This document shows, in pieces, positions 1 through 64,000 of a DNA stretch of 64,000 nt. The notes beneath the pieces are model-generated. The model ran no database searches and was not told the origin of the DNA. It worked only from the letters and a program-made list of their open reading frames with translations. Location: assembly GCF_000829825.1 (NCBI RefSeq), contig NZ_JXSL01000027.1:372001-436000 (forward strand), read 5' to 3'. The first letter of the stretch is position 1; every line of letters starts with the position of its first letter. The position numbers and the translations under genes were made by a program. This DNA is from Paramagnetospirillum magnetotacticum MS-1 (lineage in GTDB: Bacteria; Pseudomonadota; Alphaproteobacteria; Rhodospirillales; Magnetospirillaceae).

Positions 1-70
1 GGGGAAGTGGGGGTAGATGCTTTTTCACCCCCACCTTACCCACACTTTACCCCCACTTTTCCCACACCTT
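1..70. repeat. Iteron-like short tandem repeats with an inverted copy
   Basis: Four imperfect units of about 11 bases lie head to tail: ACCCCCACCTT (27-37), ACCCACACTTT (38-48), ACCCCCACTTTT (49-60) and CCCACACCTT (61-70). An inverted copy of the core, AAGTGGGGGTA (5-15), is the exact complement of TACCCCCACTT (48-58). The array starts just past the stop codon of the RepA-like ATPase gene. Iterons beside a replication ATPase is one reading; a degenerate terminator or regulator-binding array is another. The window edge hides the rest. Confidence 0.45.
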
Positions 71-74
71 GTTT

Positions 75-1295
75 TCAGCCCAAGGGGAACTCGTCGTCCG
101 CCACATTGGTGGCAGCCACCTCTGCCGCGGTGACCCATTTGCCGACAGCAATGACCGGCGTCGGACGGCCCTTCTTGTTCATGATCTCATCGGCGATCAA
201 CGCGCCGTTGTTGATCCACGTCTTGATCAGGGATTTGAGCCGGTTCTTGTCATGGGGTTTGGCGGGATCAAGGCCGACGATGTGGCCGATGTGCTGGCCG
301 ACCCAGTCTGTAGCCTGGACATTCTGGCGATAGTCCTTGCCGTCGATGGCCTTCTGAACGGCCAGAAGATGCCGGGGCGTGATGCCGTCAAACGGATCAG
401 GTTTATCCCACTGGACGACGACGCCCACATTGTCGCCGTTGTCTAACTGGACGCTCTCCATCCTGAACCAGTTCTCGCTGTCGGTGGCGGCGGCAAGATT
501 GTTCTTGTCGTCGGACACCTTGAAATGGCCCTTGTTGCTGGTGAGGCCGCACTGCAGGGCTTCTTCTTTAGCCATTCGGTTCAGCACTCGTACCGACCTG
601 GCCGCAGCCACCAAAGACACGGCACCGCGGGCGCTCTCGGCGGTGGCCTCGATCCCATGGGGGAGTTTGCGGAGATGGTGAACTAATTCGATGGCGCAGC
701 CGGTGCGGTCGGCAATGGCTCCCCACTTCTTAGCAACGGCATCAATGGCCCCGTTGTCGTTCTCGGACACCTGATGGCTGGAAACGAACGGGTCGACGAT
801 CAGCACGTCGATCTCGCGGGCCAGGATCTCAGCCTGCAGGGCATCAATCACAGGGTCGAGGATCTCGATTCCGTTGTGTCCCTGGCGGGCGATGCACAGG
901 CTCTGGTCACGGCCACTGTCGACAAACAGACGACCTTCGATGTCAGTCGAATGGATTTGGTACTGGATGGCCGTTGCGGTAATCCGGCGTTGGAGTTCAT
1001 CAATCGGATCTTCGAGGTTCCAGATCCAGACGCGGAGCGGTCGCCCGGCATAGACCGGGGTTCCCACCAGATTGCGGTTTGCACTCATTGCCAGGGCGTC
1101 TGCAATGAGGAGAGACGACTTGCCGGTGGCGCCGGGGGCCACCGTCAGCGAGACATACCCACGGATCAGGTGGTGACCATAGAGCCACTTGCGCGGGGGG
1201 ATGTTGGCGGGTTCGATCCAGACGAACGGGGTTGCCCTAATAGCTGACTGCTGAGACGTGGCAGGGAAGGCGGCAACCGTATCACGCGGGGTCAT
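75..1295 (-). CDS. RepA-like AAA ATPase (RecA-fold) of an integrated element
   Basis: This 406-residue protein has a RecA/DnaB-type ATPase core. Walker A is PGATGKSS at residues 54-61, and a WNLEDP strand (92-97) follows. Walker B is DVLIVDPF (163-170), and the LVHHLRK motif (204-210) is typical of the RSF1010 RepA/AAA_25 group of hexameric helicase-like ATPases. The C-terminal part (about 310-406) looks like a winged-helix segment. Such genes occur in plasmids, satellites and integrative islands, where they probably act in element replication. It is the last gene of a minus-strand run, and its ATG overlaps the previous stop by four bases. The exact role is inferred; a cargo DNA-binding ATPase is also possible. 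Confidence 0.8.
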   Translation of the reverse strand: MTPRDTVAAFPATSQQSAIRATPFVWIEPANIPPRKWLYGHHLIRGYVSLTVAPGATGKSSLLIADALAMSANRNLVGTPVYAGRPLRVWIWNLEDPIDELQRRITATAIQYQIHSTDIEGRLFVDSGRDQSLCIARQGHNGIEILDPVIDALQAEILAREIDVLIVDPFVSSHQVSENDNGAIDAVAKKWGAIADRTGCAIELVHHLRKLPHGIEATAESARGAVSLVAAARSVRVLNRMAKEEALQCGLTSNKGHFKVSDDKNNLAAATDSENWFRMESVQLDNGDNVGVVVQWDKPDPFDGITPRHLLAVQKAIDGKDYRQNVQATDWVGQHIGHIVGLDPAKPHDKNRLKSLIKTWINNGALIADEIMNKKGRPTPVIAVGKWVTAAEVAATNVADDEFPLG

Positions 1296-1546
1296 TGCAC
1301 ACCGCCTTCCGCAGGCAACGACAGCAGATAGCAGCGGGTCAGGGGGATCCTGACTTCACGGTCGAAGATTTCGGGCGGGATCTGGGACTCGAGGCGCTCG
1401 AGCATCAGCCCGAACACGTCGTCGGCCCAGCCTTCCTGGTAGATCCACCAGGGCCAAGCGGAAACACGTTTCCAGATCGTGGCATGTTGAGCCAGGGCGA
1501 CAACGTCGACGACGGCAGCGGCCAGCTTGGGGAGGTGATCGATCAT
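1292..1546 (-). CDS. Hypothetical island protein, 84 aa
   Basis: No family is recognised. The protein is 84 residues long, mixed helical, with an aromatic stretch (WPWWIYQEGW) near residue 31 and no membrane segment or Cys motif. Its ATG overlaps the upstream stop codon and its stop overlaps the ATG of the RepA-like ATPase, each by four bases. It is therefore translationally coupled on both sides, which is the main evidence that it is real. The position suggests an accessory factor of the ATPase, but nothing in the sequence fixes a function. Confidence 0.65.
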   Translation of the reverse strand: MIDHLPKLAAAVVDVVALAQHATIWKRVSAWPWWIYQEGWADDVFGLMLERLESQIPPEIFDREVRIPLTRCYLLSLPAEGGVQ

Positions 1547-2094
1547 GGCTGCTGCCCTCCACCAACCGGCACCAGCAGCTTGCGGCGAAGCATGGCGACG
1601 GCGTCCAATTCCCTCTGGGTGCTGACAGCACGGCCATAGCGTTGGCTGGACGTGACGGATTGGCCCAGCAGCGCCTCATGTTCAGTCCAGGCATCAATCA
1701 CGCCTTGGTGAAACTCGATGGCAATGCGGATCGCTATTCCTCGAATTTCTTGAGGAAACAGTTCGATCGAATCAACGCGATCAAGCAGGAACATATGTTG
1801 GGACAGCCGGTGAAGAGCTTGCGGCCAAAGACCGATTTCATCTTCAGGCAGAACTCGCCCCACTTCAGCGGCCAGCCGATTGACAGCTTGGGCTTCATAT
1901 TCGTCGCAATTGTTGGGGATGATCCTGCCAATGTTGTGATGACCGATGATCCAAGTTCCAGCCTCGTCCTGATAGGTATAGGTGCCTTCATTCTCCTCAA
2001 TGGTTTCCCAGCTTATGATCATGCCTTCGGCCTTGATCAGAACCCGATCACCGCTTCGCAGGAAGGGGATGAACGCCTTGATGTAATCATTCAT
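1543..2094 (-). CDS. Hypothetical island protein, 183 aa
   Basis: The protein has 183 residues and is acidic and soluble. The N-terminal half is predicted beta-rich (GDRVLIKAEGMIISWE, near residues 15-30), and a helical region follows (about 65-160). I do not recognise the family. It sits two bases after the stop of the 135-residue gene upstream and overlaps the next start by four bases, so it belongs to the same polycistronic unit as the RepA-like ATPase. It is probably element-specific cargo or a replication accessory gene. Confidence 0.65.
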   Translation of the reverse strand: MNDYIKAFIPFLRSGDRVLIKAEGMIISWETIEENEGTYTYQDEAGTWIIGHHNIGRIIPNNCDEYEAQAVNRLAAEVGRVLPEDEIGLWPQALHRLSQHMFLLDRVDSIELFPQEIRGIAIRIAIEFHQGVIDAWTEHEALLGQSVTSSQRYGRAVSTQRELDAVAMLRRKLLVPVGGGQQP

Positions 2095-2096
2095 GG

Positions 2097-2504
2097 CTAG
2101 ATCTCCTCCTCGCCATCAGGGGCGGCCTTACTGTCCGCTTGGATTTCCTGAATCATCGCGCGGAGATACCTGTAATAGCCAAATGAGTTACGAACTCTGG
2201 CTAAAAATTCATGCTTGTCAGCGATGGGGTGCAGTCGTCTTTTTCTAGCCGAAGTGGGCAGCCACAATTCGTCAGAATCAGGGATCGTCTCGGGATCGGG
2301 GCGAGGCGCTTTCAGGAATTCATCAATGGCGAGAAGCTCTTTAAACTCTGCCAGCAACCAAGCCCGGTCATACCGGCTCAGATGGCCTTTTTCATAAAGC
2401 GCATCCATCATCCTGGCGGCTTTCTCACCGAGTGCCGAGCACATCGGTTCGCGCCAGTCACCGCCAATCGTCGGCGGGAATTTGGGACCGTATTTTGTGG
2501 GCAT
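2097..2504 (-). CDS. Hypothetical island protein, 135 aa
   Basis: A longer frame extends upstream to about 2882, but it runs antisense and out of frame through the excisionase-like gene and is low-complexity there. The ATG at 2504 has a good ribosome binding site (AAGGA seven bases upstream) and gives a normal protein of 135 residues. That protein is highly charged and helical, with a conserved-looking RYDRAWLLAEFKELLAIDEF stretch around residues 44-63 and an acidic tail. No family is recognised. It is the first gene of the coupled run 2504 to 75. Confidence 0.65.
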   Translation of the reverse strand: MPTKYGPKFPPTIGGDWREPMCSALGEKAARMMDALYEKGHLSRYDRAWLLAEFKELLAIDEFLKAPRPDPETIPDSDELWLPTSARKRRLHPIADKHEFLARVRNSFGYYRYLRAMIQEIQADSKAAPDGEEEI

Positions 2505-2658
2505 ATTTTTTATCCTTACTCGATGTGTTAGGGGATCGAGTTGCGGAAACCTTGAATGCCCGGGTTGTTGAACCTGTCGGCCTGCGATGCTATGTTGGTG
2601 CTGTTCCGCAGTACCAACCAGTTTCGCAGCGCCTCGGCCAACGCCGGGGCGTTTTGCT

Positions 2659-2889
2659 TTAGGCTGCCTTGGAACGGCGGCGCAGTTTGGAGAAGTCAGT
2701 CTCTTGGCTGATGAGCCAGGACAGCAGCGCCGACTTTCGGTAGACGATGCGGCGTCCAACGGAAATGCGGGCCGGACCCTTACGATCCATCGCCCAGTGG
2801 CGAAGGGTCGAGATGGTCTTGCCGAGAATGCTGGCGGCCTCGGATTCCGTGATGAAATCGGGGTCGAGAGCGGTAACGTCAATGCCCAT
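2659..2889 (-). CDS. AlpA/excisionase-type helix-turn-helix protein
   Basis: This is a 76-residue DNA-binding protein of the MerR-like/AlpA excisionase class. The segment ITESEAASILGKTISTLRHWAMDRKGP holds the recognition helix, followed by the wing-like ISVGRRIVYRKSALLSWL. These small proteins control excision and int expression in P4-like and satellite elements. The ATG at 2889 is chosen over one at 2919 because GGAGG lies five bases before it. The gene sits between the integrase end of the island and its operon, the usual place for such a regulator. A strictly regulatory role cannot be told apart from an excisionase role. Confidence 0.8.
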   Translation of the reverse strand: MGIDVTALDPDFITESEAASILGKTISTLRHWAMDRKGPARISVGRRIVYRKSALLSWLISQETDFSKLRRRSKAA

Positions 2890-2986
2890 GTTGGCCTCCA
2901 TTGCTTGGGCGTAACTCATGCAATGGATGATGCGGCATGGTGCTGCCTGTTAAAAAAATGAAACTTTTTCATAACAGTTGAAAAAA

Positions 2987-3358
2987 TTAGTCACGGCCAT
3001 AATTTTCATCTTCATATATTGAGTATCCATCATCTAGGGAAACTGATTTGATTTGATCAAGCGTTATTAGCGTTACGTTATCTTCCCAGTCTTTCTTAGC
3101 CAAGTAGTATAGCCTTTTCAGCACGCTAAATGACCTACCGTCTATTTCCGATAAGCGCTTGATGGCATCGTTTATTGATGCTGATTTTCGCGTCCTCATG
3201 TAGATGCTGAGTCCGTCACTGTGTTCCTTCGGTCGCCCCCTTGGCGCCCTAAATTCCGGCGCGTAATCAAGTGCAAGAGCCTTTGCGAGCGTTTCCCAGT
3301 CGGGGGATGTCGGCTCAATCCCGTACCTTTCAAAAATTGACAGCCATTTGTTATCCAT
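2987..3358 (-). CDS. AT-rich orphan island protein, 123 aa
   Basis: The family is not recognised. The gene is clearly AT-richer than all its neighbours and uses A/T-ending codons, which points to recent acquisition. A strong ribosome binding site (GGGAGG) precedes the ATG at 3358, and the gene overlaps the integrase stop region by eight bases. The protein has a basic patch (RAPRGRPKEH, near residue 38) followed by a helical segment rich in Ser, Arg and Lys that could bind DNA, then an acidic C-terminus. It could be an element-specific regulator or a small defence or cargo gene; this cannot be decided from sequence. Confidence 0.65.
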   Translation of the reverse strand: MDNKWLSIFERYGIEPTSPDWETLAKALALDYAPEFRAPRGRPKEHSDGLSIYMRTRKSASINDAIKRLSEIDGRSFSVLKRLYYLAKKDWEDNVTLITLDQIKSVSLDDGYSIYEDENYGRD

Positions 3359-4715
3359 TCCGCCCTCCCTTCAACTGCGTCACCTCGGCACTGCGACCGG
3401 AAGCCAAGCCGTCCAGCAACGAGCCGACACGGTTGGTAGCCTCTCGCAACGGGTCATCGAACAGGTGGGCATAGCGGGCCGTTGTCTGGGTCTGGGTATG
3501 GCCGAGAAGCTGGCCGATGATCGGCAATGACAGGCCGCTGGACGCCAGGATCGACGCATAGGAATGCCGCAGATCGTGGACATTCACGTCGGTGATGCCT
3601 GCCGGGAGTTCGACGCCCTTTATTTGTGCCCAGGCCACGACCTTGCGGTGCTCGGGCAAGTCATCAATCGTCAGTTCCGCCACCAGCTTGCCCGCGGTGG
3701 TTTCTGGCTTCGACGCCCACAGCGAGACGGTGGCCCGCTCTCGGATCATCTCCCAGTACTTCTTCGGGCTGGTGATATGGTCCTTGCCCCGGCCAGGGAA
3801 CAGAAACTTGCTCGGCTCCTCGTTGGCCTTCTTGGCCTCGGCGTCGGCTTTGGCCTTCATGTCGACCAGCAGGGCGAGGGCGGGGGCCGACAACGGAACC
3901 CGGTGGGTCTTCTTCTGCTTGGTGTGGCTGCTGGGCTTGATCCAGACGCCGGTTTCCAAGTCCACTTGATCCCAGGTGGCCGACATCGTTTCACCGCGTC
4001 TGGCGCCGGTCAGCAGTAGAAACCGGATCAGGTTGGCGCAGTGGCGGCTGGCCGCGACGGTGTGCTTGTTCATCGCGTCCAACAGGTGCGAGATCTCCTC
4101 AGTCGACAGATAGCGTTCGCGCTTGTTTTCTGGGTTGCGCTCGATGCCCTTGGCCGGGTTGTCGGGTCGGTATCCCCATTTGATTGCCAGGGCAAACATC
4201 TTGGACAGCAGGGCGATTTCGCGGTTGGCCTGGGTCGGAGCGTCCTGGCTCCGGTCGCGGTGATAGATCTCGACCTGACGGTGGGTGATGTCGGCAACCT
4301 TCTGCCCTCCGAACCGGCGCAGGATGTGACGATCCAGCGTCTGGCGGTCATGCTCGCCGGTGCGTTTTTTCGGGGCGTGATCGCGCAGATACTCGTCGGC
4401 CAGATCCTTGAAGGTGGGGGCCTGTCGCTCATCCTGGCGCTCTGCCATTGGATCTTCGCCGCGGTCGATGTCTTTCCGCAGCTTGATGGCTTCGGCCCTC
4501 GCAGCGGATGCCGACCAAGTCGGATAGTCCCCGATCTTGAACCGCTTCTTTGACCGCGACGACCAGTAGGACAGGATGAACGACTTCGCGCCGGTCGATG
4601 TCACACGGACACCGAACCCCGGGATTTCAGTGTCCCATACCGTGATCCGCTTGCCCTCATCGGGGAGCGTAATGGCTTCGATTGCCTTCTTGTCCAGCCA
4701 CACCTTGTCGACCAT
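3351..4715 (-). CDS. Tyrosine recombinase integrase (P4 type, DUF4102 N-terminus)
   Basis: This 454-residue site-specific recombinase integrates and excises the island at a tRNA-Lys gene. The N-terminal arm-binding DUF4102 domain (about 1-90) includes the strand TGAKSFILSYWSSR. A SAM-like core-binding domain (about 95-190) is followed by the catalytic domain with the Arg in LLLTGARRGETM, the HDLRHSYAS box, the LLGHTQTQTTARY segment and the nucleophilic Tyr in ARYAHL. The catalytic domain carries an insertion before the HxxR box. Start 4715 is chosen over 4751 because GGAGG lies just upstream and the protein then begins at the usual domain boundary. The gene looks intact. Confidence 0.93.
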   Translation of the reverse strand: MVDKVWLDKKAIEAITLPDEGKRITVWDTEIPGFGVRVTSTGAKSFILSYWSSRSKKRFKIGDYPTWSASAARAEAIKLRKDIDRGEDPMAERQDERQAPTFKDLADEYLRDHAPKKRTGEHDRQTLDRHILRRFGGQKVADITHRQVEIYHRDRSQDAPTQANREIALLSKMFALAIKWGYRPDNPAKGIERNPENKRERYLSTEEISHLLDAMNKHTVAASRHCANLIRFLLLTGARRGETMSATWDQVDLETGVWIKPSSHTKQKKTHRVPLSAPALALLVDMKAKADAEAKKANEEPSKFLFPGRGKDHITSPKKYWEMIRERATVSLWASKPETTAGKLVAELTIDDLPEHRKVVAWAQIKGVELPAGITDVNVHDLRHSYASILASSGLSLPIIGQLLGHTQTQTTARYAHLFDDPLREATNRVGSLLDGLASGRSAEVTQLKGGRNG

Positions 4716-4724
4716 GAAATCCTC

Positions 4725-4850
4725 CGGGGCACCAACGGGGCACCAGATCAATCTACATCATGGCGGCATCCAATTGCATCGAAAATCAACTGGTCTGCTC
4801 TGAAACGCCTGCATTTCATGGGGATTTGCTTTGATAGGTTTGGTGCCCCG
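4725..4850. repeat. Direct and inverted CGGGGCACCA repeats beside int
   Basis: CGGGGCACCA occurs twice in direct orientation with an 11-base period (4725-4734 and 4736-4745). It occurs once inverted as TGGTGCCCCG (4841-4850), between the integrase start and the tRNA fragment. This is where arm-type integrase or excisionase binding sites are expected. The first copies lie over the integrase leader, so the same sites could allow autoregulation. The repeats are directly visible; the function is inferred. Confidence 0.5.
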
Positions 4851-4887
4851 TGTGTTTCTGCGGCTCTCCGGGCATGCCAAAATCAGA

Positions 4888-4932
4888 CTTTTAATCGAGA
4901 GGTCCCGGGTTCGAGTCCCGGCGGACCCACCA
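4888..4932 (+). repeat. attR scar: 3' fragment of a tRNA-Lys(TTT) gene
   Basis: The fragment starts in the anticodon loop (CTTTTAA) and runs through a perfect T-arm (CCGGG-TTCGAGT-CCCGG), the acceptor 3' strand CGGACCC and CCA. There is no matching 5' acceptor strand (GGGTCCG), D-arm or proper anticodon stem upstream, so this is not a functional tRNA. Such a fragment next to an integrase is the classic footprint of integration into a tRNA 3' end. The intact tRNA-Lys should lie at the other end of the island, outside this window. Confidence 0.85.
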
Positions 4933-4940
4933 AGACCTCG

Positions 4941-4972
4941 AAAGCCCGCCGGTTCTGCCGGCGGGCTTTTCT
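4941..4972. terminator. Hairpin terminator after the tRNA-Lys fragment
   Basis: A perfect 11-base stem (AAGCCCGCCGG / CCGGCGGGCTT) with loop TTCTG is followed by TTTTCT on the plus strand. It is probably the original tRNA-Lys terminator. On the minus strand it also ends right after the stop codon of the 4971-5423 gene, so it may work in both directions. Confidence 0.75.
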
Positions 4973-5423
4973 ATGTGCTGGCGCTGGTCCAGTCGAAGCT
5001 TTCGCGGGTCGGTTCCGGCGCGGCATCGGCCACCGATTGGCCAATACTGCGCCGCTCGGCCCCCTGTCGCCGCTCGCCATTGGTGCGGCGCTCAGCGAAG
5101 GCAGTGTGGCCGCAGGCCTTGCAGATCAGCAATATTCCGTTTTCGGCGCCATGACGCTCCACATCGGAGCCGCAGACGGAGCAGGTGGTCAGTGACGGCC
5201 CCGGACCGTCCAGGACCTCGCCAAGCTGCTGGGCCATGTCTTCCAGGCCTTGTTCGATATTGGATTCCCTGCGTTCGACTCCGTGCAGTTCGTCCACCAT
5301 TTCGCGGATGGCAAGCAGGGCGGCGTGCGTCTCTTGGTGCATGGACTGCATTTCGTCCCGCAGCGAGCGAAGCTCTGCCAAGATCATGGTCGACTCTGCG
5401 GAGATGGGCATGATGTCAGTCAC
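4971..5423 (-). CDS. Coiled-coil protein with C-terminal zinc ribbon, 150 aa
   Basis: The N-terminal 75 residues are heptad-rich helix (ILAELRSLRDEMQSMHQ...), predicted coiled coil. A four-Cys zinc ribbon follows (CSVCG around residue 81 and CKACG around 102), then a charged Arg-rich tail. The GTG at 5423 is preceded by AGGAGG at good spacing; an in-frame ATG four codons later is the alternative. This is the first chromosomal gene beyond the island scar. I do not recognise a family. Oligomerisation plus zinc binding is all the sequence supports. Confidence 0.7.
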   Translation of the reverse strand: MTDIMPISAESTMILAELRSLRDEMQSMHQETHAALLAIREMVDELHGVERRESNIEQGLEDMAQQLGEVLDGPGPSLTTCSVCGSDVERHGAENGILLICKACGHTAFAERRTNGERRQGAERRSIGQSVADAAPEPTRESFDWTSAST

Positions 5424-5582
5424 AGCATCCTCCTGGAGTACTTATTTCTGATTATACTCTTGATCGGAGATGCATGGCATCGTGGACACTGCCTAGAAGT
5501 CTGAATGGGTTAATCGGTTTTTTACGCATGGAATGCTAGGATTTTATTGTAATTAAACGCCGTCATATTGGCGGAGGCCGTG

Positions 5583-5729
5583 ATGATTCCGCGTTTTCTT
5601 CTTGCCGCAGTGACGGCCCGTCTGGCCGGAGAGGGCTATTCGGTCCTGACGGCGCCTCCCAGCCTGATAAAGGCCCTGGTGGATCAGCTTGCAGCGGATC
5701 GGCAAAGCGGCAACCCACAGGCAAACTGA
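5583..5729 (+). CDS. Small hypothetical protein, 48 aa
   Basis: A short ORF of 48 codons starts at an ATG with GGAGG five bases upstream, the strongest ribosome binding site in this intergenic region. The product begins MIPRFLLAAVTARLAGEGYS and continues with a helical segment (SLIKALVDQLAADRQ) and a polar tail. No family is recognised. It could be a small regulatory or membrane-associated peptide, or the leader gene of the HTH protein that starts 73 bases downstream. Confidence 0.5.
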   Translation: MIPRFLLAAVTARLAGEGYSVLTAPPSLIKALVDQLAADRQSGNPQAN

Positions 5730-5802
5730 TCCCAGGCACAGCAGCATCTTGACAAGACAATTACGGCATTGCACCGTCAACCCAAGTGTTGACGAGGGGG
5801 CT

Positions 5803-6690
5803 ATGGACCTTTTCGATTTAATGAGCCAGGGACGGGAGGACAAAGCCCTCGACCGTCTGGAAGGCATGCTGGCCCTTTACGACTCCGAGACGGAAGCCGA
5901 GCAAGACGAGGCGCTGGACCGCGCACGGGCCTTTTGCGATCTGGAATGGGGCTCTTATCCCGCGGGGCTTGAAGTTCTAGCGCGGCGCTGGGCGACCCGC
6001 AACGGTGATGGCGCCGAAGCCGCCATGCAGGCACTGCGTCTGCATGAGGAAGGAGCCAAACCCGGAGCCATCATTCGCGCGGCGCGCCTGCGCCGCTTGC
6101 GCGAACTGACCCGTACCGACGAACGCGCGGCCTTGATCGCAAGTTTCGGCAGCGTGGAGGCGGTTCTGCGCCCCACGGCCTTCGAGTCCGTCTTCATCGC
6201 CGCCGCAGAGTCCTGTGACTCTCCTTCAGGGATGGAGGCTGCCGTGGCGGCCTGTCATCCTATGCCATCCACGGTGGAGGCCGCGCGCTCCGAGAGCCTG
6301 CGCTGGGGGGCACGCCTGCGGCAGATGGAGTTGGTTTCCGATCCCGACGCCTTGCCACCGGTTCTGCCGCCGCCCTGCGCAACCCGTTACCGGCTGGTCG
6401 AGGCGGCTTGGCGCAAGGATCTGCCCGCCGCGACCATCGCCGATTACTCCGCCCGTCTTGAATACTGGGCGGAGCGGGGCGGGGAGGATCTCAGCGGCTA
6501 TGCCATCCTGGCCCGTGATTTCGAGGTGTTGGCCAAGGGCTTGAGTGCACGGGCGCCCGGACAATCCACCAAGGACCGGGCGAAAAGCCTGAGGCAGGCC
6601 AATCCCGACTGGTCGCTGGCCCGTATCGGCAAGGAACTGGGGATTTCCCGCCAGGCCGTGCACAAGCACCTTAAGACCTTGGGCAATTAG
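5803..6690 (+). CDS. Hypothetical protein with C-terminal helix-turn-helix
   Basis: The protein has 295 residues. The N-terminal 250 residues are helical and of unknown family. The last 40 residues (NPDWSLARIGKELGISRQAVHKHL) form a clear HTH of the sigma-region-4/Psq kind. The start at 5803 is preceded by GAGGGGG; a longer frame from 5689 lacks a ribosome binding site and would overlap the small gene upstream. It is likely a transcriptional regulator, but no ligand or partner domain is recognised. Confidence 0.7.
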   Translation: MDLFDLMSQGREDKALDRLEGMLALYDSETEAEQDEALDRARAFCDLEWGSYPAGLEVLARRWATRNGDGAEAAMQALRLHEEGAKPGAIIRAARLRRLRELTRTDERAALIASFGSVEAVLRPTAFESVFIAAAESCDSPSGMEAAVAACHPMPSTVEAARSESLRWGARLRQMELVSDPDALPPVLPPPCATRYRLVEAAWRKDLPAATIADYSARLEYWAERGGEDLSGYAILARDFEVLAKGLSARAPGQSTKDRAKSLRQANPDWSLARIGKELGISRQAVHKHLKTLGN

Positions 6691-6755
6691 CCGATTGGCG
6701 GCATGGGGAACGGTCTGTATGGTTTCCCGTCACTTTTTCGTCACGGGGTTCTGAC

Positions 6756-7340
6756 ATGCGCCGAATCGTCGTTGCCGTCGCCGCTCTATTCATGGCCGTG
6801 CCTGCCCAGGCCCAGTTGATGGATGTGTTGACCGCGCCCAAGACCTTGATTGATCGGGCCATCGAAGCGCGCTCGGCCTCGGATATCGCCAAGGACAATC
6901 TGATCGTCGCCAAGGTCAACGGTTATATGGGCAAGCACGCGACCATCAAGGCCTCCACCGAGATCTACGAGCAGCGCCTGCTGATCACCGGCCTGTTCGA
7001 TGACAAGGCCACCTATGACGAATTCCAGAAGGATGTGCGCGGTGTCGAGGGCGTGCGCAAGCTTTACTGGCATGTGACCTATCTGCCCAAGGACGATCCC
7101 AAGCGCAAGACGCTGCCCAGTTGGGCCGATACCGTGGAGATGGGCGTCAAGGCGCAAGCCCGGTTGATCGGCACCAAGGGCGTTGCGGACGTCAACTTCC
7201 GCACCACCGTGGATTCCTATGGCACAGTCTATGTGATCGGCCGCGCCCGCTCGCAAGAGGAGGCCAACAAGGCCGTCGCCCGCCTCAAGGAAGGCGAGGG
7301 GATTCGCAAGGTGGTCAATTACATCGATGTCAGGCCGTAA
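6756..7340 (+). CDS. BON-domain periplasmic protein (OsmY-like)
   Basis: This 194-residue exported protein has a signal peptide of about 20 residues ending in AQA. Two BON-type repeats follow, roughly residues 45-110 (KHATIKASTEIYEQRLLITG) and 125-190 (DVNFRTTVDSYGTVYVIGRA). BON domains bind phospholipid or other envelope surfaces, and OsmY-type proteins act in envelope stress in the periplasm. A 73-residue membrane protein gene starts three bases after its stop, and a DMT transporter gene follows, suggesting one transcript. Osmotic regulation is not visible in the sequence. Confidence 0.82.
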   Translation: MRRIVVAVAALFMAVPAQAQLMDVLTAPKTLIDRAIEARSASDIAKDNLIVAKVNGYMGKHATIKASTEIYEQRLLITGLFDDKATYDEFQKDVRGVEGVRKLYWHVTYLPKDDPKRKTLPSWADTVEMGVKAQARLIGTKGVADVNFRTTVDSYGTVYVIGRARSQEEANKAVARLKEGEGIRKVVNYIDVRP

Positions 7341-7343
7341 GCG

Positions 7344-7565
7344 ATGAGCGCAACCTCCGGGAAGAAGGGATTGCCCCGACACGTCATCGGCGCCGCCTGG
7401 ACTGCTTGCGGGTTCGTCGGCGGCATTGCCCTGCTGCTGGTCCTGCCCAGCTATTTCGGTGTTCCACCCAAATTGGCCGGGCTGATCAGCATGGTGGTTT
7501 GGCTGGCCTCCACCTGGGTGTTCTGGAGCGGTGGCGAGGCTCCGCCGCCCAAGGCCGAGGGGTGA
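7344..7565 (+). CDS. Small membrane protein with two TM helices, 73 aa
   Basis: There are two hydrophobic helices (about residues 15-36 and 43-63) joined by a short PSYFGVPPK loop, a basic N-terminus and a proline-rich C-terminus. No family is recognised. It sits three bases after the BON protein gene and six bases before the DMT transporter start, so it is probably co-translated with them. A structural or assembly role in the inner membrane is a guess from context only. Confidence 0.65.
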   Translation: MSATSGKKGLPRHVIGAAWTACGFVGGIALLLVLPSYFGVPPKLAGLISMVVWLASTWVFWSGGEAPPPKAEG

Positions 7566-7570
7566 CCAGA

Positions 7571-8446
7571 ATGAAGGAACACGCCTGGACCAAGGCCATG
7601 CCGGGCGTCTTCGTGATGCTGTGGAGTACCGGCTTTATCGGCGCCAAATACGGCCTTCCCTATGCCGAGCCTTTCACCTTCCTGGTGATGCGATTCATCA
7701 TCGTCATCGCCCTGCTGGGCGTTGTGGTTGGGATATTCCGCGCAAAGTTTCCCTCCGACCCGAAATTGTGGCTGCATCTGGCCGTGTCCGGCCTGCTGGT
7801 GCACGCCGTTTACCTGGGCGGTGTCTTCGCCGCCATCCGCCTGGGCGTTCCTTCCGGGCTCACGGCCCTGGTGGCGGGGCTTCAACCCTTGCTGACCGCC
7901 GCCGTGGTGGGGCCATTGCTGGGCGAGAAGGTCGGGCCGCGCCAGTGGGGTGGTCTTGCCCTTGGCCTGATTGGTGTCGCCATGGTGTTGTCCACCCGGT
8001 TGACGGGAGTGCGTTTCGACGGATTCGGCTGGGACGGCATGGCCTTCGCCGTGGCGGCTTTGCTGGCTATCACTTGCGGCACGCTGTATCAGAAGCGCTA
8101 CTGCACCGGCATGGATCTGCGTACCGGAACCCTGATTCAGTATTTGGCCGCCCTGGCGGTGGTCGGGCCCGCTGCGCTGGCCACCGAAACCATGGTGGTT
8201 CAGTGGACATTGCCCTTCGTCCTGGCTCTGGGCTGGCTGGTCCTGGTGTTGTCGCTGGGAGCGATCAGCCTGCTGATGACCCTGATCCGGTTGGGCGAGG
8301 CGGCCAAAGTGGCCAGCTTCTTCTATCTGGTGCCGCCGATGACGGCCCTGCTGGCCTGGGCCCTGTTCGACGAGGTCCTGACCCCGCTTGCCCTGGGCGG
8401 CATGGTGGCCACCGCCTTGGGCGTGGCCCTGGTGGTCAGGAAGTAG
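7571..8446 (+). CDS. DMT/EamA-family transporter
   Basis: This 291-residue inner-membrane protein has about ten hydrophobic helices arranged as two EamA repeats. The first begins AMPGVFVMLWSTGFIGAKYG and the second follows the linker near residue 150. The end of the first repeat has the usual LVAGLQPLLTAAVVGPLLGEKV signature. Members export small metabolites or amino acids by proton exchange; the substrate cannot be read here. The ATG at 7571 is used, with GAGGGG upstream; a GTG at 7562 is possible. Confidence 0.88.
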   Translation: MKEHAWTKAMPGVFVMLWSTGFIGAKYGLPYAEPFTFLVMRFIIVIALLGVVVGIFRAKFPSDPKLWLHLAVSGLLVHAVYLGGVFAAIRLGVPSGLTALVAGLQPLLTAAVVGPLLGEKVGPRQWGGLALGLIGVAMVLSTRLTGVRFDGFGWDGMAFAVAALLAITCGTLYQKRYCTGMDLRTGTLIQYLAALAVVGPAALATETMVVQWTLPFVLALGWLVLVLSLGAISLLMTLIRLGEAAKVASFFYLVPPMTALLAWALFDEVLTPLALGGMVATALGVALVVRK

Positions 8447-8459
8447 GGCCGAGACTTTA

Positions 8460-9212
8460 TTAAGACCGGTGGACGGCGAAGGCGGCCGAGGCCTGGCAGA
8501 CCGGCATCATCTCGATGCGGTTGATATTGACATGAGCGGGCAGGGAGGCCGCCCAGTAGACGGACTCGGCGATATCCTCGGCACTCAACGGCTGGGTGCC
8601 TTCATAGACCTTGGCGGCCTTTTCGGCGTCTCCGTGGAAGCGCACCTGGGAAAACTCGCTGCCGCCGCACATGCCGGGCTCGATATTGGTGACCCGCACC
8701 TTGGTCTTGACCAGATCGGCGATGAGATTGAGCGAGAACTGGGACACCGCCGCCTTGGTGGCGCCATACATATTGCCGCCCGGATAGGGATAGGTCCCGG
8801 CCACCGAGCTGATATTGATCACATGGCCGCGATCGCGCTCCACCATGCCGGGCAGGATGGCCCGCGTCATATACATCAATCCCTTGAGATTGGTATCGAT
8901 CATGGTCTCCCAGTCATCCAGATCGGCGGCCTGGGCTGGCTCAAGCCCCAGGGCCAAACCGGCGTTATTGACCAGGACGTCCACGTTCCAGGGCAGAGAC
9001 GCGGTGAAATCCGCCACGGCGGCGCGGTCGCGCACGTCCAGGGGGGCGGCATGGCAAGGCGTGCCGCCCAGTTCCGCCTTAAGCGCTTCCAGGCGCTCGC
9101 TCCTGCGCCCGCAAATCACCAGATTAGCGCCTTCGGCCGCGAAACGGCGGGCGATGGCGGCGCCGAAGCCGGCGGTGGCGCCGGTGACCAGAACGGTGCG
9201 GTTCTTCCACAT
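8460..9212 (-). CDS. ydfG: YdfG-type short-chain dehydrogenase
   Basis: This NADP-dependent SDR of 250 residues closely resembles E. coli YdfG (3-hydroxy acid / malonic semialdehyde reductase) throughout. It has the cofactor motif TGATAGFG, the NNAGLALGLEPA segment, the LPGMVERDRGHVINI strand, a catalytic Ser in ISS, YGATK with Tyr and Lys, and the C-terminal LPAHVNINRIEMMPVCQ. It reduces 3-oxo acids or detoxifies malonic semialdehyde in the cytosol. The ATG at 9212 lies just past the stop of the upstream lipoprotein gene, implying coupled translation. Confidence 0.88.
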   Translation of the reverse strand: MWKNRTVLVTGATAGFGAAIARRFAAEGANLVICGRRSERLEALKAELGGTPCHAAPLDVRDRAAVADFTASLPWNVDVLVNNAGLALGLEPAQAADLDDWETMIDTNLKGLMYMTRAILPGMVERDRGHVINISSVAGTYPYPGGNMYGATKAAVSQFSLNLIADLVKTKVRVTNIEPGMCGGSEFSQVRFHGDAEKAAKVYEGTQPLSAEDIAESVYWAASLPAHVNINRIEMMPVCQASAAFAVHRS

Positions 9213-9213
9213 T

Positions 9214-9864
9214 CTAACGAAGCTCCGAGGCACGGGGGGCGAGGGGACGTTCGGTATCCACGTCGCGGATCATCACCAGTTCCGGCATGGCCGACAGGGC
9301 ATTCTCGATCTTCCAGATATAGACCTTGGACGTGCCGAAGGGTTTGACCTGGGTGGCGTTGTGTTTCACCACATTGCCGTCGGTGGTGATGCGGAACTCG
9401 CCCTCCATGTTGAGGCCCAGTTCGGCCAAAATCTGGGCGTCCGAGGGCTTCATGGCATTGGCTTTGACCACAATGGCGCCGTTCTCCATGGACCGCAGCG
9501 AGATCATCCTGGCGTCACGGCGAATCAATGAGGTCAGCTGGACCTTTTCCAGCCTGCCGACCCGTTCATATTCCACGGAGAACCGGCCCTTGCCCTTGGC
9601 CTCGATCTTGCGAAAGGCGATGTCGCGCGACAGATCGCGGCGAACGTTTTCTTGTCGCTCGGCCTCTTCCTCGGGCTTGATCTTGTTCTTGCGGTAATCG
9701 TCGAGCATGGGGGCGAACATCAGATCGCCCTTATAGGTCAGCGAATAATCGCCGTACCGGGACAGGCGCAGCTCGCTCTTGAACTTGTCGGGGATATAGC
9801 ACGACGACAGCAGCAGCAAAGCCGCCAGCACGCCGATCCGTTTCAGCCAGTCACCCGCCACCAT
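9214..9864 (-). CDS. Putative outer-membrane or periplasmic lipoprotein, 216 aa
   Basis: A short basic start and hydrophobic stretch lead to a lipobox, LLSSC, with the lipidated Cys near residue 22. The mature part has a charged helical region rich in Lys and Glu and beta-rich segments (FRITTDGNVVKHNA, VYIWKIENAL). I do not recognise the family. The start overlaps the end of mazG by 14 bases. A GTG one codon in (9861) has better spacing from GGAGG than the ATG at 9864 and is an alternative. Confidence 0.75.
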   Translation of the reverse strand: MVAGDWLKRIGVLAALLLLSSCYIPDKFKSELRLSRYGDYSLTYKGDLMFAPMLDDYRKNKIKPEEEAERQENVRRDLSRDIAFRKIEAKGKGRFSVEYERVGRLEKVQLTSLIRRDARMISLRSMENGAIVVKANAMKPSDAQILAELGLNMEGEFRITTDGNVVKHNATQVKPFGTSKVYIWKIENALSAMPELVMIRDVDTERPLAPRASELR

Positions 9865-10669
9865 GTCCTCCGGACTTCTCCAAGGTTTTGGCAGCCTGCC
9901 ACAGTGCCTCCATCTCGTCGAGGGTGGCGGTATCGGGCGAACGCCCCGAAGCCTTCAATTCAGCCTCGATATGGCGAAAACGGCGTTCGAACTTGGCATT
10001 GGCGCGTTTTAGGGCCCGTTCGGGATCGATGGCCAGCTTGCGGGCCAGATTGACGCAGACGAACAGCACGTCGCCCATTTCGTCTTCCAGGCGGTCGAAA
10101 GGGGCCTGCGAGCGGATTTCCTCGGCGATTTCTTCGGCTTCTTCGGCCAGCTTGTCCAAGATGGTCTCGGGACGATCCCAGTCGAAGCCCACGCGGGCGG
10201 CTCGGTTTTGCAGTTTCAGGGCGCGAGTCATGGGGGGCAGGGTGCGGGCCACCCCATCCAGAATGCCCGGCTCGGCGCCTTGGGCCTTGGCGGCGCGCTC
10301 GCTGGCCTTGGTTTCCTCCCAGGCTTCCACCTGACCGGCGCTGTCGCGGCCGTCATTCTCCACGAAGACATGGGGATGGCGGCGGATCATCTTGTCTGCG
10401 ATGGCCGAAGCGATGGCGTCGAAGTCGAAGTCGCCGTTCTCCTTGGCCATCTGGGCGTAGAACACCACCTGGAACAGCAGGTCGCCCAGTTCGTCCTTCA
10501 ATTGGGGCATGTCGCCGTGTTCGATGGCCTCGGCCACCTCATAGGCTTCCTCGATGGTGTAGGGAGCGATGGTAGAGAAGGTCTGTTCCAGATCCCAGGG
10601 GCAGCCACCCTCAGGCGAGCGCAGGCGGGCCATGATGCCCAGCAATCGGTCGATAGGCTTGTCGCTCAT
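9851..10669 (-). CDS. mazG: Nucleoside triphosphate pyrophosphohydrolase MazG
   Basis: This 272-residue house-cleaning enzyme hydrolyses (d)NTPs to the monophosphate and pyrophosphate in the cytosol. Two MazG helical-bundle repeats are visible. The first has CPWDLEQTF and the metal-binding EEAYEVAEAIE with KDELGDLLFQVVFYAQ. The second has KLAEEAEEIAEEI with EDEMGDVLFVCVNLARKL. The length matches E. coli MazG (263 residues). It lies between a transglutaminase-like gene and a lipoprotein gene in a close minus-strand run. Confidence 0.95.
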   Translation of the reverse strand: MSDKPIDRLLGIMARLRSPEGGCPWDLEQTFSTIAPYTIEEAYEVAEAIEHGDMPQLKDELGDLLFQVVFYAQMAKENGDFDFDAIASAIADKMIRRHPHVFVENDGRDSAGQVEAWEETKASERAAKAQGAEPGILDGVARTLPPMTRALKLQNRAARVGFDWDRPETILDKLAEEAEEIAEEIRSQAPFDRLEDEMGDVLFVCVNLARKLAIDPERALKRANAKFERRFRHIEAELKASGRSPDTATLDEMEALWQAAKTLEKSGGHGGG

Positions 10670-10672
10670 GCT

Positions 10673-11341
10673 TCAGGCCTTGGCCTCGGCGGCGAAATCG
10701 GCGCCCTTGTCCCAGGGATCATCGGTCATCAGCAGCGGGCAATGCACGCGGTAGGTCTCGGTGATCTCATCAAAAGGGACGTCCCAGAAGCTGCCATGCT
10801 GGGCCACATATTCCATGTGACGTCGGTCCTGCTTGTCGAAGGGGTGGAAGACAGAGTCGTTTTTTCCATCCCATTCAAGGGGATGGACGCCGAACTTCTC
10901 GCATAGAGCCAGGTTGAAGGCGGGGGTGGCCTTGACCCATTGATTCTCGGCCATGATCTCGGCGAAGGCGTGCCAGCGGAACACATCGCCGCCGTTCTTC
11001 TCCAGTAATTTTGGCGTCGCCAAGTGATTGCGAACATCGGCAAAGCCGATGCGGGCGGGAATGCCGACAGCCCTGGCGCAGGCGGTCAGCAAGGCCGCCT
11101 TGGGGATGCAAAAGCCGCTGCCCTTAGCCAACACATGGGCGGCGGAATAGGTTTCCTGCGCGTTGAATCGCACATAGGGGGCGTAGATCACCGTATCGCG
11201 CACCGCATAATAGAGGCGAATGGCGGCGTCCAACCGATCACTCGCACCAGAGGCGGCGTTTTGGGCAAAGGCGATAATGGCGGGATCGTCGCTTTGAATG
11301 AATTTTGCAGGCTGCAAGGCGCGCGGATCGATGCTGGTCAT
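10673..11341 (-). CDS. Transglutaminase-like cysteine-hydrolase family protein
   Basis: The protein has 222 residues with the transglutaminase-core fold. The catalytic Cys is in LAKGSGFCIPKAALL, the His in VFRWHAFAEI and the Asp/Asn position in VKATPAFN. It is cytosolic (no signal peptide) and of the bacterial class often called transglutaminase family protein. It may cleave or deamidate peptide bonds, but the substrate is unknown. It ends three bases before the mazG start, so the two are coupled. Confidence 0.85.
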   Translation of the reverse strand: MTSIDPRALQPAKFIQSDDPAIIAFAQNAASGASDRLDAAIRLYYAVRDTVIYAPYVRFNAQETYSAAHVLAKGSGFCIPKAALLTACARAVGIPARIGFADVRNHLATPKLLEKNGGDVFRWHAFAEIMAENQWVKATPAFNLALCEKFGVHPLEWDGKNDSVFHPFDKQDRRHMEYVAQHGSFWDVPFDEITETYRVHCPLLMTDDPWDKGADFAAEAKA

Positions 11342-11377
11342 GGGGGTTCCGTACTGGTGGGGCGCACCAGCATAAAG

Positions 11378-11701
11378 CTATTCCTTGGCCGGGGGAACGC
11401 TGCAGCACTGATGGACGATGGAGTTCTGGTCGCGGCGGTTCTCATCCTTGAACGCCAACCAAAGGCGACGCAGCCGAGCGAAGAGGCCTGTGGAAAGATT
11501 CACGCCATTGGCCGCCAGCCAGCGCTCCATATCGGCAAGCGTGGCATGGCGCAGATCATAGGTGATCATGATGGCGAACGGCCCCAAAAGCTTCAGGTCT
11601 AGAATGCCTTCAGGCCGGGCCAGGGTTTCGACGATTGTTGCCGGGGCGTTTGGCGCGAGAGAGAGGGTAATGGTGCGGATCAGACGGTGCGTGGCGCTCA
11701 T
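11378..11701 (-). CDS. Hypothetical protein, 107 aa, possible ferredoxin-like fold
   Basis: The first 70 residues show a beta-alpha-beta-beta-alpha pattern (ITLSLAPNAPATIVETLAR...GPFAIMITYDLRHATLADMERWLAANG). This resembles a small HMA or ACT-like fold but lacks the CxxC metal motif. The tail ends in the unusual VHQCCSVPPAKE with two adjacent Cys. The gene follows nhaA with a gap of 43 bases on the same strand. It is not recognised; ion or metal sensing near an antiporter is only a contextual guess. Confidence 0.55.
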   Translation of the reverse strand: MSATHRLIRTITLSLAPNAPATIVETLARPEGILDLKLLGPFAIMITYDLRHATLADMERWLAANGVNLSTGLFARLRRLWLAFKDENRRDQNSIVHQCCSVPPAKE

Positions 11702-11744
11702 CTCGTCTCCAATCCTTTCATAGCCATTTGTCGCATAATGTATA

Positions 11745-12896
11745 TTATGACGACACTCGTGTGCATCTTAAAAGGATGGCGGAGCCCAGGATGGCGGAAA
11801 GCCCGGATCCGGCCAAAACACCGATTTTCACGGCATTGGTCATGTCGGAATGTCCTGCAAAAGCAAGGGCGCCAATGAACAGGCTCATGGTGAAGCCGAT
11901 GCCGCACAGCACAGCGATTCCGTAAAGCTGGGACAAACTGGCGCCATCGGGACAAACGGCAAGCTTGAACCGGATGGCGCACCAGATTGCGGCGAAAACG
12001 CCGAATTGCTTGCCGAGGAACAACCCCAGAGAAATGCCCACAGGAACGCCGCCAAAAATCACGGATGGGTCGAGCCCGCTAAAGGAAACGCCGGCATTGG
12101 CAAAGCCGAAGATCGGAACAACGCCATAACCAACCCATTTGGCCAGGCCATGTTCCAACCTCAGCAAGGGCGCCCCTTCCCCTTCTCCCATGGGAATGGT
12201 CATGGCAAGCACAACACCGGCGATGGTGGCATGGATGCCCGATTGCAGCATGGCGACCCACAGCCCCGCCCCCAGGAGCAAATAGGGCCACAAAACACGC
12301 ACACCGGTACGGTTCAGGAACACCAGCCCGCCCAGCAGTACCGCCGCTAGCCCCAAAGCAAGCCAAGACAGTTGCGCCGTATAGAACAAAGCGATGATCA
12401 GAACAGCCCCCAGATCATCCATGATGGCCAGGGCGGTCAGAAAAACTTTCAGTGAGGCCGGAACCCTTGATCCCAGCAGCGCGAGAACGCCCAGCGCAAA
12501 GGCGATATCGGTGGCGGTGGGTATGGCCCAGCCGCGGATCGCCAGCGGGGAAGCCCCGTTGAAGGCCAGATAGACCAGGGCTGGTGCCGCCATTCCTCCC
12601 AAGGCCCCAACACCGGGCAGAGCGCGCTGCGGCCAGGTTGACAACTGACCCACCAGCACCTCGCGCTTGATCTCCAGCCCGACCAGAAGAAAGAACACCG
12701 CCATCAGCCCGTCATTGATCCAATGCAGAATGCTGAGACCCAGATAACTGGCCTGAAGCGACGCGAAATAGACTTCTGACTGCGGTGAATTGGCGACACC
12801 CAAGGCCAAGCCCGCAGCAATCATCAAAATGATGCCGCCCGACGCCTCACTGTCCAAAAAGTCCCGTAGCCCGGAAAAATACCGTTCAGCCGTCAT
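11745..12896 (-). CDS. nhaA: Na+/H+ antiporter NhaA
   Basis: This 383-residue inner-membrane protein exchanges sodium or lithium for protons to control cytosolic pH. The length is close to E. coli NhaA (388). The segment [19 protein letters not shown] holds the paired Asp of the ion site, and [15 protein letters not shown] and [14 protein letters not shown] match conserved helices. It overlaps the 3' end of the upstream MBL-hydrolase gene by 11 bases, so it is read from the same minus-strand transcript. Confidence 0.95.
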
Positions 12897-13659
12897 TGTC
12901 GATCACCAACCCGTCATGGGCCGGAATGACGTGCGGCGGAACGGCACGCCGCACCGCCTCGTAATCAAGACGGGAGCCCATATGGGTGATATAGGCGCGT
13001 CTGGGCTTGACGCAATCGATCCATTCCAGAGCCTTGGCGATATGGGCGTGGGTCTGGTGGGGATAATCCACCAGGCAACCGATAATCCAGGTGTCCACGC
13101 CTTTCAGGGCCTTGAAGGCCTCGGGCGGCATTTCGACCACATCAGTACTGTAGGCCATGGAGCCGAACCGCAAGCCCAGCGTGCGGCAATAGCCATGGTC
13201 CTGATCGAAGGGAATCACATCAATGTTTCCGATGCGGAACGGCCCGCTGATTTCATGGGCTTCCAGCAGGGGGCGATAAATCATTTCCCCCATTTCCTCC
13301 AGCGGCTCGAAAGCATAGGGAAAACGGCTCCGGGCGGTGGCAAGCGTTCCCGCGTCGCCCCATACCGGCAGCCATTTGCGGGTGGCGCGGTTGATCTCGC
13401 GCAGATCGTCGATGCCGTGCAGGTGATCGGCGTGGTCGTGGGTATAGACCACCGCATCGACGCTCTTGACCCCGGCCGCCAGCAACTGGTCGCGCAGGTC
13501 GGGCGAGGTATCCACCAGGATTCGGGTATCGCCCTCCTCCACCAGAATCGAAGACCGCAGACGACGGTTGCGCGGATTGTTGGGGTCACAGACCCCCCAC
13601 CCCCCGGAGATGGTCGGAACGCCAGCGGCGCCGCCACAGCCGAGGATGCTTATCCTCAT
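12886..13659 (-). CDS. MBL-fold metallo-hydrolase (PhnP-like)
   Basis: This 257-residue metallo-beta-lactamase-fold phosphodiesterase-like enzyme carries the metal motif [14 protein letters not shown] (HxHxDH). It also has further ligands in DQDHGY, an Asp in AYSTDV and the C-terminal His in IPAHDG. The start GCGGAAGVP is typical of the PhnP/RNase Z-like group, which acts on cyclic phosphodiesters or nucleic acids. It overlaps both tatD upstream (four bases) and nhaA downstream. The exact substrate is unknown. Confidence 0.88.
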
Positions 13660-14435
13660 GGCCGGATCACTTTGGTGAACAGGCGGTGAAAGTTGTCGGT
13701 GGTGGCGGCTTCCATCTCAGCCATGGTTATGCCCTTCACTTCGGCTAGCCGGGCGGCGGTATGGGCCACATAGGCGGGCTCGTTACGTTTGCCGCGATAG
13801 GGAATCGGCGCCAGATAAGGCGCGTCTGTCTCCACCAGAAGGCGGTCCAGGGGTACGACCGCCAGGGTATCGCGCAAGATGTCGGCGGTCTTGAAGGTCA
13901 TGATGCCCGATGCCGAGATGAAAAGGCCCAATTCCACAGCTTTTTCAGCGAAGTCTGGGCCCGAACTGAAGCAGTGGATCAGTCCGGTGAAGGCCCCCTT
14001 CTCCATCTCTTCGGCCAAAATCCGCCCGGTATCGTCGTCAGCGTCGCGGGTATGGACGATGATGGGCAAACCCGTTTGGCGCGCTGCCTCGATGTGGATG
14101 CGGAATGAATGGCGCTGCTGCTCGCGCGGGCTCTTGTCGTAGTAATAATCCAGGCCGGTCTCGCCCAGCGCCACCACCTTGGGATGCTCGGCCAGACGCA
14201 GTAAGGTATCGAGATCAGCATAGGGCTCCACACCGGCTTCGTGCGGATGGATTCCTACTGTTGCCCAGACATTATCGTAGCGCTCGGCCACCCTGACCAC
14301 CTGGTCATAGCGGGTGACATGGGTGCCGATGGTCAGCAGCACGCCTACCCCCGCCGCTTTGGCGCGCCCGACCACGCCGTCGAGATCGTCGGCGAAGTCG
14401 GGGAAATCGAGATGGCAGTGACTGTCGACAAGCAT
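13656..14435 (-). CDS. TatD-family metal-dependent deoxyribonuclease
   Basis: This 259-residue TIM-barrel hydrolase carries the complete metal-site set: DSHCHLDF at the N-terminus, ALGETGLDYYYD, IVHTRDA, LIHCFS and LLVETDAPYLAP. The family has 3'-5' DNase and repair-related activity in the cytosol. Start 14435 gives the canonical MLVDSHCHL beginning and lies just past the metG stop. The gene order metG-tatD-MBL hydrolase after holB-tmk is a common bacterial cluster. Confidence 0.92.
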   Translation of the reverse strand: MLVDSHCHLDFPDFADDLDGVVGRAKAAGVGVLLTIGTHVTRYDQVVRVAERYDNVWATVGIHPHEAGVEPYADLDTLLRLAEHPKVVALGETGLDYYYDKSPREQQRHSFRIHIEAARQTGLPIIVHTRDADDDTGRILAEEMEKGAFTGLIHCFSSGPDFAEKAVELGLFISASGIMTFKTADILRDTLAVVPLDRLLVETDAPYLAPIPYRGKRNEPAYVAHTAARLAEVKGITMAEMEAATTDNFHRLFTKVIRP

Positions 14436-14439
14436 TTCT

Positions 14440-15990
14440 TTAGCTCGCAGTTTCTTCCACATAGCGTGGGAACACGCCTTGAGGGGTCGGCAAGGTGATT
14501 CCCGCCTTCAACGCATGAGCGGGGCCGAAGAAGGCGAAGCTGCGTTCGGCCTCGGGCACCATCAACTGGTCGAGGATGCGGGCCGAGGCCGCCGGCATGA
14601 AGGGCTGAGTCAGCAGGCCCAAGCAACGGATGGTCTCGGCCAGAACCCAAAGCACCGTGCCCATGCGGGCGGGATCTGTCTTCTTCAAAGCCCAAGGCGC
14701 CTGCTTGTCCACATAACCATTGGCGGCACGGATGACAACCCAGATGGCCTCGATGGCCTCGTGATACATCTGGCGGTCCATGGAATCCCTGACCTTGGCC
14801 AGCATGGCATAGGCGGCACCCAGCATCTCCTTGTCATCATCGGTATCGGGCGAATGGGCGGGCGTCACGCCTGAGCAATTCTTGCCGATCATGGACAGCG
14901 AGCGCTGAACCAGATTGCCGTAATCATTGGCCAGTTCGCTGTTCATGCGGCCCATCATGGCGCGATGGCTGAAATCGCCGTCATTGCCGAACGGCACCTC
15001 GCGCAGCAGGAAATAGCGCACCTGATCCAGGCCGTAGGTCTCGATGAGCGACAGCGGATCGATGACATTGCCCACGGATTTGGAGATCTTCTGGCCCTCG
15101 TTGGTCCACCAGCCATGGGCGAAGACGCGCCGAGGCGCAGGCAAATCGGCGGCCATCAGGAAGGCCGGCCAGTACACGGCGTGGAAGCGGACGATGTCCT
15201 TGCCCACCATATGGATGACGTTGGGCCAGTAGCGGGCGAAGTCGCCGGTCGTGTCGGGATAGCCCACGGCGGTGATGTAGTTGGTCAGCGCGTCCAGCCA
15301 GACATACATGATATGGGCGTCGTCGCCGGGCACCGGAATGCCCCATTTGAAGCTGGTGCGCGATACCGACAGGTCCTGCAGCCCGCCCTTCACGAAGCTC
15401 ATCACCTCGTTGCGCCGCGACTGGGGCGCCACGCAATCGGGATTGTCCTCGTACCATTTGAGCAGGCGGTCCTGCCAGGCCGACAGGCGGAAGAAGTAGC
15501 TGGGCTCCTTCACCCATTCCACGGGCGCGCCGGTCGGCGCCAATTTGGAACCGCCCTCGCCTTTGACCAGCTCGTCCTCGGCGTAGAAAGCCTCGTCGCG
15601 CACAGAGTACCAGCCCTCATAGGCGCCAAGATAGATGTCGCCCTTGGCCAGCAGCTTGTCCCACAGCGCCTGACAGGCCACCTTATGACGCTCCTCGGTG
15701 GTGCGGATGAAATCGTCATTGGTGCAGCCCAGGATCTTGGCCAGTTCGCGGAAATTGGCCGAATTCTGGTCGGCCAGGGCCTTAGGCGTCACGCCGAAGG
15801 CTTCCGCCGACTTTTCCACCTTCTGGCCGTGCTCGTCGGTGCCGGTCAGGAACTTGACGTCGAAGCCATCCAGGCGCTTGAAACGCGCCAGGACATCGCA
15901 GGCCAGCGTGGTATAGGCATGGCCGATATGGGGCTTGTCGTTGACGTAGTAGATCGGCGTGGTGACGTAGAAGGTCCCGGCCCCGGTCAT
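14440..15990 (-). CDS. metG: Methionyl-tRNA synthetase
   Basis: This cytosolic class I aminoacyl-tRNA synthetase of 516 residues has the signature PHIGHAY (HIGH) near the N-terminus, ISKSVGN (KMSKS equivalent) and TGTDEHGQK. No Cys zinc knuckle is present in the connective peptide, and there is no C-terminal tRNA-binding domain, as in the short zinc-less bacterial type. A longer frame to 16152 overlaps holB and is low-complexity; the ATG at 15990 has GGAG upstream and starts the expected MTGAGTFYVTTPIYYVND. The gene is part of the tmk-holB-metG-tatD run. Confidence 0.96.
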   Translation of the reverse strand: MTGAGTFYVTTPIYYVNDKPHIGHAYTTLACDVLARFKRLDGFDVKFLTGTDEHGQKVEKSAEAFGVTPKALADQNSANFRELAKILGCTNDDFIRTTEERHKVACQALWDKLLAKGDIYLGAYEGWYSVRDEAFYAEDELVKGEGGSKLAPTGAPVEWVKEPSYFFRLSAWQDRLLKWYEDNPDCVAPQSRRNEVMSFVKGGLQDLSVSRTSFKWGIPVPGDDAHIMYVWLDALTNYITAVGYPDTTGDFARYWPNVIHMVGKDIVRFHAVYWPAFLMAADLPAPRRVFAHGWWTNEGQKISKSVGNVIDPLSLIETYGLDQVRYFLLREVPFGNDGDFSHRAMMGRMNSELANDYGNLVQRSLSMIGKNCSGVTPAHSPDTDDDKEMLGAAYAMLAKVRDSMDRQMYHEAIEAIWVVIRAANGYVDKQAPWALKKTDPARMGTVLWVLAETIRCLGLLTQPFMPAASARILDQLMVPEAERSFAFFGPAHALKAGITLPTPQGVFPRYVEETAS

Positions 15991-16022
15991 GGGAATGCTC
16001 CACAAAATCAAGATGTTGCCCG

Positions 16023-17114
16023 CTAGCGTGAACCCTGGCGGGCGAGGCGTTCCACCGCCATGAAGGCGCTGAGAACGGCCTGCTTGCGGTCGAGATGGAC
16101 CGCTTCGGTGCGGGCGAACAGGGTGGTGATCTTTTCCCACACCTCCAGCCAATGTTCAAGACTGGCCGCCGCCAGCAGGCGCTCCATCAGGGCGCCCTCG
16201 CCCGCCACCACTTCCGCCATGCCGTGACCCTGACGGCCACCGGCGCGAATCAGGCGGGCCAGCCACCAGCCCAGCAATTCGGTAACCGTTCGGAACGATC
16301 CATCGTTTTCGGGCCGCGCCACCTTGTCGCCGAAGGCATGGAGCGCAGGCACATCCAGGCGCGGCAGGGTTTGCAGCAGATTCAGCAGATCGCGGTAGAG
16401 GTCGAGACCGCCCTCATCGGCCAGCGCCAAGGCCTTTCCGATACTGCCTTCGCCCAGCTTGGCCAGGGCGGCGACTTCGGTGGGGCCCAGTTCGGGGCGC
16501 TGACGGGTCAGCAGATCGGCGACCACATCCTCAGCCAGGGGTTGAAGCATCAGGCGGCGACAGCGGGACCGAATGGTGGGCAGCAAGCGACCAGGAGAGT
16601 GCGAAATGAGCAACATCAAGGCATTGCGCGGCGGTTCTTCCAATACCTTTAGCACCGCATTGGCGGCGTTGCGGTTCATTTCGTCGGCGGAATCGATGAT
16701 CACTACCCGCCAACCACCCTCGGCCGGAGTCAGCGACATGAAGTGGCCGATGCCGCGCACATCCTCGACCACGATTTCCGAGCGCAGTTTGCTTTTCTTG
16801 TCGTCGGCCCAGCCGCGCTCGACGGCTTCGAGATCCGCATGGCCCTGGGAGGCGATGCGGCGGAACACCGGATGGTCTGGTCGGATTTCCAGATCGGTAG
16901 GCGAATCGCCGAACAGCCCGCCCCCCTCCCCGCCACCGGCCAGGGCGAAGCGGGCGAAGCGGTAGGCCAGGGTCGCCTTGCCGATGCCCTTGGGGCCGCA
17001 GAGCAGCCAGGCATGGGCCAGCCGCCCCGAATTCCAGGCATCAAGCAGCGCCGTCTCGGCCGTCGCATGGCCGAACAGATCCGAGGTTTCGCGGGGATGG
17101 GGGGAGTCGGTCAT
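16023..17114 (-). CDS. holB: DNA polymerase III subunit delta prime
   Basis: This 363-residue clamp-loader subunit acts at replication forks. It has a Walker A-like CGPKGIGKATLAYR near residues 38-51, the NAANAVLKVLEEPP segment and an SRC motif (IRSRCRRL) that acts as arginine finger. The usual four-Cys zinc module after Walker A is absent and replaced by a Gly-rich acidic stretch (AGGGEGGGLFGDSP). The start overlaps the tmk stop by four bases. The function is secure from the overall pattern and the tmk-holB order. Confidence 0.93.
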   Translation of the reverse strand: MTDSPHPRETSDLFGHATAETALLDAWNSGRLAHAWLLCGPKGIGKATLAYRFARFALAGGGEGGGLFGDSPTDLEIRPDHPVFRRIASQGHADLEAVERGWADDKKSKLRSEIVVEDVRGIGHFMSLTPAEGGWRVVIIDSADEMNRNAANAVLKVLEEPPRNALMLLISHSPGRLLPTIRSRCRRLMLQPLAEDVVADLLTRQRPELGPTEVAALAKLGEGSIGKALALADEGGLDLYRDLLNLLQTLPRLDVPALHAFGDKVARPENDGSFRTVTELLGWWLARLIRAGGRQGHGMAEVVAGEGALMERLLAAASLEHWLEVWEKITTLFARTEAVHLDRKQAVLSAFMAVERLARQGSR

Positions 17115-17749
17115 GGCACCGGCAGCCGCGCCCGCACCGTCGACATGATGTCGCCATGCACCTCGTCGGGCGAACGGGTGGCGTCGATAACGGCGCAGCG
17201 CATGGGATTGGAGGCGGCGATACCGAGGAATCCCTGGCGCAGACGCTGGTGAAAGCCTAAGCCCATGCGCTCATAGCGGTCCTCGGCCCCACCTCTGGCG
17301 CCCGCCCGCTCCAGCCCCGTCTCGACGGGTAAATCAAGGACCAGGGTAAGGTCGGGGGCGAAATGACCCACGGCGACGCGGTACAGGCTGGCGATCACAT
17401 CGGGGTCAAGACCATGGCCGAAACCCTGATAGGCCAGCGTGGAATCGGCGAAACGGTCGCAGATGACCCAGGCGCCGCGCTCCAAGGCAGGCCAGACGGT
17501 CTTGAGCAGATGGTCGCGCCGCGCGGCGAAGTGAAGCAGCGCCTCGGTCACCCCGTCCCAGCGGGCCGTGTCGCCCTCCACCAGCAGAGCCCGGATGGCC
17601 TCCGCTCCCGTCGAGCCGCCCGGCTCGCGGGTGGTGACCACCATCAATCCCTCATCGCGTAAGGAATCGGCCAGCAATCGGACCTGGGTCGACTTGCCCG
17701 CCCCTTCCCCGCCCTCGAAGGTGATGAAGCGTCCGCGGGCGGTTTGCAT
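17111..17749 (-). CDS. tmk: Thymidylate kinase
   Basis: This enzyme of 212 residues phosphorylates dTMP to dTDP. The P-loop FEGGEGAGKST lies at residues 10-20, the TREPGGSTGAE motif follows, and CDRFADSTLAYQGFG is the dTMP-binding DR segment. The length matches the family. The ATG at 17749 is chosen over upstream frames that run into the carboxypeptidase gene. The stop overlaps the holB start, so the two are coupled, and the gene starts five bases after the D,D-carboxypeptidase stop. Confidence 0.96.
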   Translation of the reverse strand: MQTARGRFITFEGGEGAGKSTQVRLLADSLRDEGLMVVTTREPGGSTGAEAIRALLVEGDTARWDGVTEALLHFAARRDHLLKTVWPALERGAWVICDRFADSTLAYQGFGHGLDPDVIASLYRVAVGHFAPDLTLVLDLPVETGLERAGARGGAEDRYERMGLGFHQRLRQGFLGIAASNPMRCAVIDATRSPDEVHGDIMSTVRARLPVP

Positions 17750-17753
17750 GGGT

Positions 17754-18917
17754 TCAGCCCTTCTTGCCCCAGATGACGCGCTTGAAGGCGGTGGACATGC
17801 GCCCGCTCCAGCCCAGCTTCTCCACATCGGCACCGGCCACCATGGGCATTTCCACCGGGTCCATGCCGGGCGCGGTCACCACGATCTTGCCCACTTCCTG
17901 ACCGGCCTTGATGGGCGCGGCGATGGGGCCGTTATAGATTGTGGTGACCTTCATCTCCAGGCGGTTGCGGCGTTGCATGCTGACCTCGACGGCATTCTTG
18001 ACCAGCAGAGGTACGGTTTCCTTCTGGCCCAGCCAAACCTCGGCATCGGGGATCACCTCCTCGCCCGCCTTGAACAGGGCGTAGGTTTCCCATTCGCGGA
18101 AGGCCCATTCGGTCAGGCGGCGCGATTCCTCGGCCCGTTCCTTCATGGAGCTCATTCCGTTCAGCACCATGATGATACGGCGGTTGCCCCGCTTGATGGA
18201 GGCGGTCAGGCCGTATCCGGCGGCTTCGGTATGGCCGGTCTTGAGGCCATCGGCGCCCGGCGTGTTATAGAGCAGCGGATTGCGGTTGCCCTGCTTGATG
18301 CCGTTGAAGACGAATTCCATCTGGCTGAACAGCGGGTAATATTCAGGAAAATCGCCGATCAGGTGGCGGGCCAGCACCGAAAGGTCGCGGGCCGTCATCA
18401 TATGGCCGGGCTCGGGCCAGCCGCTGGCATTCTTGAAGGTACTCCTGGTCAGGCCGATCTGGCGGGCTCTGCGGGTTTCTTCCTCGGCGAAGGCCTCTTC
18501 CGAGCCGGAATAGGCCTCGGCCAGCACGGAACAGGCGTCGTTGCCCGACTGGATGACCACGCCCTTCAGCAATTCCTCGACCGTGGCCGTGGAGTTGACG
18601 GGAAGGAACATCAGCGAGCCCTCGGACTTGTAATGCCGCTTCCACGCGGTTTCGCTGACCGGCAGGCGGTCGGATGGCTTCCAGGCGCCGCTTTTCAGCT
18701 TGTCGAAGACCATGAAGACGGTCATCAGCTTGCTCATGGAACTGGGCACCATCAGCTCATCGGCATTCTTCTCCATCAGCACCTGGCCGCTGGCGTGATC
18801 GATGATGATGGCCTGCTTGGCGGCGGTCTCGATGGATTGAGCCCCGGCTGGCAACGATACGATGGCCAGGGGGACGACCAGGGCCGCAGCCAGGGAACGG
18901 CGGAGAAGAGCGAGCAT
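17754..18917 (-). CDS. D-alanyl-D-alanine carboxypeptidase (PBP5/6 family)
   Basis: This 387-residue low-molecular-weight penicillin-binding protein trims peptidoglycan pentapeptides in the periplasm. A signal peptide (LLRRSLAAALVVPLAIVSLP, cleaved after AGA) is followed by the catalytic tetrad SSMSK (SxxK), SGN and KTG in GLKTGHTEAAG. The C-terminal beta domain (about 270-387) ends in a basic helix suited to membrane contact. Start 18917 has AAAAGG upstream; the longer frame overlaps rlpA. It sits among cell-wall genes rlpA and mltB. Confidence 0.94.
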   Translation of the reverse strand: MLALLRRSLAAALVVPLAIVSLPAGAQSIETAAKQAIIIDHASGQVLMEKNADELMVPSSMSKLMTVFMVFDKLKSGAWKPSDRLPVSETAWKRHYKSEGSLMFLPVNSTATVEELLKGVVIQSGNDACSVLAEAYSGSEEAFAEEETRRARQIGLTRSTFKNASGWPEPGHMMTARDLSVLARHLIGDFPEYYPLFSQMEFVFNGIKQGNRNPLLYNTPGADGLKTGHTEAAGYGLTASIKRGNRRIIMVLNGMSSMKERAEESRRLTEWAFREWETYALFKAGEEVIPDAEVWLGQKETVPLLVKNAVEVSMQRRNRLEMKVTTIYNGPIAAPIKAGQEVGKIVVTAPGMDPVEMPMVAGADVEKLGWSGRMSTAFKRVIWGKKG

Positions 18918-18936
18918 CACAACGGCCTTTTCTTTG

Positions 18937-19911
18937 TTAATCAACGACCACGCGGGCATCCTCTGCCCCCGCGGCGACAACGGAATCGAGGGTCCGGTCG
19001 GCTTCTTCCACCGAGGACATGGGCCCCAAACGGACCCGGAACAAGGTTTTGCCTTGGACCTGGACCTGCTGCAACTGGGCTTTGCCCAGCTTGGACAGGC
19101 GCGCCACCATGCGGTTGGCATTGTCATGGCGGCCAAACGATCCAGCTTGGACATAGATGGAGGTGGGGTGCACGGGCACCGACTTGACCTCTTGGGCAGC
19201 GATCTCGCGCTCCACGGATTCCGGCGTCAAACCGGGGCGCTTGGGCTGGGCCGAAGAGGCGATGGTCACGTTGTCGCCGCCGCCCGTCTTGACGCCGGGA
19301 GGCGGCGGCAAGGATTCCGCGGACACCGAGCCGCGCGGGGCGGCGCTGGCCACCTTGGGCTCGTTGCCGCTGGAATCAGGCTTGAGCTTGCCCGCCAGGA
19401 CGCGGCTTTCCTCTGGCAGGACCTGCACTCTTACCCTGGCGGTCCCCTTGCCTTCCATGCCCAGCAGTTGCGCCGATTTGCGCGACAGATCCAGGATGCG
19501 GCCATTGACGAAAGGCCCGCGGTCATTGATGCGCACGATGATGGACCGCCCGTTCTCCAGATTAGTCACGCGGGCGATGGCGGGCATCTGCAGTGTCTTG
19601 TGGGCGGCGGTGACGGCGTTCTGGTCGAAGGTCTCGCCATTGGCGGTCAGCTTGGCGTGGAAATTGGGACCATACCAGGATGCGATGCCCGTCTCGTCAT
19701 AGGCGAAGTCTTCCTGGGGATAGTACCAGATTCCCGCCACCTGATAGGGCTTGCCGACCTTGTAATTGGTGGCGGCCGAGGCGGAAGGCGGCGGCGGCTC
19801 GTCACCCCCCACCGCGCTTTTGGCCAGATGCCCGAAGAGATTCATCTCGGCGCAGCCCGCGAGCATGGTCCCCGATAGCAGCACAGCCACCAAGCGCGTT
19901 ATCCGCGACAT
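18937..19911 (-). CDS. rlpA: RlpA-family septal lipoprotein / lytic transglycosylase
   Basis: This 324-residue lipoprotein has a lipobox (MLAGC, Cys near residue 20). The double-psi beta-barrel domain (about 75-165) contains GIASWYGPNFHAKLTANGE and VRINDRGPFVNGRILDLS. A linker rich in Pro and Ser leads to a C-terminal SPOR domain (about 245-324), which targets denuded glycan at division sites. RlpA proteins cleave naked glycan strands or organise septal peptidoglycan. The neighbours are a D,D-carboxypeptidase and MltB, fitting a cell-wall remodelling cluster. Confidence 0.93.
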   Translation of the reverse strand: MSRITRLVAVLLSGTMLAGCAEMNLFGHLAKSAVGGDEPPPPSASAATNYKVGKPYQVAGIWYYPQEDFAYDETGIASWYGPNFHAKLTANGETFDQNAVTAAHKTLQMPAIARVTNLENGRSIIVRINDRGPFVNGRILDLSRKSAQLLGMEGKGTARVRVQVLPEESRVLAGKLKPDSSGNEPKVASAAPRGSVSAESLPPPPGVKTGGGDNVTIASSAQPKRPGLTPESVEREIAAQEVKSVPVHPTSIYVQAGSFGRHDNANRMVARLSKLGKAQLQQVQVQGKTLFRVRLGPMSSVEEADRTLDSVVAAGAEDARVVVD

Positions 19912-19950
19912 CTAGTTACCTCCCGCCGGTCCGCCCAAAGATATGGTAGT

Positions 19951-20976
19951 CTACTTGCCACCGATGCGGTCCGCAAGATGCCCCGCCGCCAGGGCGAAGA
20001 AGGTGGAGCGGTTCCACTTCATGATGGTGCGGAAATTGTCGTAGACCATGAAGGGCGGCCCCTTGCTGCCCTCGGCCAGGACGATGGAGGCAGAGATATC
20101 ACGGGCCGGCAGGGGCTTGCCATCGACGGCTTTGACCCCTAAGGCCGCCCATTCCGTCACCGTCTTGCGGGTGTCGGTGCCCAGGGCCGAGCGCGGAAAA
20201 TCGGACGGCAGCTTCACCGCGCGCCCCCAGGTCTGATCGCCCTTCCAGCCTTCCGACGACAAATAATTGGCGGCCGAGGCCAGGGCATCGGACCGGTTGG
20301 TCCAGATGTTGCGCTTGCCGTCGCCATCCCAATCCACGGCGAACTTCAAGAAGGTGGACGGCATGAACTGACATTGTCCCATGGCCCCGGCCCAGGAGCC
20401 GATCATATTGGCGGGGGTGATATGGCCCTGATCAAGAATGGTGAGCGCGTTCATCAACTCGGTGCGGAAATATTTCGACCGCCGCCCGTCATAGGCCAGT
20501 GTGGCCAGGGACGACACCACCGACATGCCACCGGTATTCTTGCCGAAATTGGTCTCGATGCCCCACAGAGCCACCACGAAACGGGGCTGCACGCCGTAGC
20601 GGCGCTCGATTTCGGTGAGCAGGGCCTTGTTTTCCGCCAGCTTGCGCCGCCCTTCCTCCACGCGGGACTGGGAGACGATACGACCCAGATATTCGTTGAA
20701 GGACAAGGTGAATTCCGGCTGTTTGCGATCCAGCTCAATCACCCGGTCGATATGGACCACATTGGCCAGAGCGGCGTCCAGGGTCTCGGGCTTAAGGCCC
20801 TTCTCCAGGGCCTCGGCCCGCACACCGGCCAGAAAGGTGCCGAAGCCGCTTTCCGCCGTCGCCACCTGAGCTTCGGCCGGAGCCGCCGGTTCCTCGGCCG
20901 ATGCGGCGCAACCGCCCAGGGCCAACGCGGCTACCGCCAATCCCGCCGTCATCCAAGATTTCGTCGCCCAAGCCAT
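19951..20976 (-). CDS. mltB: Lytic murein transglycosylase (MltB family)
   Basis: This 341-residue lipoprotein cleaves glycan strands to 1,6-anhydro products. The signal peptide ends in a lipobox, LALGGC. The catalytic Glu is in VALWGIETNFGKNTGG, and the substrate-binding AMGQCQFMPSTFLKFAVDWDGDGKRNIW is fully conserved. The start at 20976 gives a normal lipoprotein signal; further in-frame starts lie upstream (21003, 21045) without clear ribosome binding sites. It lies directly after a YdcF-family gene on the minus strand. Confidence 0.93.
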   Translation of the reverse strand: MAWATKSWMTAGLAVAALALGGCAASAEEPAAPAEAQVATAESGFGTFLAGVRAEALEKGLKPETLDAALANVVHIDRVIELDRKQPEFTLSFNEYLGRIVSQSRVEEGRRKLAENKALLTEIERRYGVQPRFVVALWGIETNFGKNTGGMSVVSSLATLAYDGRRSKYFRTELMNALTILDQGHITPANMIGSWAGAMGQCQFMPSTFLKFAVDWDGDGKRNIWTNRSDALASAANYLSSEGWKGDQTWGRAVKLPSDFPRSALGTDTRKTVTEWAALGVKAVDGKPLPARDISASIVLAEGSKGPPFMVYDNFRTIMKWNRSTFFALAAGHLADRIGGK

Positions 20977-21041
20977 GCGCCAAACCCCAAATCTGGTAAG
21001 CATCCGGGTGTTGTGCCACACTTTGGACGGTGTCCGCAATC

Positions 21042-21842
21042 TCAAGGCTTGGGCAAGAGCGTATCAGTCCAGCCCATCAGGCGGTACATAACCAGACCCA
21101 GTCCCTCGTGAATCAAAGGCGCCAGGCCGAAAATACCCTTCTGGGGGCTGAAACGCAGTTCAGTCCACCAGGGCTTGTCCAGACCCGTTGTGTAGTAATC
21201 CACCGGAATGGGGACCACAGGCCAGCCCACGGCACGGAAACACCCCACCGAGCGCGGCATATGGCCGGCTGAGGTGATCAGCAACCAGGTCTCTCCTGGT
21301 CTGGGCTGCATGAGTTCCTTGCTCAACGTGGCGTTCTCGCGGGTATTGCGCGAATCCCGCTCGAAAACGATGCGGTCGGTGTCGAATCCCAGATCGTCGT
21401 AAAAGATCTTGGCGTAATCGGCTTCGCGGAGTTCCGGGTTGAAAGGGCTGCCCGAGCCTCCGCTGAACACCAGCCGGGCTTCGGGGTAGCGCTTTGCCAG
21501 GGGGATCAGCGTCGTCATGCGGGTGACGCCGCCCCCCACGGACACCTGACCCCGCGCCTCGCTCACCACTGGGTTGATGGCACCGCCCAGAACGATGATG
21601 CCATCGACCTTCTCGGGGAGAGGATTAGGAGCCCTGAACCGCGCCTCCATCCAGGTCTCGGCCCAATATTCCAGGGGCACCACGGCCATGAAAGTGACCG
21701 TCAGCAGGGTGACGCCAAGAACCTTTCGCCCCAAGGACAGCCATCGACGCGACAAGGTCATCAGACCGCCGAGCAGAATCAGCAGCAGGAAGACAGTGGC
21801 CGGGTCGGTAGCGAAACCGAGCAGTTTGGACAGCAGAAACAT
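21042..21842 (-). CDS. YdcF/ElyC-family (DUF218) membrane protein
   Basis: This 266-residue protein has two N-terminal membrane helices (about 12-32 and 40-60). A DUF218 domain follows, with DGIIVLGGAI, LVFSGGSGS, DSRNTRENA and LLITSAGHMPRS. ElyC/YdcF proteins act in envelope carbohydrate or peptidoglycan-precursor metabolism. It sits upstream of mltB, in line with a wall role. The ATG at 21842 is used; an in-frame TTG at 21863 has no ribosome binding site. Confidence 0.85.
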   Translation of the reverse strand: MFLLSKLLGFATDPATVFLLLILLGGLMTLSRRWLSLGRKVLGVTLLTVTFMAVVPLEYWAETWMEARFRAPNPLPEKVDGIIVLGGAINPVVSEARGQVSVGGGVTRMTTLIPLAKRYPEARLVFSGGSGSPFNPELREADYAKIFYDDLGFDTDRIVFERDSRNTRENATLSKELMQPRPGETWLLITSAGHMPRSVGCFRAVGWPVVPIPVDYYTTGLDKPWWTELRFSPQKGIFGLAPLIHEGLGLVMYRLMGWTDTLLPKP

Positions 21843-21892
21843 ACAAACTACATGCCACGGCAAGGGTGTGGAGTCACTGGGCTTGTGATGAC

Positions 21893-21918
21893 GGGAGGCG
21901 GCCAGACAACCGCCTCCC
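21893..21918 (-). terminator. Hairpin downstream of the amino-acid binding protein gene
   Basis: A perfect nine-base stem, GGGAGGCGG / CCGCCTCCC, with an eight-base loop lies 15 bases past the stop of the 21933-23147 gene. The minus-strand side lacks a good U-tract, so it may be a Rho-assisted terminator or an mRNA 3' stabiliser. Confidence 0.5.
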
Positions 21919-21932
21919 TCCCTTTATTACCG

Positions 21933-23147
21933 TTATTTCTTGACCGTGGGGCAGGCCGAGTTGGCCAGTGGCTTGAAGGCCTCGGCTGCCGGAATGGTTG
22001 CCTGGATGGTGTAGAAGTCCCAGTCGCCCTTTGATTCCGCCGGGCTCTTGACCTTGACCAGCAGCATGTCGTGGATCACACGTCCGTCGGGCCGGATGGC
22101 CGCATTGCGCATCACCGCGTCTGAAATGGGCATTTCGCGCATCTTGGCCGATACCGCCTTGGCTTCGGTGGTCTTGGCCGCCGCCACGGCGTGCAGGTAA
22201 TGCAGTACGCTGGAATAGGTTCCCGCCTGCACCATGGTCGGCTTGCGGTCCTTGAAGGCTTTCTGGAACCGCGCGGCGAAAGCGCGGGCCTGATCGTCCT
22301 GGTCCCAATAGAAACCCTCGGTGAAGGTCAGGCCCTGGGCGATCTCCAGGCCCAGGCTGCGGATATCGGTCAGGAAGATCAGGAGCGGCACCACCTGTTG
22401 CCCACCCTGGACGATGCCGAATTCACGCGCCGTCTTGATGGCGTTGATGGTGTCGGCCGCGCCATTGGCCAGGGCGACCACCTGGGCCTTGGAACTTTGG
22501 GCCTGCAACAGGAAGGACGACATGTCCGCCGTATTGAGCGGATGGCGGACACTTCCCGCCACCGTGCCGCCCAACTGCTTGACCATGGCCATGGAATCGG
22601 CTTCCAGCGAATGGCCGAAGGCATAATCGACGGTGAGGAAATACCAGCTCTTGCCGCCCATTTTGGTGATGGCCTGGGCCGAACCCGCCGCCAGGGCATA
22701 GGTGTCGAACATCCAGTGAAAGCCGGTGGCCGAGCAATCCTCGTTGGTCAGCTTGGTGGTGGCGGGACCGGAATACATGGCGACGAAGTCGTGGTCCAGG
22801 GTCAGCTTCTGAACCCCCAGAGCCACCGCCGAATTGGTCAAGTCGGCAATGGCGTTAACCTTATTGACATCCGCCCATTCGCGGGCCTTCTGCACGCCGA
22901 TATCGGGCTTGTTCTGATGGTCGATGGACAGAAGTTCGATCTTCATGCCCTTGCATTCCTTGGCCAGACACTCGTCGATGGCCAATTGAGCCGCGGCGAC
23001 CGAGCCGGGCCCGCCCATGTCGGAATAGGGGCCGGACATATCCGAGAGAATGCCGATCTTGACTGTCTGCTCGGCCATGGCTGGCATGGCGGCCAGAGTA
23101 AGCGTGAGGAGGCCAGTCAAGGCCGGGAACCTTAGGTTTCTGATCAT
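21933..23147 (-). CDS. ABC transporter substrate-binding protein (branched-chain amino acid type)
   Basis: This 404-residue periplasmic binding protein of the Leu/Ile/Val family has a 25-residue signal peptide ending AMA. The mature protein starts EQTVKIGILSDMSGPYSDMGG, with the paired type I binding-protein lobes and the FLTVDYAFGHSLEADSMAMV segment. The ligand could be an amino acid, urea, an amide or an aromatic acid. No permease or ATPase gene is adjacent, so it is a solo component that may share a transporter elsewhere. A hairpin follows its stop. Confidence 0.9.
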   Translation of the reverse strand: MIRNLRFPALTGLLTLTLAAMPAMAEQTVKIGILSDMSGPYSDMGGPGSVAAAQLAIDECLAKECKGMKIELLSIDHQNKPDIGVQKAREWADVNKVNAIADLTNSAVALGVQKLTLDHDFVAMYSGPATTKLTNEDCSATGFHWMFDTYALAAGSAQAITKMGGKSWYFLTVDYAFGHSLEADSMAMVKQLGGTVAGSVRHPLNTADMSSFLLQAQSSKAQVVALANGAADTINAIKTAREFGIVQGGQQVVPLLIFLTDIRSLGLEIAQGLTFTEGFYWDQDDQARAFAARFQKAFKDRKPTMVQAGTYSSVLHYLHAVAAAKTTEAKAVSAKMREMPISDAVMRNAAIRPDGRVIHDMLLVKVKSPAESKGDWDFYTIQATIPAAEAFKPLANSACPTVKK

Positions 23148-23311
23148 GTGAGCGTTTCCCCGTCTGTGAAGCTCGTCGGAGGCATTTGCCCCTCGTTGCC
23201 TTCATCAAAACACAGCAAGGGATGGCAGTGAAACGAATATGTGTTCGTTTAAAGGAAGGCGCTCTGCCCCATTGCGCCCCCCGGCCCGGTGCGCTAAATC
23301 TGCGTTCCGTC

Positions 23312-23399
23312 GGAAGGGTGGCAGAGTGGTCTATTGCAGCGGTCTTGAAAACCGCAGGGGCGCAAGCCTCCGGGGGTTCGAATCCCTCCCCTTCCGCCA
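23312..23399 (+). tRNA. tRNA-Ser(TGA)
   Basis: The gene spans 88 bases. The acceptor stem is GGAAGGG / CCCTTCC with discriminator G and an encoded CCA. The anticodon loop CTTGAAA gives anticodon TGA, and the long variable arm (GGGGCGCAAGCCTCC region) is typical of tRNA-Ser. The T-arm is GGGGG-TTCGAAT-CCCTC. It is intact, and no integrase or duplicated 3' fragment lies beside it. Confidence 0.95.
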
Positions 23400-23512
23400 C
23401 TTGCGTCCCGACAAGGCCTTCTCAGATGCCTTGTGTGGGGGTATCCTTAGGAACGTTGGGTGAGAAGTGGGCACGGAACTTTCCGTGGCTGAGGGCTGTG
23501 GGGTCGCTCCGT

Positions 23513-24970
23513 ATGCGTGATCGTCTGGAGACACTGGAGCGGCTCGTTTCCGAGCAATCCGAGAAGTTGCGGCAACGCGACGAGGATTTGCGCACGATCC
23601 TCGACAATATTCCGGCCATGATTGGTTATTGGGACCGGGACCTGAGGAACCGTTTCGGCAACCGCGCCTATTTCGACTGGTTCGGCGTCGATCCCGACAA
23701 AATGCCCGGCATGCATATCCAAGACGTCATCGGGGAAGAGCGCTACAGGCTCAACCTGCCCTATATCGAACGCGCCCTGAGGGGAGAACGCCAGACTTTC
23801 GAGCGCGAAATCCCCACTCCCGACGGGCGTTCCCTTCGCCACTCCCTGGCCCAATACATTCCCGATATCCATGACGGAGAGGTCCGCGGTTTTTTCGTCT
23901 TGGTCTCCGACATTACCCAGGTGAAGGAGACGGAGACCCATTTGCGGACGGTTATCGACAGCGAACCCGAATGCATCAAGATGGTCGATGCTCTGGGAAA
24001 GCTGATTCAGATGAACCCGGCAGGACTGGCCATGATCGAGGCGAAGTCGTTGGATCAGGTCGTGGGCAGCCCCGTCCTGGACATGATCGCGCCAGAATAT
24101 CGAGATGCTTTCAGGGCCATGCACCAGAGGGTCATCCAGGGCGAAAGCCAGGAATTGCAGTTCGAAATCCTAGGACTGAAGGGAACCCGTCGGTGGCTGG
24201 AAACCCATGCGGTTCCCATGAATTATCAGGGAGAGCGGGTTCATCTTGCCGTCACCCGTGATATTTCTGCGCAAAAGGCCATGGAGCTTGTCCTGAAACG
24301 GTCCAATGCCGAACTCGAGCACTTTGCCTATGCCGCCTCTCACGATCTTCGCCAGCCTCTCAGGATGATCAGTTCATACCTTCATCTTCTGGAAAAGCAG
24401 ATGGCGGGCCATCTTGACGAAGAGTGCCAGGAATTCTTCGCGTTCGCCATCAACGGCGCCAGGCGCATGGATCGGATGATCACCGATCTGCTCAATTACG
24501 CGCGCGTTTGCGCCGCCGGCACTGCGAAAACCGCAGTAGACCTTGGCGCCGTCCTGCGCCAAGCCATGGCGAATTTGACCGATGATCTAAGGCTGGCGGA
24601 ATTGGCCGTTCCTCCGGAACTGCCCGTTGTTTGGGGATTCGAATCCGAACTGGAACGCCTCTTTCAGAATCTGATCGCCAATGCCGTCAAGTTCGTCGAG
24701 ACAGGGTGTCGGCCAAAGATTGCCGTAACGTGCCGGGACGGTGGCAACGAGTGGGTCATCGCCATCTCGGATAACGGTATCGGCATTGCGCCCGATGATA
24801 TCGAACGGCTCTTCAGGGTGTTCCAGCGCCTGGTCAACCATGATCGTTTCCAAGGGTCCGGCATCGGGCTGGCATCGTGCCGGAAAATCGTCGAACACCA
24901 TGGAGGGCGTATCTGGGTGGAGTCCCAGGTGGGCGTGGGATCGACGTTCCTGTTTTCCCTGCCCAAGTAA
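23513..24970 (+). CDS. Double-PAS sensor histidine kinase (phytochrome-type HisKA)
   Basis: The protein has 485 residues and no membrane segment, so it is probably cytosolic. A short coiled coil (1-25) leads to two PAS domains (about 24-140 and 145-260). HisKA follows with FAYAASHDLRQPL (phospho-His at 277), then HATPase with the N-box LFQNLIANAVKF, the G1 box SDNGIGI and GSGIGLASCRKIVEHHGG. This H-box is common in kinases resembling bacteriophytochromes, but no bilin-binding GAF is present. An upstream frame runs through tRNA-Ser and is rejected; an in-frame GTG at 23498 is an alternative start. No response regulator is adjacent. Confidence 0.9.
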   Translation: MRDRLETLERLVSEQSEKLRQRDEDLRTILDNIPAMIGYWDRDLRNRFGNRAYFDWFGVDPDKMPGMHIQDVIGEERYRLNLPYIERALRGERQTFEREIPTPDGRSLRHSLAQYIPDIHDGEVRGFFVLVSDITQVKETETHLRTVIDSEPECIKMVDALGKLIQMNPAGLAMIEAKSLDQVVGSPVLDMIAPEYRDAFRAMHQRVIQGESQELQFEILGLKGTRRWLETHAVPMNYQGERVHLAVTRDISAQKAMELVLKRSNAELEHFAYAASHDLRQPLRMISSYLHLLEKQMAGHLDEECQEFFAFAINGARRMDRMITDLLNYARVCAAGTAKTAVDLGAVLRQAMANLTDDLRLAELAVPPELPVVWGFESELERLFQNLIANAVKFVETGCRPKIAVTCRDGGNEWVIAISDNGIGIAPDDIERLFRVFQRLVNHDRFQGSGIGLASCRKIVEHHGGRIWVESQVGVGSTFLFSLPK

Positions 24971-24972
24971 CC

Positions 24973-25824
24973 TCAGTTCAACAGGGGGGCCAGAGTCTGG
25001 CACTCCGCATCGCTCAACTCGAAATCCCCGATCTCCAGGTCCTGGCCCATGTGAACGGCCGATGTGGTTCCTGTCAGCGGGATGATTTCCTGCTGGCTGA
25101 GGTAGCGAAAAAATATCTGAGGCGCGGTACGCCCGTGCTTTGCCATCAGCGCCTTGACCCTGTCATCCACCAGGATCTCCGGGTTGGCGGTCAACGTCCA
25201 GAAGCTTTGATAAAGAATACCGTTCTTGCGGCAATAGGCGCGCAGGATGCGGTCGAAACCGGTCGCGGCGTAGAAACGGTTCTGGACGATGGCTGGCTTG
25301 ACCCTGGATGTTTCGCAAAGATGGCGCAGAACCTCGGGATCATAGCAATTGCTGATCCCCAGTTGCCGTGTCCCGCCGGATTCGAAAATGCCCTCCATGG
25401 CAGACCAGACTTCGCGAAAGTCCGCAGGGTTGCCGAGGGGGGAATGCAGAACAAGGCCGTCCAGGAATTCGGTTCTTAAATTCGCGCAGGACCGCTCGAA
25501 GGACTGTGCCACCTGCTGGCTCAGACAGGCGGAGGGATCGTAAGGGATGCGCTGGGGGTCCTGACCGGCCAAGGGAGTGAACTTGGTCTGCAGATAGATT
25601 TCGTCACGGCGCAGGCCCTTGGCCAGGGCGGCGGCCAATCCCTCTCCCACCCCCGGCTCATGGTAATGCTTGGGCTGGCAGGCGGTGTCGATGCCGCGGA
25701 ATCCCTGCCCCAGGGCAAGCTCCACCAGATCGGCCGTCTTCTCCTTCTTCCAGGCCGTGCCATAGATGATCCGGGGCATCACCACGCCGTGAATGGAGGT
25801 CCAGCATTGGCTCGCGACAGTCAT
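24973..25824 (-). CDS. Aldo/keto reductase
   Basis: This 283-residue TIM-barrel NADPH oxidoreductase has GFRGIDTACQPKHYHEPGVGEGL (Asp and Tyr region), LQTKFTPL (catalytic Lys) and LDGLVLHSPLG (His). The segment RQLGISNCYDPEVL and the C-terminal PLTGTTSAVHMGQDL form the cofactor site. The substrate is unknown. It ends two bases after the stop of the convergent histidine kinase gene. It is close to the liv transporter genes but separated by 60 bases. Confidence 0.88.
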   Translation of the reverse strand: MTVASQCWTSIHGVVMPRIIYGTAWKKEKTADLVELALGQGFRGIDTACQPKHYHEPGVGEGLAAALAKGLRRDEIYLQTKFTPLAGQDPQRIPYDPSACLSQQVAQSFERSCANLRTEFLDGLVLHSPLGNPADFREVWSAMEGIFESGGTRQLGISNCYDPEVLRHLCETSRVKPAIVQNRFYAATGFDRILRAYCRKNGILYQSFWTLTANPEILVDDRVKALMAKHGRTAPQIFFRYLSQQEIIPLTGTTSAVHMGQDLEIGDFELSDAECQTLAPLLN

Positions 25825-25884
25825 GGGGCCCCTCTGCTCATGGACATGTCTGCTAATTCGGGCCGGAGCCGAGGGGTTTCAAGG

Positions 25885-26592
25885 TCAAAGCCCCAGATAG
25901 GCCGCCCTGACGCCGTCATCGCCCAGCAGGTCGGCTCCCCTGCCCTCCATGACCACGTGGCCGTTCTCCAGCACGCAGGCATGGTCGGCCATGTGCAGCG
26001 ACACCGCCACGTTCTGCTCCACCAGGACAACGGTCATGCCGTCTGCCTCGTGCAGACGGCGGATGATGGCGAAGACCTCCTGAACCATGGCGGGCGACAG
26101 GCCCAGTGACGGTTCGTCGAACATGATCATCTTGGGAAGGCCCATCAGACAGCGGCCGATGGCCAGCATCTGCTGTTCACCACCCGATAGCGTTCCGGCC
26201 AGTTGCTTGCGCCGTTCCAGCAGGCGGGGAAACATCTCCCACACCCGATCCAGGCTTTGCACGGCCTTTGCTCGGGCGCGCGGCACCATGGCGCCCAGTT
26301 CAAGATTGTCCTGCACGCTCATTGTGGGAAAGACCTGGCGGCCCTCGGCCACCTGTCCCAGGCCCAGATCGCAGATTTCGAAGCTCTCCTTGGCCGTGAT
26401 GTCGTGACCATCGAAGACGATGGAACCGGAACGGGGCTTTTCCATACCGGCGATGGCTCGGATCAGGGAGGTCTTGCCCGCCCCATTGGCGCCGACGATG
26501 GCGGTGATGGAGCCGTCCGGCACGGTGAAACTCACCCCGGCCAAAGCCTGGGCATCGCCGTAAAACAGGTCCAGGTCCCGGATTTCGAGCAT
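25885..26592 (-). CDS. livF: Branched-chain amino acid ABC transporter ATPase LivF
   Basis: This 235-residue ATPase subunit has Walker A GANGAGKTS, signature LSGGEQQML and Walker B MIMFDEPSLGLSP. The GLGQVAEGRQVFPTMSV segment is typical of LivF. Its start codon overlaps the livG stop (TGATG) with AGGAG upstream. A longer frame to 26886 lies inside livG and is rejected. It works with LivG, LivM, LivH and LivJ encoded upstream to import branched-chain or related amino acids. Confidence 0.94.
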   Translation of the reverse strand: MLEIRDLDLFYGDAQALAGVSFTVPDGSITAIVGANGAGKTSLIRAIAGMEKPRSGSIVFDGHDITAKESFEICDLGLGQVAEGRQVFPTMSVQDNLELGAMVPRARAKAVQSLDRVWEMFPRLLERRKQLAGTLSGGEQQMLAIGRCLMGLPKMIMFDEPSLGLSPAMVQEVFAIIRRLHEADGMTVVLVEQNVAVSLHMADHACVLENGHVVMEGRGADLLGDDGVRAAYLGL

Positions 26593-27323
26593 CAGAGCTT
26601 CTCCTGGCCCAGATAGCATTCCAGCACTCTCGGGTCGCGCACCACCTCTTCCGGCACACCGTCGCAGACCGGCTTGCCGGTGTTGATCACAACCACACGC
26701 TGGGACAGCGCCATGACGGCGCGCATGACATGTTCGATCAGCACGATGGTCAGACCCGTTTCGCGGTTGAGCTTGCGGAAGATCTCCACCATGCGGTCGG
26801 TCTCGGCCGGGCGCAGGCCCGCCATCACTTCGTCCAGCAGCAGCAGTTTGGGCGCAGTGGCCAGAGCGCGGGCCACTTCCAGGCATTTGCGGTCGGGCAG
26901 CGTCAGGCCGCGGGCCATCTGGCGACGCTTGTCGGCAAGGCCCAGGAGCTCCAAAACCTCGCGGGCCCGGCGCCGGGCCTGGCCCACGTCATGGGTCCAG
27001 CGCAGAGCTCCGATCAGCACGTTCTCTTCCACCGAGATATTGCCGAAGGGCTTGACCAACTGGAAGGTCCGCCCCACCCCGGCCCGGCAAACCTGATCGG
27101 GCCGAAACCCGACCAGCGAGGCGCCGTCCAGTTCGATCCGCCCTTCATCGGGTTCAAAGACACCGGCGATCATGTTGAAAACAGTGGTCTTTCCCGCGCC
27201 GTTGGGGCCGATCAGCGCCACGACCTCGCCGGCGGCCACGCTGAACGTCACACCATCCACGGCGCGCAATCCGTGGAAGTTCTTGACCAGACCATCGACC
27301 AGCAGCAGGGGCGCGGCGCTCAA
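26592..27323 (-). CDS. livG: Branched-chain amino acid ABC transporter ATPase LivG
   Basis: This 243-residue ATPase has Walker A GPNGAGKTT, the LivG-type signature region with GLTLPDRKCLEVARAL (the usual LSGG is replaced by LTLPD) and Walker B LLLLDEVMAGLRP. The start is a TTG at 27323 overlapping the livM stop (TTGA), preceded by GGGGAGGG. A much longer frame into livM is rejected. The altered signature (LTLPDR instead of LSGGQ/LPYGR) is seen in some LivG proteins. Confidence 0.9.
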   Translation of the reverse strand: MSAAPLLLVDGLVKNFHGLRAVDGVTFSVAAGEVVALIGPNGAGKTTVFNMIAGVFEPDEGRIELDGASLVGFRPDQVCRAGVGRTFQLVKPFGNISVEENVLIGALRWTHDVGQARRRAREVLELLGLADKRRQMARGLTLPDRKCLEVARALATAPKLLLLDEVMAGLRPAETDRMVEIFRKLNRETGLTIVLIEHVMRAVMALSQRVVVINTGKPVCDGVPEEVVRDPRVLECYLGQEKL

Positions 27324-28312
27324 TTGTCGCCCTCCCCGTCCAGATCGGGCTCCAGGCCCAGGCGGGCGCGGGCCCAGGGCCAGACTCCGTCGGGCAGGAA
27401 TTTGACGATGGCCAGCAGCGACAGGCCGTAGCACAGCTGCTTGATTCCCGCCGCCTTGAAGCCCATGGCCTCGGTCGCCAAGGTGATGCCCTCGCCCAGG
27501 GGGGTAAGGATCAAGGCCCCCAGGATCGGCCCGAACAGGGTCCCCAGCCCGCCAACGATGGGGGCCAGGATGATCTCGATGGACCGGTTCATGCCGAAGG
27601 CCTGGTTGGGAAACAGGTTGTTGTAGTAGAAGGCGAAAAACACGCCCCCCAAGGCGGTCAGCCCCGCCGACAGCATCACGGCATATAGCTTGGCGCGAAA
27701 CACATTGATGCCCAACGCGGCCGCCGCTTCCTGATCCTCCCTCACCGCCAGCCAGGTATAGCCGAGGCGCGAACGCAGCAGCCAACGGCACAGCAGGAAG
27801 ATGCCCACGGTCATGGCCAGGATCAGGTAATAGAACATCAAGGGATGGCCCCGCAGATGGATCAGATCGATCCCGTTGCGGTCCCCCACCGGCAGGAACA
27901 GGCCGCCAGGGCCGCCCAGGCCGGGGATGTGCTCGAACAGAATGCGGGTGAACTCGGCAAAGGCGATGGTCAGCAGGGCGAAATAGACGCCCTTGACCCC
28001 GAAGCGAAAGCCCAGCGCCCCGACGATACCGCCCGTCAGCACGGCCGCCCCCACCGCGGCGAACAGGCCCAGCGCGGCGGGCACCCCCAGATGGACGAAC
28101 AGCGCGGCAGCGGTATAGGCGCCCAATCCCACATACAGGGTGTGACCAAGCGACAACTGTCCGGCAAAGCCCATCATGATGTTCCACGTCTGGCCCACAT
28201 AGGCGAAGTACATGACCACCACCAGGACCGACAGCAGATAAGGCCCGGCCGCCAGGGGCGCCAGGGCGAAGGCGGCCAGCAGAAGGCCGAGCAGAATGGC
28301 CTGGCGGCTCAT
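27320..28312 (-). CDS. livM: Branched-chain amino acid ABC transporter permease LivM
   Basis: This 330-residue inner-membrane permease has about nine to ten hydrophobic helices. The conserved GFAGQLSLGHTLYVGLGAYTAA lies near the N-terminus, and the cytoplasmic coupling loop has ALGINVFRAKLYAVMLSAGLTALGG. It forms the membrane channel with LivH. Its start overlaps the livH stop by four bases and its stop overlaps the livG TTG, so translation is coupled along the operon. Confidence 0.93.
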   Translation of the reverse strand: MSRQAILLGLLLAAFALAPLAAGPYLLSVLVVVMYFAYVGQTWNIMMGFAGQLSLGHTLYVGLGAYTAAALFVHLGVPAALGLFAAVGAAVLTGGIVGALGFRFGVKGVYFALLTIAFAEFTRILFEHIPGLGGPGGLFLPVGDRNGIDLIHLRGHPLMFYYLILAMTVGIFLLCRWLLRSRLGYTWLAVREDQEAAAALGINVFRAKLYAVMLSAGLTALGGVFFAFYYNNLFPNQAFGMNRSIEIILAPIVGGLGTLFGPILGALILTPLGEGITLATEAMGFKAAGIKQLCYGLSLLAIVKFLPDGVWPWARARLGLEPDLDGEGDN

Positions 28313-29175
28313 TTGCGCGCCCCCATCAGACCTTGGGGCCGCAGGATGAGGACCAGGATCAGAATGGCGAAACTGAACATGCTCTTCATGGACGGCATCA
28401 GGAAATATCCGGCCAGCACCTCGGAGATACCGATCAGGATGCCGCCCAACAGGGCGCCGCCCATGCTGCCCAGGCCGCCGACGATGACGATGATGAAGGC
28501 CAGCATGGTCAGTTCCGGCCCGCTGGATGGCATGACGTCGATCAGCATGGCCAGCAAGGCCCCCGCTGCCCCAACGCAGGCCGAGCCGATGCCGAAGGTG
28601 ACGGCGTAGAGCTGCTTGACGTTCAGCCCGATGACCTTGGCGCCCACCAGATTGTCGGCGCAGGCGCGAATGGCCTTGCCGGTCATGGTGTGGCGAAAAA
28701 ACAGCATCAGGAGGCCGGAGATGGCAAGCGCCGCCACGGCGGCCAGCAGACGGACCTTGTCCACCAGCAGCGGCCCCACCTCGTAGGTATCGAAGCCATA
28801 AGGAACCTGAATGCCGTGGGCATCGGGTCCAAAGACCAGCAGCGAGCCGTTGACCATGACGATGGCCACGGCCACCAGCAAGATGAACTGCATGTGTTCC
28901 GGTTTGGAGACGAAGGCGTCGATCAGGCCGCGCTGCATGACATAGCCCAGCGCGAACAGCAGCAAGGCGATCAGCGGCAGGCCGATCAGCGGATCAAGTT
29001 CCAGCCAGGAAAACAGCGCCCAGGCGGCGTACATGGCCAGCGCGGTCATCTCGCCATGGGCGAAATTGACGACGCGGACCACGCCGAAAATGACCGACAG
29101 GCCAAGGGCCATCAGGCTGTAGACCAGTCCGGTCAAGAGGCCTGTGACAATCTGATTGGCGAGATCGATGCTCAT
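28309..29175 (-). CDS. livH: Branched-chain amino acid ABC transporter permease LivH
   Basis: This 288-residue permease has about eight hydrophobic helices. It has the classic LivH features YSLMALGLSVIFGVVRVVNFAHGEM and the coupling motif AIRACADNLVGAKVIGLNVKQLY. The ATG at 29175 starts MSIDLANQIVTGLLTG; the longer frame is non-coding. Instead of a normal ribosome binding site there is a T-run directly before the ATG, because the livJ-livH hairpin ends there. LivH should therefore be expressed less than LivJ. Confidence 0.93.
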   Translation of the reverse strand: MSIDLANQIVTGLLTGLVYSLMALGLSVIFGVVRVVNFAHGEMTALAMYAAWALFSWLELDPLIGLPLIALLLFALGYVMQRGLIDAFVSKPEHMQFILLVAVAIVMVNGSLLVFGPDAHGIQVPYGFDTYEVGPLLVDKVRLLAAVAALAISGLLMLFFRHTMTGKAIRACADNLVGAKVIGLNVKQLYAVTFGIGSACVGAAGALLAMLIDVMPSSGPELTMLAFIIVIVGGLGSMGGALLGGILIGISEVLAGYFLMPSMKSMFSFAILILVLILRPQGLMGARK

Positions 29176-29178
29176 GGG

Positions 29179-29213
29179 CAAAAAATCCAACGGCCGCCCC
29201 GATCGGCGGCCGT
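29179..29213 (-). terminator. Hairpin plus U-tract between livJ and livH (partial terminator)
   Basis: On the minus strand a perfect nine-base stem, ACGGCCGCC / GGCGGCCGT, with a six-base loop is followed by TGGATTTTTTG, a standard intrinsic-terminator layout. It lies between the livJ stop and the livH ATG. Such elements usually let the binding-protein gene be expressed in excess of the permease genes. Confidence 0.75.
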
Positions 29214-29227
29214 CGGCTTGTACCTCA

Positions 29228-30448
29228 TCAGCCGCGCTGTTGCCAGCCCGGAGCCGGGAATACCGGCTTTGCCTCCGCCACATCGCTGGGCAGGACCACC
29301 AGGGGCTTGCCGCCGAAATTCTGGATGGTGGCGGAACGGGTATTGGTGTTCTGGCCCTTGGCGTCGAAGGCGATGGGTCCGCCGATCATCACATGCTCGG
29401 TGATGTTGGTGGCGGGCAGCGCGGCCAGGATCGCCTTGGGATCATTGCTGCCGGCCCGTTTGGCGGCATCGGCGGCGATAAGGATGGCCTCGAAGGTAAA
29501 GCCGATATTCATCTCGAACAGGGCGTCGGGATAGGCCTTGTTGAAGGCCTTGAGCAGGGCTTGGCTCATGGCCGATTTCGGGTTGATCCAAGGCAGGTTG
29601 GTCATGCAGTAATCGGCATACTTGCCCAAGGTCTTGTAGAACTGCACCTCGTACATGCCGGGGCTGCCGGGCGATACAACCGCCTTGGGCTCGAAGCGCT
29701 GCTTGACCATCTCGCGGATCATGCGGATGCAGTCGTCGCCATGGGGCACCAGCAGGACCAGATCGGCGCCGGTGGCCTTGGCTTTGCCCACTTCCACCGC
29801 CAGATCGCGGGCCGCGCCGTCATAGGCGATGGTTTCCACCAGGGGAAACGGCATATCCAGCGTGGGGAACAGCTTGTTGACGGCCCCGGCCATGGCGGTG
29901 CCGAAGGTGTCATTATTGTGCAGGAACACCGCCTTGGTGGGCGTGGTTCCGGATATCTTAAAGACGTCCTTCATGAGGGCCAGACCCTCGGTCACCAGCT
30001 TGGGCGCCGTGGGGAAGTTGCGGAACAGGGTCTTGAAGCCCTGCTCGGTAATATTGGGCGCGGCGGCGATATTGACCACCAGGGGAATGCCCCGCTGCTC
30101 GCAGACCTGGGCCACCGCCAGGGTATGGGCGGAATCAAAGGCGCCGATCAGCACCTCGGCGCCGTCGGCGATCAGCTTTTCGGCCCGCGTCCGCGCCGTG
30201 TCGATATTGGTTTCAGTGTCGGCGATCATCAGTTGCACCGGCATGCCCATATCGGCCAGCAGGCCCGGCGTGACATCGGCGCCGCGCTTGCAGCTTTGCC
30301 CCTCACGGGCCAGGCCGCCCGACAGGGGCAGCAGCAGCCCGATCTTCAACGGTTGGGCGGCGCGGACGGTCCCGCCGAAGCCCAGGATGGTTGCACCGGC
30401 CGCACCGGCGGCGAGGAAACCGCGGCGGTTGATCATCGGCGAGGACAT
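29228..30448 (-). CDS. livJ: Branched-chain amino acid ABC transporter binding protein LivJ
   Basis: This 406-residue periplasmic binding protein has a signal with a twin Arg (INRRGFLAAGAAGATILGF) that suggests Tat export. The mature domain starts LKIGLLLPLSGGLAREGQ, with GAFDSAHTLAVAQVCEQRGIPLV and later VVSPGSPGMYEVQFYKTLG. It is first in the livJHMGF run and delivers ligand to the LivHM channel. The ligand may be a branched-chain amino acid or an aromatic or amide compound. The Tat call is a prediction from the motif only. Confidence 0.92.
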   Translation of the reverse strand: MSSPMINRRGFLAAGAAGATILGFGGTVRAAQPLKIGLLLPLSGGLAREGQSCKRGADVTPGLLADMGMPVQLMIADTETNIDTARTRAEKLIADGAEVLIGAFDSAHTLAVAQVCEQRGIPLVVNIAAAPNITEQGFKTLFRNFPTAPKLVTEGLALMKDVFKISGTTPTKAVFLHNNDTFGTAMAGAVNKLFPTLDMPFPLVETIAYDGAARDLAVEVGKAKATGADLVLLVPHGDDCIRMIREMVKQRFEPKAVVSPGSPGMYEVQFYKTLGKYADYCMTNLPWINPKSAMSQALLKAFNKAYPDALFEMNIGFTFEAILIAADAAKRAGSNDPKAILAALPATNITEHVMIGGPIAFDAKGQNTNTRSATIQNFGGKPLVVLPSDVAEAKPVFPAPGWQQRG

Positions 30449-30586
30449 GACTTGCTCCCTGCTTGAACTGAATGGCGCGAGACTAGCCTTTCGTCATCGA
30501 TGCGGCAATGAGGTCATACCCCCTTATGGCGGACGGCGATCCGTATTATGGTGAAGCCTTGTCCTGCAATCGAAGGTTCAAACCTC

Positions 30587-31894
30587 ATGATCCGCTTGGC
30601 CAACGTCATCGTAGCCCATACCGACGCAAGCGCCGCCGAAGGGGTTTTGGCACGCCTGTCGCACAACGGTTATCACGCCATGCACGCCACCAGCCGCGAA
30701 CAGGTGCTGCGGCTGGCCGAGTTTGAGCATCCCGATCTGATTCTGGTGGGCGATGTGGGCGAGGATTCCATCGGTCTGGGCAACTGTCTGAAACAGGAAC
30801 CGCTGCTGGCCGATATCCCCATGGTCCTTCTGGTGGACAAGGTCACTGCCGAGGCGGCGGAGCGCGCCTGTGCCGCGGGACTGGACGACACAATTTCCAT
30901 GCAGGACGACGACATGGAGATGCTGTCGCGGCTGCGCCCCCTGGTCCGGCTGGCCACAATGCATGCCGAGTTGCGCCATCGGGCCTGCGCGGCCCAACCC
31001 TTTGGCGTTACCGCCAGCGTGCGGGCCACCGCCCCGGAAGGAACGCGGCCCTGCGTCCTGGTGGTCGGCCATGATCGCGACGGCGTGGGCGCCGTTCTCG
31101 GCGCCTCGGCCGAGGTGATCACCAGCGCCAATCTGTATGATGCGGAAAGCCTGCTGGAAAAACGCAATTTCGACGCCGCCGTGGTGACCACCGATGCCGA
31201 TCTGGAGGGCTATCTGGCCTTCACCTCCCAGGTCCGCAACAATCCCCGCCTGTTCAACCTGCCCATGGTTCTGATCGTCGACAAGGGCGTGGCACCGGCC
31301 GAGGTCTACCGGCGCGGCGCCAGCCGGGTGCTGGTCCGGCCCTTCGATTCCGGCATTCTGCGGGCTTCGGTGCTGGGCATGGTGCGGCGCCAGCAATTGC
31401 GCTGGGTCATCCGCGCCGCCCTGTTCGAAAGCCTGAAGGAGCCGACCCGCGATCCGCTGACCGGGGTTTACAGCCGCGCCTATCTGGACGCCTATCTGGC
31501 CGAACGTCTCGACGTCGCCAAGACCCATGACCGCCATCTGGCCGTGGTGTTCTTCTACATTCCCAATATCGAAGGCGTGCGCAGCCATTTCGGAGACGAT
31601 GCCGCCGAACATCTGGCCCAACAATTGGGGCAATGGATCAACGGCCTGTTGCGGGCCGAGGATATGACGGCGCTTTACGACAAGAATCTGTTCTGCGTGG
31701 TGCTGCCCGATACCCCCACCGTCGAGGCCGAGGTGGTGATGCACCGCATCGCCGGTGTGCTGGCCTATACGGATTTCGCGGTGCGCGAGGTCTATCAGCC
31801 GGTCAAGGTCTGGGTTCAGGTGGCTTGTACCGATGCCAAGACCACCGACACGCTGGAAACGCTGCTGGCCCGCGTCAAGGCCAAGCTGGATTGA
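30587..31894 (+). CDS. PleD-like protein with two degenerate receivers and a degenerate GGDEF
   Basis: The protein has 435 residues in the PleD layout: REC-like 1 (about 1-120), REC-like 2 (about 150-270) and a GGDEF-like domain (285-435) opening with the standard DPLTGVYSRAYLDAYL. All active sites are altered. The phospho-acceptor region reads DLILVGD, and the switch Thr/Ser and Lys positions are changed (VLLVDK). The GGDEF loop reads LYDKNLF and the metal-binding segment YIPNIE. It should not make cyclic di-GMP, and may act as a protein scaffold or as a sensor of a ligand other than phosphate. Divergent from livJ; a DsbA-like gene follows 10 bases later. Confidence 0.8.
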   Translation: MIRLANVIVAHTDASAAEGVLARLSHNGYHAMHATSREQVLRLAEFEHPDLILVGDVGEDSIGLGNCLKQEPLLADIPMVLLVDKVTAEAAERACAAGLDDTISMQDDDMEMLSRLRPLVRLATMHAELRHRACAAQPFGVTASVRATAPEGTRPCVLVVGHDRDGVGAVLGASAEVITSANLYDAESLLEKRNFDAAVVTTDADLEGYLAFTSQVRNNPRLFNLPMVLIVDKGVAPAEVYRRGASRVLVRPFDSGILRASVLGMVRRQQLRWVIRAALFESLKEPTRDPLTGVYSRAYLDAYLAERLDVAKTHDRHLAVVFFYIPNIEGVRSHFGDDAAEHLAQQLGQWINGLLRAEDMTALYDKNLFCVVLPDTPTVEAEVVMHRIAGVLAYTDFAVREVYQPVKVWVQVACTDAKTTDTLETLLARVKAKLD

Positions 31895-31904
31895 GGTCAC
31901 GAGA

Positions 31905-32552
31905 TTGAGGATCGAATACGTCTTCGATACCGTCTGTCCCTGGTGCTATGTGGGCAAGCGCCGCCTCGAGCGCGCTTTGGCCCAGCGCCCGGAGACCCGC
32001 GCGCGGATCATCTGGCGGCCTTTCCTGCTCAATCCCGATCTGCCCGCCGAGGGAATCGACCGGAGGACCTATCTGGACCGCAAGTTCGGAGGCACCGCCC
32101 GTGTCCAGCGGGTTCACGCCGCCGTGGCGGCCGCGGGCAAAAGCGAAGGCATCGACTTCGACTTCGATTCCATTACCCGCATGCCCAATTCCCTCAATTC
32201 CCACCGCATGATCCGCTATGCTGGCGCCAGCGGCTGTGAGGCTGAACTGGTCGAGTCCTTGTACCGGGCCTATTTCGTCCAGGGCCTCGATATCGGCGAT
32301 GTGGAGGTCCTGACCGCAATCGGCGCTTCGGTAGGACTGGCGCCGGATCCGTTGCGGACCTACCTGTCCTCCGACGCCGATGCGGTCGGCGTGCTCAACG
32401 ACAACGCCCGCGCCCATCGCTTAGGGGTCAACGGTGTGCCCTGCCTGATCCTCGACGGCTCCTATGCCCTGGCCGGGGCTCAGGAGCCCGATATTCTGCT
32501 TCGCCTCATCGACATCGTGCGCGAAAGCCAGCCGGAAGCGGCGTTCAGCTAG
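31905..32552 (+). CDS. DsbA/FrnE-family thiol oxidoreductase (CPWC)
   Basis: The protein has 215 residues and no signal peptide, so it is cytosolic. The thioredoxin-fold active site is VCPWCYVGKRRLE at residues 9-21. A helical insertion holds the RMPNSLNSHRMI segment typical of FrnE/2-hydroxychromene isomerase-like proteins, and the cis-Pro is in LGVNGVPCLI. It probably catalyses thiol-disulfide exchange in the cytosol. The start is a TTG at 31905 with GAGG eight bases upstream; no ATG or GTG fits. It overlaps no neighbour but is 10 bases from the PleD-like gene. Confidence 0.85.
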   Translation: MRIEYVFDTVCPWCYVGKRRLERALAQRPETRARIIWRPFLLNPDLPAEGIDRRTYLDRKFGGTARVQRVHAAVAAAGKSEGIDFDFDSITRMPNSLNSHRMIRYAGASGCEAELVESLYRAYFVQGLDIGDVEVLTAIGASVGLAPDPLRTYLSSDADAVGVLNDNARAHRLGVNGVPCLILDGSYALAGAQEPDILLRLIDIVRESQPEAAFS

Positions 32553-32568
32553 GCAATGGGGACTTCAC

Positions 32569-32657
32569 CACGAAGGCGTGAAGGCACGAAGGAAGCACGA
32601 AGGAAGTAAGCCTTTCTCTTCTTCGTGCCTTCGCGCCTTCGCGCCTTCGTGGTTTAT
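32569..32657. repeat. CGAAGGCG palindromic repeat, copy 1
   Basis: Accumulated GAAGGC/GCCTTC units form a long imperfect inverted repeat that begins ACCACGAAGGCG and ends CGCCTTCGTGGT. The outer arms are exact complements. It lies at a convergent junction, between the DsbA-like and aminotransferase genes. A second copy is at 39862-39942. This family of repeats is widespread in bacterial genomes, with no settled function; terminator-like folding is possible. Confidence 0.8.
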
Positions 32658-32730
32658 CTAATGTGCGCCGAAGCCTGACAGGCGGGCGCCATGGATCCCA
32701 GATCAAGGCCGAGGTGACGTGGGGGAGTGG

Positions 32731-33933
32731 TTATCCCCTCACCTCGGACGCCAAGCTGCGCTCCAACTCGGCCATGCCGCCGGGCATGTCCACCTTGCCG
32801 CCCGCCGCCCGCATGGCGGAGCCGAGCGCGTGCAGGGTGCGGAACAGGTTGGGCGCACGGCTCTGTTCACCCATCTGGCCGATGCGGACGATGGGCAGGC
32901 CGAAGGCGCCGGAGATTTCCACCTTGTGCACCTGGCTCATGATGTGGCGGACCTGATCGGCCGAGATGGTCTCGGGCAGTTCGATGCCCACCACCGAATT
33001 GAGGCGCGAATCCTCCTCGATCAGCAGTTTCAGGCCCATGGCCAGCACGCCGCGCTGCAAGGCGGTTGAACACTGCGCATGGCGGCGGAAGCGGCCCGGC
33101 AGGGTCTCGTCGCCGATCAGGCGCAGGGCCTCGTGCAGAGCCAGGATGCCCGAGACCGGGGCGGTGTAGTGGTAGGAGTGATTGTGCCAGAACTGATGCG
33201 CCAGCCGGGCGTCCAGGCACCAATGGGCCATGGGGCTGTTGCGCGCCGAGATGCGGGTGAAGGCCTCTTCCGAGAAGGCGATCAGCGACACGCCGGGAAT
33301 GGAGGACAGGCCCTTCTGTCCGCCCGTGATGATGGCGTCCACCATCCACTCGTCCATTTCCATGGGCATGGTCGACAGGGTACAGACGGCATCGACGATG
33401 TTGAGACAGCCGTACTGCTTGCCCAGGCGGCAGATCTCGATGAGATCGCGGTTCCACACCGTGTTGGAGGTCTCGCCCTGCACCACGGTCACAATCTGGA
33501 ACTTGCCGGTCTTCAGCAGCTTTTCCACTTCCTCGGCGGCCACGGCCCGCTTGTCGGGAGCGTTCAGGATGGTGACGTCGCCGCCCACGCGGGTGGCCAT
33601 CTCGGCCAGACGCTTGGAAAACAGCCCGTTACAGATGGACAGAACGCGGGTTCCCGGCTCTACCAGATTGGCGATAGCCATTTCCATGGCGGCCGAAGCC
33701 GGACCGGCCACGCCCATCACATGGGGGGAATTGGTCTGGAAGACGTAGCGCCCCATGGTCTTCACCTGTTCGATCACCGCATTCATGGTGTCGCCCAGAT
33801 GGTTGATGATCAGCGAGTTGGCCATGGCCACCTTGGGCGGAATCGGCACGGGACCGGCGCCCATCATCAACAGGGGTTCGTCAGGCAGGATGTTGTCGAG
33901 GGGAATAACCGTGGGGGGCGTGGGGTATTTCAT
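32731..33933 (-). CDS. Class V aminotransferase (alanine/serine-glyoxylate type)
   Basis: This 400-residue PLP enzyme of the alanine-glyoxylate/serine-glyoxylate family has the N-terminal LMMGAGPVPIPPKV, the VVQGETSNTVWNRDL substrate region and the Asp in NIVDAVCTLSTMPMEMDEW. The PLP Lys is in ITGGQKGLSSIPG. It probably transfers amino groups to glyoxylate or a related 2-oxo acid. AGGA precedes the ATG at normal spacing. It stands alone, convergent with the DsbA-like gene. Confidence 0.88.
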   Translation of the reverse strand: MKYPTPPTVIPLDNILPDEPLLMMGAGPVPIPPKVAMANSLIINHLGDTMNAVIEQVKTMGRYVFQTNSPHVMGVAGPASAAMEMAIANLVEPGTRVLSICNGLFSKRLAEMATRVGGDVTILNAPDKRAVAAEEVEKLLKTGKFQIVTVVQGETSNTVWNRDLIEICRLGKQYGCLNIVDAVCTLSTMPMEMDEWMVDAIITGGQKGLSSIPGVSLIAFSEEAFTRISARNSPMAHWCLDARLAHQFWHNHSYHYTAPVSGILALHEALRLIGDETLPGRFRRHAQCSTALQRGVLAMGLKLLIEEDSRLNSVVGIELPETISADQVRHIMSQVHKVEISGAFGLPIVRIGQMGEQSRAPNLFRTLHALGSAMRAAGGKVDMPGGMAELERSLASEVRG

Positions 33934-33971
33934 GTCACTTCCTAAAGGCGGGATTCGCCTATACTCCTTTT

Positions 33972-36900
33972 TCAGGCGGCTGCCAATTCCGCCAATTTAC
34001 CAATCACGTTGCGCAATCCGACGATGCGCTGCTTGGGGTCCTCCCAGGCGCGCAGGAAGACGATCTTGTGGTCGGGGCGGATCTTGCACGATCCGGCCGA
34101 GCGCGCGATGAACTGCACCAGGGCGCCCGGATTGGCGAAGACGTTGCCGCGCAAGGACACAACGGCGCCCTTGGGCCCCGAATCCACCTTGTCGATCCCG
34201 GCCAGTTTGCACAGGGCCTTGATGGCCACCACTTCCAGCAGGTTCTCCACCTCAGGCGGCAGCGTGCCGAAGCGGTCGATCAGCTCGGCGGCCAGGGCCT
34301 CGATCTCCGCCTGATCGGACAGCGAACCGATACGGCGATACAGCGACAGACGCACCGACAGATCGGCCACATAGGTCTCGGGGATCAGCACCGGCGTGCC
34401 CACGGCGATCTGGGGCGACCATTCCTCGGCGGCCTCGCTCCCCTGCCCGCCCTTGGCGGCGGCCACGGCTTCTTCCAACAATTGCTGGTAAAGCTCGACG
34501 CCCACTTCGCGGATATGGCCCGACTGTTCCTCGCCCAGCAGATTGCCAGCGCCTCTGATGTCGAGATCGTGGCTTGCCAGTTGGAACCCGGCGCCCAAAG
34601 TGTCGAGCGCCTGCATCACCTGCAGCCGCTTTTCCGCCGCCTTGGACAGCACCTTGTCATTGGGAAGCGTGAAATAGGCATAGCCCCGCGTCTTGCCGCG
34701 CCCCACCCGGCCGCGCAACTGGTAAAGCTGCCCCAGGCCGAACATATCGGCGCGGTGGATGATCAAGGTGTTGACCGAGGGCATGTCGATGCCCGATTCA
34801 ATGATGTTGGTGGACAGCAGCACGTCGTACTGCTTGTCGCCGAAGGCCACCATCACCTCTTCCAGATCGGCGGGCGCTAGGCGGCCATGGGCCACGGCGG
34901 TCTTGACCTCGGGCACCAGCTTGGCCAGACGCTCGGCCACCCGGTCGATATCGGCCAGACGCGGACAGACATAGAAGACCTGCCCGCCGCGATAGCGCTC
35001 GCGCAGGATGGATTCGCGCAGCACCACCGGGTCATAGGGCAGGACAAAGGTACGCACCGCCAGCCGGTCGATGGGCGGCGTGGCGATGACGCTCATTTCC
35101 TTGACCCCCGACAGCGCCATCTGGAGCGTGCGGGGAATGGGCGTGGCGGTCAGAGTCAGGACGTGAACATCGGCTTTGAGCTGCTTCAGGCGTTCCTTGT
35201 GGGCCACGCCGAAATGCTGCTCCTCGTCGATGATGAGCAGGCCCAGGCGCTTGAAGCCGATGCCCTTGGCCAGCAGGGCATGGGTGCCGACCACGATATC
35301 CACCGAGCCATCGGCCACGCCCGCCTTGACCTCGGAGGCGGTCTTGGCGGTGACCAGCCGGGAAAGCTGCTCCACCCGAACAGGAAGGCCAGCGAAGCGC
35401 TCCTTGAAGGTGCGGTAATGCTGGCGGGCCAGCAGCGTGGTGGGAACCACCACCGCCACCTGAAGGCCCTGAAGCGCCGCCACGAAGGCGACGCGCATGG
35501 CCACCTCGGTCTTGCCAAAGCCCACATCGCCGCAGATCAGGCGGTCCATGGGCTTTCCACTGGCCAGATCGGCGATGGAATCCTCGATGGCGCGCAACTG
35601 GTCTTCGGTTTCGGCGAAGGGGAAGCGGGCGCAGAACTCGTCATAGAGCCCTTCCGCCGGGACCAATGCCTCGCCCTGGCGCATCTTGCGCTGTGCGGCG
35701 ATGCCGATCAGTTGGTCGGCGATATCCCTGATGCGCTTCTTCAGCTTGGCCTTGCGGGCCTGCCAGGCGGTGCCGCCCAGCTTGTCCAGCGATACCCCGG
35801 CCTGCTCCGAGCCGAAGCGGGTCAGCACGTCGATGTTTTCCACCGGCACGAACAGCTTGTCGCCGCCGTCATAGATCACGCGCAGGCAATCATGGGGCGC
35901 GCCCGACACTTCCAGGGCCACCAGACCGTCATAGCGGCCGATACCATGCTCCACATGCACCACCAGATCGCCCTCGGCCAGGGCGGAGGCTTCGGCGATG
36001 AACTGGGCGCCCTTCTTCTTCTTGCGGGCGGGCCGCGCCAGACGGTCGCCCAGAATGTCCTGCTCGGTGATCACCGCCAGTTCGGGGGTGACAAAGCCGT
36101 GGTCGAGGCCGAGAACAGCGACGGCCACCCTCCCCTTGTCCAAGGCTTTGGCCTCGGCCCAGGACTCGACGGGCTCGATCCCCTTGACGCCGTGGTCCTT
36201 TAAGACCCCGGCCAGCCGGTCGCGCGATCCGTTCGTCCAGGCGGCGATCACGACCCGGCGGCCCGCTTTGGCCTGTTCCTCGGCATGCTCGCGCACGCAG
36301 TCATAGACATTGACGCCCGGCCGGGCCCGCATATCGGCGAAATCGCGGCCCAGCCGCCCCCCGGCATCAGGAGCGCCATCCTCCACCGCATCGAAGGGCG
36401 ATAGATGCAGCACCGGGCGCACCGCCAGCAGACGGTCCCACTCGTCGCGCTCCAGATACAGGCGCTCGGGCGCTATTGGGTGATAGACCATGCCCGATTC
36501 GGTCAAGCCCGCCCCGGCCAGACCGGCGCGGGCGTCGAAATATTCCAGCACCAGGGCATGGCGCGCCGTCAAAGCCTCGTCCGACTGGTGGTCCAGGACC
36601 ACCGCCGCCTCGGGCAGATAGGCGAACAAGGTGTCGAGCCCGTCGTGGAACAGGGGCAGCCAGTGCTCCATGCCGTTGAACTTGATGCCTTCGGAAATGG
36701 ATTCGTAGAGCGGGTCCGCGCCCTGGATGACCCCGAATAATTCCCGGTAATTGGTGCGGAAGCGGGCAATGGAGGCTTCATCCAGGCCCACTTCACTGAC
36801 GGGTCTGCAGACGAAGCCCTCCACCGGGCCTGTGGTTCGCTGGCTCATGGGATCGAAGGAGCGCACGCTATCGATCTCGTCGCCGAAGAAGTCCAGGCGC

Positions 36901-37445
36901 AACGGCTCGGCCGATCCCGGTGGGAACAGATCGACGATGCCACCCCTCACCGCGTATTCACCGGGTTCCATCACCGTGTCGGCGCGCACATAGCCGTTCT
37001 TGGCGAGAAAGCCCACCAGCTTGTCCATGGACAGCCGCGAGCCCTTGCGGGCATCCAGAGTCGCCTGAGCCAAGGCCTCACGCGGCGGAACCCGTTGCGC
37101 CAATGCGGGAACGGTGGTCAGCACAACGAAGGCGCCCTTCACCCCATCGGCAAGACGCGCCAGGGTATCGATGCGCCGCGCCACCATGTCCACATGGGGC
37201 GAGACCCGGTCATAGGGCACGCAATCCCAGCCGGGAAACTCCAGCACCGTAAGGTCGGGGGCGAAGAAGGCCAGGGCCTCGGCCATGCGCGCCATGCGGC
37301 CTTCATCGCGGGCCACATGCAAGATGCCGCCCTCGGCCTCGGGGCAAGCGGCCAGTTCGGCCAGCAACAGGGCATCACGCCCTTCCGGCGCTCCGGCAAC
37401 CTTGCGGCGCCCGGCCTGGGATATGAGACTGTCTAGGTTTTTCAA
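33972..37445 (-). CDS. mfd: Transcription-repair coupling factor Mfd
   Basis: This 1157-residue DNA translocase removes stalled RNA polymerase and recruits UvrA. It has UvrB-like N-terminal domains (about 1-340), the polymerase-interacting domain around VIYDGGDKLFVPVENIDVL, and a RecG-like helicase core. The core has Walker A CGDVGFGKTEVAMR, the DEEQ box LIIDEEQHFG and TATPIPRTLQMALSG. The C-terminal TRCF domain is complete. The start is a TTG at 37445 overlapping the sdhE stop (TTGA); no ATG fits. UvrA is encoded 5 kb downstream. Confidence 0.96.
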   Translation of the reverse strand: MKNLDSLISQAGRRKVAGAPEGRDALLLAELAACPEAEGGILHVARDEGRMARMAEALAFFAPDLTVLEFPGWDCVPYDRVSPHVDMVARRIDTLARLADGVKGAFVVLTTVPALAQRVPPREALAQATLDARKGSRLSMDKLVGFLAKNGYVRADTVMEPGEYAVRGGIVDLFPPGSAEPLRLDFFGDEIDSVRSFDPMSQRTTGPVEGFVCRPVSEVGLDEASIARFRTNYRELFGVIQGADPLYESISEGIKFNGMEHWLPLFHDGLDTLFAYLPEAAVVLDHQSDEALTARHALVLEYFDARAGLAGAGLTESGMVYHPIAPERLYLERDEWDRLLAVRPVLHLSPFDAVEDGAPDAGGRLGRDFADMRARPGVNVYDCVREHAEEQAKAGRRVVIAAWTNGSRDRLAGVLKDHGVKGIEPVESWAEAKALDKGRVAVAVLGLDHGFVTPELAVITEQDILGDRLARPARKKKKGAQFIAEASALAEGDLVVHVEHGIGRYDGLVALEVSGAPHDCLRVIYDGGDKLFVPVENIDVLTRFGSEQAGVSLDKLGGTAWQARKAKLKKRIRDIADQLIGIAAQRKMRQGEALVPAEGLYDEFCARFPFAETEDQLRAIEDSIADLASGKPMDRLICGDVGFGKTEVAMRVAFVAALQGLQVAVVVPTTLLARQHYRTFKERFAGLPVRVEQLSRLVTAKTASEVKAGVADGSVDIVVGTHALLAKGIGFKRLGLLIIDEEQHFGVAHKERLKQLKADVHVLTLTATPIPRTLQMALSGVKEMSVIATPPIDRLAVRTFVLPYDPVVLRESILRERYRGGQVFYVCPRLADIDRVAERLAKLVPEVKTAVAHGRLAPADLEEVMVAFGDKQYDVLLSTNIIESGIDMPSVNTLIIHRADMFGLGQLYQLRGRVGRGKTRGYAYFTLPNDKVLSKAAEKRLQVMQALDTLGAGFQLASHDLDIRGAGNLLGEEQSGHIREVGVELYQQLLEEAVAAAKGGQGSEAAEEWSPQIAVGTPVLIPETYVADLSVRLSLYRRIGSLSDQAEIEALAAELIDRFGTLPPEVENLLEVVAIKALCKLAGIDKVDSGPKGAVVSLRGNVFANPGALVQFIARSAGSCKIRPDHKIVFLRAWEDPKQRIVGLRNVIGKLAELAAA

Positions 37446-37720
37446 ATCGGTGCGGCTTCGCTTTGAACAAATTTCTTGATCATGGCCATGACGTCATGGT
37501 CCAGATGATCGGGCACTTCGGCCTTGCTGGTGACCCAATTGAACAGGTCGGAATCGTTCTCGGCGATCAGGGCCTCGAACCGCTCGGCCTGATCGGGAGA
37601 CAGCGACATCAGGTATTTGGCGGCGAAACCGCCGAACAGAATGTCGTTCTCGTTGGAGCCCATATGGTGGGCGCGGAACATCAGGCGCTTCAGTCGATCG
37701 TGATCCATTGCATCCGGCAT
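37442..37720 (-). CDS. sdhE: SdhE-family succinate dehydrogenase assembly factor
   Basis: This 92-residue helical protein of the SdhE/CptB family promotes FAD attachment to succinate dehydrogenase flavoprotein. The pattern DRLKRLMFRAHHMGSNENDILFGGF matches the family, but the usual RGxxE is here MGSNE: Gly and Glu are kept and the Arg is replaced by Met. The LFNWV segment is conserved. It is coupled to mfd by a four-base overlap, an arrangement also seen in other alphaproteobacteria. Confidence 0.82.
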   Translation of the reverse strand: MPDAMDHDRLKRLMFRAHHMGSNENDILFGGFAAKYLMSLSPDQAERFEALIAENDSDLFNWVTSKAEVPDHLDHDVMAMIKKFVQSEAAPI

Positions 37721-37779
37721 TGCGTCGGTTTCGGAGCCGACTAGGATATAGCCCCTCGTCGTCCGAATGTCAGCCCGCC

Positions 37780-39861
37780 ATGCGCCCTCAGGTTCTGTTT
37801 CCTCTCTTTGCTCCGGTAACCAGCCTGCCCGGCATCGGGCCGCGCCTTGCGCCGCTCTATCAGCGGCTGGTGGGAGAAAAGGTACTGGATCTCCTGTGGC
37901 ACTTACCTGCGGGCGTAGTTGATCGCCGTTTCGCCCCCAAGGTGGCCGAAGCGCCCCATGGCAAGGTCGCGACCCTGACGCTCCGGGTGGATGCTCATTA
38001 CCCCTCGTCCAGCCCTAAGCGTCCCTACCGGGTGCGCATGGCCGACGAGACAGGGTTCCTGCATCTGGTGTTCTTCCACGGGCGCGAGGATTGGCTGAGG
38101 AAACAATTACCCGAAGGCGAAATCCGCGTGGTCAGCGGCGTGGTCGAGCATTTCAACAACGAGATCCAGATCAGCCACCCCGATCACATCGTGCGCTTGG
38201 AGGAGATCGCCCAGGTGATGGCCGTGGAGCCGGTCTATGGTCTCACCGCTGGGCTCACGGGCCGCGCCGTGGCCAAAACCGTGGCTGCGGCCGTGGCAAA
38301 GGCCCCGCAATTGCCGGAATGGCAGGAGCCCCACTGGCTGGTCCGCCAGGGATGGCCCGGCTGGCATGAGGCGCTGACCGCCGTTCACCATCCCGCCGAT
38401 GAACATAGCGCCCTTGGCGACACGCCCGCCCGACGCCGCCTGGCCTTCGATGAATTGCTGGCCAACCAACTGGCGCTGGCCATGGTGCGGGCTCAGATGA
38501 GGAAGCTCAAGGGCCGCTCCCTGGTGGGCGACGGCTCCTTGCGGGCCAAGGTATTGGCCGCCCTGCCCTATACCCTGACGGGGGCGCAAAGCCGGTCCTT
38601 GGCCGAGATCGACGCCGATATGGCCCAGCCCATGCGCATGCTCCGCCTGCTGCAAGGCGATGTGGGCAGCGGCAAGACCATCGTGGCATTGCTTGCCATG
38701 CTCACCGCCGTGGAGACCGGGGCCCAAGCCGCCATGATGGCGCCCACCGAAATTCTCGCCCGTCAGCATTATGCCGGTATCGCGCCTCTGGCCGAAGCGG
38801 CGGGCCTGCGGGTCGCCCTGCTCACCGGCCGCGACAAGGGCAAATCCCGCGAGGCGGTTCTGGCCGGTCTGGCCTCGGGCGAGATCCATATCCTGCTGGG
38901 CACCCATGCCCTGTTTCAGGAGGACGTGGCCTTCAAGGATCTGGCGCTGGCCGTCATCGACGAGCAGCACCGCTTCGGCGTGCATCAGAGGCTGGAACTG
39001 GCGGCCAAGGGCGTGGCGGTGGACATGCTGGTGATGACCGCCACACCCATTCCCCGCACCCTGCTGCTGACCGCCTATGGCGACATGGATGCGTCCCGCC
39101 TGGACGAGAAGCCGCCGGGCAGGAAGCCCATCGATACCCGTGTCGTGCCCCTGGCCCGGTTGGACGAAATGGTGGCCGGGGTGGGCCGCGCCCTGGAAAG
39201 CGGCGCCCGCGTCTATTGGGTCTGCCCCCTGGTTGAGGAATCCGAGACCTCCGACCTGGCGGCCGCCGAGGAGCGTCACCGCCATCTTTCCCAGATGTTT
39301 GGGGATCGGGTCGGCCTCGTCCATGGCCGCATGAAGCCCACCGCCAAGGACAAGGTAATGGCTGAATTCGCCGCCGGAAACCTGGATATCCTGGTCGCCA
39401 CCACGGTGATCGAGGTGGGCGTCGATGTGCCCGAGGCCAATATCATGGTCATCGAACACGCCGAGCGTTTTGGCCTTGCCCAGTTGCACCAGTTGCGCGG
39501 CCGGGTGGGACGGGGCAGCCGGGAATCCCGCTGCCTGCTGCTCTATGGCCATCCCCTGGGCGAAATCGCCAAGGCAAGGCTGGAGATCATGCGCGCCACC
39601 GAGGACGGATTCAGGATCGCCGAGGAGGATCTCCGCCTTCGAGGCGGCGGCGAAATGCTGGGCACACGGCAAAGCGGCCTGCCCGAATTCCGCCTGGCCG
39701 ATCTGGCCATCCACGGCGAATTGCTGGCCGCCGCCCGCGACGATGCCCGCCTGATTCTGGAACGAGATCCGGAGCTAGCCTCCCCCCGAGGCGAGGCCTT
39801 GCGCGTCCTGCTCTATCTGTTCGAGCGGGACGCGGCAGTGAGGACGTTACGGTCGGGGTGA
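37780..39861 (+). CDS. recG: ATP-dependent DNA helicase RecG
   Basis: This 693-residue branch-migration helicase acts in recombination and fork repair. The wedge/OB domain (about 1-200) includes LPGIGPRLAPLYQRL. The helicase core has GDVGSGKTIVALLAM, the DEQH box VIDEQHRFGVHQRLE, TATPIPRTLLLTAYGDMD and QLHQLRGRVGRGSRESRCLL. The ATG at 37780 gives the usual start; the longer frame overlaps the divergent sdhE gene. It is divergent from sdhE-mfd with a 59-base spacer that must hold both promoters. Confidence 0.96.
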   Translation: MRPQVLFPLFAPVTSLPGIGPRLAPLYQRLVGEKVLDLLWHLPAGVVDRRFAPKVAEAPHGKVATLTLRVDAHYPSSSPKRPYRVRMADETGFLHLVFFHGREDWLRKQLPEGEIRVVSGVVEHFNNEIQISHPDHIVRLEEIAQVMAVEPVYGLTAGLTGRAVAKTVAAAVAKAPQLPEWQEPHWLVRQGWPGWHEALTAVHHPADEHSALGDTPARRRLAFDELLANQLALAMVRAQMRKLKGRSLVGDGSLRAKVLAALPYTLTGAQSRSLAEIDADMAQPMRMLRLLQGDVGSGKTIVALLAMLTAVETGAQAAMMAPTEILARQHYAGIAPLAEAAGLRVALLTGRDKGKSREAVLAGLASGEIHILLGTHALFQEDVAFKDLALAVIDEQHRFGVHQRLELAAKGVAVDMLVMTATPIPRTLLLTAYGDMDASRLDEKPPGRKPIDTRVVPLARLDEMVAGVGRALESGARVYWVCPLVEESETSDLAAAEERHRHLSQMFGDRVGLVHGRMKPTAKDKVMAEFAAGNLDILVATTVIEVGVDVPEANIMVIEHAERFGLAQLHQLRGRVGRGSRESRCLLLYGHPLGEIAKARLEIMRATEDGFRIAEEDLRLRGGGEMLGTRQSGLPEFRLADLAIHGELLAAARDDARLILERDPELASPRGEALRVLLYLFERDAAVRTLRSG

Positions 39862-39942
39862 ACCACGAAGGCGCAGAGGCCCGAAGGAACACGAAGAAGA
39901 TATCCCTCCTCTATTCTTCGTGCCTTCGCGCCTTCGTGGTTC
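39862..39942. repeat. CGAAGGCG palindromic repeat, copy 2
   Basis: This is an imperfect inverted repeat with arms ACCACGAAGGCGC / GCGCCTTCGTGGT and an AT-richer centre (GAAGATATCCCTCCTCTATTC). It is the same family as the copy at 32569-32657 and likewise lies at a convergent gene junction, here recG and the GDT1 transporter. Confidence 0.8.
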
Positions 39943-39957
39943 CAGTTCTCATATTCC

Positions 39958-40539
39958 CTACCCCAAAACCTCTTTGCCCACACCGGAAAGCGCCAGAACA
40001 CCCAGGAGGGCGAACAGAGCGGCTGCCACCATGCGCACCAGCTTCAGAGGCAATTTCTCGGCCATGGCATTGCCGACAAAGACGGCGGGAACATCGGCGA
40101 TCAGCATGCCTAGCGTGGTGCCTGCCGTAACCAGAAGCAGATCACCGAAGCGCGCCCCCAAGGCCACCGTGGCAATCTGGGTCTTGTCGCCGATCTCCAC
40201 CAGGAAGAACGAGATGGCGGTGGCAACAAAGGCGCCCGCCTTCTCCCAGGTCTTAGGGGTGTCGTCCTCGTCCATCTTGTCGGGAACCAAAGTCCAGGCG
40301 GCCATGGCGATGAAGGAGACGCCCACGATCCAGCGCATGGTCTCAGGCCCGATCCAACGCGCCACTTCGACGCCCGCCCAGGCGGCAAGCCCGTGATTGG
40401 CGATGGTTGCCACGAAAATACCGGCAACCACGGCCCAGGGTTTCCTGAACTTGGCGGCAAGCAGAAGGGCGAGAAGCTGGGTCTTGTCGCCGATCTCGGC
40501 GGCGGTGACCACGGCAAGGGATACCAGTAAAGCTTCCAT
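39958..40539 (-). CDS. GDT1/TMEM165-family (UPF0016) cation exporter
   Basis: This 193-residue inner-membrane protein has six hydrophobic helices and the two family motifs EIGDKTQLLALLLAAKF and EIGDKTQIATVALGARF, one per half. Bacterial members (MneA type) export Mn2+; eukaryotic members move Mn2+ or Ca2+. An upstream yybP-ykoY riboswitch supports a manganese role. The ATG at 40539 gives the usual MEALLVSLAVV start; ATG 40551 is close by. The longer frame to 40668 would run into the riboswitch and is rejected. Confidence 0.92.
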   Translation of the reverse strand: MEALLVSLAVVTAAEIGDKTQLLALLLAAKFRKPWAVVAGIFVATIANHGLAAWAGVEVARWIGPETMRWIVGVSFIAMAAWTLVPDKMDEDDTPKTWEKAGAFVATAISFFLVEIGDKTQIATVALGARFGDLLLVTAGTTLGMLIADVPAVFVGNAMAEKLPLKLVRMVAAALFALLGVLALSGVGKEVLG

Positions 40540-40621
40540 GAAAAGCACCATCAGGGGGTCGGGCAACACATGACCAATGGCCCGGAGTCCCGCCCAACCC
40601 CTGGACGCTAGGATTCCGAAG

Positions 40622-40725
40622 CCAAAGGTCTCGCCAAGCTGCTGGGCCGGACGCGCCATGGACCACAAGGCCCAAGTTTGTTGACGCGCCCCCTTCTAAA
40701 ACCCGAAGGCGGCTACTCCCCAATG
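40622..40725 (-). promoter_or_regulatory. yybP-ykoY manganese riboswitch
   Basis: On the minus strand the leader of the GDT1-family gene carries the family signatures in order: GGGGAGTAGC (L1), a GCCGCCTTC/GAAGGGGGC stem with one mismatch, CGCGTCAACA (L3), a TGGGCC/GGTCCA hairpin, and GGCGAGACCTTT closing the first stem. These are the conserved Mn2+-binding loops of yybP-ykoY RNAs. The closing stem contains U-U mismatches. Mn2+ binding would be expected to raise exporter expression. The remaining leader (40552-40621) should hold the expression platform; the part toward 40896 holds the divergent promoters. Confidence 0.87.
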
Positions 40726-40896
40726 ACGCGGGGACCATAAGGCCAGTCCGGCCGCTGATCAAGGACTTCATGCCGCATTGAGAATGAAAGTCAGACAAAG
40801 CCTCACAACAAATTGAAATTCATAGCGTTTTTTCCTTTTCTCATCTTCCGGCCTGCGTTACCTCTCTCATCAGCAGCCAACACATCAAGGGCCACC

Positions 40897-42279
40897 ATGT
40901 CCACCAATGCCAAGGAAAGCGTCGCCATCTCCTCTGTCCTCGCCAGCGCCGCCATGACGGTGATGAAGCTGGTGGTGGGGCTGATGACCGGCAGCCTGGG
41001 CATTCTGTCGGAAGCCGCCCATTCCCTGCTGGACATGGGCGCGGCGCTTCTGACTTGGTTCGCGGTGCGCATTGGTGACCAGCCCGCCGACGAGCGCCAC
41101 CCCTATGGCCATGGCAAGGTGGAAAGCGTCTCGGCCCTGATCGAGACCGGCCTGCTCTTCGTCACCGCCGCCTGGATCATCAAGGAAGCGGTCTCCCGGC
41201 TGCTGGAATCGACTCCGCCCGAGGTGGAAACCACATGGTGGGCCGTGGCGGTGATCGTGGTGTCCATCATCATCGATATCGGCCGTTCGCGGGCCCTGCT
41301 GAAGGTGGCCAAGGAAACCGGCAGCCAGGCCCTGGAAGCCGATGCGCTCCACTTTTCCTCAGACATTCTCAGCTCCACCGCCGTTCTGATCGGCCTAGGC
41401 CTGGTCTGGCTGGGCTGGCCCAAGGGCGACGCCGTGGCGGCTTTGGGCGTGGCGGGCTTCGTGTTGCTGGCTGGCTGGCGCCTGGGCACGCGGACCATCG
41501 ACGTCCTGGTGGATGCGGCGCCCCAGGGTATCGCCGAGCATATCGAGAAGATGGCGGCCCAGCTTCCCGGCATCGCCCGTGTCGAACGGGTCCGCGCCCG
41601 CCCAGCCGGTCCCGCCGTCTTCGCCGAAGTGGTGGTGAAGGTCAGCCGCACCCTGCATCTCGAGCAGGTGGAATCCTTGCGCCGCGCCGTCCTCGACCGC
41701 CTGCGCGCCGAATTGCCCGAGGTCCAGGCCGTTGTCATCGCCGAGCCCTTGGCCCTGGACGATGAAAGTCTGGCCGAGACCGTCAGGGTTCTGGCCGCCG
41801 CCCGTGGCCTTTCCGTCCACCATGTGGGCGTCGCCACCCTTAACGACCGGCCTCATCTCAGCTTTGACATCGAGGTGGACGAGACCCTGACCATTGCTGC
41901 CGCCCACGCGGTCGCCACCGAGCTGGAACAGGCCCTGGCCGCCGAACTGGGCGACGACGTCACCATCGACACCCATATCGATCCGCGCCGGGCGAGCAAT
42001 TTCTCCGGCGCCGCCCCGGCGGGCAACCGTCTGGCCGAAGTGCGCGATGCCTTGGCTACGGCATCCAAGGGGTTGGTGGATCAAGTCCATCAGATCGAAG
42101 CGCAGGAGCGCGAGGATGGGCTTTACGTCTCTCTTCACTGCCTATTCCCCGATGACGCCCCTATCGGCGAGGTTCATCACGCCACCGCGCGGCTGGAACA
42201 CCGCCTGCGCGACGCGGTGCGCGGCATCGCCCGCGTTGTGGTTCGCGCCGAACCGGCCAGCGAAGGGCTGACAGGTTAA
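40897..42279 (+). CDS. Cation diffusion facilitator with extended C-terminus
   Basis: This 460-residue inner-membrane metal/proton antiporter has six helices in the first 210 residues. The metal-site motifs are HSLLD in the second helix (residues 42-46) and HFSSD in the fifth (152-156), plus RHPYGHGKVES between helices. HD-HD is typical of zinc-preferring members, but substrate is not certain. About 250 residues follow instead of the usual 80, enough for three ferredoxin-like cytoplasmic domains. The ATG at 40897 has AAGGG upstream. It is divergent from the Mn2+-riboswitch gene. Confidence 0.9.
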   Translation: MSTNAKESVAISSVLASAAMTVMKLVVGLMTGSLGILSEAAHSLLDMGAALLTWFAVRIGDQPADERHPYGHGKVESVSALIETGLLFVTAAWIIKEAVSRLLESTPPEVETTWWAVAVIVVSIIIDIGRSRALLKVAKETGSQALEADALHFSSDILSSTAVLIGLGLVWLGWPKGDAVAALGVAGFVLLAGWRLGTRTIDVLVDAAPQGIAEHIEKMAAQLPGIARVERVRARPAGPAVFAEVVVKVSRTLHLEQVESLRRAVLDRLRAELPEVQAVVIAEPLALDDESLAETVRVLAAARGLSVHHVGVATLNDRPHLSFDIEVDETLTIAAAHAVATELEQALAAELGDDVTIDTHIDPRRASNFSGAAPAGNRLAEVRDALATASKGLVDQVHQIEAQEREDGLYVSLHCLFPDDAPIGEVHHATARLEHRLRDAVRGIARVVVRAEPASEGLTG

Positions 42280-42373
42280 AACGCAGGGATGGTGTGCGGG
42301 GGTAACCCTTTATCCTTTCCGAGAATCGCTCTAACATCCCCGCCCTGATTTTCTGGATGCGGATTGGCGTGAT

Positions 42374-45217
42374 ATGAGCGGTTTCATCCGGGTGCGTGGC
42401 GCCCGCGAGCATAACCTCAAGAACATCGATGTGGACCTGCCCCGCGACAAACTGGTGGTGATCACCGGCCTGTCGGGTTCGGGCAAGTCGTCGCTGGCCT
42501 TCGACACCATCTATGCCGAGGGACAGCGCCGCTATGTGGAATCCCTGTCGGCCTATGCGCGCCAGTTCCTGGAACTGATGCAAAAGCCCGATGTGGAAAG
42601 CATCGAAGGCCTGAGCCCCGCCATTTCCATCGAACAGAAGACCACGTCCAAGAATCCGCGCTCCACCGTGGGCACGGTCACCGAGATCTACGACTATATG
42701 CGTCTGCTCTGGGCCCGCGTCGGCGTGCCCCACTCGCCCGCCACCGGCCTGCCCATCGAGAGCCAGACGGTCAGCCAGATGGTCGATCGGGTCGAATGCA
42801 TGGACGAGGGAACGCGCCTTTATCTGCTGGCCCCCTTCGTGCGCGGCCGCAAGGGCGAGTACCGCAAGGATCTGCTGGAACTGCAGAAGAAGGGCTTCCA
42901 GCGGGTCAAGGTGGACGGCACGCTCTACGAGATCGACGACGTCCCCACCCTGGATAAGAAAAAGAAACACGATATCGAGGTGGTGGTGGATCGCCTGGTG
43001 GTGAAGCCGGGCCTCGGCAACCGTCTGGCGGATTCCATCGAGACGGCGCTGAGCCTGGCTGACGGGTTGTGCATCGCCGAGAATGCCGAAACGGGCGAGC
43101 GCACGGTGTTTTCCGCCAAATTCGCCTGCCCCGTCTCGGGCTTCACCATCGAGGAGATCGAGCCGCGCCTGTTCTCCTTCAACAACCCGTTCGGCGCTTG
43201 CCCGTCCTGTGATGGATTGGGCGTGAAGCTTTATTTCGACCCCGAACTGGTCGTTCCAAACCCTGGGATTTCCTTGCGTGATGGCGCCCTGGCCCCCTGG
43301 GCCGGGTCCACCTCGCAATACTATCTCCAGACGCTTCAGGGCTTGGCCGAGCATTACCGCTTCAGCCTGGAAACCCCCTGGGAAAAGCTGCCCGAGCGGG
43401 TGCGCGAGGTGATTCTCCACGGTTCAGGCAATGAGGAAATCCGCATCGCCTATGAGGATGGGTTCAGGGGCTATCACACCGAGAAATCGTTCGAAGGCGT
43501 CATTCCCAACATGGCGCGTCGCTACCGCGAGACGGATTCGTCTTACGTGCGCGAGGATCTGGCCCGCTTTCAGGGCACGGCTCCCTGCGAGGTCTGTGGT
43601 GGGGCAAGGCTCAAGCCCGAGGCCCTGGCGGTCAAGGTCTGCGGTCTGCACATCTCCCAATCCACCGAATTCTCCATCATGGCGGCCAGGGACTGGTTCG
43701 CCGATCTGCACAACCATCTGCGTCCCAAGGATCAGGAGATCGCCCGGCGCATCCTGCGCGAGATCAATGACCGCCTGGGCTTTCTGGTGGATGTGGGGCT
43801 GGAATACCTGACGCTCGGCCGGGGTTCCGGTTCGCTATCGGGCGGTGAAAGCCAGCGCATCCGTCTGGCCAGCCAGATCGGCTCGGGGCTGACCGGCGTG
43901 CTCTATGTGCTGGACGAACCCTCCATCGGCCTGCATCAGCGCGATAACGACCGTTTGCTGGCGACGCTGAAGCGCTTGCGCGACATCGGCAATACGGTGA
44001 TCGTGGTGGAACACGACGAGGACGCCATCCGCAGCGCCGATTATCTGGTGGATATGGGCCCAGGCGCCGGTATCCACGGCGGCGAGGTGGTGTCCGAGGG
44101 CACGCCCGAGCAGGTGATGGCCGATCCTAAGAGCATGACCGGGCGCTATCTCACCGGCCAGGACCATATCCCCCTGCCCGCGCTCCGCCGCCCTGGCAGC
44201 GGCAAGCGCCTGTCGTTGATCGGAGCGCGCGGCAACAATCTCAAGGCGGTGGATGCCCACATTCCCTTAGGCACGCTCACTTGCGTCACCGGGGTGTCGG
44301 GCGGTGGCAAGTCCACCCTGGTGATCGAGACCCTGTACAAGGCCCTGGCCCGGCGTCTGATGGGCGCTCGCGAGCAGCCCTCGCCCTTCGATCGCATCGA
44401 CGGCATCGAGCATCTGGACAAGATCATCGATATCGACCAAAGCCCCATCGGCCGTACGCCGCGCTCCAACCCGGCCACCTATACCGGCGCCTTCTCGCCC
44501 ATCCGCGACTGGTTCACTGAATTGCCGGAATCCAAGGTGCGCGGCTACAAGCCCGGCCGTTTCTCCTTCAACGTCAAGGGTGGGCGCTGCGAGGCCTGTC
44601 AGGGCGACGGCGTCATCAAGATCGAGATGCACTTCCTGCCCGACGTCTATGTGCAGTGCGACGTGTGCAAGGGCAAGCGCTATAACCGCGAAACCCTGGA
44701 AATTACCTTTCGCGGCAAGAGCATAGCCGATGTTCTGGATATGACCGTCGAGGAGGCCGCCGACTTCTTCAAGGCGGTTCCCGCCATCCGCGACAAGATG
44801 GTCACCCTGCAACGGGTGGGGTTGGACTACATCCATCTGGGCCAGCAGGCCACCACTCTGTCGGGCGGCGAGGCCCAGCGGGTCAAGCTGGCCAAGGAAC
44901 TGTCGCGGCGTTCCACCGGCCGCACCTTGTACATCCTGGACGAACCCACCACCGGGCTTCATTTCGAAGACGTGCGCAAGCTGCTTGAAGTCATTCAGGC
45001 CCTGGTGGAGGCGGGCAACACCGTGCTGGTCATCGAACACAATCTGGAAGTCATCAAGACCGCCGACTGGATCGTCGATCTGGGACCCGAAGGTGGCGAT
45101 GGAGGTGGTCGCATCGTGGTGGCGGGGACTCCCGAAGACGTGGCGGCCTGCCGGGAAAGTTACACGGGTCATTACCTCGCACCCATTCTGGGGCGGAAAT
45201 CGAGAAAGACTCGCTAA
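42374..45217 (+). CDS. uvrA: Excinuclease ABC subunit UvrA
   Basis: This 947-residue nucleotide-excision damage sensor is a dimeric ABC ATPase. It has the first Walker [10 protein letters not shown], the signature [14 protein letters not shown] with [13 protein letters not shown], a second Walker [10 protein letters not shown] and [16 protein letters not shown] with [12 protein letters not shown]. The C-terminal zinc module ([15 protein letters not shown]) is complete. The first zinc module reads CPVSG...CPSC, with the second Cys replaced by Ser, as in some alphaproteobacteria. No LexA-type box is obvious upstream. It cooperates with Mfd encoded nearby. Confidence 0.97.
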
Positions 45218-45257
45218 CCCATTGCCTACGGCTGATTTTTCACGTCTTCTGAATCCT

Positions 45258-45296
45258 CCGTCGTAAAGACGATGCTTTAAGAAAAACGACGGTTTA
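45258..45296 (+). terminator. Possible terminator after uvrA
   Basis: A seven-base inverted repeat, CCGTCGT / ACGACGG, with a loop of about 21 bases is followed by TTTATCG, 40 bases past the uvrA stop. The large loop makes this weak. Confidence 0.35.
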
Positions 45297-45423
45297 TCGA
45301 TTCAGTTCACCATGGTAACGTTTTCTTAACTGGACTCGCCCAAGTCCATTACTTCGAAACCTCTGGACAGCCGATTCTTTTCTTGCAACATTGATCATCT
45401 GGATCGCAAGAAGAGTCGTCACC

Positions 45424-46128
45424 ATGAAGTTCCTTCACGTCATCGCCGCGCTCTCCGCCCTTGTGGCGGTGTCGGCCTGTGCCGAGATGGAACCCATGGC
45501 GCCGCCCACCGCCTCGACCCCGATGGTGGCCGTGCCCCCTCCGCCCCCTGCCCTCGTGGTGAGGGACGATGTGGCTCTGCCGCCTTCGCCGGTGGTGGTC
45601 CACTTCAATCACGCCAAGGCCGACATCACCGGCTCGACCATGCAGGTGTTGTGGGGTCTGGCTCCCGCTCTTAAGGCGGCCGAGCCTGGCTTGATCCGCA
45701 TCCAGGGCTTCACCGATTCCTCGGGCAAGGCCGCCTACAATCAGGTCTTGTCCGAGAAGCGGGCCCAGGCAGTTGCCGAGCAGCTGCGCAAGCTTGGCAT
45801 CACCGCCCGTATCGAAGTGACGGGCCAAGGCATCGTCAAGGGTGGAAAAAAGGGTCAGAAGGACCAGGGCGCGCGCCGCGTCGAGATCACCTGGGAGCCT
45901 GCCGCTCCCGCCAAGACCTCGTCCACGGCGCCTGTTTCACCTGAAAGCGTGAAGACGCAGACCGATGCGCCTGATCTGGGCATGACCGGAATTGCAAACA
46001 CCGCCCCGGCGGCTGGTGTTGCCGAGGCGGTGTCTTATGCCGGATCTTTGCCGGTTGCCGGGTCGCCCCTGGTCACGGATTGGGCCGTGTCCTCAGGTGC
46101 GACCGGCCCTCCGGTCACTCTTTCCTAG
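45424..46128 (+). CDS. OmpA-family (Pal-like) peptidoglycan-associated lipoprotein
   Basis: The protein has 234 residues. The signal ends in a lipobox-like VSAC with Cys near residue 19. A Pro-rich linker leads to an OmpA-like domain (about 55-160) with VVVHFNHAKADITG and GFTDSSGKAAYNQVLSEKRAQAV, the peptidoglycan-binding signature. A long low-complexity tail follows, rich in Thr, Ser, Pro and Ala. It probably tethers the outer membrane to the wall. Its stop is tail-to-tail with the stop of a 39-codon minus-strand ORF. Confidence 0.85.
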   Translation: MKFLHVIAALSALVAVSACAEMEPMAPPTASTPMVAVPPPPPALVVRDDVALPPSPVVVHFNHAKADITGSTMQVLWGLAPALKAAEPGLIRIQGFTDSSGKAAYNQVLSEKRAQAVAEQLRKLGITARIEVTGQGIVKGGKKGQKDQGARRVEITWEPAAPAKTSSTAPVSPESVKTQTDAPDLGMTGIANTAPAAGVAEAVSYAGSLPVAGSPLVTDWAVSSGATGPPVTLS

Positions 46129-46244
46129 ATATACGCGGCAATCTGAGCCCGCCGACGGCGCAGGGCCTCGGCATCCTCCACCTTGACCACCGGCTTTTGG
46201 GCGGTGTCGGTCTGGGTCTCGGCGGTCTGCTTGGTGCTCTTCAT
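46125..46244 (-). CDS. Small basic protein ORF, 39 aa
   Basis: The short ORF starts MKSTKQTAETQTDTAQ, continues KPVVKVEDAEALRRRRAQ and ends IAAYI. The low-complexity Thr/Gln-rich start and a four-Arg run make a charged, soluble peptide. Its TAG overlaps the OmpA-like gene stop on the other strand. No strong ribosome binding site is seen, so coding is plausible but unproven. No family is recognised. Confidence 0.4.
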   Translation of the reverse strand: MKSTKQTAETQTDTAQKPVVKVEDAEALRRRRAQIAAYI

Positions 46245-46327
46245 GATGGGGTTCGTTCTTGATCGGGAAGGCCGCTTGCCTTCGAGACGGACAATGCCCC
46301 CCAATCATGGCGGCAATCGGGACGCAA

Positions 46328-46891
46328 TCAGGGCTTTTTCAAGGCACGTACGGGCTCGTCCCGCCACTCGCCGGGGGCTAGTCCCGCCAAGGTCCACTCC
46401 CCCACCGCCCATCGGATGAGGCGCAGGGTGGGAAAGCCCATGGCGGCTGTCATGCGGCGGACCTGACGGTTGCGGCCTTCTCTGATGGTCAGTTCGATCC
46501 AGGAGGTGGGAATGGCTGCGCGGTAGCGGATGGGCGGGTCGCGCGGCCATAGGTTATCGGGCTCCGGCATGGTCCGCACCCCCGCGGGCAAGGTGGGGCC
46601 GTCCTTCAGGACCACCCCACGGCGCAGCTTGTCCAGATCGTCCTCGGACGGGATCCCCTCCACCTGGGCCCAATAGGTCTTGGCCAGCTTATGTTTGGGG
46701 TCACTTATACGCGCCGCCAGAGGCCCGGAATCGGTCAGAACCAGAAGCCCTTCCGAGTCACGGTCCAGCCGTCCGGCGGCATATACACCCGGCACGTTGA
46801 TGAAATCCTTCAGCGTCGCCCGCCCGCCTTCACGGTCGGTGAATTGGGTCAGCACGTCATAGGGCTTGTTGAAGACGATCAGCCGAGTCAC
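46328..46891 (-). CDS. rluE: 23S rRNA pseudouridine synthase (RluE-like)
   Basis: This 187-residue RsuA/RluB/E/F-class synthase lacks the N-terminal S4 domain. The catalytic Asp lies in [19 protein letters not shown]. The start [17 protein letters not shown] and the end [27 protein letters not shown] match RluE, which modifies U2457 of 23S rRNA. The GTG at 46891 is preceded by AAGGGG. It is divergent from a TrmH-type methyltransferase gene 36 bases away. Confidence 0.88.
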
Positions 46892-46927
46892 AACACCCCT
46901 TCCACCTTTGCCTGAGAGGCCCCAGCA

Positions 46928-47731
46928 ATGGCACGAGCGCCGTTTCCGCACAAGAAGCAGCCGCCAAAACGCCCCGAAACCAGCCCCATCCGCCCCGACA
47001 GCGATAAGGTGGCGGGCCTTCCGGCGGTCAAAGCGCTGTTCGCCCACGATCCGGCCCGCATCGAGCGATTGTTCTACGACGAGCGCATGAAGGAGGCGGC
47101 CAACGAGATGTGCAAGGCCATGGCGGCGGCCCACAAGCCCTACCGCATGGCGCCCACCGAGGAGCTGACCAAGATCCTGGGCTCACCACTCCATGGCGGC
47201 ATCCTGGCGGTGACCCGGCCCAAGCCCATCCGCGTCTTCGATCCCGCCGATGCCCATCTCTGGGCCAAGGAAGGCAAGCCGTTGTTGGTTCTGGATGGTG
47301 TGGGCAATCCCCATAATCTGGGCGCCATCGCGCGGACCATGGCCTTTTTCGGCCTTGAACGCCTGTTGATCTCCGACCATCCGGGACAGGCTGCTCCCTC
47401 CGAGGCTTCGCTGCGGGTTTCCGAGGGCGGCCTGGAATGGGTCGAGGTGATCCGCGCCCAGAAATTCGTTGCGTCCCTGAAACGGCTGAGGGATTCCCAT
47501 AGGATTGTCGGAACGGCACTCGGTTCGGGTAAGCCGGTGGCCGAGGTGCTGAACCGTCCGGGCAAGCCTATCGCCCTGCTCCTCGGCAATGAGGAAGATG
47601 GGTTGCCGCCCGCCACCCTGGCGGCCTGCGACGACATCGTCACCCTGCCCGGCTCGGGCAGGGTTCAGTCGCTGAACGTGGCCGCCACCGCCGCCATCCT
47701 TATCCATGAACTGGCGAAGCCGCGTCGGTAA
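46928..47731 (+). CDS. SpoU/TrmH-family RNA 2'-O-methyltransferase
   Basis: This 267-residue SPOUT methyltransferase has a basic N-terminus and a substrate-binding domain (about 30-95). The knotted catalytic domain has motif 1 [16 protein letters not shown], motif 2 [12 protein letters not shown] and motif 3 [17 protein letters not shown]. Arg in motif 1 and Asn in motif 3 are the expected catalytic residues. It probably methylates a ribose in rRNA (RlmB-like) or tRNA; the target cannot be fixed. It is one of five RNA-modification genes within 8 kb. Confidence 0.9.
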
Positions 47732-47766
47732 GGGTATTGTTCCCCTTCACACTTTTGGAGAGTTCC

Positions 47767-48087
47767 ATGTCGTCCACCGTCCGCGCCTCCCACATCCTCC
47801 TGATGTACAAGGGGTCCATGCGCTCCCAGGCCACCCGTTCCAAGGACGAGGCCCTGACCGAGATCAACAACATCAAGGAAGAACTCAACCAGGGGGCCGA
47901 TTTCGGCCAGATGGCGCGTCAGTATTCCGATTGCCCCTCGGGCGAGGACGGCGGCGATCTGGGCGAGTTCCCCAAGGGCGCCATGGTGCCGGAATTCGAA
48001 GTGGCCGCCTTCGCGCTCAAATCGGGCGAGGTCAGCGGCGTGGTGGAAACCCCCTTCGGCTTCCATCTGATCCAGCGCACCGATTAG
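47767..48087 (+). CDS. Parvulin-type peptidyl-prolyl isomerase
   Basis: This 106-residue protein is a single parvulin domain of the PpiC kind. It has VRASHILLMYKGS (first active-site His), GADFGQMARQYSDCPSGEDGGDLGEFPKGAMVPEF (catalytic Asp/Cys region) and TPFGFHLIQRTD (second His). There is no signal peptide, so it is cytosolic. The start is chosen at 47767, with GGAGAG upstream. It follows the TrmH-like gene with a gap of 35 bases. Confidence 0.9.
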   Translation: MSSTVRASHILLMYKGSMRSQATRSKDEALTEINNIKEELNQGADFGQMARQYSDCPSGEDGGDLGEFPKGAMVPEFEVAAFALKSGEVSGVVETPFGFHLIQRTD

Positions 48088-48186
48088 TCGAGATATCCCG
48101 CGTCGGCCATCATTCGATCCATGGACAGAGCAACCCAAAGAAGCTTAGGATTCTTTGCAGGTTGATGACATCCGAAGGGAGCGGAC

Positions 48187-49176
48187 ATGGCCGACGATGG
48201 GAATAACGTAAAAGCTGAAAGCGTGCCAGCGACGGCGGAGCCGGTTTCGCCCGCTTCGCCTAAGGCGAAGAAGTCTTCGCCCGCGGCCAAGGCCGTTACG
48301 CCCGCCGGTCAGGCCCGCCACGATCTGGCGGAAATGCGCCACGACCCGGAAGCGGTACGACATGCCTTCGAGACGGGCGAATATCCGTATAAGAGCCGCA
48401 TGGGCCGCGCCGAATACGAGTCCAAGAAGGCCGCGCTGCAAGCCGAATTGCTCAAGGTCCAGCTTTGGGCCCGCGACACGGGCCAGAAATTCGTGCTGCT
48501 GTTCGAAGGTCGCGACGCGGCTGGCAAGGGCGGCACCATCAAGCGCTTCATGGAGCATCTCAATCCCCGCGCCGCCCGCGTGGTCGCCCTGGAAAAGCCC
48601 AGCGAGATCGAGCGCGGCCAATGGTTCTTCCAGCGCTATATCCAGCACCTGCCCACGGCGGGGGAAATGGTCTTCTTCGACCGTTCCTGGTACAACCGGG
48701 CCGGTGTCGAGCGGGTGATGGGCTTTTGCACCCCCGCCGAATACCTTGAATTCATGCGCCAGACCCCGGAAGTGGAGCGCATGCTGGTCCGTTCCGGGAT
48801 CAAGCTCTACAAATACTGGTTCTCGGTCACCCAGGACGAGCAGTTGCGCCGTTTCAAGTCGCGGGAGCGCGATCCTCTGAAGCAGTGGAAGCTGTCGCCC
48901 ATCGACAAGGCGTCGCTGGGCAAGTGGGGGGAATATACCGAGGCCAAGGAGGCCATGTTCTTCTACACCGACACCGCCGATGCGCCTTGGACCATCGTCA
49001 AGTCGGACGACAAGAAGCGGGCCCGGCTGAACTGCATGCTCCACTTCCTCAACTCGCTGGACTATCCCGGCAAGAACGAGAGCCTGGTGCATGTCCCCGA
49101 TCCGCTGATCGTCGGCAAGGGCGCCCATGTGGTCCACAAGAGCGAGCGCATCCTGGGCGCCAGTCTAAGCCCGTAA
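48187..49176 (+). CDS. ppk2: Polyphosphate kinase 2
   Basis: This 329-residue PPK2-family enzyme uses polyphosphate to phosphorylate nucleoside di- or monophosphates. It has Walker A GRDAAGKGGTIKRF, Walker B GEMVFFDRSWYNRAG, the lid lysine-rich SVTQDEQLRRFKSRERDPLKQWK and KSDDKKRARLN. The N-terminal 35 residues are low-complexity Ala/Lys. AGGGAG precedes the ATG. A CULT-domain gene starts three bases after the stop, so the two are almost certainly co-transcribed. The GDP/ADP preference cannot be read. Confidence 0.94.
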   Translation: MADDGNNVKAESVPATAEPVSPASPKAKKSSPAAKAVTPAGQARHDLAEMRHDPEAVRHAFETGEYPYKSRMGRAEYESKKAALQAELLKVQLWARDTGQKFVLLFEGRDAAGKGGTIKRFMEHLNPRAARVVALEKPSEIERGQWFFQRYIQHLPTAGEMVFFDRSWYNRAGVERVMGFCTPAEYLEFMRQTPEVERMLVRSGIKLYKYWFSVTQDEQLRRFKSRERDPLKQWKLSPIDKASLGKWGEYTEAKEAMFFYTDTADAPWTIVKSDDKKRARLNCMLHFLNSLDYPGKNESLVHVPDPLIVGKGAHVVHKSERILGASLSP

Positions 49177-49179
49177 CCC

Positions 49180-49554
49180 ATGCCCCGTGACGCCCCGGCG
49201 GAGCAGAATGATACCCTGTCCTGGGACAAGGACATCGCGTATTTCTGCGCCCGCTGTGGCGCCCCGGTGACGCGGGGGCGTTGGGAAATGGCCATGAATG
49301 GCGGGTTCGAGCACGTCTTCTTCAATCCCGCAGGCATCGTCTTTCGGGTTCTGTGCTTCAAAGAGGCACCGGGGGCCTTGGCCCTGGGTGCGGCCAGCGG
49401 CCAGTTTACCTGGTTCAAAGGCTATCTTTGGCGGTTAGCCGCCTGCCGCGCCTGCGACCTGCATCTGGGCTGGCGCTTTGAAGGATCGGACGCCCCGCGC
49501 ATCTTCTTCGGCCTGATCAAGGACAGTCTTACGACAGTGGCCACACGGCGTTGA
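49180..49554 (+). CDS. CULT-domain (cereblon-like) protein, MsCI4 homologue
   Basis: The protein has 124 residues. A zinc-binding pair CARC (23, 26) and CRAC (89, 92) holds the fold. The tri-tryptophan cage is complete: W78 in SGQFTWFKGY, W84 in YLWRL and W98 in HLGWRFEG. FEHVFFNPAG and FFGLIKD are conserved. This matches the cereblon thalidomide-binding domain and its single-domain bacterial form studied from Magnetospirillum. In human cereblon the cage binds C-terminal cyclic imides on proteins; the bacterial substrate is unknown. The start follows PPK2 by three bases, so it is coupled to it. Confidence 0.92.
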   Translation: MPRDAPAEQNDTLSWDKDIAYFCARCGAPVTRGRWEMAMNGGFEHVFFNPAGIVFRVLCFKEAPGALALGAASGQFTWFKGYLWRLAACRACDLHLGWRFEGSDAPRIFFGLIKDSLTTVATRR

Positions 49555-49578
49555 TCGAAATCGATCAACGCGCCCTCA

Positions 49579-49645
49579 GGCGCCGGGCGGGCGCGAGCGC
49601 CCTTGGCTTCCGCGCCATAAGACGCGCGGCCCTTTGGGCCTAGCC
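49579..49645. repeat. Multi-hairpin intergenic element, copy 1
   Basis: The layout is hairpin 1 (GGCGC-GA-GCGCC), conserved linker CCTTGGCTTCC, hairpin 2 (GCGCC-ATAA-GACGC, one mismatch) and hairpin 3 (GGCCC-TTT-GGGCC) followed by TAGCC. It lies at the convergent junction of the CULT and rsuA genes. Right after it, over the rsuA stop, is a further perfect palindrome (CCCAATCTCGAT / ATCGAGATTGGG, 49644-49668). Confidence 0.75.
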
Positions 49646-49654
49646 CAATCTCGA

Positions 49655-50365
49655 TCATCGAGATTGGGGGGCGATCACCAAGGTAATCTCGTCCGGCGTA
49701 AGCATCCGCCACTGCCCCTCGGGCAGATCGCCCAGGTCCAGCCCGCCGATGGCGGCGCGGTGCAGGCGCTCCACATGGTTACCGACGGCCGCGAACATGC
49801 GCTTGACCTGATGGTAGCGCCCTTCGGTGATGGTGATGCGGGCCGTCTGGGGGCCGGTGACCATCAACTCGGCCGGAGCCAATGGGGTATTCTCCGAGCG
49901 CAGCATCAGGGTGCCGGAGGCGAAGACCGCCCCCTCCTCCCCGGTCAGCGGCCGGGCCAGGGTCACCTCGTAGGTCTTGGGCACATGGCGCTTGGGCGAA
50001 GTGACGCGATGGGCCAGCGGACCGTCATCGGTCAGCAGCAGCAGGCCGGAACTGTCGCGGTCCAGGCGTCCCACCGGCGCCACGATGGGATTGCGGTGCA
50101 TGAAACGCGGAGGCAGCAGTTCATAGACGACGCGGCCCGGATCCGAGGTGGAACAGGTATAGCCCTCGGGCTTGTTGAGCATCAGCACCAGACCGGGCGG
50201 CGGATCGAGGGGCTCGCCATCGACCCGGATATCCTCATGGGCCACCTTGGACGTGTCGTCCAATACGGAACCATCGGCGCGAGTGACCAGACCATCCTTG
50301 ATCATGGCCTTGACGTCGCGCTGGCTGCCATAGCCCAGATTGGCGATGAGGCGGATCAGTCGCAT
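49655..50365 (-). CDS. rsuA: 16S rRNA pseudouridine synthase RsuA
   Basis: This 236-residue synthase has an N-terminal S4 domain (about 1-60, LIANLGYGSQRDVKAMI...GLV) and a catalytic domain. That domain has LVLMLNKPEGYTCSTSD and VGRLDRDSSGLLLLTDDG (catalytic Asp), and EGRYHQVKRMFAAVGNHV at the C-terminus. It makes pseudouridine at U516 of 16S rRNA in E. coli; the same target is inferred. The ATG at 50365 has AAGGGA upstream. It is flanked on both sides by copies of the multi-hairpin element. Confidence 0.9.
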   Translation of the reverse strand: MRLIRLIANLGYGSQRDVKAMIKDGLVTRADGSVLDDTSKVAHEDIRVDGEPLDPPPGLVLMLNKPEGYTCSTSDPGRVVYELLPPRFMHRNPIVAPVGRLDRDSSGLLLLTDDGPLAHRVTSPKRHVPKTYEVTLARPLTGEEGAVFASGTLMLRSENTPLAPAELMVTGPQTARITITEGRYHQVKRMFAAVGNHVERLHRAAIGGLDLGDLPEGQWRMLTPDEITLVIAPQSR

Positions 50366-50382
50366 ATCTTTATGTCCCTTAT

Positions 50383-50449
50383 GCGCCGGGCGGGATGCGT
50401 ACCGCATCCCTTGGCTTCCGCGCCATAAGGCGCGCCGGGCCTTGCCCGC
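50383..50449. repeat. Multi-hairpin intergenic element, copy 2
   Basis: Hairpin 1 is GGGATGCG-TAC-CGCATCCC, then linker TTGGCTTCC, hairpin 2 GCGCC-ATAA-GGCGC (perfect) and hairpin 3 GGGC-CTT-GCCC. The stems differ in sequence from copies 1 and 3 while pairing and linker are kept. It lies between rsuA and the RsmC-like gene, after the latter on the minus strand. Confidence 0.75.
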
Positions 50450-50479
50450 AACTCCAAGCCTGCGGTTTGTCGGCCATTA

Positions 50480-51505
50480 TCATTTGTCATGGCGATTGCT
50501 GGCCAAATAGACCTTGAAGCCGTCGGCCTCGCGCAGCAGGGTCACCTCACGGAAGCGGCGGCGCAGCTCCGCTTCGTAAGGCAGGCTGCGATTGGCCACC
50601 AGCACGAATTTGCCGCGCCGCCGGATGGCCTTCCAGGCGGAATTGATGAATCCCTGACCGATAGCCGGGTCGGCCTTGCGCCCCTCGTGAAAAGGCGGAT
50701 TGCTGACGATCCAGTCATAGGGATCGCATTTGGGCAGCCCCGCTCCCACGTCCAGCCAGTGAAAGGCGGCACGCGGATCGCCGCCTAGATTGGTGCGCGC
50801 ATCCTCCAGGGCCAGGGATTCCGCCTCGAACAGATCAACGCCGGTCACGGAGGGAAAACGGGCCAGAATCTCGGCTGAAAGATAGCCCCAGCCAGCGCCC
50901 AGATCGGCCACCCTCCCCGCCACGCCCTCGGGCAGGCATTGCATCAAGAGGCGCGACCCCTTGTCCACATGCTCCGAGCTGAAACAGCCCGCGCGGGCCA
51001 CCATTGCGCAGCCCTCCACCGGCCTTGGGCTGGCGGCCTCCAGCCATTGGGCGCATTCGGCGGGCCGAGGCCCCGCCCCGCGCTTCATCCAGAAAGTCCT
51101 GGCCTGATGTTTGGACAGCGACCCGGCCAGGCCAAAGACCTTTTCCGCCTCGCGTTCGTGGCTGGCAGCGCCCAGGGCATTGGCGCCGCAGCACACCAGA
51201 ATGCCGCCCGGCTCCAGCAGGTCCCAGGCCCGCGCCAGATTGGCCCGGTTTTCGGCCTTGTGCTTGGTCAGCAGCACCAGACCGGCGCCAAAGCGGCCTT
51301 CAAGGCGTTCCACTGTTTCGAATCCGGCCTGGATCAGACGATCATAGGCGGGCTTGAAGCCCTGTTCGCAGATCAGGCGCGCATTCCATTCGTCCCGCAG
51401 AGCATCGTGGGGCTCGGCGCGCATCAGAAAAGCCCGTTCGGGCAGCGGCACAAGGTCGCGTTCGAAGGGCAGAAGAAGGGCGTCGATGATCTTGGAATCG
51501 TTCAT
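50480..51505 (-). CDS. rsmC: RsmC-like 16S rRNA guanine methyltransferase
   Basis: This 341-residue duplicated class I methyltransferase (E. coli RsmC 343) has a non-catalytic N-terminal half. The C-terminal MTS domain has the SAM motif VADLGAGWGYLSAEIL and the catalytic NPPF motif in DWIVSNPPFHEGRK. RsmC methylates G1207 of 16S rRNA; rlmG-type activity is the alternative. The ATG at 51505 starts MNDSKIIDALLLPFERDLV; the longer frame crosses another gene's leader. It belongs to the local cluster of RNA-modification genes. Confidence 0.85.
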   Translation of the reverse strand: MNDSKIIDALLLPFERDLVPLPERAFLMRAEPHDALRDEWNARLICEQGFKPAYDRLIQAGFETVERLEGRFGAGLVLLTKHKAENRANLARAWDLLEPGGILVCCGANALGAASHEREAEKVFGLAGSLSKHQARTFWMKRGAGPRPAECAQWLEAASPRPVEGCAMVARAGCFSSEHVDKGSRLLMQCLPEGVAGRVADLGAGWGYLSAEILARFPSVTGVDLFEAESLALEDARTNLGGDPRAAFHWLDVGAGLPKCDPYDWIVSNPPFHEGRKADPAIGQGFINSAWKAIRRRGKFVLVANRSLPYEAELRRRFREVTLLREADGFKVYLASNRHDK

Positions 51506-51591
51506 GACGGGCGGTTTAGCATGCCCGGCATGTGGCCGTCGAGGCATGCCAAGCGTTGACTCGCGCCCGATGCGGGGCCAAGGTGCCGCCC

Positions 51592-51915
51592 ATGGCCCGC
51601 CAAGACACAATCGACGACGAAGACAAGGTCCGGCTGCTGCGCGCCTTGGCCTTCCAGATCCACCGCAAACGCCCGGCCGAAGAGGCTTTGGGCGAATTGC
51701 TGGAGCATGAATCCAAGGGCGGGCGCCGCCGCGCCTACCGGGCCGGAGTGGACGCCCTGGCCGCCGACGGCTTCACCGCCGCCATGGATGCGCTTGGCCT
51801 GTTCAATGACGATGCCCTGGTGCTGCTGGGGGTGCTGGCCGATTCCGGCGACCACCGCCTGCTGTCCAGCGCCTTGGGCAAAATCGCCGATCTCATGGAA
51901 AACAAAAGCCCCTGA
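51592..51915 (+). CDS. Hypothetical all-helical protein, 107 aa
   Basis: A soluble, entirely helical protein with pattern VRLLRALAFQIHRKRPAEEALGELLEHE and repeated LLGVLADSGDHRLLSSAL. It faintly recalls the cytoplasmic helical part of T2SF/PilC proteins but is too short and lacks membrane helices. The ATG at 51592 is used rather than 51532. It is divergent from the rsmC-like gene and its stop lies inside a strong terminator stem. Confidence 0.6.
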   Translation: MARQDTIDDEDKVRLLRALAFQIHRKRPAEEALGELLEHESKGGRRRAYRAGVDALAADGFTAAMDALGLFNDDALVLLGVLADSGDHRLLSSALGKIADLMENKSP

Positions 51916-51938
51916 TCCGCCAGGACCAGGGGCTTTAT
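51904..51938. terminator. Bidirectional intrinsic terminator
   Basis: A ten-base perfect stem, AAAGCCCCTG / CAGGGGCTTT, is followed by TTTAT on the plus strand and by TTTTGTTTT on the minus strand. It lies at the convergent junction of the 107-residue gene and the ferredoxin-like gene and overlaps the former's stop codon. Confidence 0.8.
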
Positions 51939-51955
51939 CGGTGTAACCGGCTCGC

Positions 51956-52291
51956 TCAGCCCTTGGCAGGCGTGACGATCAGGCGTTCGACCGGCGTGTC
52001 ATTGGCGAAATGCGAGGTCACGATCTCGTCGATATCGGCCGTGGTTTCGGTCTTGTACCAGATGCCCTGGGGATAGACGACCATCAGCGGCCCGGCCTTG
52101 CAAAAGCCCAGGCAGCTGGACGAGGCGACGCTGACGCCCTTGTCCCACAGATTCAGCTCACTCACCTTCATGGCCAGCTGATTGAACAGATTCTGACCGC
52201 CGCCCTTGCTGGTGCAACAGCCGCGGGGATGGCCGTCGGGGCGGCGCTGAGTGCAGACGAAGGCGTGGTACTTATTGGGGTAATGGGACAC
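51956..52291 (-). CDS. Thioredoxin-like [2Fe-2S] ferredoxin
   Basis: This 111-residue protein is of the thioredoxin-like ferredoxin type. Cluster Cys are in FVCTQRRPDGHPRGCC and SSSCLGFCKAGP, and the VVYPQGIWYKTET segment is typical. It probably carries electrons for an unknown cytosolic redox enzyme. A GTG at 52291 with GGGAGG upstream starts the expected SHYPNKYHAFVCTQ and is preferred to ATG 52312. It is followed by the bidirectional terminator. Confidence 0.87.
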   Translation of the reverse strand: MSHYPNKYHAFVCTQRRPDGHPRGCCTSKGGGQNLFNQLAMKVSELNLWDKGVSVASSSCLGFCKAGPLMVVYPQGIWYKTETTADIDEIVTSHFANDTPVERLIVTPAKG

Positions 52292-52360
52292 GGACGACCT
52301 CCCTCTCATCAAAATCCGGTAAGGAAATACCGCTTTCTCCGGTTCATGACCAGAGTCTAA

Positions 52361-52768
52361 TCAGCCCTTCACCTTGAGGAGCTTCAGTTCCTCACCGGTG
52401 AAGAGGTCATAGCGGGTCAGGCAGGAATCCACCGACTTGCCGGTCAGTTCGCGCCACTTGTCCAGCGCTTCCTTGCGCGAATAAGGGCCATGCACTTCCA
52501 ACTGGCGTCCCTCGGTGACGTTCTGGAAGGTGGTATCAGCGTATTCGCCGCCCATCACATACCACTGATCCGCGGCCGAATCCTCGGTGCTGCGGATAAA
52601 GTAGCGGATCATGGCATTGTCCACGGACTTGCCGGTCAACGCACGCCAGCAGATATGCGCCTCGTGCTCCTCGAAGGGGCCGAACCGCTCTTCGGTGTGG
52701 CCCGGCGCGATGACGGTAAAGGAAGTATCGGCATATTCGCCGCCGACAACATAATAGGTCTTGGCCAT
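52361..52768 (-). CDS. Tandemly duplicated DUF4170-type protein
   Basis: This 135-residue protein consists of two homologous halves. The first has TYYVVGGEYADTSFTVI, FGPFEEHEAHICWRALTGKSVDNAMIRY; the second has QWYVMGGEYADTTFQNV, HGPYSRKEALDKWRELTGKSVDSCLTRY. The unit resembles the short domain of unknown function found singly in Rhodospirillales; the family name is from memory. It is soluble, with no catalytic motif visible. The gene sits 69 bases upstream of the ferredoxin-like gene on the same strand, so the two could share a transcript. Confidence 0.75.
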   Translation of the reverse strand: MAKTYYVVGGEYADTSFTVIAPGHTEERFGPFEEHEAHICWRALTGKSVDNAMIRYFIRSTEDSAADQWYVMGGEYADTTFQNVTEGRQLEVHGPYSRKEALDKWRELTGKSVDSCLTRYDLFTGEELKLLKVKG

Positions 52769-52969
52769 GGGTGTCTCTCTTCCCACTCGAAGGGGTGGCT
52801 TCGGGCAAGCTTATACCCCATCCCCGGCCCGGAAGGAATGTCCTTCGTAACATGGTGCCCCGGCAGATTCTGCCGCCCTATTGCATGAAGAATTGGCGGA
52901 AAGCCTAGAGTTTCCGTTTGGCACGATGGCTGCATAGAGAGCGGGGAACTCTCTCCTCGGAGAACGAAC

Positions 52970-53236
52970 ATGGTTTCTCTCAGCGTCGCCTCGTCCAATC
53001 TTCTCCTGAACAAGAAGGAAAACGAGGCCACTCATTCCATCGAAAAGTCAGGCTCGGCCTCGGCCTTTTCCAATTATGGCTATGGCCCCCTCGACCTGCC
53101 CGACGGCAACAAGGACATCACCGCCGAGGGCACCGGGACCAAGCCGGTTTCGGGCACGTCGTCCATTGCCGCGGTTTCCAGCGGCGCCAGCGCCCAATGG
53201 CTGGCCCAACTGGCCGCGTCGATGAATCCCAGGTAA
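52970..53236 (+). CDS. Hypothetical low-complexity protein, 88 aa
   Basis: The protein is Ser-, Ala- and Gly-rich and largely unstructured, with a hydrophobic-polar start ([14 protein letters not shown]) and a helical tail ([14 protein letters not shown]). GGAG precedes the ATG at good spacing, supporting translation. No family is recognised. It stands alone between a divergent DUF4170-type gene and trmFO, 46 bases before trmFO. Confidence 0.55.
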
Positions 53237-53282
53237 AGCACTTCTGGACAAGAGGCGTCCAAGCCTCTATCTCCCTTGGGCC

Positions 53283-54626
53283 ATGACCCGCACCGTCCAT
53301 GTGATCGGCGGCGGGCTTGCCGGGTCGGAAGCGGCCTGGCAGCTCGCCCAGGCCGATATCCCCACCGTCCTCCACGAAATGCGCCCGGTGCGCACCACGC
53401 CCGCTCATCAGACCGATGGCCTGGCCGAACTGGTGTGCTCCAACTCCTTGCGCTCGGACGATGCGGATTACAACGCCGTCGGCCTGCTGCATGAAGAGAT
53501 GCGCCGCGCCGGTTCTCTCATCCTCGCCCAGGCCGATGCCCACAAGGTCCCGGCCGGTGGCGCCCTGGCGGTGGACCGCGACGGCTTTTCCCAAGGTGTT
53601 CAGGCGGCCCTGTCCTCCCATCCGCGCATCACCATCGTGCGCGAAGAAGTGGCCGGTCTTCCCCCTGAGGATTGGGAACAGGTGGTCATCGCCACCGGCC
53701 CGCTGACCTCGCCCGCCATGGCCGAGGGGCTGCGTGAGCTGACGGGCGAGGCCTCCCTGGCCTTCTTCGACGCCATCGCCCCCATCGTCACCAAGGACAG
53801 CATCGACTTCACCAAGGCTTGGTTCCAGTCGCGCTATGACAAGGGCACGGGCTCGGACTACATCAACTGCCCCTTGGACAAGGACCAGTACTACGCCTTC
53901 ATCGAGGCGCTGATTACCGGCGAGAAGGTGGCGTTCCATGAATGGGAAAAGGACACCCCCTATTTCGAGGGTTGCCTGCCCATCGAGGTGATGGCCGAGC
54001 GCGGTCGTGACACCCTGGCCTACGGCCCCATGAAGCCGGTGGGCCTGACCAATCCCAATGGCCCCAAGCCCTTTGCCGTGGTGCAGTTGCGCCAGGATAA
54101 CGCGCTGGGCACGCTCTACAATCTGGTGGGCTTTCAGACCAAGCTGCGCCATGGCGAGCAGTCGCGCATTTTCCGCGCCATTCCCGGCTTGGAAAACGCC
54201 GAGTTCGCCCGTCTGGGCGGGCTGCACCGCAACACCTTCGTCAACGGCCCCCGCGTCCTCGACCGCAGCTTGCGGCTCAAGGCCCAGCCCCGGCTGCGCT
54301 TGGCGGGCCAGATCACCGGCTGTGAAGGCTATGTGGAAAGCTCGGCCATCGGCCTGCTGGCCGGTCTGTTCGCCGCCGCCGAGGCTCTGGGCCGCGAGAT
54401 GCTGCGCCCGCCCGCAACCACGGCCTTGGGCGCCCTGCTCAACCATGTCACCGGCGATGCCGAGGCCGAGACCTATCAGCCCATGAACATCAATTTCGGC
54501 CTCTTCCCCCCGCCGCCTGAGCGCGACGAAAAGGGCCGCCGCGTCAAGGGCCGCGATCGCAAGAAGCTCTATGCCGAACGGGCGCGCAACGCGCTCACAC
54601 CCTGGATCAATTCGCTTCGGGAATAG
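53283..54626 (+). CDS. trmFO: Folate-dependent tRNA m5U54 methyltransferase TrmFO
   Basis: This 447-residue FAD enzyme uses methylene-tetrahydrofolate to methylate U54 of tRNA. It has the FAD motif [27 protein letters not shown], the catalytic-Cys segment [33 protein letters not shown] and the GRLCGQ-like [22 protein letters not shown]. The length matches the family. It is typical of alphaproteobacteria and Gram-positives, which use this rather than TrmA. It is convergent with gloA across a hairpin-rich spacer. Confidence 0.95.
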
Positions 54627-54632
54627 TTCATT

Positions 54633-54753
54633 GCGGGGCTCCCGCCCCGATCCCCCGGCTGGAGGCGATGCCTCCAGACCTCCCTTTGATTCATAAATGA
54701 AATGGGGTTTGGGGCCTTGCCCCGAACGGGTGCGGGCCGGTGGCCCGCTCGCG
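54633..54753. repeat. Four-hairpin intergenic sequence between trmFO and gloA
   Basis: Successive hairpins are GGGGC-TCCC-GCCCC (approximate), CTGGAGGC-GAT-GCCTCCAG (perfect), GGGGC-CTT-GCCCC and GGGCC-GGT-GGCCC. The AT-rich part TTTGATTCATAAATGAAATG lies in the middle. It fills the convergent junction. It resembles in design, but not in sequence, the multi-hairpin element found elsewhere in this window. Confidence 0.6.
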
Positions 54754-54759
54754 CAGCGA

Positions 54760-55152
54760 TCATTTCGCCTGGATCAACTCGATCTTATAGCCGTCAGGGT
54801 CTTCCACGAAGGCGATGATGGTCGAGCCGTGCTTCATGGGGCCTGGGGCGCGGGTGATCTTGGCCCCTGCCGCCGCCAGATCGGCGCAGGCCTTGTAGAT
54901 GTCGGGAACGCCAAGGGCCAGATGGCCGAAGCCGCCGCCCAGATCGTAGGATTCGGTGTCCCAGTTGAAGGTCAGTTCCACCACCGTGCTGGACGCCTCC
55001 TCGCCATAGCCGACGAAGGCCAGGGTGAAGCGTCCTTCCGGGTAATCGGTGCGGCGCAGCAGCTTCATACCCAGCAAGCGGGTGTAAAAGTCGATGGAGC
55101 GGTCCAGATTGCCCACCCGGATCATGGTGTGGAGAAAGCGCCAGTCAGCCAT
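54760..55152 (-). CDS. gloA: Lactoylglutathione lyase (glyoxalase I)
   Basis: This 130-residue enzyme turns methylglyoxal-glutathione hemithioacetal into lactoylglutathione in the cytosol. The four metal ligands are visible: His in FLHTMIRV, Glu in VVELTFNWD, His in GFGHLALGV and Glu in YKIELIQ. MKHGSTIIAFVEDPDGYKIE is typical. The ATG at 55152 gives MADWRFLHT, the canonical start; the longer frame overlaps the repeat element. It lies convergent to trmFO. Confidence 0.95.
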   Translation of the reverse strand: MADWRFLHTMIRVGNLDRSIDFYTRLLGMKLLRRTDYPEGRFTLAFVGYGEEASSTVVELTFNWDTESYDLGGGFGHLALGVPDIYKACADLAAAGAKITRAPGPMKHGSTIIAFVEDPDGYKIELIQAK

Positions 55153-55183
55153 AGTTCTGGTCCTTATTTGCTTGGCGCCTTCA

Positions 55184-55254
55184 CGCGCCGGGCGAGCCAC
55201 CTCCGTGGCCCTTGGCTTCCGCAGCATAAGCTGCGCGGCCCCTTGGGCCTAGCC
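55184..55254. repeat. Multi-hairpin intergenic element, copy 3
   Basis: Hairpin 1 is GCCAC-CTCC-GTGGC, then linker CCTTGGCTTCC, hairpin 2 GCAGC-ATAA-GCTGC (perfect, both sides changed relative to copy 2) and hairpin 3 GGCCC-CTT-GGGCC followed by TAGCC. It lies between gloA and lpxB, downstream of lpxB on the minus strand. A further stem (GACGAG / CTCGTC) sits next to the lpxB stop. Confidence 0.75.
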
Positions 55255-55276
55255 AAGCCTCGACGAGTTATCCTCG

Positions 55277-56443
55277 TCAAGACTTGGTCTTGCGTTGCCT
55301 GATAAAGTCGATCACCGCATCGGCGGCCCGCTTTCCCGGACTCTCGCCGCCCAGGCCTAGCTTTTCCAAGGCCCGGCGGGCGCCTGCCGCCTGCAGCGCG
55401 CGGGCCGCTTCGTCGGTCAACAGATGTTCCACCGCCGCCGCCAGTTTATCCGGCTGACAATCATCTTGCAGCAGTTCAGGCATCACCACCTCGTCAACCA
55501 GGATGTTGACGAGGGTGACGAATTTGAGGCTGAGCCCCAGGAAACGGGTGGCGATGAAGGCCGAGACAGGCGACACCTTGTAGGTGACCACGGCGGGCAG
55601 CCGCGCCATGGCCAGTTCCAGGGTGACGGTGCCCGAAGCCGCCAAGGCGGCGTCACAGGCGGCAAAGGCGTCGTATTTCTCCGCCCCGCGCACCACCAGT
55701 GTAGGCAGCGGCCAGGATTTTACCGCCTGCGTGACCTCATCGGCCACAGTCTCGACGGTGGGCACCACCACCGCCAGATCGGGAAAGCGTTTGGCCAGCA
55801 GCGCCATGGTCTGCCCGAACGGCTCTAGAAGCTTGGCCGTCTCGGAATGCCGGCTGCCGGGCAGGACGCAGAGGAGTTTGCGGTCGGGGTGAATGGCATG
55901 CCGGGCGCGGAAGGCTGCGCCATCGCCTCTGGCCGCCGCCCCCTCGATCACCGGATGCCCCACATGCAGGGTCCGAAGCCCCTCTTTCTCGAACCAAGCC
56001 GGTTCGTTGGGCAACAAGGTCAGCAGCAGATCCAGTACCTTCGCCAGGGTCTTGGTCCGTCCCGACTTCCAGGCCCAGACCATGGGCGCCACGTAATGGA
56101 TGCGTGGAACCGCCGAACCTCGTTTCTTCAGGCCCGCATGAATGCGTCCGTTGAAGCCCCAGGAATCGATGGAAATCAACGCATCCGGGCGCTTCGTTTC
56201 GATATCGGAAATGGTCTGCTTGACCCGGCGCAGGATCTTGGGGATACGGGGCAGCACCTCCACCAGCCCCATCACCGACAATTCGGTCATGGGAACCAGG
56301 GAGGTCAGCCCCTCGGCCTGCATGCCTTCGCCGCCGATTCCGGCAAAAGTGACGCCGTCTCCCAGGCGCTCCTTCAAAGCCGCCATCAACCGTCCACCCA
56401 GCAGATCCCCCGAGGGTTCTCCGGCGATAAGATAGATCAGCAT
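55277..56443 (-). CDS. lpxB: Lipid-A-disaccharide synthase LpxB
   Basis: This 388-residue glycosyltransferase joins UDP-diacylglucosamine and lipid X in the inner-membrane leaflet. It has AGEPSGDLLGGRLM at the N-terminus, IHYVAPMVWAWKSGRTK and CVLPGSRHSE. The lpxI stop overlaps its start region by seven bases. It is last in the lpxD-fabZ-lpxA-lpxI-lpxB order. Confidence 0.96.
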   Translation of the reverse strand: MLIYLIAGEPSGDLLGGRLMAALKERLGDGVTFAGIGGEGMQAEGLTSLVPMTELSVMGLVEVLPRIPKILRRVKQTISDIETKRPDALISIDSWGFNGRIHAGLKKRGSAVPRIHYVAPMVWAWKSGRTKTLAKVLDLLLTLLPNEPAWFEKEGLRTLHVGHPVIEGAAARGDGAAFRARHAIHPDRKLLCVLPGSRHSETAKLLEPFGQTMALLAKRFPDLAVVVPTVETVADEVTQAVKSWPLPTLVVRGAEKYDAFAACDAALAASGTVTLELAMARLPAVVTYKVSPVSAFIATRFLGLSLKFVTLVNILVDEVVMPELLQDDCQPDKLAAAVEHLLTDEAARALQAAGARRALEKLGLGGESPGKRAADAVIDFIRQRKTKS

Positions 56444-57264
56444 GGAGGAAACTCGATGCCGGTGACGAACAGGCCCAGCCGGTCGGCTTCTTCTCCCAGC
56501 GTCTTGCCGCCCAAGACCAAGGCGCCACCCGCCTCCACCGCGATGCCGCGCAGACCGGCGCTTGCCGCTTCGCGCAAGGTGGTAAGGCCGATGGTGGGCA
56601 GATCGATGCGGCGATCCTGGCCCGGCTTCTTCAGTTTGACCAGAACGCCGCCCTCCCCTTCGCGGGCCAGGGGGCCACAGCGGCGGATCAAATTGTCGGT
56701 GCCTTCGATGGCTTCGACGCCCAGCACGATGCCCTGCTGCACCACGACGGCCTGCCCCACATCTAGGGCCCCCAAGCCCCGCGCCACTGCGATGCCGCGC
56801 GTGATGTCGGCTTGCGCCTGCTCGTCAGGGGTCCTTGAACCGTAAGGACCAGGAGTGGCGAGGCAGTCGGACAAGACATCGTCGACGCCGACAACCTTGA
56901 ACCCTTCGCTTTCCAACTCGGCGGCGACGGCACGCAGCAATCCGTCATCGCCAAGCGCTTTGAGCCCGACACGGGCGAAAAAGCGGGCGGTGCGGAAATC
57001 GGGCGCCAGTTCCATGAGGGTCGGACGGCGCACCGGGCCGATCATCACCACCTCGGCGACCCCGGCCTGGCGCAGACGCTCGAATCCAGTTCCGGCCTCG
57101 CCCAGGCGAATCCAGTCCTGGGCAGCCTCTTGACCGATGACCTGGGGATCGGCATGTCCCGAAAGAGCGAGAAAATGAAAGGGGCGCCCCTGGGCACGGC
57201 AAGCGGCGGCGACCAATCCAGGCAGGTCGCCGCCTCCTGCGATGATGCCGAGCTTAGGAGCCAT
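56437..57264 (-). CDS. lpxI: UDP-2,3-diacylglucosamine pyrophosphatase LpxI
   Basis: This 275-residue protein of the LpxI (DUF1009) family makes lipid X from UDP-2,3-diacylglucosamine by attack at the alpha phosphate. It replaces LpxH in alphaproteobacteria. It has GIIAGGGDLPGLVAAACRAQGR at the N-terminus, MIGPVRRPTLMELAPDFRT and the C-terminal domain with DLPTIGLTTLREAASAGLRGIAVEAGGALVL. The position between lpxA and lpxB supports the assignment fully. Confidence 0.95.
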   Translation of the reverse strand: MAPKLGIIAGGGDLPGLVAAACRAQGRPFHFLALSGHADPQVIGQEAAQDWIRLGEAGTGFERLRQAGVAEVVMIGPVRRPTLMELAPDFRTARFFARVGLKALGDDGLLRAVAAELESEGFKVVGVDDVLSDCLATPGPYGSRTPDEQAQADITRGIAVARGLGALDVGQAVVVQQGIVLGVEAIEGTDNLIRRCGPLAREGEGGVLVKLKKPGQDRRIDLPTIGLTTLREAASAGLRGIAVEAGGALVLGGKTLGEEADRLGLFVTGIEFPPC

Positions 57265-58045
57265 TCGGCGTGCTGAGGGAACGCGACGAATCCGAGCGGA
57301 TGAAGGCCACGATCTCCATTACCACCGGATGGTCCTTGAACTGTTCCTCCACGTCCGAAAGACGCTCGGCCAGGGTGCCTTCCGGGGCGAACATCAGGCG
57401 ATAGGCATTGCGCAGCGTGTGGATGTCATCGCGCGAAAAGCCTCGGCGCTTCAGTCCAACGATGTTCAACCCGTTGAGATAGGCCCGATTGCCGATCACC
57501 ATGCCGAAGGGGATCACGTCGGCCTCGACGCCCGACATGCCGCCGATCATGGCGTGGCGGCCGATGCGCACGAACTGGTGCACCGCCGACAGCCCGCCCA
57601 GAAAGGCGTATTCGCCGACGATGACATGACCGGCCAGAGTGGCGTTGTTGGCCATGATGACATTGTCGCCCAGAATACAGTCATGCGCCACATGGGCACT
57701 GGCCATGAACAGACAGTTGTCGCCCACCTTGGTCACCATGCCGCCACCCTCGGTGCCGGGATTCATGGTGACGTGCTCGCGGATCTGGTTATTGGCGCCG
57801 ATCTCCAGGGTCGAGGGCTCGCCCTTGTATTTAAGATCCTGGGGGCGATGGCCGATGGAGGCGAAGGGGAAGATGCGCGAGCCCGCGCCAATGGTGGTGC
57901 GCCCGGCCACCGCCACATGGGACACCAATTCCACGGATTCGCCCAGTTTGACGTCGGGGCCAACCACGCAAAAGGGGCCGATGATTGCCGAGGAGGCAAT
58001 CTCCGCCTTGGGATCGATAACGGCCGAAGGATGAATATTGGTCAT
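57254..58045 (-). CDS. lpxA: Acyl-ACP-UDP-GlcNAc O-acyltransferase LpxA
   Basis: This 263-residue left-handed beta-helix enzyme begins lipid A synthesis. Hexapeptide repeats run from residue 1 to about 180 ([20 protein letters not shown]...), with the catalytic-His region [21 protein letters not shown] and the [21 protein letters not shown] segment. A helical C-terminus follows. Its ATG overlaps the fabZ stop by four bases. Confidence 0.96.
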
Positions 58046-58521
58046 TTTTCGTCCAGAATCATGGCGGCATAGGTGGCTTCGGCGACAAGGACACCGTCAA
58101 CCTTGGCTTCGCCCCGGAACTTCCAGACGTTGCCGCGCGAGCGTTCCTTGAAGACGTGGATCATCAACTGGTCGCCGGGGCCGACCGGCTTCCTGAAGCG
58201 GGCGTTCTCGACGCTCATGAAGTAGACCAGCTTGCCCTCGGCAGATTCGCCCAGGGTTTCCACCACCAGCACGGCGGCGGTCTGGGCCATGGATTCGATG
58301 ATCAGAACGCCGGGGAACACCGGGCGCGACGGGAAGTGGCCCTGAAAGAACGGCTCGTTGATGGTGACGTTCTTGATGCCTACGGCACTTTCATTGGCCA
58401 CCACCTGCACCACCCGATCCACCATCAGGAAAGGATAGCGGTGCGGGATCATCTGGATGATCCGGCTGATGTCGATGACCTTACCCAGGTCGGTAGCCTG
58501 ATTGTTGTTGGCGGTATCCAT
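58042..58521 (-). CDS. fabZ: 3-hydroxyacyl-ACP dehydratase FabZ
   Basis: This 159-residue hot-dog-fold enzyme dehydrates 3-hydroxyacyl-ACP in fatty acid synthesis. The active-site His is in [23 protein letters not shown] together with the Glu; [13 protein letters not shown] precedes it. The ATG at 58521 is eight bases after AGGA, better spaced than GTG 58527. The lpx context fits, as FabZ and LpxC/LpxA compete for hydroxymyristoyl-ACP. Confidence 0.96.
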
Positions 58522-58542
58522 ACTCACGTCCTGCCTTTGGCC

Positions 58543-59562
58543 TTAACCCTTTTTCCGCGCCATCTTGCCCAGAATAGCCGATTGGCGCAGCCAATCCGCC
58601 ATGGGCACGGCGGGCGCGCCACCGACGGTTTCCCCCGGGGGAATGTCCCGCATCACCCCGGCCTGGGCGGCGATCTTGGCGCCCGCCCCAATCTTCAAAT
58701 GGCCGGTAATCCCGGCCTGACCACCCGCGGCGACGAAATCGCCCATGCGGGTCGAACCGGAAATTCCCACCTGCGCCACGATGACGCATCCGCGGCCCAG
58801 CTGAACGTTGTGCCCAATCTGGACGAGGTTGTCTATCATGCAGCCGTCGCCGATCTGCGTGTCGGGCCCCGCGCCTCGGTCGATGGTGGTATTGGCGCCG
58901 ATTTCCACATTATTGCCGATGACCACCCGGCCCAATTGCGGCACTTTGAGGTGGCCTTGCGGCCCCATGGCAAAACCAAAGCCATCCTGGCCGATGCGGG
59001 CGCCTGGATAGATGTTGACGCGATTGCCCACCAGGGCATGAGACACCGTGGCATTGGCGCCGATGGTGCAATCTTCGCCCAGCACGACACCCTGGCCGAT
59101 CACCACATTGGCGCCGATGCGGCAGCGGGCGCCGATCCGGGCATTGGAGCCGATGACCGCGCCGGGTTCGATGCGGCACCCCTCGCCCACACTCGCCGTC
59201 ACGTCAATATACGCCGTCGGAGCCACCCAGGGCTCCGGTGCGGGATTGGGGTAGAAGGCCTGGGCGATGCGGGCATAGGCACGGTAGGGATCGGCAGACA
59301 GTAGCAAATGCATGCCCGCCGGGGCCTTTTCCGCCATTTCCGGCGCCACAACGCACAAACCCGCCTTGCTGGCCTGAAAGGCGGCCACGTATTTGCGGTT
59401 GTCGAGGAAGGACACGGTGTCCGCCTCCGCTTGCTCCAGCGGGGCAACATCCACAAATCTGGCGCCAAGCTCGCCGCCTTCAGCCACCGCCGCGCCGGAA
59501 ATTTCCGCCAGTTGGGCCAGGGTGAAGGGACCTGCGACAGTAAAGAAACGGGGATCGGCCAT
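58543..59562 (-). CDS. lpxD: UDP-3-O-acylglucosamine N-acyltransferase LpxD
   Basis: This 339-residue enzyme has an N-terminal uridine-binding domain (about 1-105, [21 protein letters not shown]). A beta-helix of hexapeptide repeats (110-300) includes the catalytic His region [28 protein letters not shown]. It adds the second acyl chain in lipid A synthesis. It is read after skp, with a gap of six bases. Confidence 0.96.
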
Positions 59563-59568
59563 GTGATG

Positions 59569-60204
59569 TCACTTCTTGCCGGACTTGGGAGATGGCGGCG
59601 CTTCTGACGGCGCGGAGGCATCAACCTGGGGAATGGGAAAATTGACCGCGGGCAGCTTCTTGTTCAAACGCTCGATCACCTGGGCGGTAACATCCATGCG
59701 AGGCTCGTGCAAGACCACCTGCTGCTTGGGCAGAACCAGATTGGCCCCCATCTCGGCGGCAATTTCCCCCGTGATGGTGAGGATGGCGTTCATCAATTCC
59801 GCCATGGCGGAATCCGTGGATTTCTCCAGGGCGCGTACCGCCATCTGCGTTCTGTTCTGGAAGGCGACGACCTGCAACTCCAGGGCCTTGACCTTCTGGT
59901 CATAAGCCTCTTGCGGCATGGTGCCTTTCTGCTTGGCCAGATCCTGGTCGCTGCGCTGCAGTGCCTGGCGAGTGGAATTGAACTCGGCCTGAAAATTCTG
60001 CTGATACTTGTCGCGCTGGGCCGCCAGAGCCCGTCCGGGCAAGGATTCCCGCTGGGCTTGCTGGATATCGACGATGATCAGGCTCATGGGCGCAACCGAG
60101 GCCCGCTGAGCCTCGGCCGCACCGCAATTCCACAGAAGAGCCGCCATAACCAGTGAGAGCAAACGGGCAGCCAGGGCAAGGCGGCGTGACAGGGTGTTCC
60201 TCAC
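59569..60204 (-). CDS. skp: Periplasmic chaperone Skp/OmpH family
   Basis: This 211-residue exported protein has a signal peptide (RRLALAARLLSLVMAALLW..., cleaved near AEA). A coiled-coil jellyfish-arm region follows, about 60-150 (KYQQNFQAEFNSTRQALQRSDQDLAKQKGTM), with a beta core and a Pro/Ser tail. It delivers unfolded outer-membrane proteins to BamA, encoded just upstream. The GTG at 60204 with GGAAGAG upstream is preferred to GTG 60246, which has no ribosome binding site. Confidence 0.85.
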   Translation of the reverse strand: MRNTLSRRLALAARLLSLVMAALLWNCGAAEAQRASVAPMSLIIVDIQQAQRESLPGRALAAQRDKYQQNFQAEFNSTRQALQRSDQDLAKQKGTMPQEAYDQKVKALELQVVAFQNRTQMAVRALEKSTDSAMAELMNAILTITGEIAAEMGANLVLPKQQVVLHEPRMDVTAQVIERLNKKLPAVNFPIPQVDASAPSEAPPSPKSGKK

Positions 60205-60248
60205 GACATCTCTTCCACTTGAAGCCGCGACTCGCCGTTTGAGCACGG

Positions 60249-62516
60249 TCAGAACTTGGTTCCGAAGTTGAACCGGAAGATTTCCTTCTTGTCGAACTTC
60301 TCCTTGACCAGCGGGAAACCGAGATCGACGGAAACCGGACCCATGGGCGACTTCCAGGAAAGGCCGACGCCGGGTGAGACGCGGATCGACGAGGATTGGT
60401 TGACATTGGTCGTATCGGCGGTATCGGTCGGGCCAGCGGTGCCGATATCGGTAAAGGCCTGGCCGGAAACACCGAACTCCTCGGGCAGACCCAGGGGGAA
60501 CTTGACCTGGGCCGAGCCCACGGCCTGCCAGATACCACCCAGCGCATCGCCGGTATTCTTGTCTCGGGGGCCGACGCCACCATTGGCAAAGCCGCGCAGA
60601 TTATCGCCACCCACATAGAAGCGGTCGGTGATGCGCACCCGCTGGTCGAGGCCGTAGATATAGCCCAGCGAACTGCTGATGCCGAGAATGACCTTATCGG
60701 TCAGGGTAAAATACTGCCCGCCGGAGATCGAACCGCGCAGATACCGGATATCACCGCCCAAACCGGCTCCATCCGTACCCAATCGGATGAAATAGCCTTC
60801 GGTCGGATCGATGCGGGAATCGCGCCGGTCGTAGAGCAGGCCCTGTCCGATAACAGAACTCACCTTCGAGCCAAGTTGTTCGAGGACGTAGGGCGAGGTG
60901 CTGTTGATGCCCTTCACCGTGTCCTGCTTCAGGGTATAGACCACATCCTGACGCAGATTCTCGGACAGGCGATAGCCCGCACGCAGGTCGCCACCCATCG
61001 ACGACGCATCATAGGAGCTTTCTCTCTGAAGCTTGCGGTCGACGACAAAGGCGTCAAAACCGGCCGCCACTTCACGATCCATGAAATAGGGTTCCGTGAA
61101 GGACAGATCCAGACTGCTCCGCTTGGTGCCCAGACCGGCGCCAAGACGCAAATCCTGACCACGGCCCAGAAGATTGCGTTCCCGCAACGAGGCCTCGATG
61201 ATCGGTCCGGCCGAGGATGCCCAGCCGACGCCGAACGTCAGCTCGCCCGTAGACTTCTCCGTGACATCCACTTTGATGACAGTGCGATCCGGAGCCGTGT
61301 CCGACGGAATGTTGGTAATTTCAGCCTTCTCGAAGAAATTGAGGTCCTTCAGGCGCTGGCGCGAGCGGCGCAGTTTGGCGGAATTGAAGGCATCGCCTTC
61401 CACCAGACGGAATTCGCGACGGATCACCTGATCGAGGGTACGGACATTGCCGGAAATATCGATGCGCTCGACAAAGACCCGCGGGCCTTCCTTGATGTCG
61501 TAAGTGATGTCGATGGTCTGGGTTTCGCGATTGCGGCGAACCTGGGGCTTCACGTCGACAAAGGCGAAACCCTTGGTTCCAACCGCATCAACCAGCCTCT
61601 GGACGATGTCTTCCACCTGATCGGCGTTGTACCAGTCTCCGGGTTCACTGATCAGCAGCGGCTGCAGGTCCTCGGGCTTCAGGTCACGCAAATCGGCATT
61701 GATGGTCGAGGCGCCGAACTTGTAACGCTCGCCCTCGTCGATGGTATAGGTGATGAAGAAGCCTTCGCGCGAGGGGGTAAGCTCGGCGATGGCCGAACTG
61801 ACGCGAAAATCGGCGAAGCCATGCTTCAGATAGAAGCGGCGTAGCAATTCGCGGTCGTAAGTAACCCGGTCGGGATCATAGGTGTCATCGGTGGAGAGGA
61901 AGCGATACCACCGCTCCTCCTTGGTTTGCAGCATCTCGCGCAGTTTATCCTGGTCGTAACGCTTGTTACCGACGAAGGCAATGCGGCGGACATAAGTGGG
62001 CTGGCCCTCGCTGATCTCATAGACGAGATCGACGCGGTTCTGCTCGAGCTGGATGATCTTGGGTTCGACCGTCGCGGCGAATCGGCCGCCACGGCGGTAC
62101 AGTTCCAGGATGCGCTTGACGTCGGCCTGGACCTTGGAACGAGTGTAGACGGTTCGTGGACGCAGTTGAACCTCGGAGCTCAACTGCTCTTCCTTGATGC
62201 GGCTGTTCCCCTCGAAAGCGATCCGGTTGATGATCGGATTTTCCACGACCCGGACCACCAACTGCTCGCCTTCGCGGCGGATGGCCACATCCTGGAACAG
62301 TCCAGTATTGAAAAGCGCCTTGAGAGAACGGTTGACGCGGTCGGTGTCATACAGATCGCCTTCGGCGATGGTCATGTAAGACCGGACCGTCTCGACCTCG
62401 ATACGCTGAGTGCCAAGAATGGAGACGGAGCGGATACGACCGCCTTCCTGGGCAAGAGCCGGCATAACACCAGCCAGGATGCCCAGCAGCACAGCGGTCC
62501 ACAGCACGAAACGCAT
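60249..62516 (-). CDS. bamA: Outer membrane assembly factor BamA
   Basis: This 755-residue Omp85 protein inserts beta-barrels into the outer membrane. A signal peptide (LWTAVLLGILAGVMPALA) is followed by five POTRA domains (about 24-345) and a C-terminal barrel. It has the loop-6 motif NLRGFANGG (the conserved RGF) and the terminal FRFNFGTKF with final Phe. The ATG at 62516 has GGGGGG upstream, and the 62564 start overlaps rseP. Confidence 0.96.
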   Translation of the reverse strand: MRFVLWTAVLLGILAGVMPALAQEGGRIRSVSILGTQRIEVETVRSYMTIAEGDLYDTDRVNRSLKALFNTGLFQDVAIRREGEQLVVRVVENPIINRIAFEGNSRIKEEQLSSEVQLRPRTVYTRSKVQADVKRILELYRRGGRFAATVEPKIIQLEQNRVDLVYEISEGQPTYVRRIAFVGNKRYDQDKLREMLQTKEERWYRFLSTDDTYDPDRVTYDRELLRRFYLKHGFADFRVSSAIAELTPSREGFFITYTIDEGERYKFGASTINADLRDLKPEDLQPLLISEPGDWYNADQVEDIVQRLVDAVGTKGFAFVDVKPQVRRNRETQTIDITYDIKEGPRVFVERIDISGNVRTLDQVIRREFRLVEGDAFNSAKLRRSRQRLKDLNFFEKAEITNIPSDTAPDRTVIKVDVTEKSTGELTFGVGWASSAGPIIEASLRERNLLGRGQDLRLGAGLGTKRSSLDLSFTEPYFMDREVAAGFDAFVVDRKLQRESSYDASSMGGDLRAGYRLSENLRQDVVYTLKQDTVKGINSTSPYVLEQLGSKVSSVIGQGLLYDRRDSRIDPTEGYFIRLGTDGAGLGGDIRYLRGSISGGQYFTLTDKVILGISSSLGYIYGLDQRVRITDRFYVGGDNLRGFANGGVGPRDKNTGDALGGIWQAVGSAQVKFPLGLPEEFGVSGQAFTDIGTAGPTDTADTTNVNQSSSIRVSPGVGLSWKSPMGPVSVDLGFPLVKEKFDKKEIFRFNFGTKF

Positions 62517-62560
62517 CCAGGCCCCCCTTGAGCTTCGTAAATCCGATCCCTTGGACCGGC

Positions 62561-63718
62561 TCACGAAAACAGCCGCTTCACCATATCCCAGACCGGCAGC
62601 GACACAAGGTCGTTGCGGGTGGCAAAGACCATCAAGGCCAATACCAGAAACAACCCGATTCGGAAACCATATTCTTGGGCCTTCTCCCCCAGGGGGCGCC
62701 CAAGAATGGCCTCGAACGCATAAAACATTAGATGCCCGCCATCGAGGATAGGAATAGGAAAAAGATTGATCAGGCCAAGATTGAGCGACAGCAGGATCGT
62801 ATAGAAGACTACGCTGGCCAGGCCGAGTTGTGCCGCCTCTCCTGCTCCCTTGGCGATTCGGATCGGACCGCCCAGTTCGTCGGTGTCGCGGGTGCCGTTG
62901 ATCATCTGGCCGATGCCGATGAATGTGGAACGCACCATGTTCTCCGTCTCGGCCAGGGCCTCACCCAGGGCCGAGACAGGACCGTGACGGACGATTTCAG
63001 TGCTGGCCGGATCGGCGGAAATGCCCAGAACTGGCACTTTCTCCATGTCGCCGAACACGCCCTTGCGCGAGATGATGCGGGGACGCGCCGCCACGTCGAA
63101 GGATTTGTCGCCGCGCCGGACCGAAAGCGACAACTCGCTCTCGATCTCCAGGCGGACCATGCGCTGGATATCCTGGAAACGCTCCACGGCGCGTCCATTG
63201 ATGGCGGTGATACGGTCGCCCGCCTTCAGCCCGGCAGTTTCAGCGGCGGTCCCAGGATGGACCATGCCAATCACCGGCTGGGTCACTGGCTGGCCCAGCA
63301 CCATGAACATGCCAGCCAGACCAAGGATGGCGAACAGAAAATTGGCGGCAGGCCCCGCCACGACGATGGCGGCGCGCTGCCCCACCCGCTTGTGGCAGAA
63401 GGCCTGGGCCTTTTCCTCATCGCTCATGGGCTGGTCGCTGGCCGTGGCCGAGGCCGCATCGGCATCGCCGAACATCTTTACAAAGCCGCCCAGCGGCAGC
63501 AGGCCGATACGCCAGCGTGTGCCGTTGGCGGCGACGCGCCCCCAGACCTCCGGCCCGAAGCCGATGGAGAAGACCTCCACCTTGACCCCGTTCCAGCGGG
63601 CCACCAGGAAATGCCCGAATTCGTGGACAAAGACCACGACGGTCAGGATGACCAGGAAGATGACCAGATAATACCAGACGCCGTGCAGGACGCTGTTGAG
63701 TAGACCGAAAAGATCCAT
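62561..63718 (-). CDS. rseP: RIP site-2 metalloprotease RseP
   Basis: This 385-residue inner-membrane protease has the zinc site VFVHEFGHFLVAR in the first helix. A PDZ domain follows (about 130-220, VIGMVHPGTAAETAGLKAGDRITAING), then the second zinc ligand in INLFPIPILDGGHLMF. It cleaves anti-sigma factors and other membrane proteins after a first cut. It lies between dxr and bamA, as in many proteobacteria. Confidence 0.96.
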   Translation of the reverse strand: MDLFGLLNSVLHGVWYYLVIFLVILTVVVFVHEFGHFLVARWNGVKVEVFSIGFGPEVWGRVAANGTRWRIGLLPLGGFVKMFGDADAASATASDQPMSDEEKAQAFCHKRVGQRAAIVVAGPAANFLFAILGLAGMFMVLGQPVTQPVIGMVHPGTAAETAGLKAGDRITAINGRAVERFQDIQRMVRLEIESELSLSVRRGDKSFDVAARPRIISRKGVFGDMEKVPVLGISADPASTEIVRHGPVSALGEALAETENMVRSTFIGIGQMINGTRDTDELGGPIRIAKGAGEAAQLGLASVVFYTILLSLNLGLINLFPIPILDGGHLMFYAFEAILGRPLGEKAQEYGFRIGLFLVLALMVFATRNDLVSLPVWDMVKRLFS

Positions 63719-63721
63719 GTG

Positions 63722-64000
63722 TCAGCGGCCACCATCGATGAGGGCAGATGCAAAACGGCGCGCCTCGGCATCTTGGGCCAAAACGTCGTCAATGCTGGTC
63801 AGTTCGCAATGGGTCACGCCAGCCACGGTACGCTCGACGATGGAGGCGATGTCGAGGAAGCCGATGCGCCGCCCCAGGAAGGCGGCCACCGACACTTCGT
63901 TGGCGGCGTTCATCACGGCGGCGGCCGAACCGCCCGCCCGTAAAGCCTCGCGCGCCAGACGCAAAGAGGGGAACCGCACAGGATCGGGGGCCTCGAAGGT
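63722..64000 (-). CDS. dxr: 1-deoxy-D-xylulose 5-phosphate reductoisomerase, 3' end
   Basis: The gene is cut by the window edge; the last 92 codons are visible. They read FEAPDPVRFPSLRLAREALRAGGSAAAVMNAANEVSVAAFLGRRIGFLDI in parts, the C-terminal helical domain of Dxr, the MEP-pathway enzyme that makes methylerythritol phosphate. Its stop lies three bases before the rseP start, so the genes are coupled. Confidence 0.92.
   Translation of the reverse strand, partial: TFEAPDPVRFPSLRLAREALRAGGSAAAVMNAANEVSVAAFLGRRIGFLDIASIVERTVAGVTHCELTSIDDVLAQDAEARRFASALIDGGR

Follow-up and report, generated by a model that had tools for sequence, protein, structure and literature searches.

Hairpin-chain repeats behind genes of Paramagnetospirillum magnetotacticum MS-1 are probably non-autonomous IS630-type transposons

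Introduction

In a stretch of 64,000 nucleotides from the genome of Paramagnetospirillum magnetotacticum MS-1 (hereafter the window), a structured repeat occurs in three copies, each behind a minus-strand gene. The locus raises the question of whether such copies are RNA elements that belong to the 3' ends of messages or members of a mobile family, both of which had been suggested in an earlier note made from the sequence alone.

Results

Three copies in the window

We identified three occurrences of CTTGGCTTCCGCNNCATAAG in the window, all without mismatch, and nothing more at up to 3 mismatches (0.05 expected). All three copies read on the minus strand (copy 1, 49548-49668; copy 2, approximately 50375-50467; copy 3, 55177-55287), and their parts are listed in Table 1. 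The shared linker and ATAA loop, with stem sequences exchanged between copies, were borne out on re-inspection; stem B of copy 1 includes a G-U type pair (GCGTC/GGCGC). The neighbouring genes are those named before, encoding a PseudoU_synth_2 protein (rsuA-type), an MTS methyltransferase (RsmC-like) and LpxB; copy 3 has lpxB on one side and a glyoxalase-like gene on the other. The further palindromes described at two of the stops are present but not separate, as each is the hairpin 0 of its copy (copy 1 or copy 3) and part of the element itself; the called stops of the rsuA-type gene and of lpxB lie within them.

Table 1. Parts of the three copies and the insertion intervals of copies 1 and 3.
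Feature	Coordinates	Strand	Sequence	Remark
Copy 1 insertion interval	49535..49675	-		141 nt here versus 6 nt in 5/5 relatives with both flanks placed
Copy 1 hairpin 0	49644..49668	-	CCCAATCTCGATGATCGAGATTGGG	Encloses called rsuA-type stop 49655-49657
Copy 1 hairpin A	49628..49640	-	GGCCCAAAGGGCC	
Copy 1 hairpin B	49611..49626	-		Loop TTAT on minus strand (plus: ATAA)
Copy 1 hairpin C	49589..49602	-	GGGCGCTCGCGCCC	
Copy 1 3' tail	49572..49588	-	GCCCGGCGCCTGAGGGC	
Copy 1 hairpin D	49548..49571	-	GCGTTGATCGATTTCGATCAACGC	Encloses called stop 49552-49554 of plus-strand gene 49180-49554
Copy 2 short hairpin 0	50456..50467	-	...GGCTTGGAGT-TGCGGGC	Second 5' type
Copy 2 hairpin A	50436..50448	-	CGGGCAAGGCCCG	Both sides differ from copies 1 and 3
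Copy 2 hairpin B	50419..50434	-		
Copy 2 hairpin C	50392..50410	-	GGGATGCGGTACGCATCCC	
Copy 2 3' tail	50375..50391	-	GCCCGGCGCATAAGGGA	
Copy 3 insertion interval	55166..55293	-		128 nt here versus -9 to 17 nt in 14/14 relatives with both flanks placed
Copy 3 hairpin 0	55253..55287	-	CCAAGTCTTGACGAGGATAACTCGTCGAGGCTTGG	Encloses called lpxB stop 55277-55279
Copy 3 hairpin A	55237..55249	-		
Copy 3 hairpin B	55220..55235	-	CGCAGC-TTAT-GCTGCG	
Copy 3 hairpin C	55194..55211	-		
Copy 3 3' tail	55177..55193	-	GCCCGGCGCGTGAAGGC	No D hairpin seen

Family size and full unit

The MS-1 genome holds 64 places with the element at E<=1e-5, and pairing is kept in more than 93% of cells, so neither a scarcity of further copies nor a loss of pairing, named in the earlier note as grounds for giving up its view, was found. 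Matches occur in every one of the 17 genomes searched in the genus, each with a best E of 6.9e-8 or better, and, at E<=1e-6, in at least 29 of the 385 genomes of a class-wide sample, MS-1 counted.

At full length the unit measures approximately 180-190 bp and consists of five hairpins in a row, in the order 0-A-B-C-D. Hairpins 0 and D bear terminal inverted ends (TACCANNTCCCGNTNA), and hairpins A, B and C are joined by conserved single-stranded pieces, namely the TTAT loop, the linker AAGCCAAG and the tail GCCCGGCG..TGAGGG. The window copies are decayed members of this hairpin family. Full units with IS630-type ends were found in at least four separate families (G007, G070, G024 and G102). The MS-1 genome also contains a second 5' type (CGACGAG..GAGGAGT-TGCGGGC), and tandem arrays exist, including a core-only array in G016 (82 bp x 3.3). 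Erythrobacteraceae carry the core, with matches down to E ~1e-19, together with a 5' hairpin of another kind and a common right flank (GCAAACAAA); TACCA ends were not seen in these copies. Rfam gave no match at E<=1 in window positions 49000-56000 or in 8 element loci, and in a literature search, largely of records without full texts, no publication was recognised as describing the 0-A-B-C-D hairpin family.

Pairing

With shuffles that ignore relatedness for all three alignments, 11 MS-1 copies (L002 and L003, which hold no element, and the partial L014 excluded) are paired in 93.4% of cells with 30 both-side changes versus 9.4 in shuffles (0/500), 65 distinct MS-1 rows in 96.1% with 181 versus 51 (0/500), and 100 distinct rows from 80 further loci in 96.6% with 381 versus 122 (0/500), the latter two alignments having been fitted to the model and therefore leaning towards it.

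Empty sites

Wherever both flanks could be placed in a relative, the copy is absent (5/5 relatives for copy 1 and 14/14 for copy 3). Seven MS-1 sites were compared with relatives; at L039 only one flank could be placed. Further empty sites were seen at L086 in 5/5 relatives, and L080 and L030 each had one relative with a clean empty site; L018, L041 and L042 are empty in relatives but their junctions are not clean. At L080, four of five relatives hold other sequence (43-235 nt), in two cases with core-like pieces, and at L041 G016 bears a copy of its own. Through insertion, the rsuA-type gene and lpxB appear to have acquired new stop codons, and copy 3 appears to have separated lpxB from the gene that lies directly 3' of it in relatives.

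Ends, target duplication and stop codons

Recent bursts in other genomes define the ends of the element as TACCA...TGGTA. Identical TNA was found on both sides in 16 of the 19 burst copies with both ends (shuffled mean 4.9, 0/10000); in this count and in that for MS-1, copies without both ends were left out (57/64 from MS-1, 14/33 recent). L374, L377 and L151 lack an identical pair, and L161 and L162 have common flanks and may represent a single event. The matching pairs read TAA/TGA in 9 cases and TTA/TCA in 7. Together with the empty sites L080 and L086, they show that the target is duplicated on insertion. The TA duplication usual for IS630 was not found, as the recent copies have TNA and sites such as CTGAG contain no TA. 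Copies in MS-1 are mostly eroded (left end in 16/64, right end in 26/64): the same script found both ends in 7 of 64 and identical TNA in 2, which is not above chance, and a clean TNA pair is absent at all three window copies. L033, L039 and L086 were added on visual inspection.

The duplicated triplet is the called stop of a gene in 8 of 19 recent copies, compared with 16 of the window's 402 YTNAR sites (p 3e-7); this set of 19 differs from that used for TNA pairs in that L384 is in and L151 out, and L384, one of the 8, has no matching pair. Against other non-coding YTNAR sites the preference is not significant (8/19 versus 16/67, p 0.06), and strict choice of stop codons by the transposase is accordingly unsupported. 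A stop codon lies within 60 nt of the core in 53 of 64 MS-1 copies. Counting any position within 42 nt on the 5' side of the core, GANTC is present in 25/33 recent copies, which are not independent, and in 13/64 from MS-1 (~6 expected).

Candidate transposase

The congener G007 carries a 1.16-kb insertion sequence with element-type ends (L235:575-1738; also L236), both occurrences lying between TAA repeats. Its transposase is IS630-type (HTH_33 2.8e-17, DDE_3 6.8e-14). The first 29 nt of the left end of the short element match the two G007 left ends at 23 and 24 positions, and the first 24 nt of its right end match the right ends at 19 and 19. Close copies of the transposase were found in only G007 and G009 of the 17 genus genomes, with one end seen in G009. 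As no copy of this transposase was found in the MS-1 genome, the element copies there are probably stranded.

Duplication of TNA suggested an IS5/IS1031-type mobiliser. This candidate was rejected: PF13340 was found in 13/17 genus genomes but not in MS-1, and a scan for TACCA ends (up to 3 mismatches) across 30 loci of the PF13340 search and 4 Y1 loci gave no good end pair. A near-match to the TACCA end lies at L227, approximately 1 kb from a transposase fragment.

Discussion

Given the ends, target, empty sites and candidate transposase, what seemed an odd local repeat becomes a traceable transposon system, and we consider it highly probable that the copies are non-autonomous IS630-type DNA transposons (MITEs) with a 3-bp TNA duplication rather than TA. 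We infer that an IS630-type transposase acting in trans would move the unit into TNA, often within YTNAR, duplicating three bases. Insertion exactly at a stop codon would restore the stop and leave the upstream gene whole, because TNA is always a stop on one strand (TAA and TGA; TTA and TCA on the other); together with the loss of insertions inside genes, this would account for the copies behind genes. Old copies would shed their clean ends and D hairpin with pairing retained, and in some of them hairpin 0 or D may then provide a new stop codon.

Alternatively, the hairpins might be kept behind genes as RNA 3'-end elements that protect mRNA or separate neighbouring genes. Strong conservation of pairing fits this view, as does placement: none of the 64 MS-1 copies lies between divergent genes and 19 lie between convergent ones, with both neighbours co-directional in 31 copies and both opposed in 14 (p 0.016). 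The recent insertions, however, are balanced in orientation (9 to 7 of 16), so that the bias, if real, is weak and late. Of 5 predicted intrinsic terminators (a GC-rich stem followed by a T run) in 49300-55600, where 4.9 are expected by chance, none lies in a copy, and no terminator-like site accompanies any of the three. The RNA reading by itself does not account for the empty sites of copies 1 and 3, and we regard it as unlikely; a putative effect of the element on mRNA 3' ends is possible. The covariation had been taken to show selection on structure. Pairing has certainly been kept, but selection is one reading only, since templated correction of palindromes could keep pairing without it. 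That the covariation stems from such correction during DNA replication, by template switching between arms, is plausible, if on balance doubtful. Hairpin 0 has long, almost perfectly paired stems whose sequences often bear no relation to one another from copy to copy (net stem of at least 8 in 32/64 copies versus 0.4% of 2000 random places), and changes of both arms in single steps would easily account for them. Hairpins A and B, however, conserve sequence as well as pairing, and the unpaired TTAT and AAGCCAA are conserved too, so palindrome correction alone is insufficient.

Two rivals concern the origin and the mobiliser of the IS630-type element that we favour. The A-B-C core may have existed earlier as a structured element in its own right, mobile or RNA-based, and have been taken over by IS630 ends in certain lineages, which would make those ends its vehicle and not its origin. 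The Erythrobacteraceae copies, the core-only arrays and the second 5' type in MS-1 are consistent with capture, whereas the full units in at least four families imply that loss of ends would be as easy; we consider this history plausible but less likely than not. The REP-like mobile family of the earlier note survives in its many copies, covarying hairpins, tandem arrays and empty sites, but not in its RAYT (Y1/TnpA-REP) mobiliser. Short palindromic intergenic repeats that form arrays would suit such a transposase, yet Y1_Tnp (PF01797) has no match in the MS-1 genome and occurs in 4/17 genus genomes and 6/25 element-bearing genomes, and the element has a target duplication and IS630-like ends. 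Mobilisation by RAYT is thus already largely refuted and hardly credible.

Duplication of TNA offers a simple reason for the harmless pile-up of small elements at gene ends. A wider and rather improbable extension is that of a class-wide alphaproteobacterial transposon, CIR included, for which TNA duplication would mean lossless landing at any stop, the stop being copied and the upstream protein left intact. The multi-hairpin body would over time come to serve unrelated genes as a common 3' end, and GANTC in the first hairpin could link transposition to the cell cycle via CcrM methylation.

Comparison with known systems

REP/BIME sequences with RAYT are intergenic palindromic units that form tandem arrays and change their stems on both sides. 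The hairpin element resembles them in all of this, and differs in having a target duplication and in that a Y1 transposase is not needed and was not found in most genomes. The making of a stop codon at the target is familiar from IS870, which does so at CTAG. Likeness to the IS630 family lies in the candidate partner in G007, with Pfam HTH_29/32/33 and DDE_3, and the difference in the 3-bp TNA duplication as against TA, the target described for IS630 elements in the review's outline (PMC2229807).

By the same summary account, RUP of pneumococcus and Correia/NEMIS of Neisseria are, like our element, structured, approximately 100-200 bp long and present in many copies with inverted ends (PMC2229807). 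RUP inserts at TA and its ends match an IS630 element, as do those of the hairpin element, which duplicates TNA instead (PMC2229807). As outlined there, RUP and Correia/NEMIS form one long end-to-end stem, whereas the hairpin element has up to five separate hairpins. CIR of Caulobacter and Brucella, as sketched in the review, is approximately 110 bp long, with two linker-joined arms, GANTC in the loop of one arm and TA termini, and its mobility is called unresolved (PMC2229807). Compared by description only, CIR shares with the hairpin element an intergenic, alphaproteobacterial setting, linker-joined arms and TA-type termini, and is set apart by its two arms and shorter length as against five hairpins (PMC2229807). 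GANTC 5' of the core in the hairpin element may correspond to that in the CIR loop. The parts in common (two hairpin arms, TA-type termini and perhaps the GANTC loop) make the question of CIR mobility testable.

Structure, copy number and covariation

The repeat shared by three places in the window of the Paramagnetospirillum magnetotacticum MS-1 genome belongs to a mobile, structured, non-autonomous transposon family, built as a chain of hairpins (0-A-B-C-D; core A-B-C). The three alike copies reported in the earlier note were recovered as three exact matches, against 0.05 expected at up to three mismatches. The genome holds 14 exact CTTGGCTTCCGC sites, 12 of them inside the element. The genome search proposed in that note, run with a covariance model (R1) built from 11 copies, returned 86 places at E<=1, of which 64 reach E<=1e-5.

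Element copies and associated features (window coordinates unless a fetched locus, L, is named)
Feature	Position	Strand	Description
Copy 1	49548-49668	-	
Copy 2	~50375-50467	-	
Copy 3	55177-55287	-	
5' part, copies 1-3		-	hairpin 0, TAGG, hairpin A (GGCCC-AAA-GGGCC), hairpin B (CGCGCC-TTAT-GGCGCG)
3' of hairpin B, copies 1-3		-	linker AAGCCAAG, variable hairpin C, tail GCCCGGCG..TGAGGGC
Hairpin D		-	extra 3' hairpin, present in copy 1
Second repeat family	54627-54747		directly 3' of plus-strand gene 53283-54626
Candidate mobiliser, first place	L235:575-1738		1.16-kb unit, genus genome G007
Candidate mobiliser, second place	L236:651-1815		1.16-kb unit, genus genome G007

All pairs of hairpins A and B form in the 11 starting copies, and hairpin C is 92% paired; the proposed tail hairpin, 77% paired, was excluded from R1. 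The earlier note held that covariation shows selection on structure. Changes on both sides of stems are indeed in excess in the starting copies (30 cells versus 9.4 in shuffles), and larger alignments, with rows aligned to R1 itself, give the same picture. Just 5' of the core and outside R1, a net stem of at least 8 (hairpin 0) occurs at 32 of the 64 MS-1 copies versus 0.4% of 2,000 random places, with unrelated stem sequences in many of the 32. These results make selection on structure plausible, but templated palindrome correction could also produce them.

In MS-1, additional sequence with GGGAACGCGGAGCGGAC separates hairpins B and C at L100 and L103, and related GAGCGAAGCGGAGG pieces were found at L101, L105 and L106. 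An insert with two hairpins, about 44 nt long (GCCGGCTTCGCCGGCAA..GCACGCCTGCGCGTGC), which may be a smaller mobile unit, lies within the element at L091, L094 and L102 in MS-1 and at L237, L240 and L312 in a Magnetospirillum MAG (seven matches among fetched loci, six distinct places), in the loop of B, in the loop of C or directly 3' of C. Tandem arrays occur at L163 in G016 (82 bp x 3.3) and at L164 (104 bp x 3.4), L165 and L170 in G001. At L242 (MS-1 contig C27, around 108.7 kb), the two transposon ends lie back to back as an isolated palindrome that lacks the core. The second repeat family (query 1754-1868) has dozens of matches across the genus, at 77-91% identity.

Mobility and target duplication

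The mobile family suggested in the earlier note is borne out by empty sites. Copy 1 occupies 141 nt where all five relatives with both flanks placed have 6 nt, and copy 3 occupies 128 nt versus -9 to 17 nt in 14 of 14 such relatives, although flank ends are extrapolated in distant relatives and only the absence of the 128 nt is safe in those. Copy 2 also occurs in G013, persists as a remnant in G008 and is absent from ten other relatives. Of seven other MS-1 sites, six had at least one relative in which both flanks could be located, and all six have at least one relative with an empty site. Clean joins were seen at L086 (5/5 relatives) and at L080 and L030 (one relative each); at L080, CTGA, element and TGAGTGAC correspond to TTGAGTGAC in the relative G010, in agreement with a TNA target.

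Recent bursts give the exact element ends (TACCA...TGGTA). We read 33 recent copies from G007, G005, G002, G070, G024 and G102 and located both ends in 19, of which 16 have identical flanking trinucleotides, all 16 of them TNA (shuffled mean 4.9; 0 of 10,000 shuffles); two, L161 and L162, have common flanks and may represent a single event. By script, both ends were located in only 7 of 64 MS-1 copies, with matching trinucleotides in two (chance level); by eye, ends and flanks look right at L033, L039 and L086.

Genomic placement

Neighbours of the 64 MS-1 copies, assigned with a simple codon-usage gene caller, are same/same in 31, opposed/opposed in 14, convergent in 19 and divergent in none, and a stop codon lies within 60 nt of the core in 53. 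In 8 of 19 recent copies the TNA beside the element coincides exactly with a called stop codon, compared with 16 of the window's 402 YTNAR sites. The excess falls short of significance when the comparison is limited to non-coding YTNAR sites (16/67; p 0.06). Most of the placement is thus explained by the loss of insertions that fell within genes, and a link between the 3-bp target and stop codons is attractive but unproven. Recent insertions are balanced in orientation (TAA/TGA 9, TTA/TCA 7), and the 31-to-14 bias of MS-1 copies (p 0.016) may stem from chance or from selection acting on transcripts. The element may also have the RNA function suggested in the earlier note.

Distribution and candidate mobiliser

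R1 matches 53 of 60 relatives at E<=0.1, the weakest possibly by chance, and all 17 genus genomes at 6.9e-8 or better. A class-wide search of 385 genomes, limited to 12 scored candidates in each, gave matches at E<=1e-6 in at least 29. The at least 80 loci in named genomes are mostly from Magnetospirillum, Paramagnetospirillum, Phaeospirillum and other Rhodospirillales, and from Erythrobacteraceae, with a few from Acetobacterales, such as Acidiphilium. In the Erythrobacteraceae copies the core is well kept and TACCA ends were not seen. Among the listed loci, L284 and L318 are titled Stygiobacter, not an alphaproteobacterium; these records are probably mixed assembly bins.

The RAYT-type mobiliser envisaged in the earlier note found no backing, Y1 transposases being absent or rare in the genomes searched. 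A pattern search for the element ends led to the 1.16-kb unit of G007, flanked by TAA repeats at both places. It encodes HTH_29, HTH_32 and HTH_33, with DDE_3 in another frame, a make-up we take to be that of IS630. Compared with the two IS copies, the MITE agrees at 23/29 and 24/29 nt over the left end and at 19/24 nt over the right end. Close copies of the transposase protein occur in G007 (two) and G009 (one) among the 17 genus genomes. G016 and G005 hold weaker matches, and the search of MS-1 found none. Near 1145-1155 of L235 the candidate transposase is split over two frames, with an A run near the frame change, resembling programmed frameshifting.

Comparison with known systems

No Rfam family matches the element. 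By description, the element comes closest to the IS630-type MITE RUP and to the CIR repeats (PMC2229807). There the target of RUP and IS630-Spn1 is given as TA, whereas the element duplicates TNA. The family is best filed as a variant of an already known kind of transposon, its TNA duplication being a departure from the TA described for RUP and IS630-Spn1.
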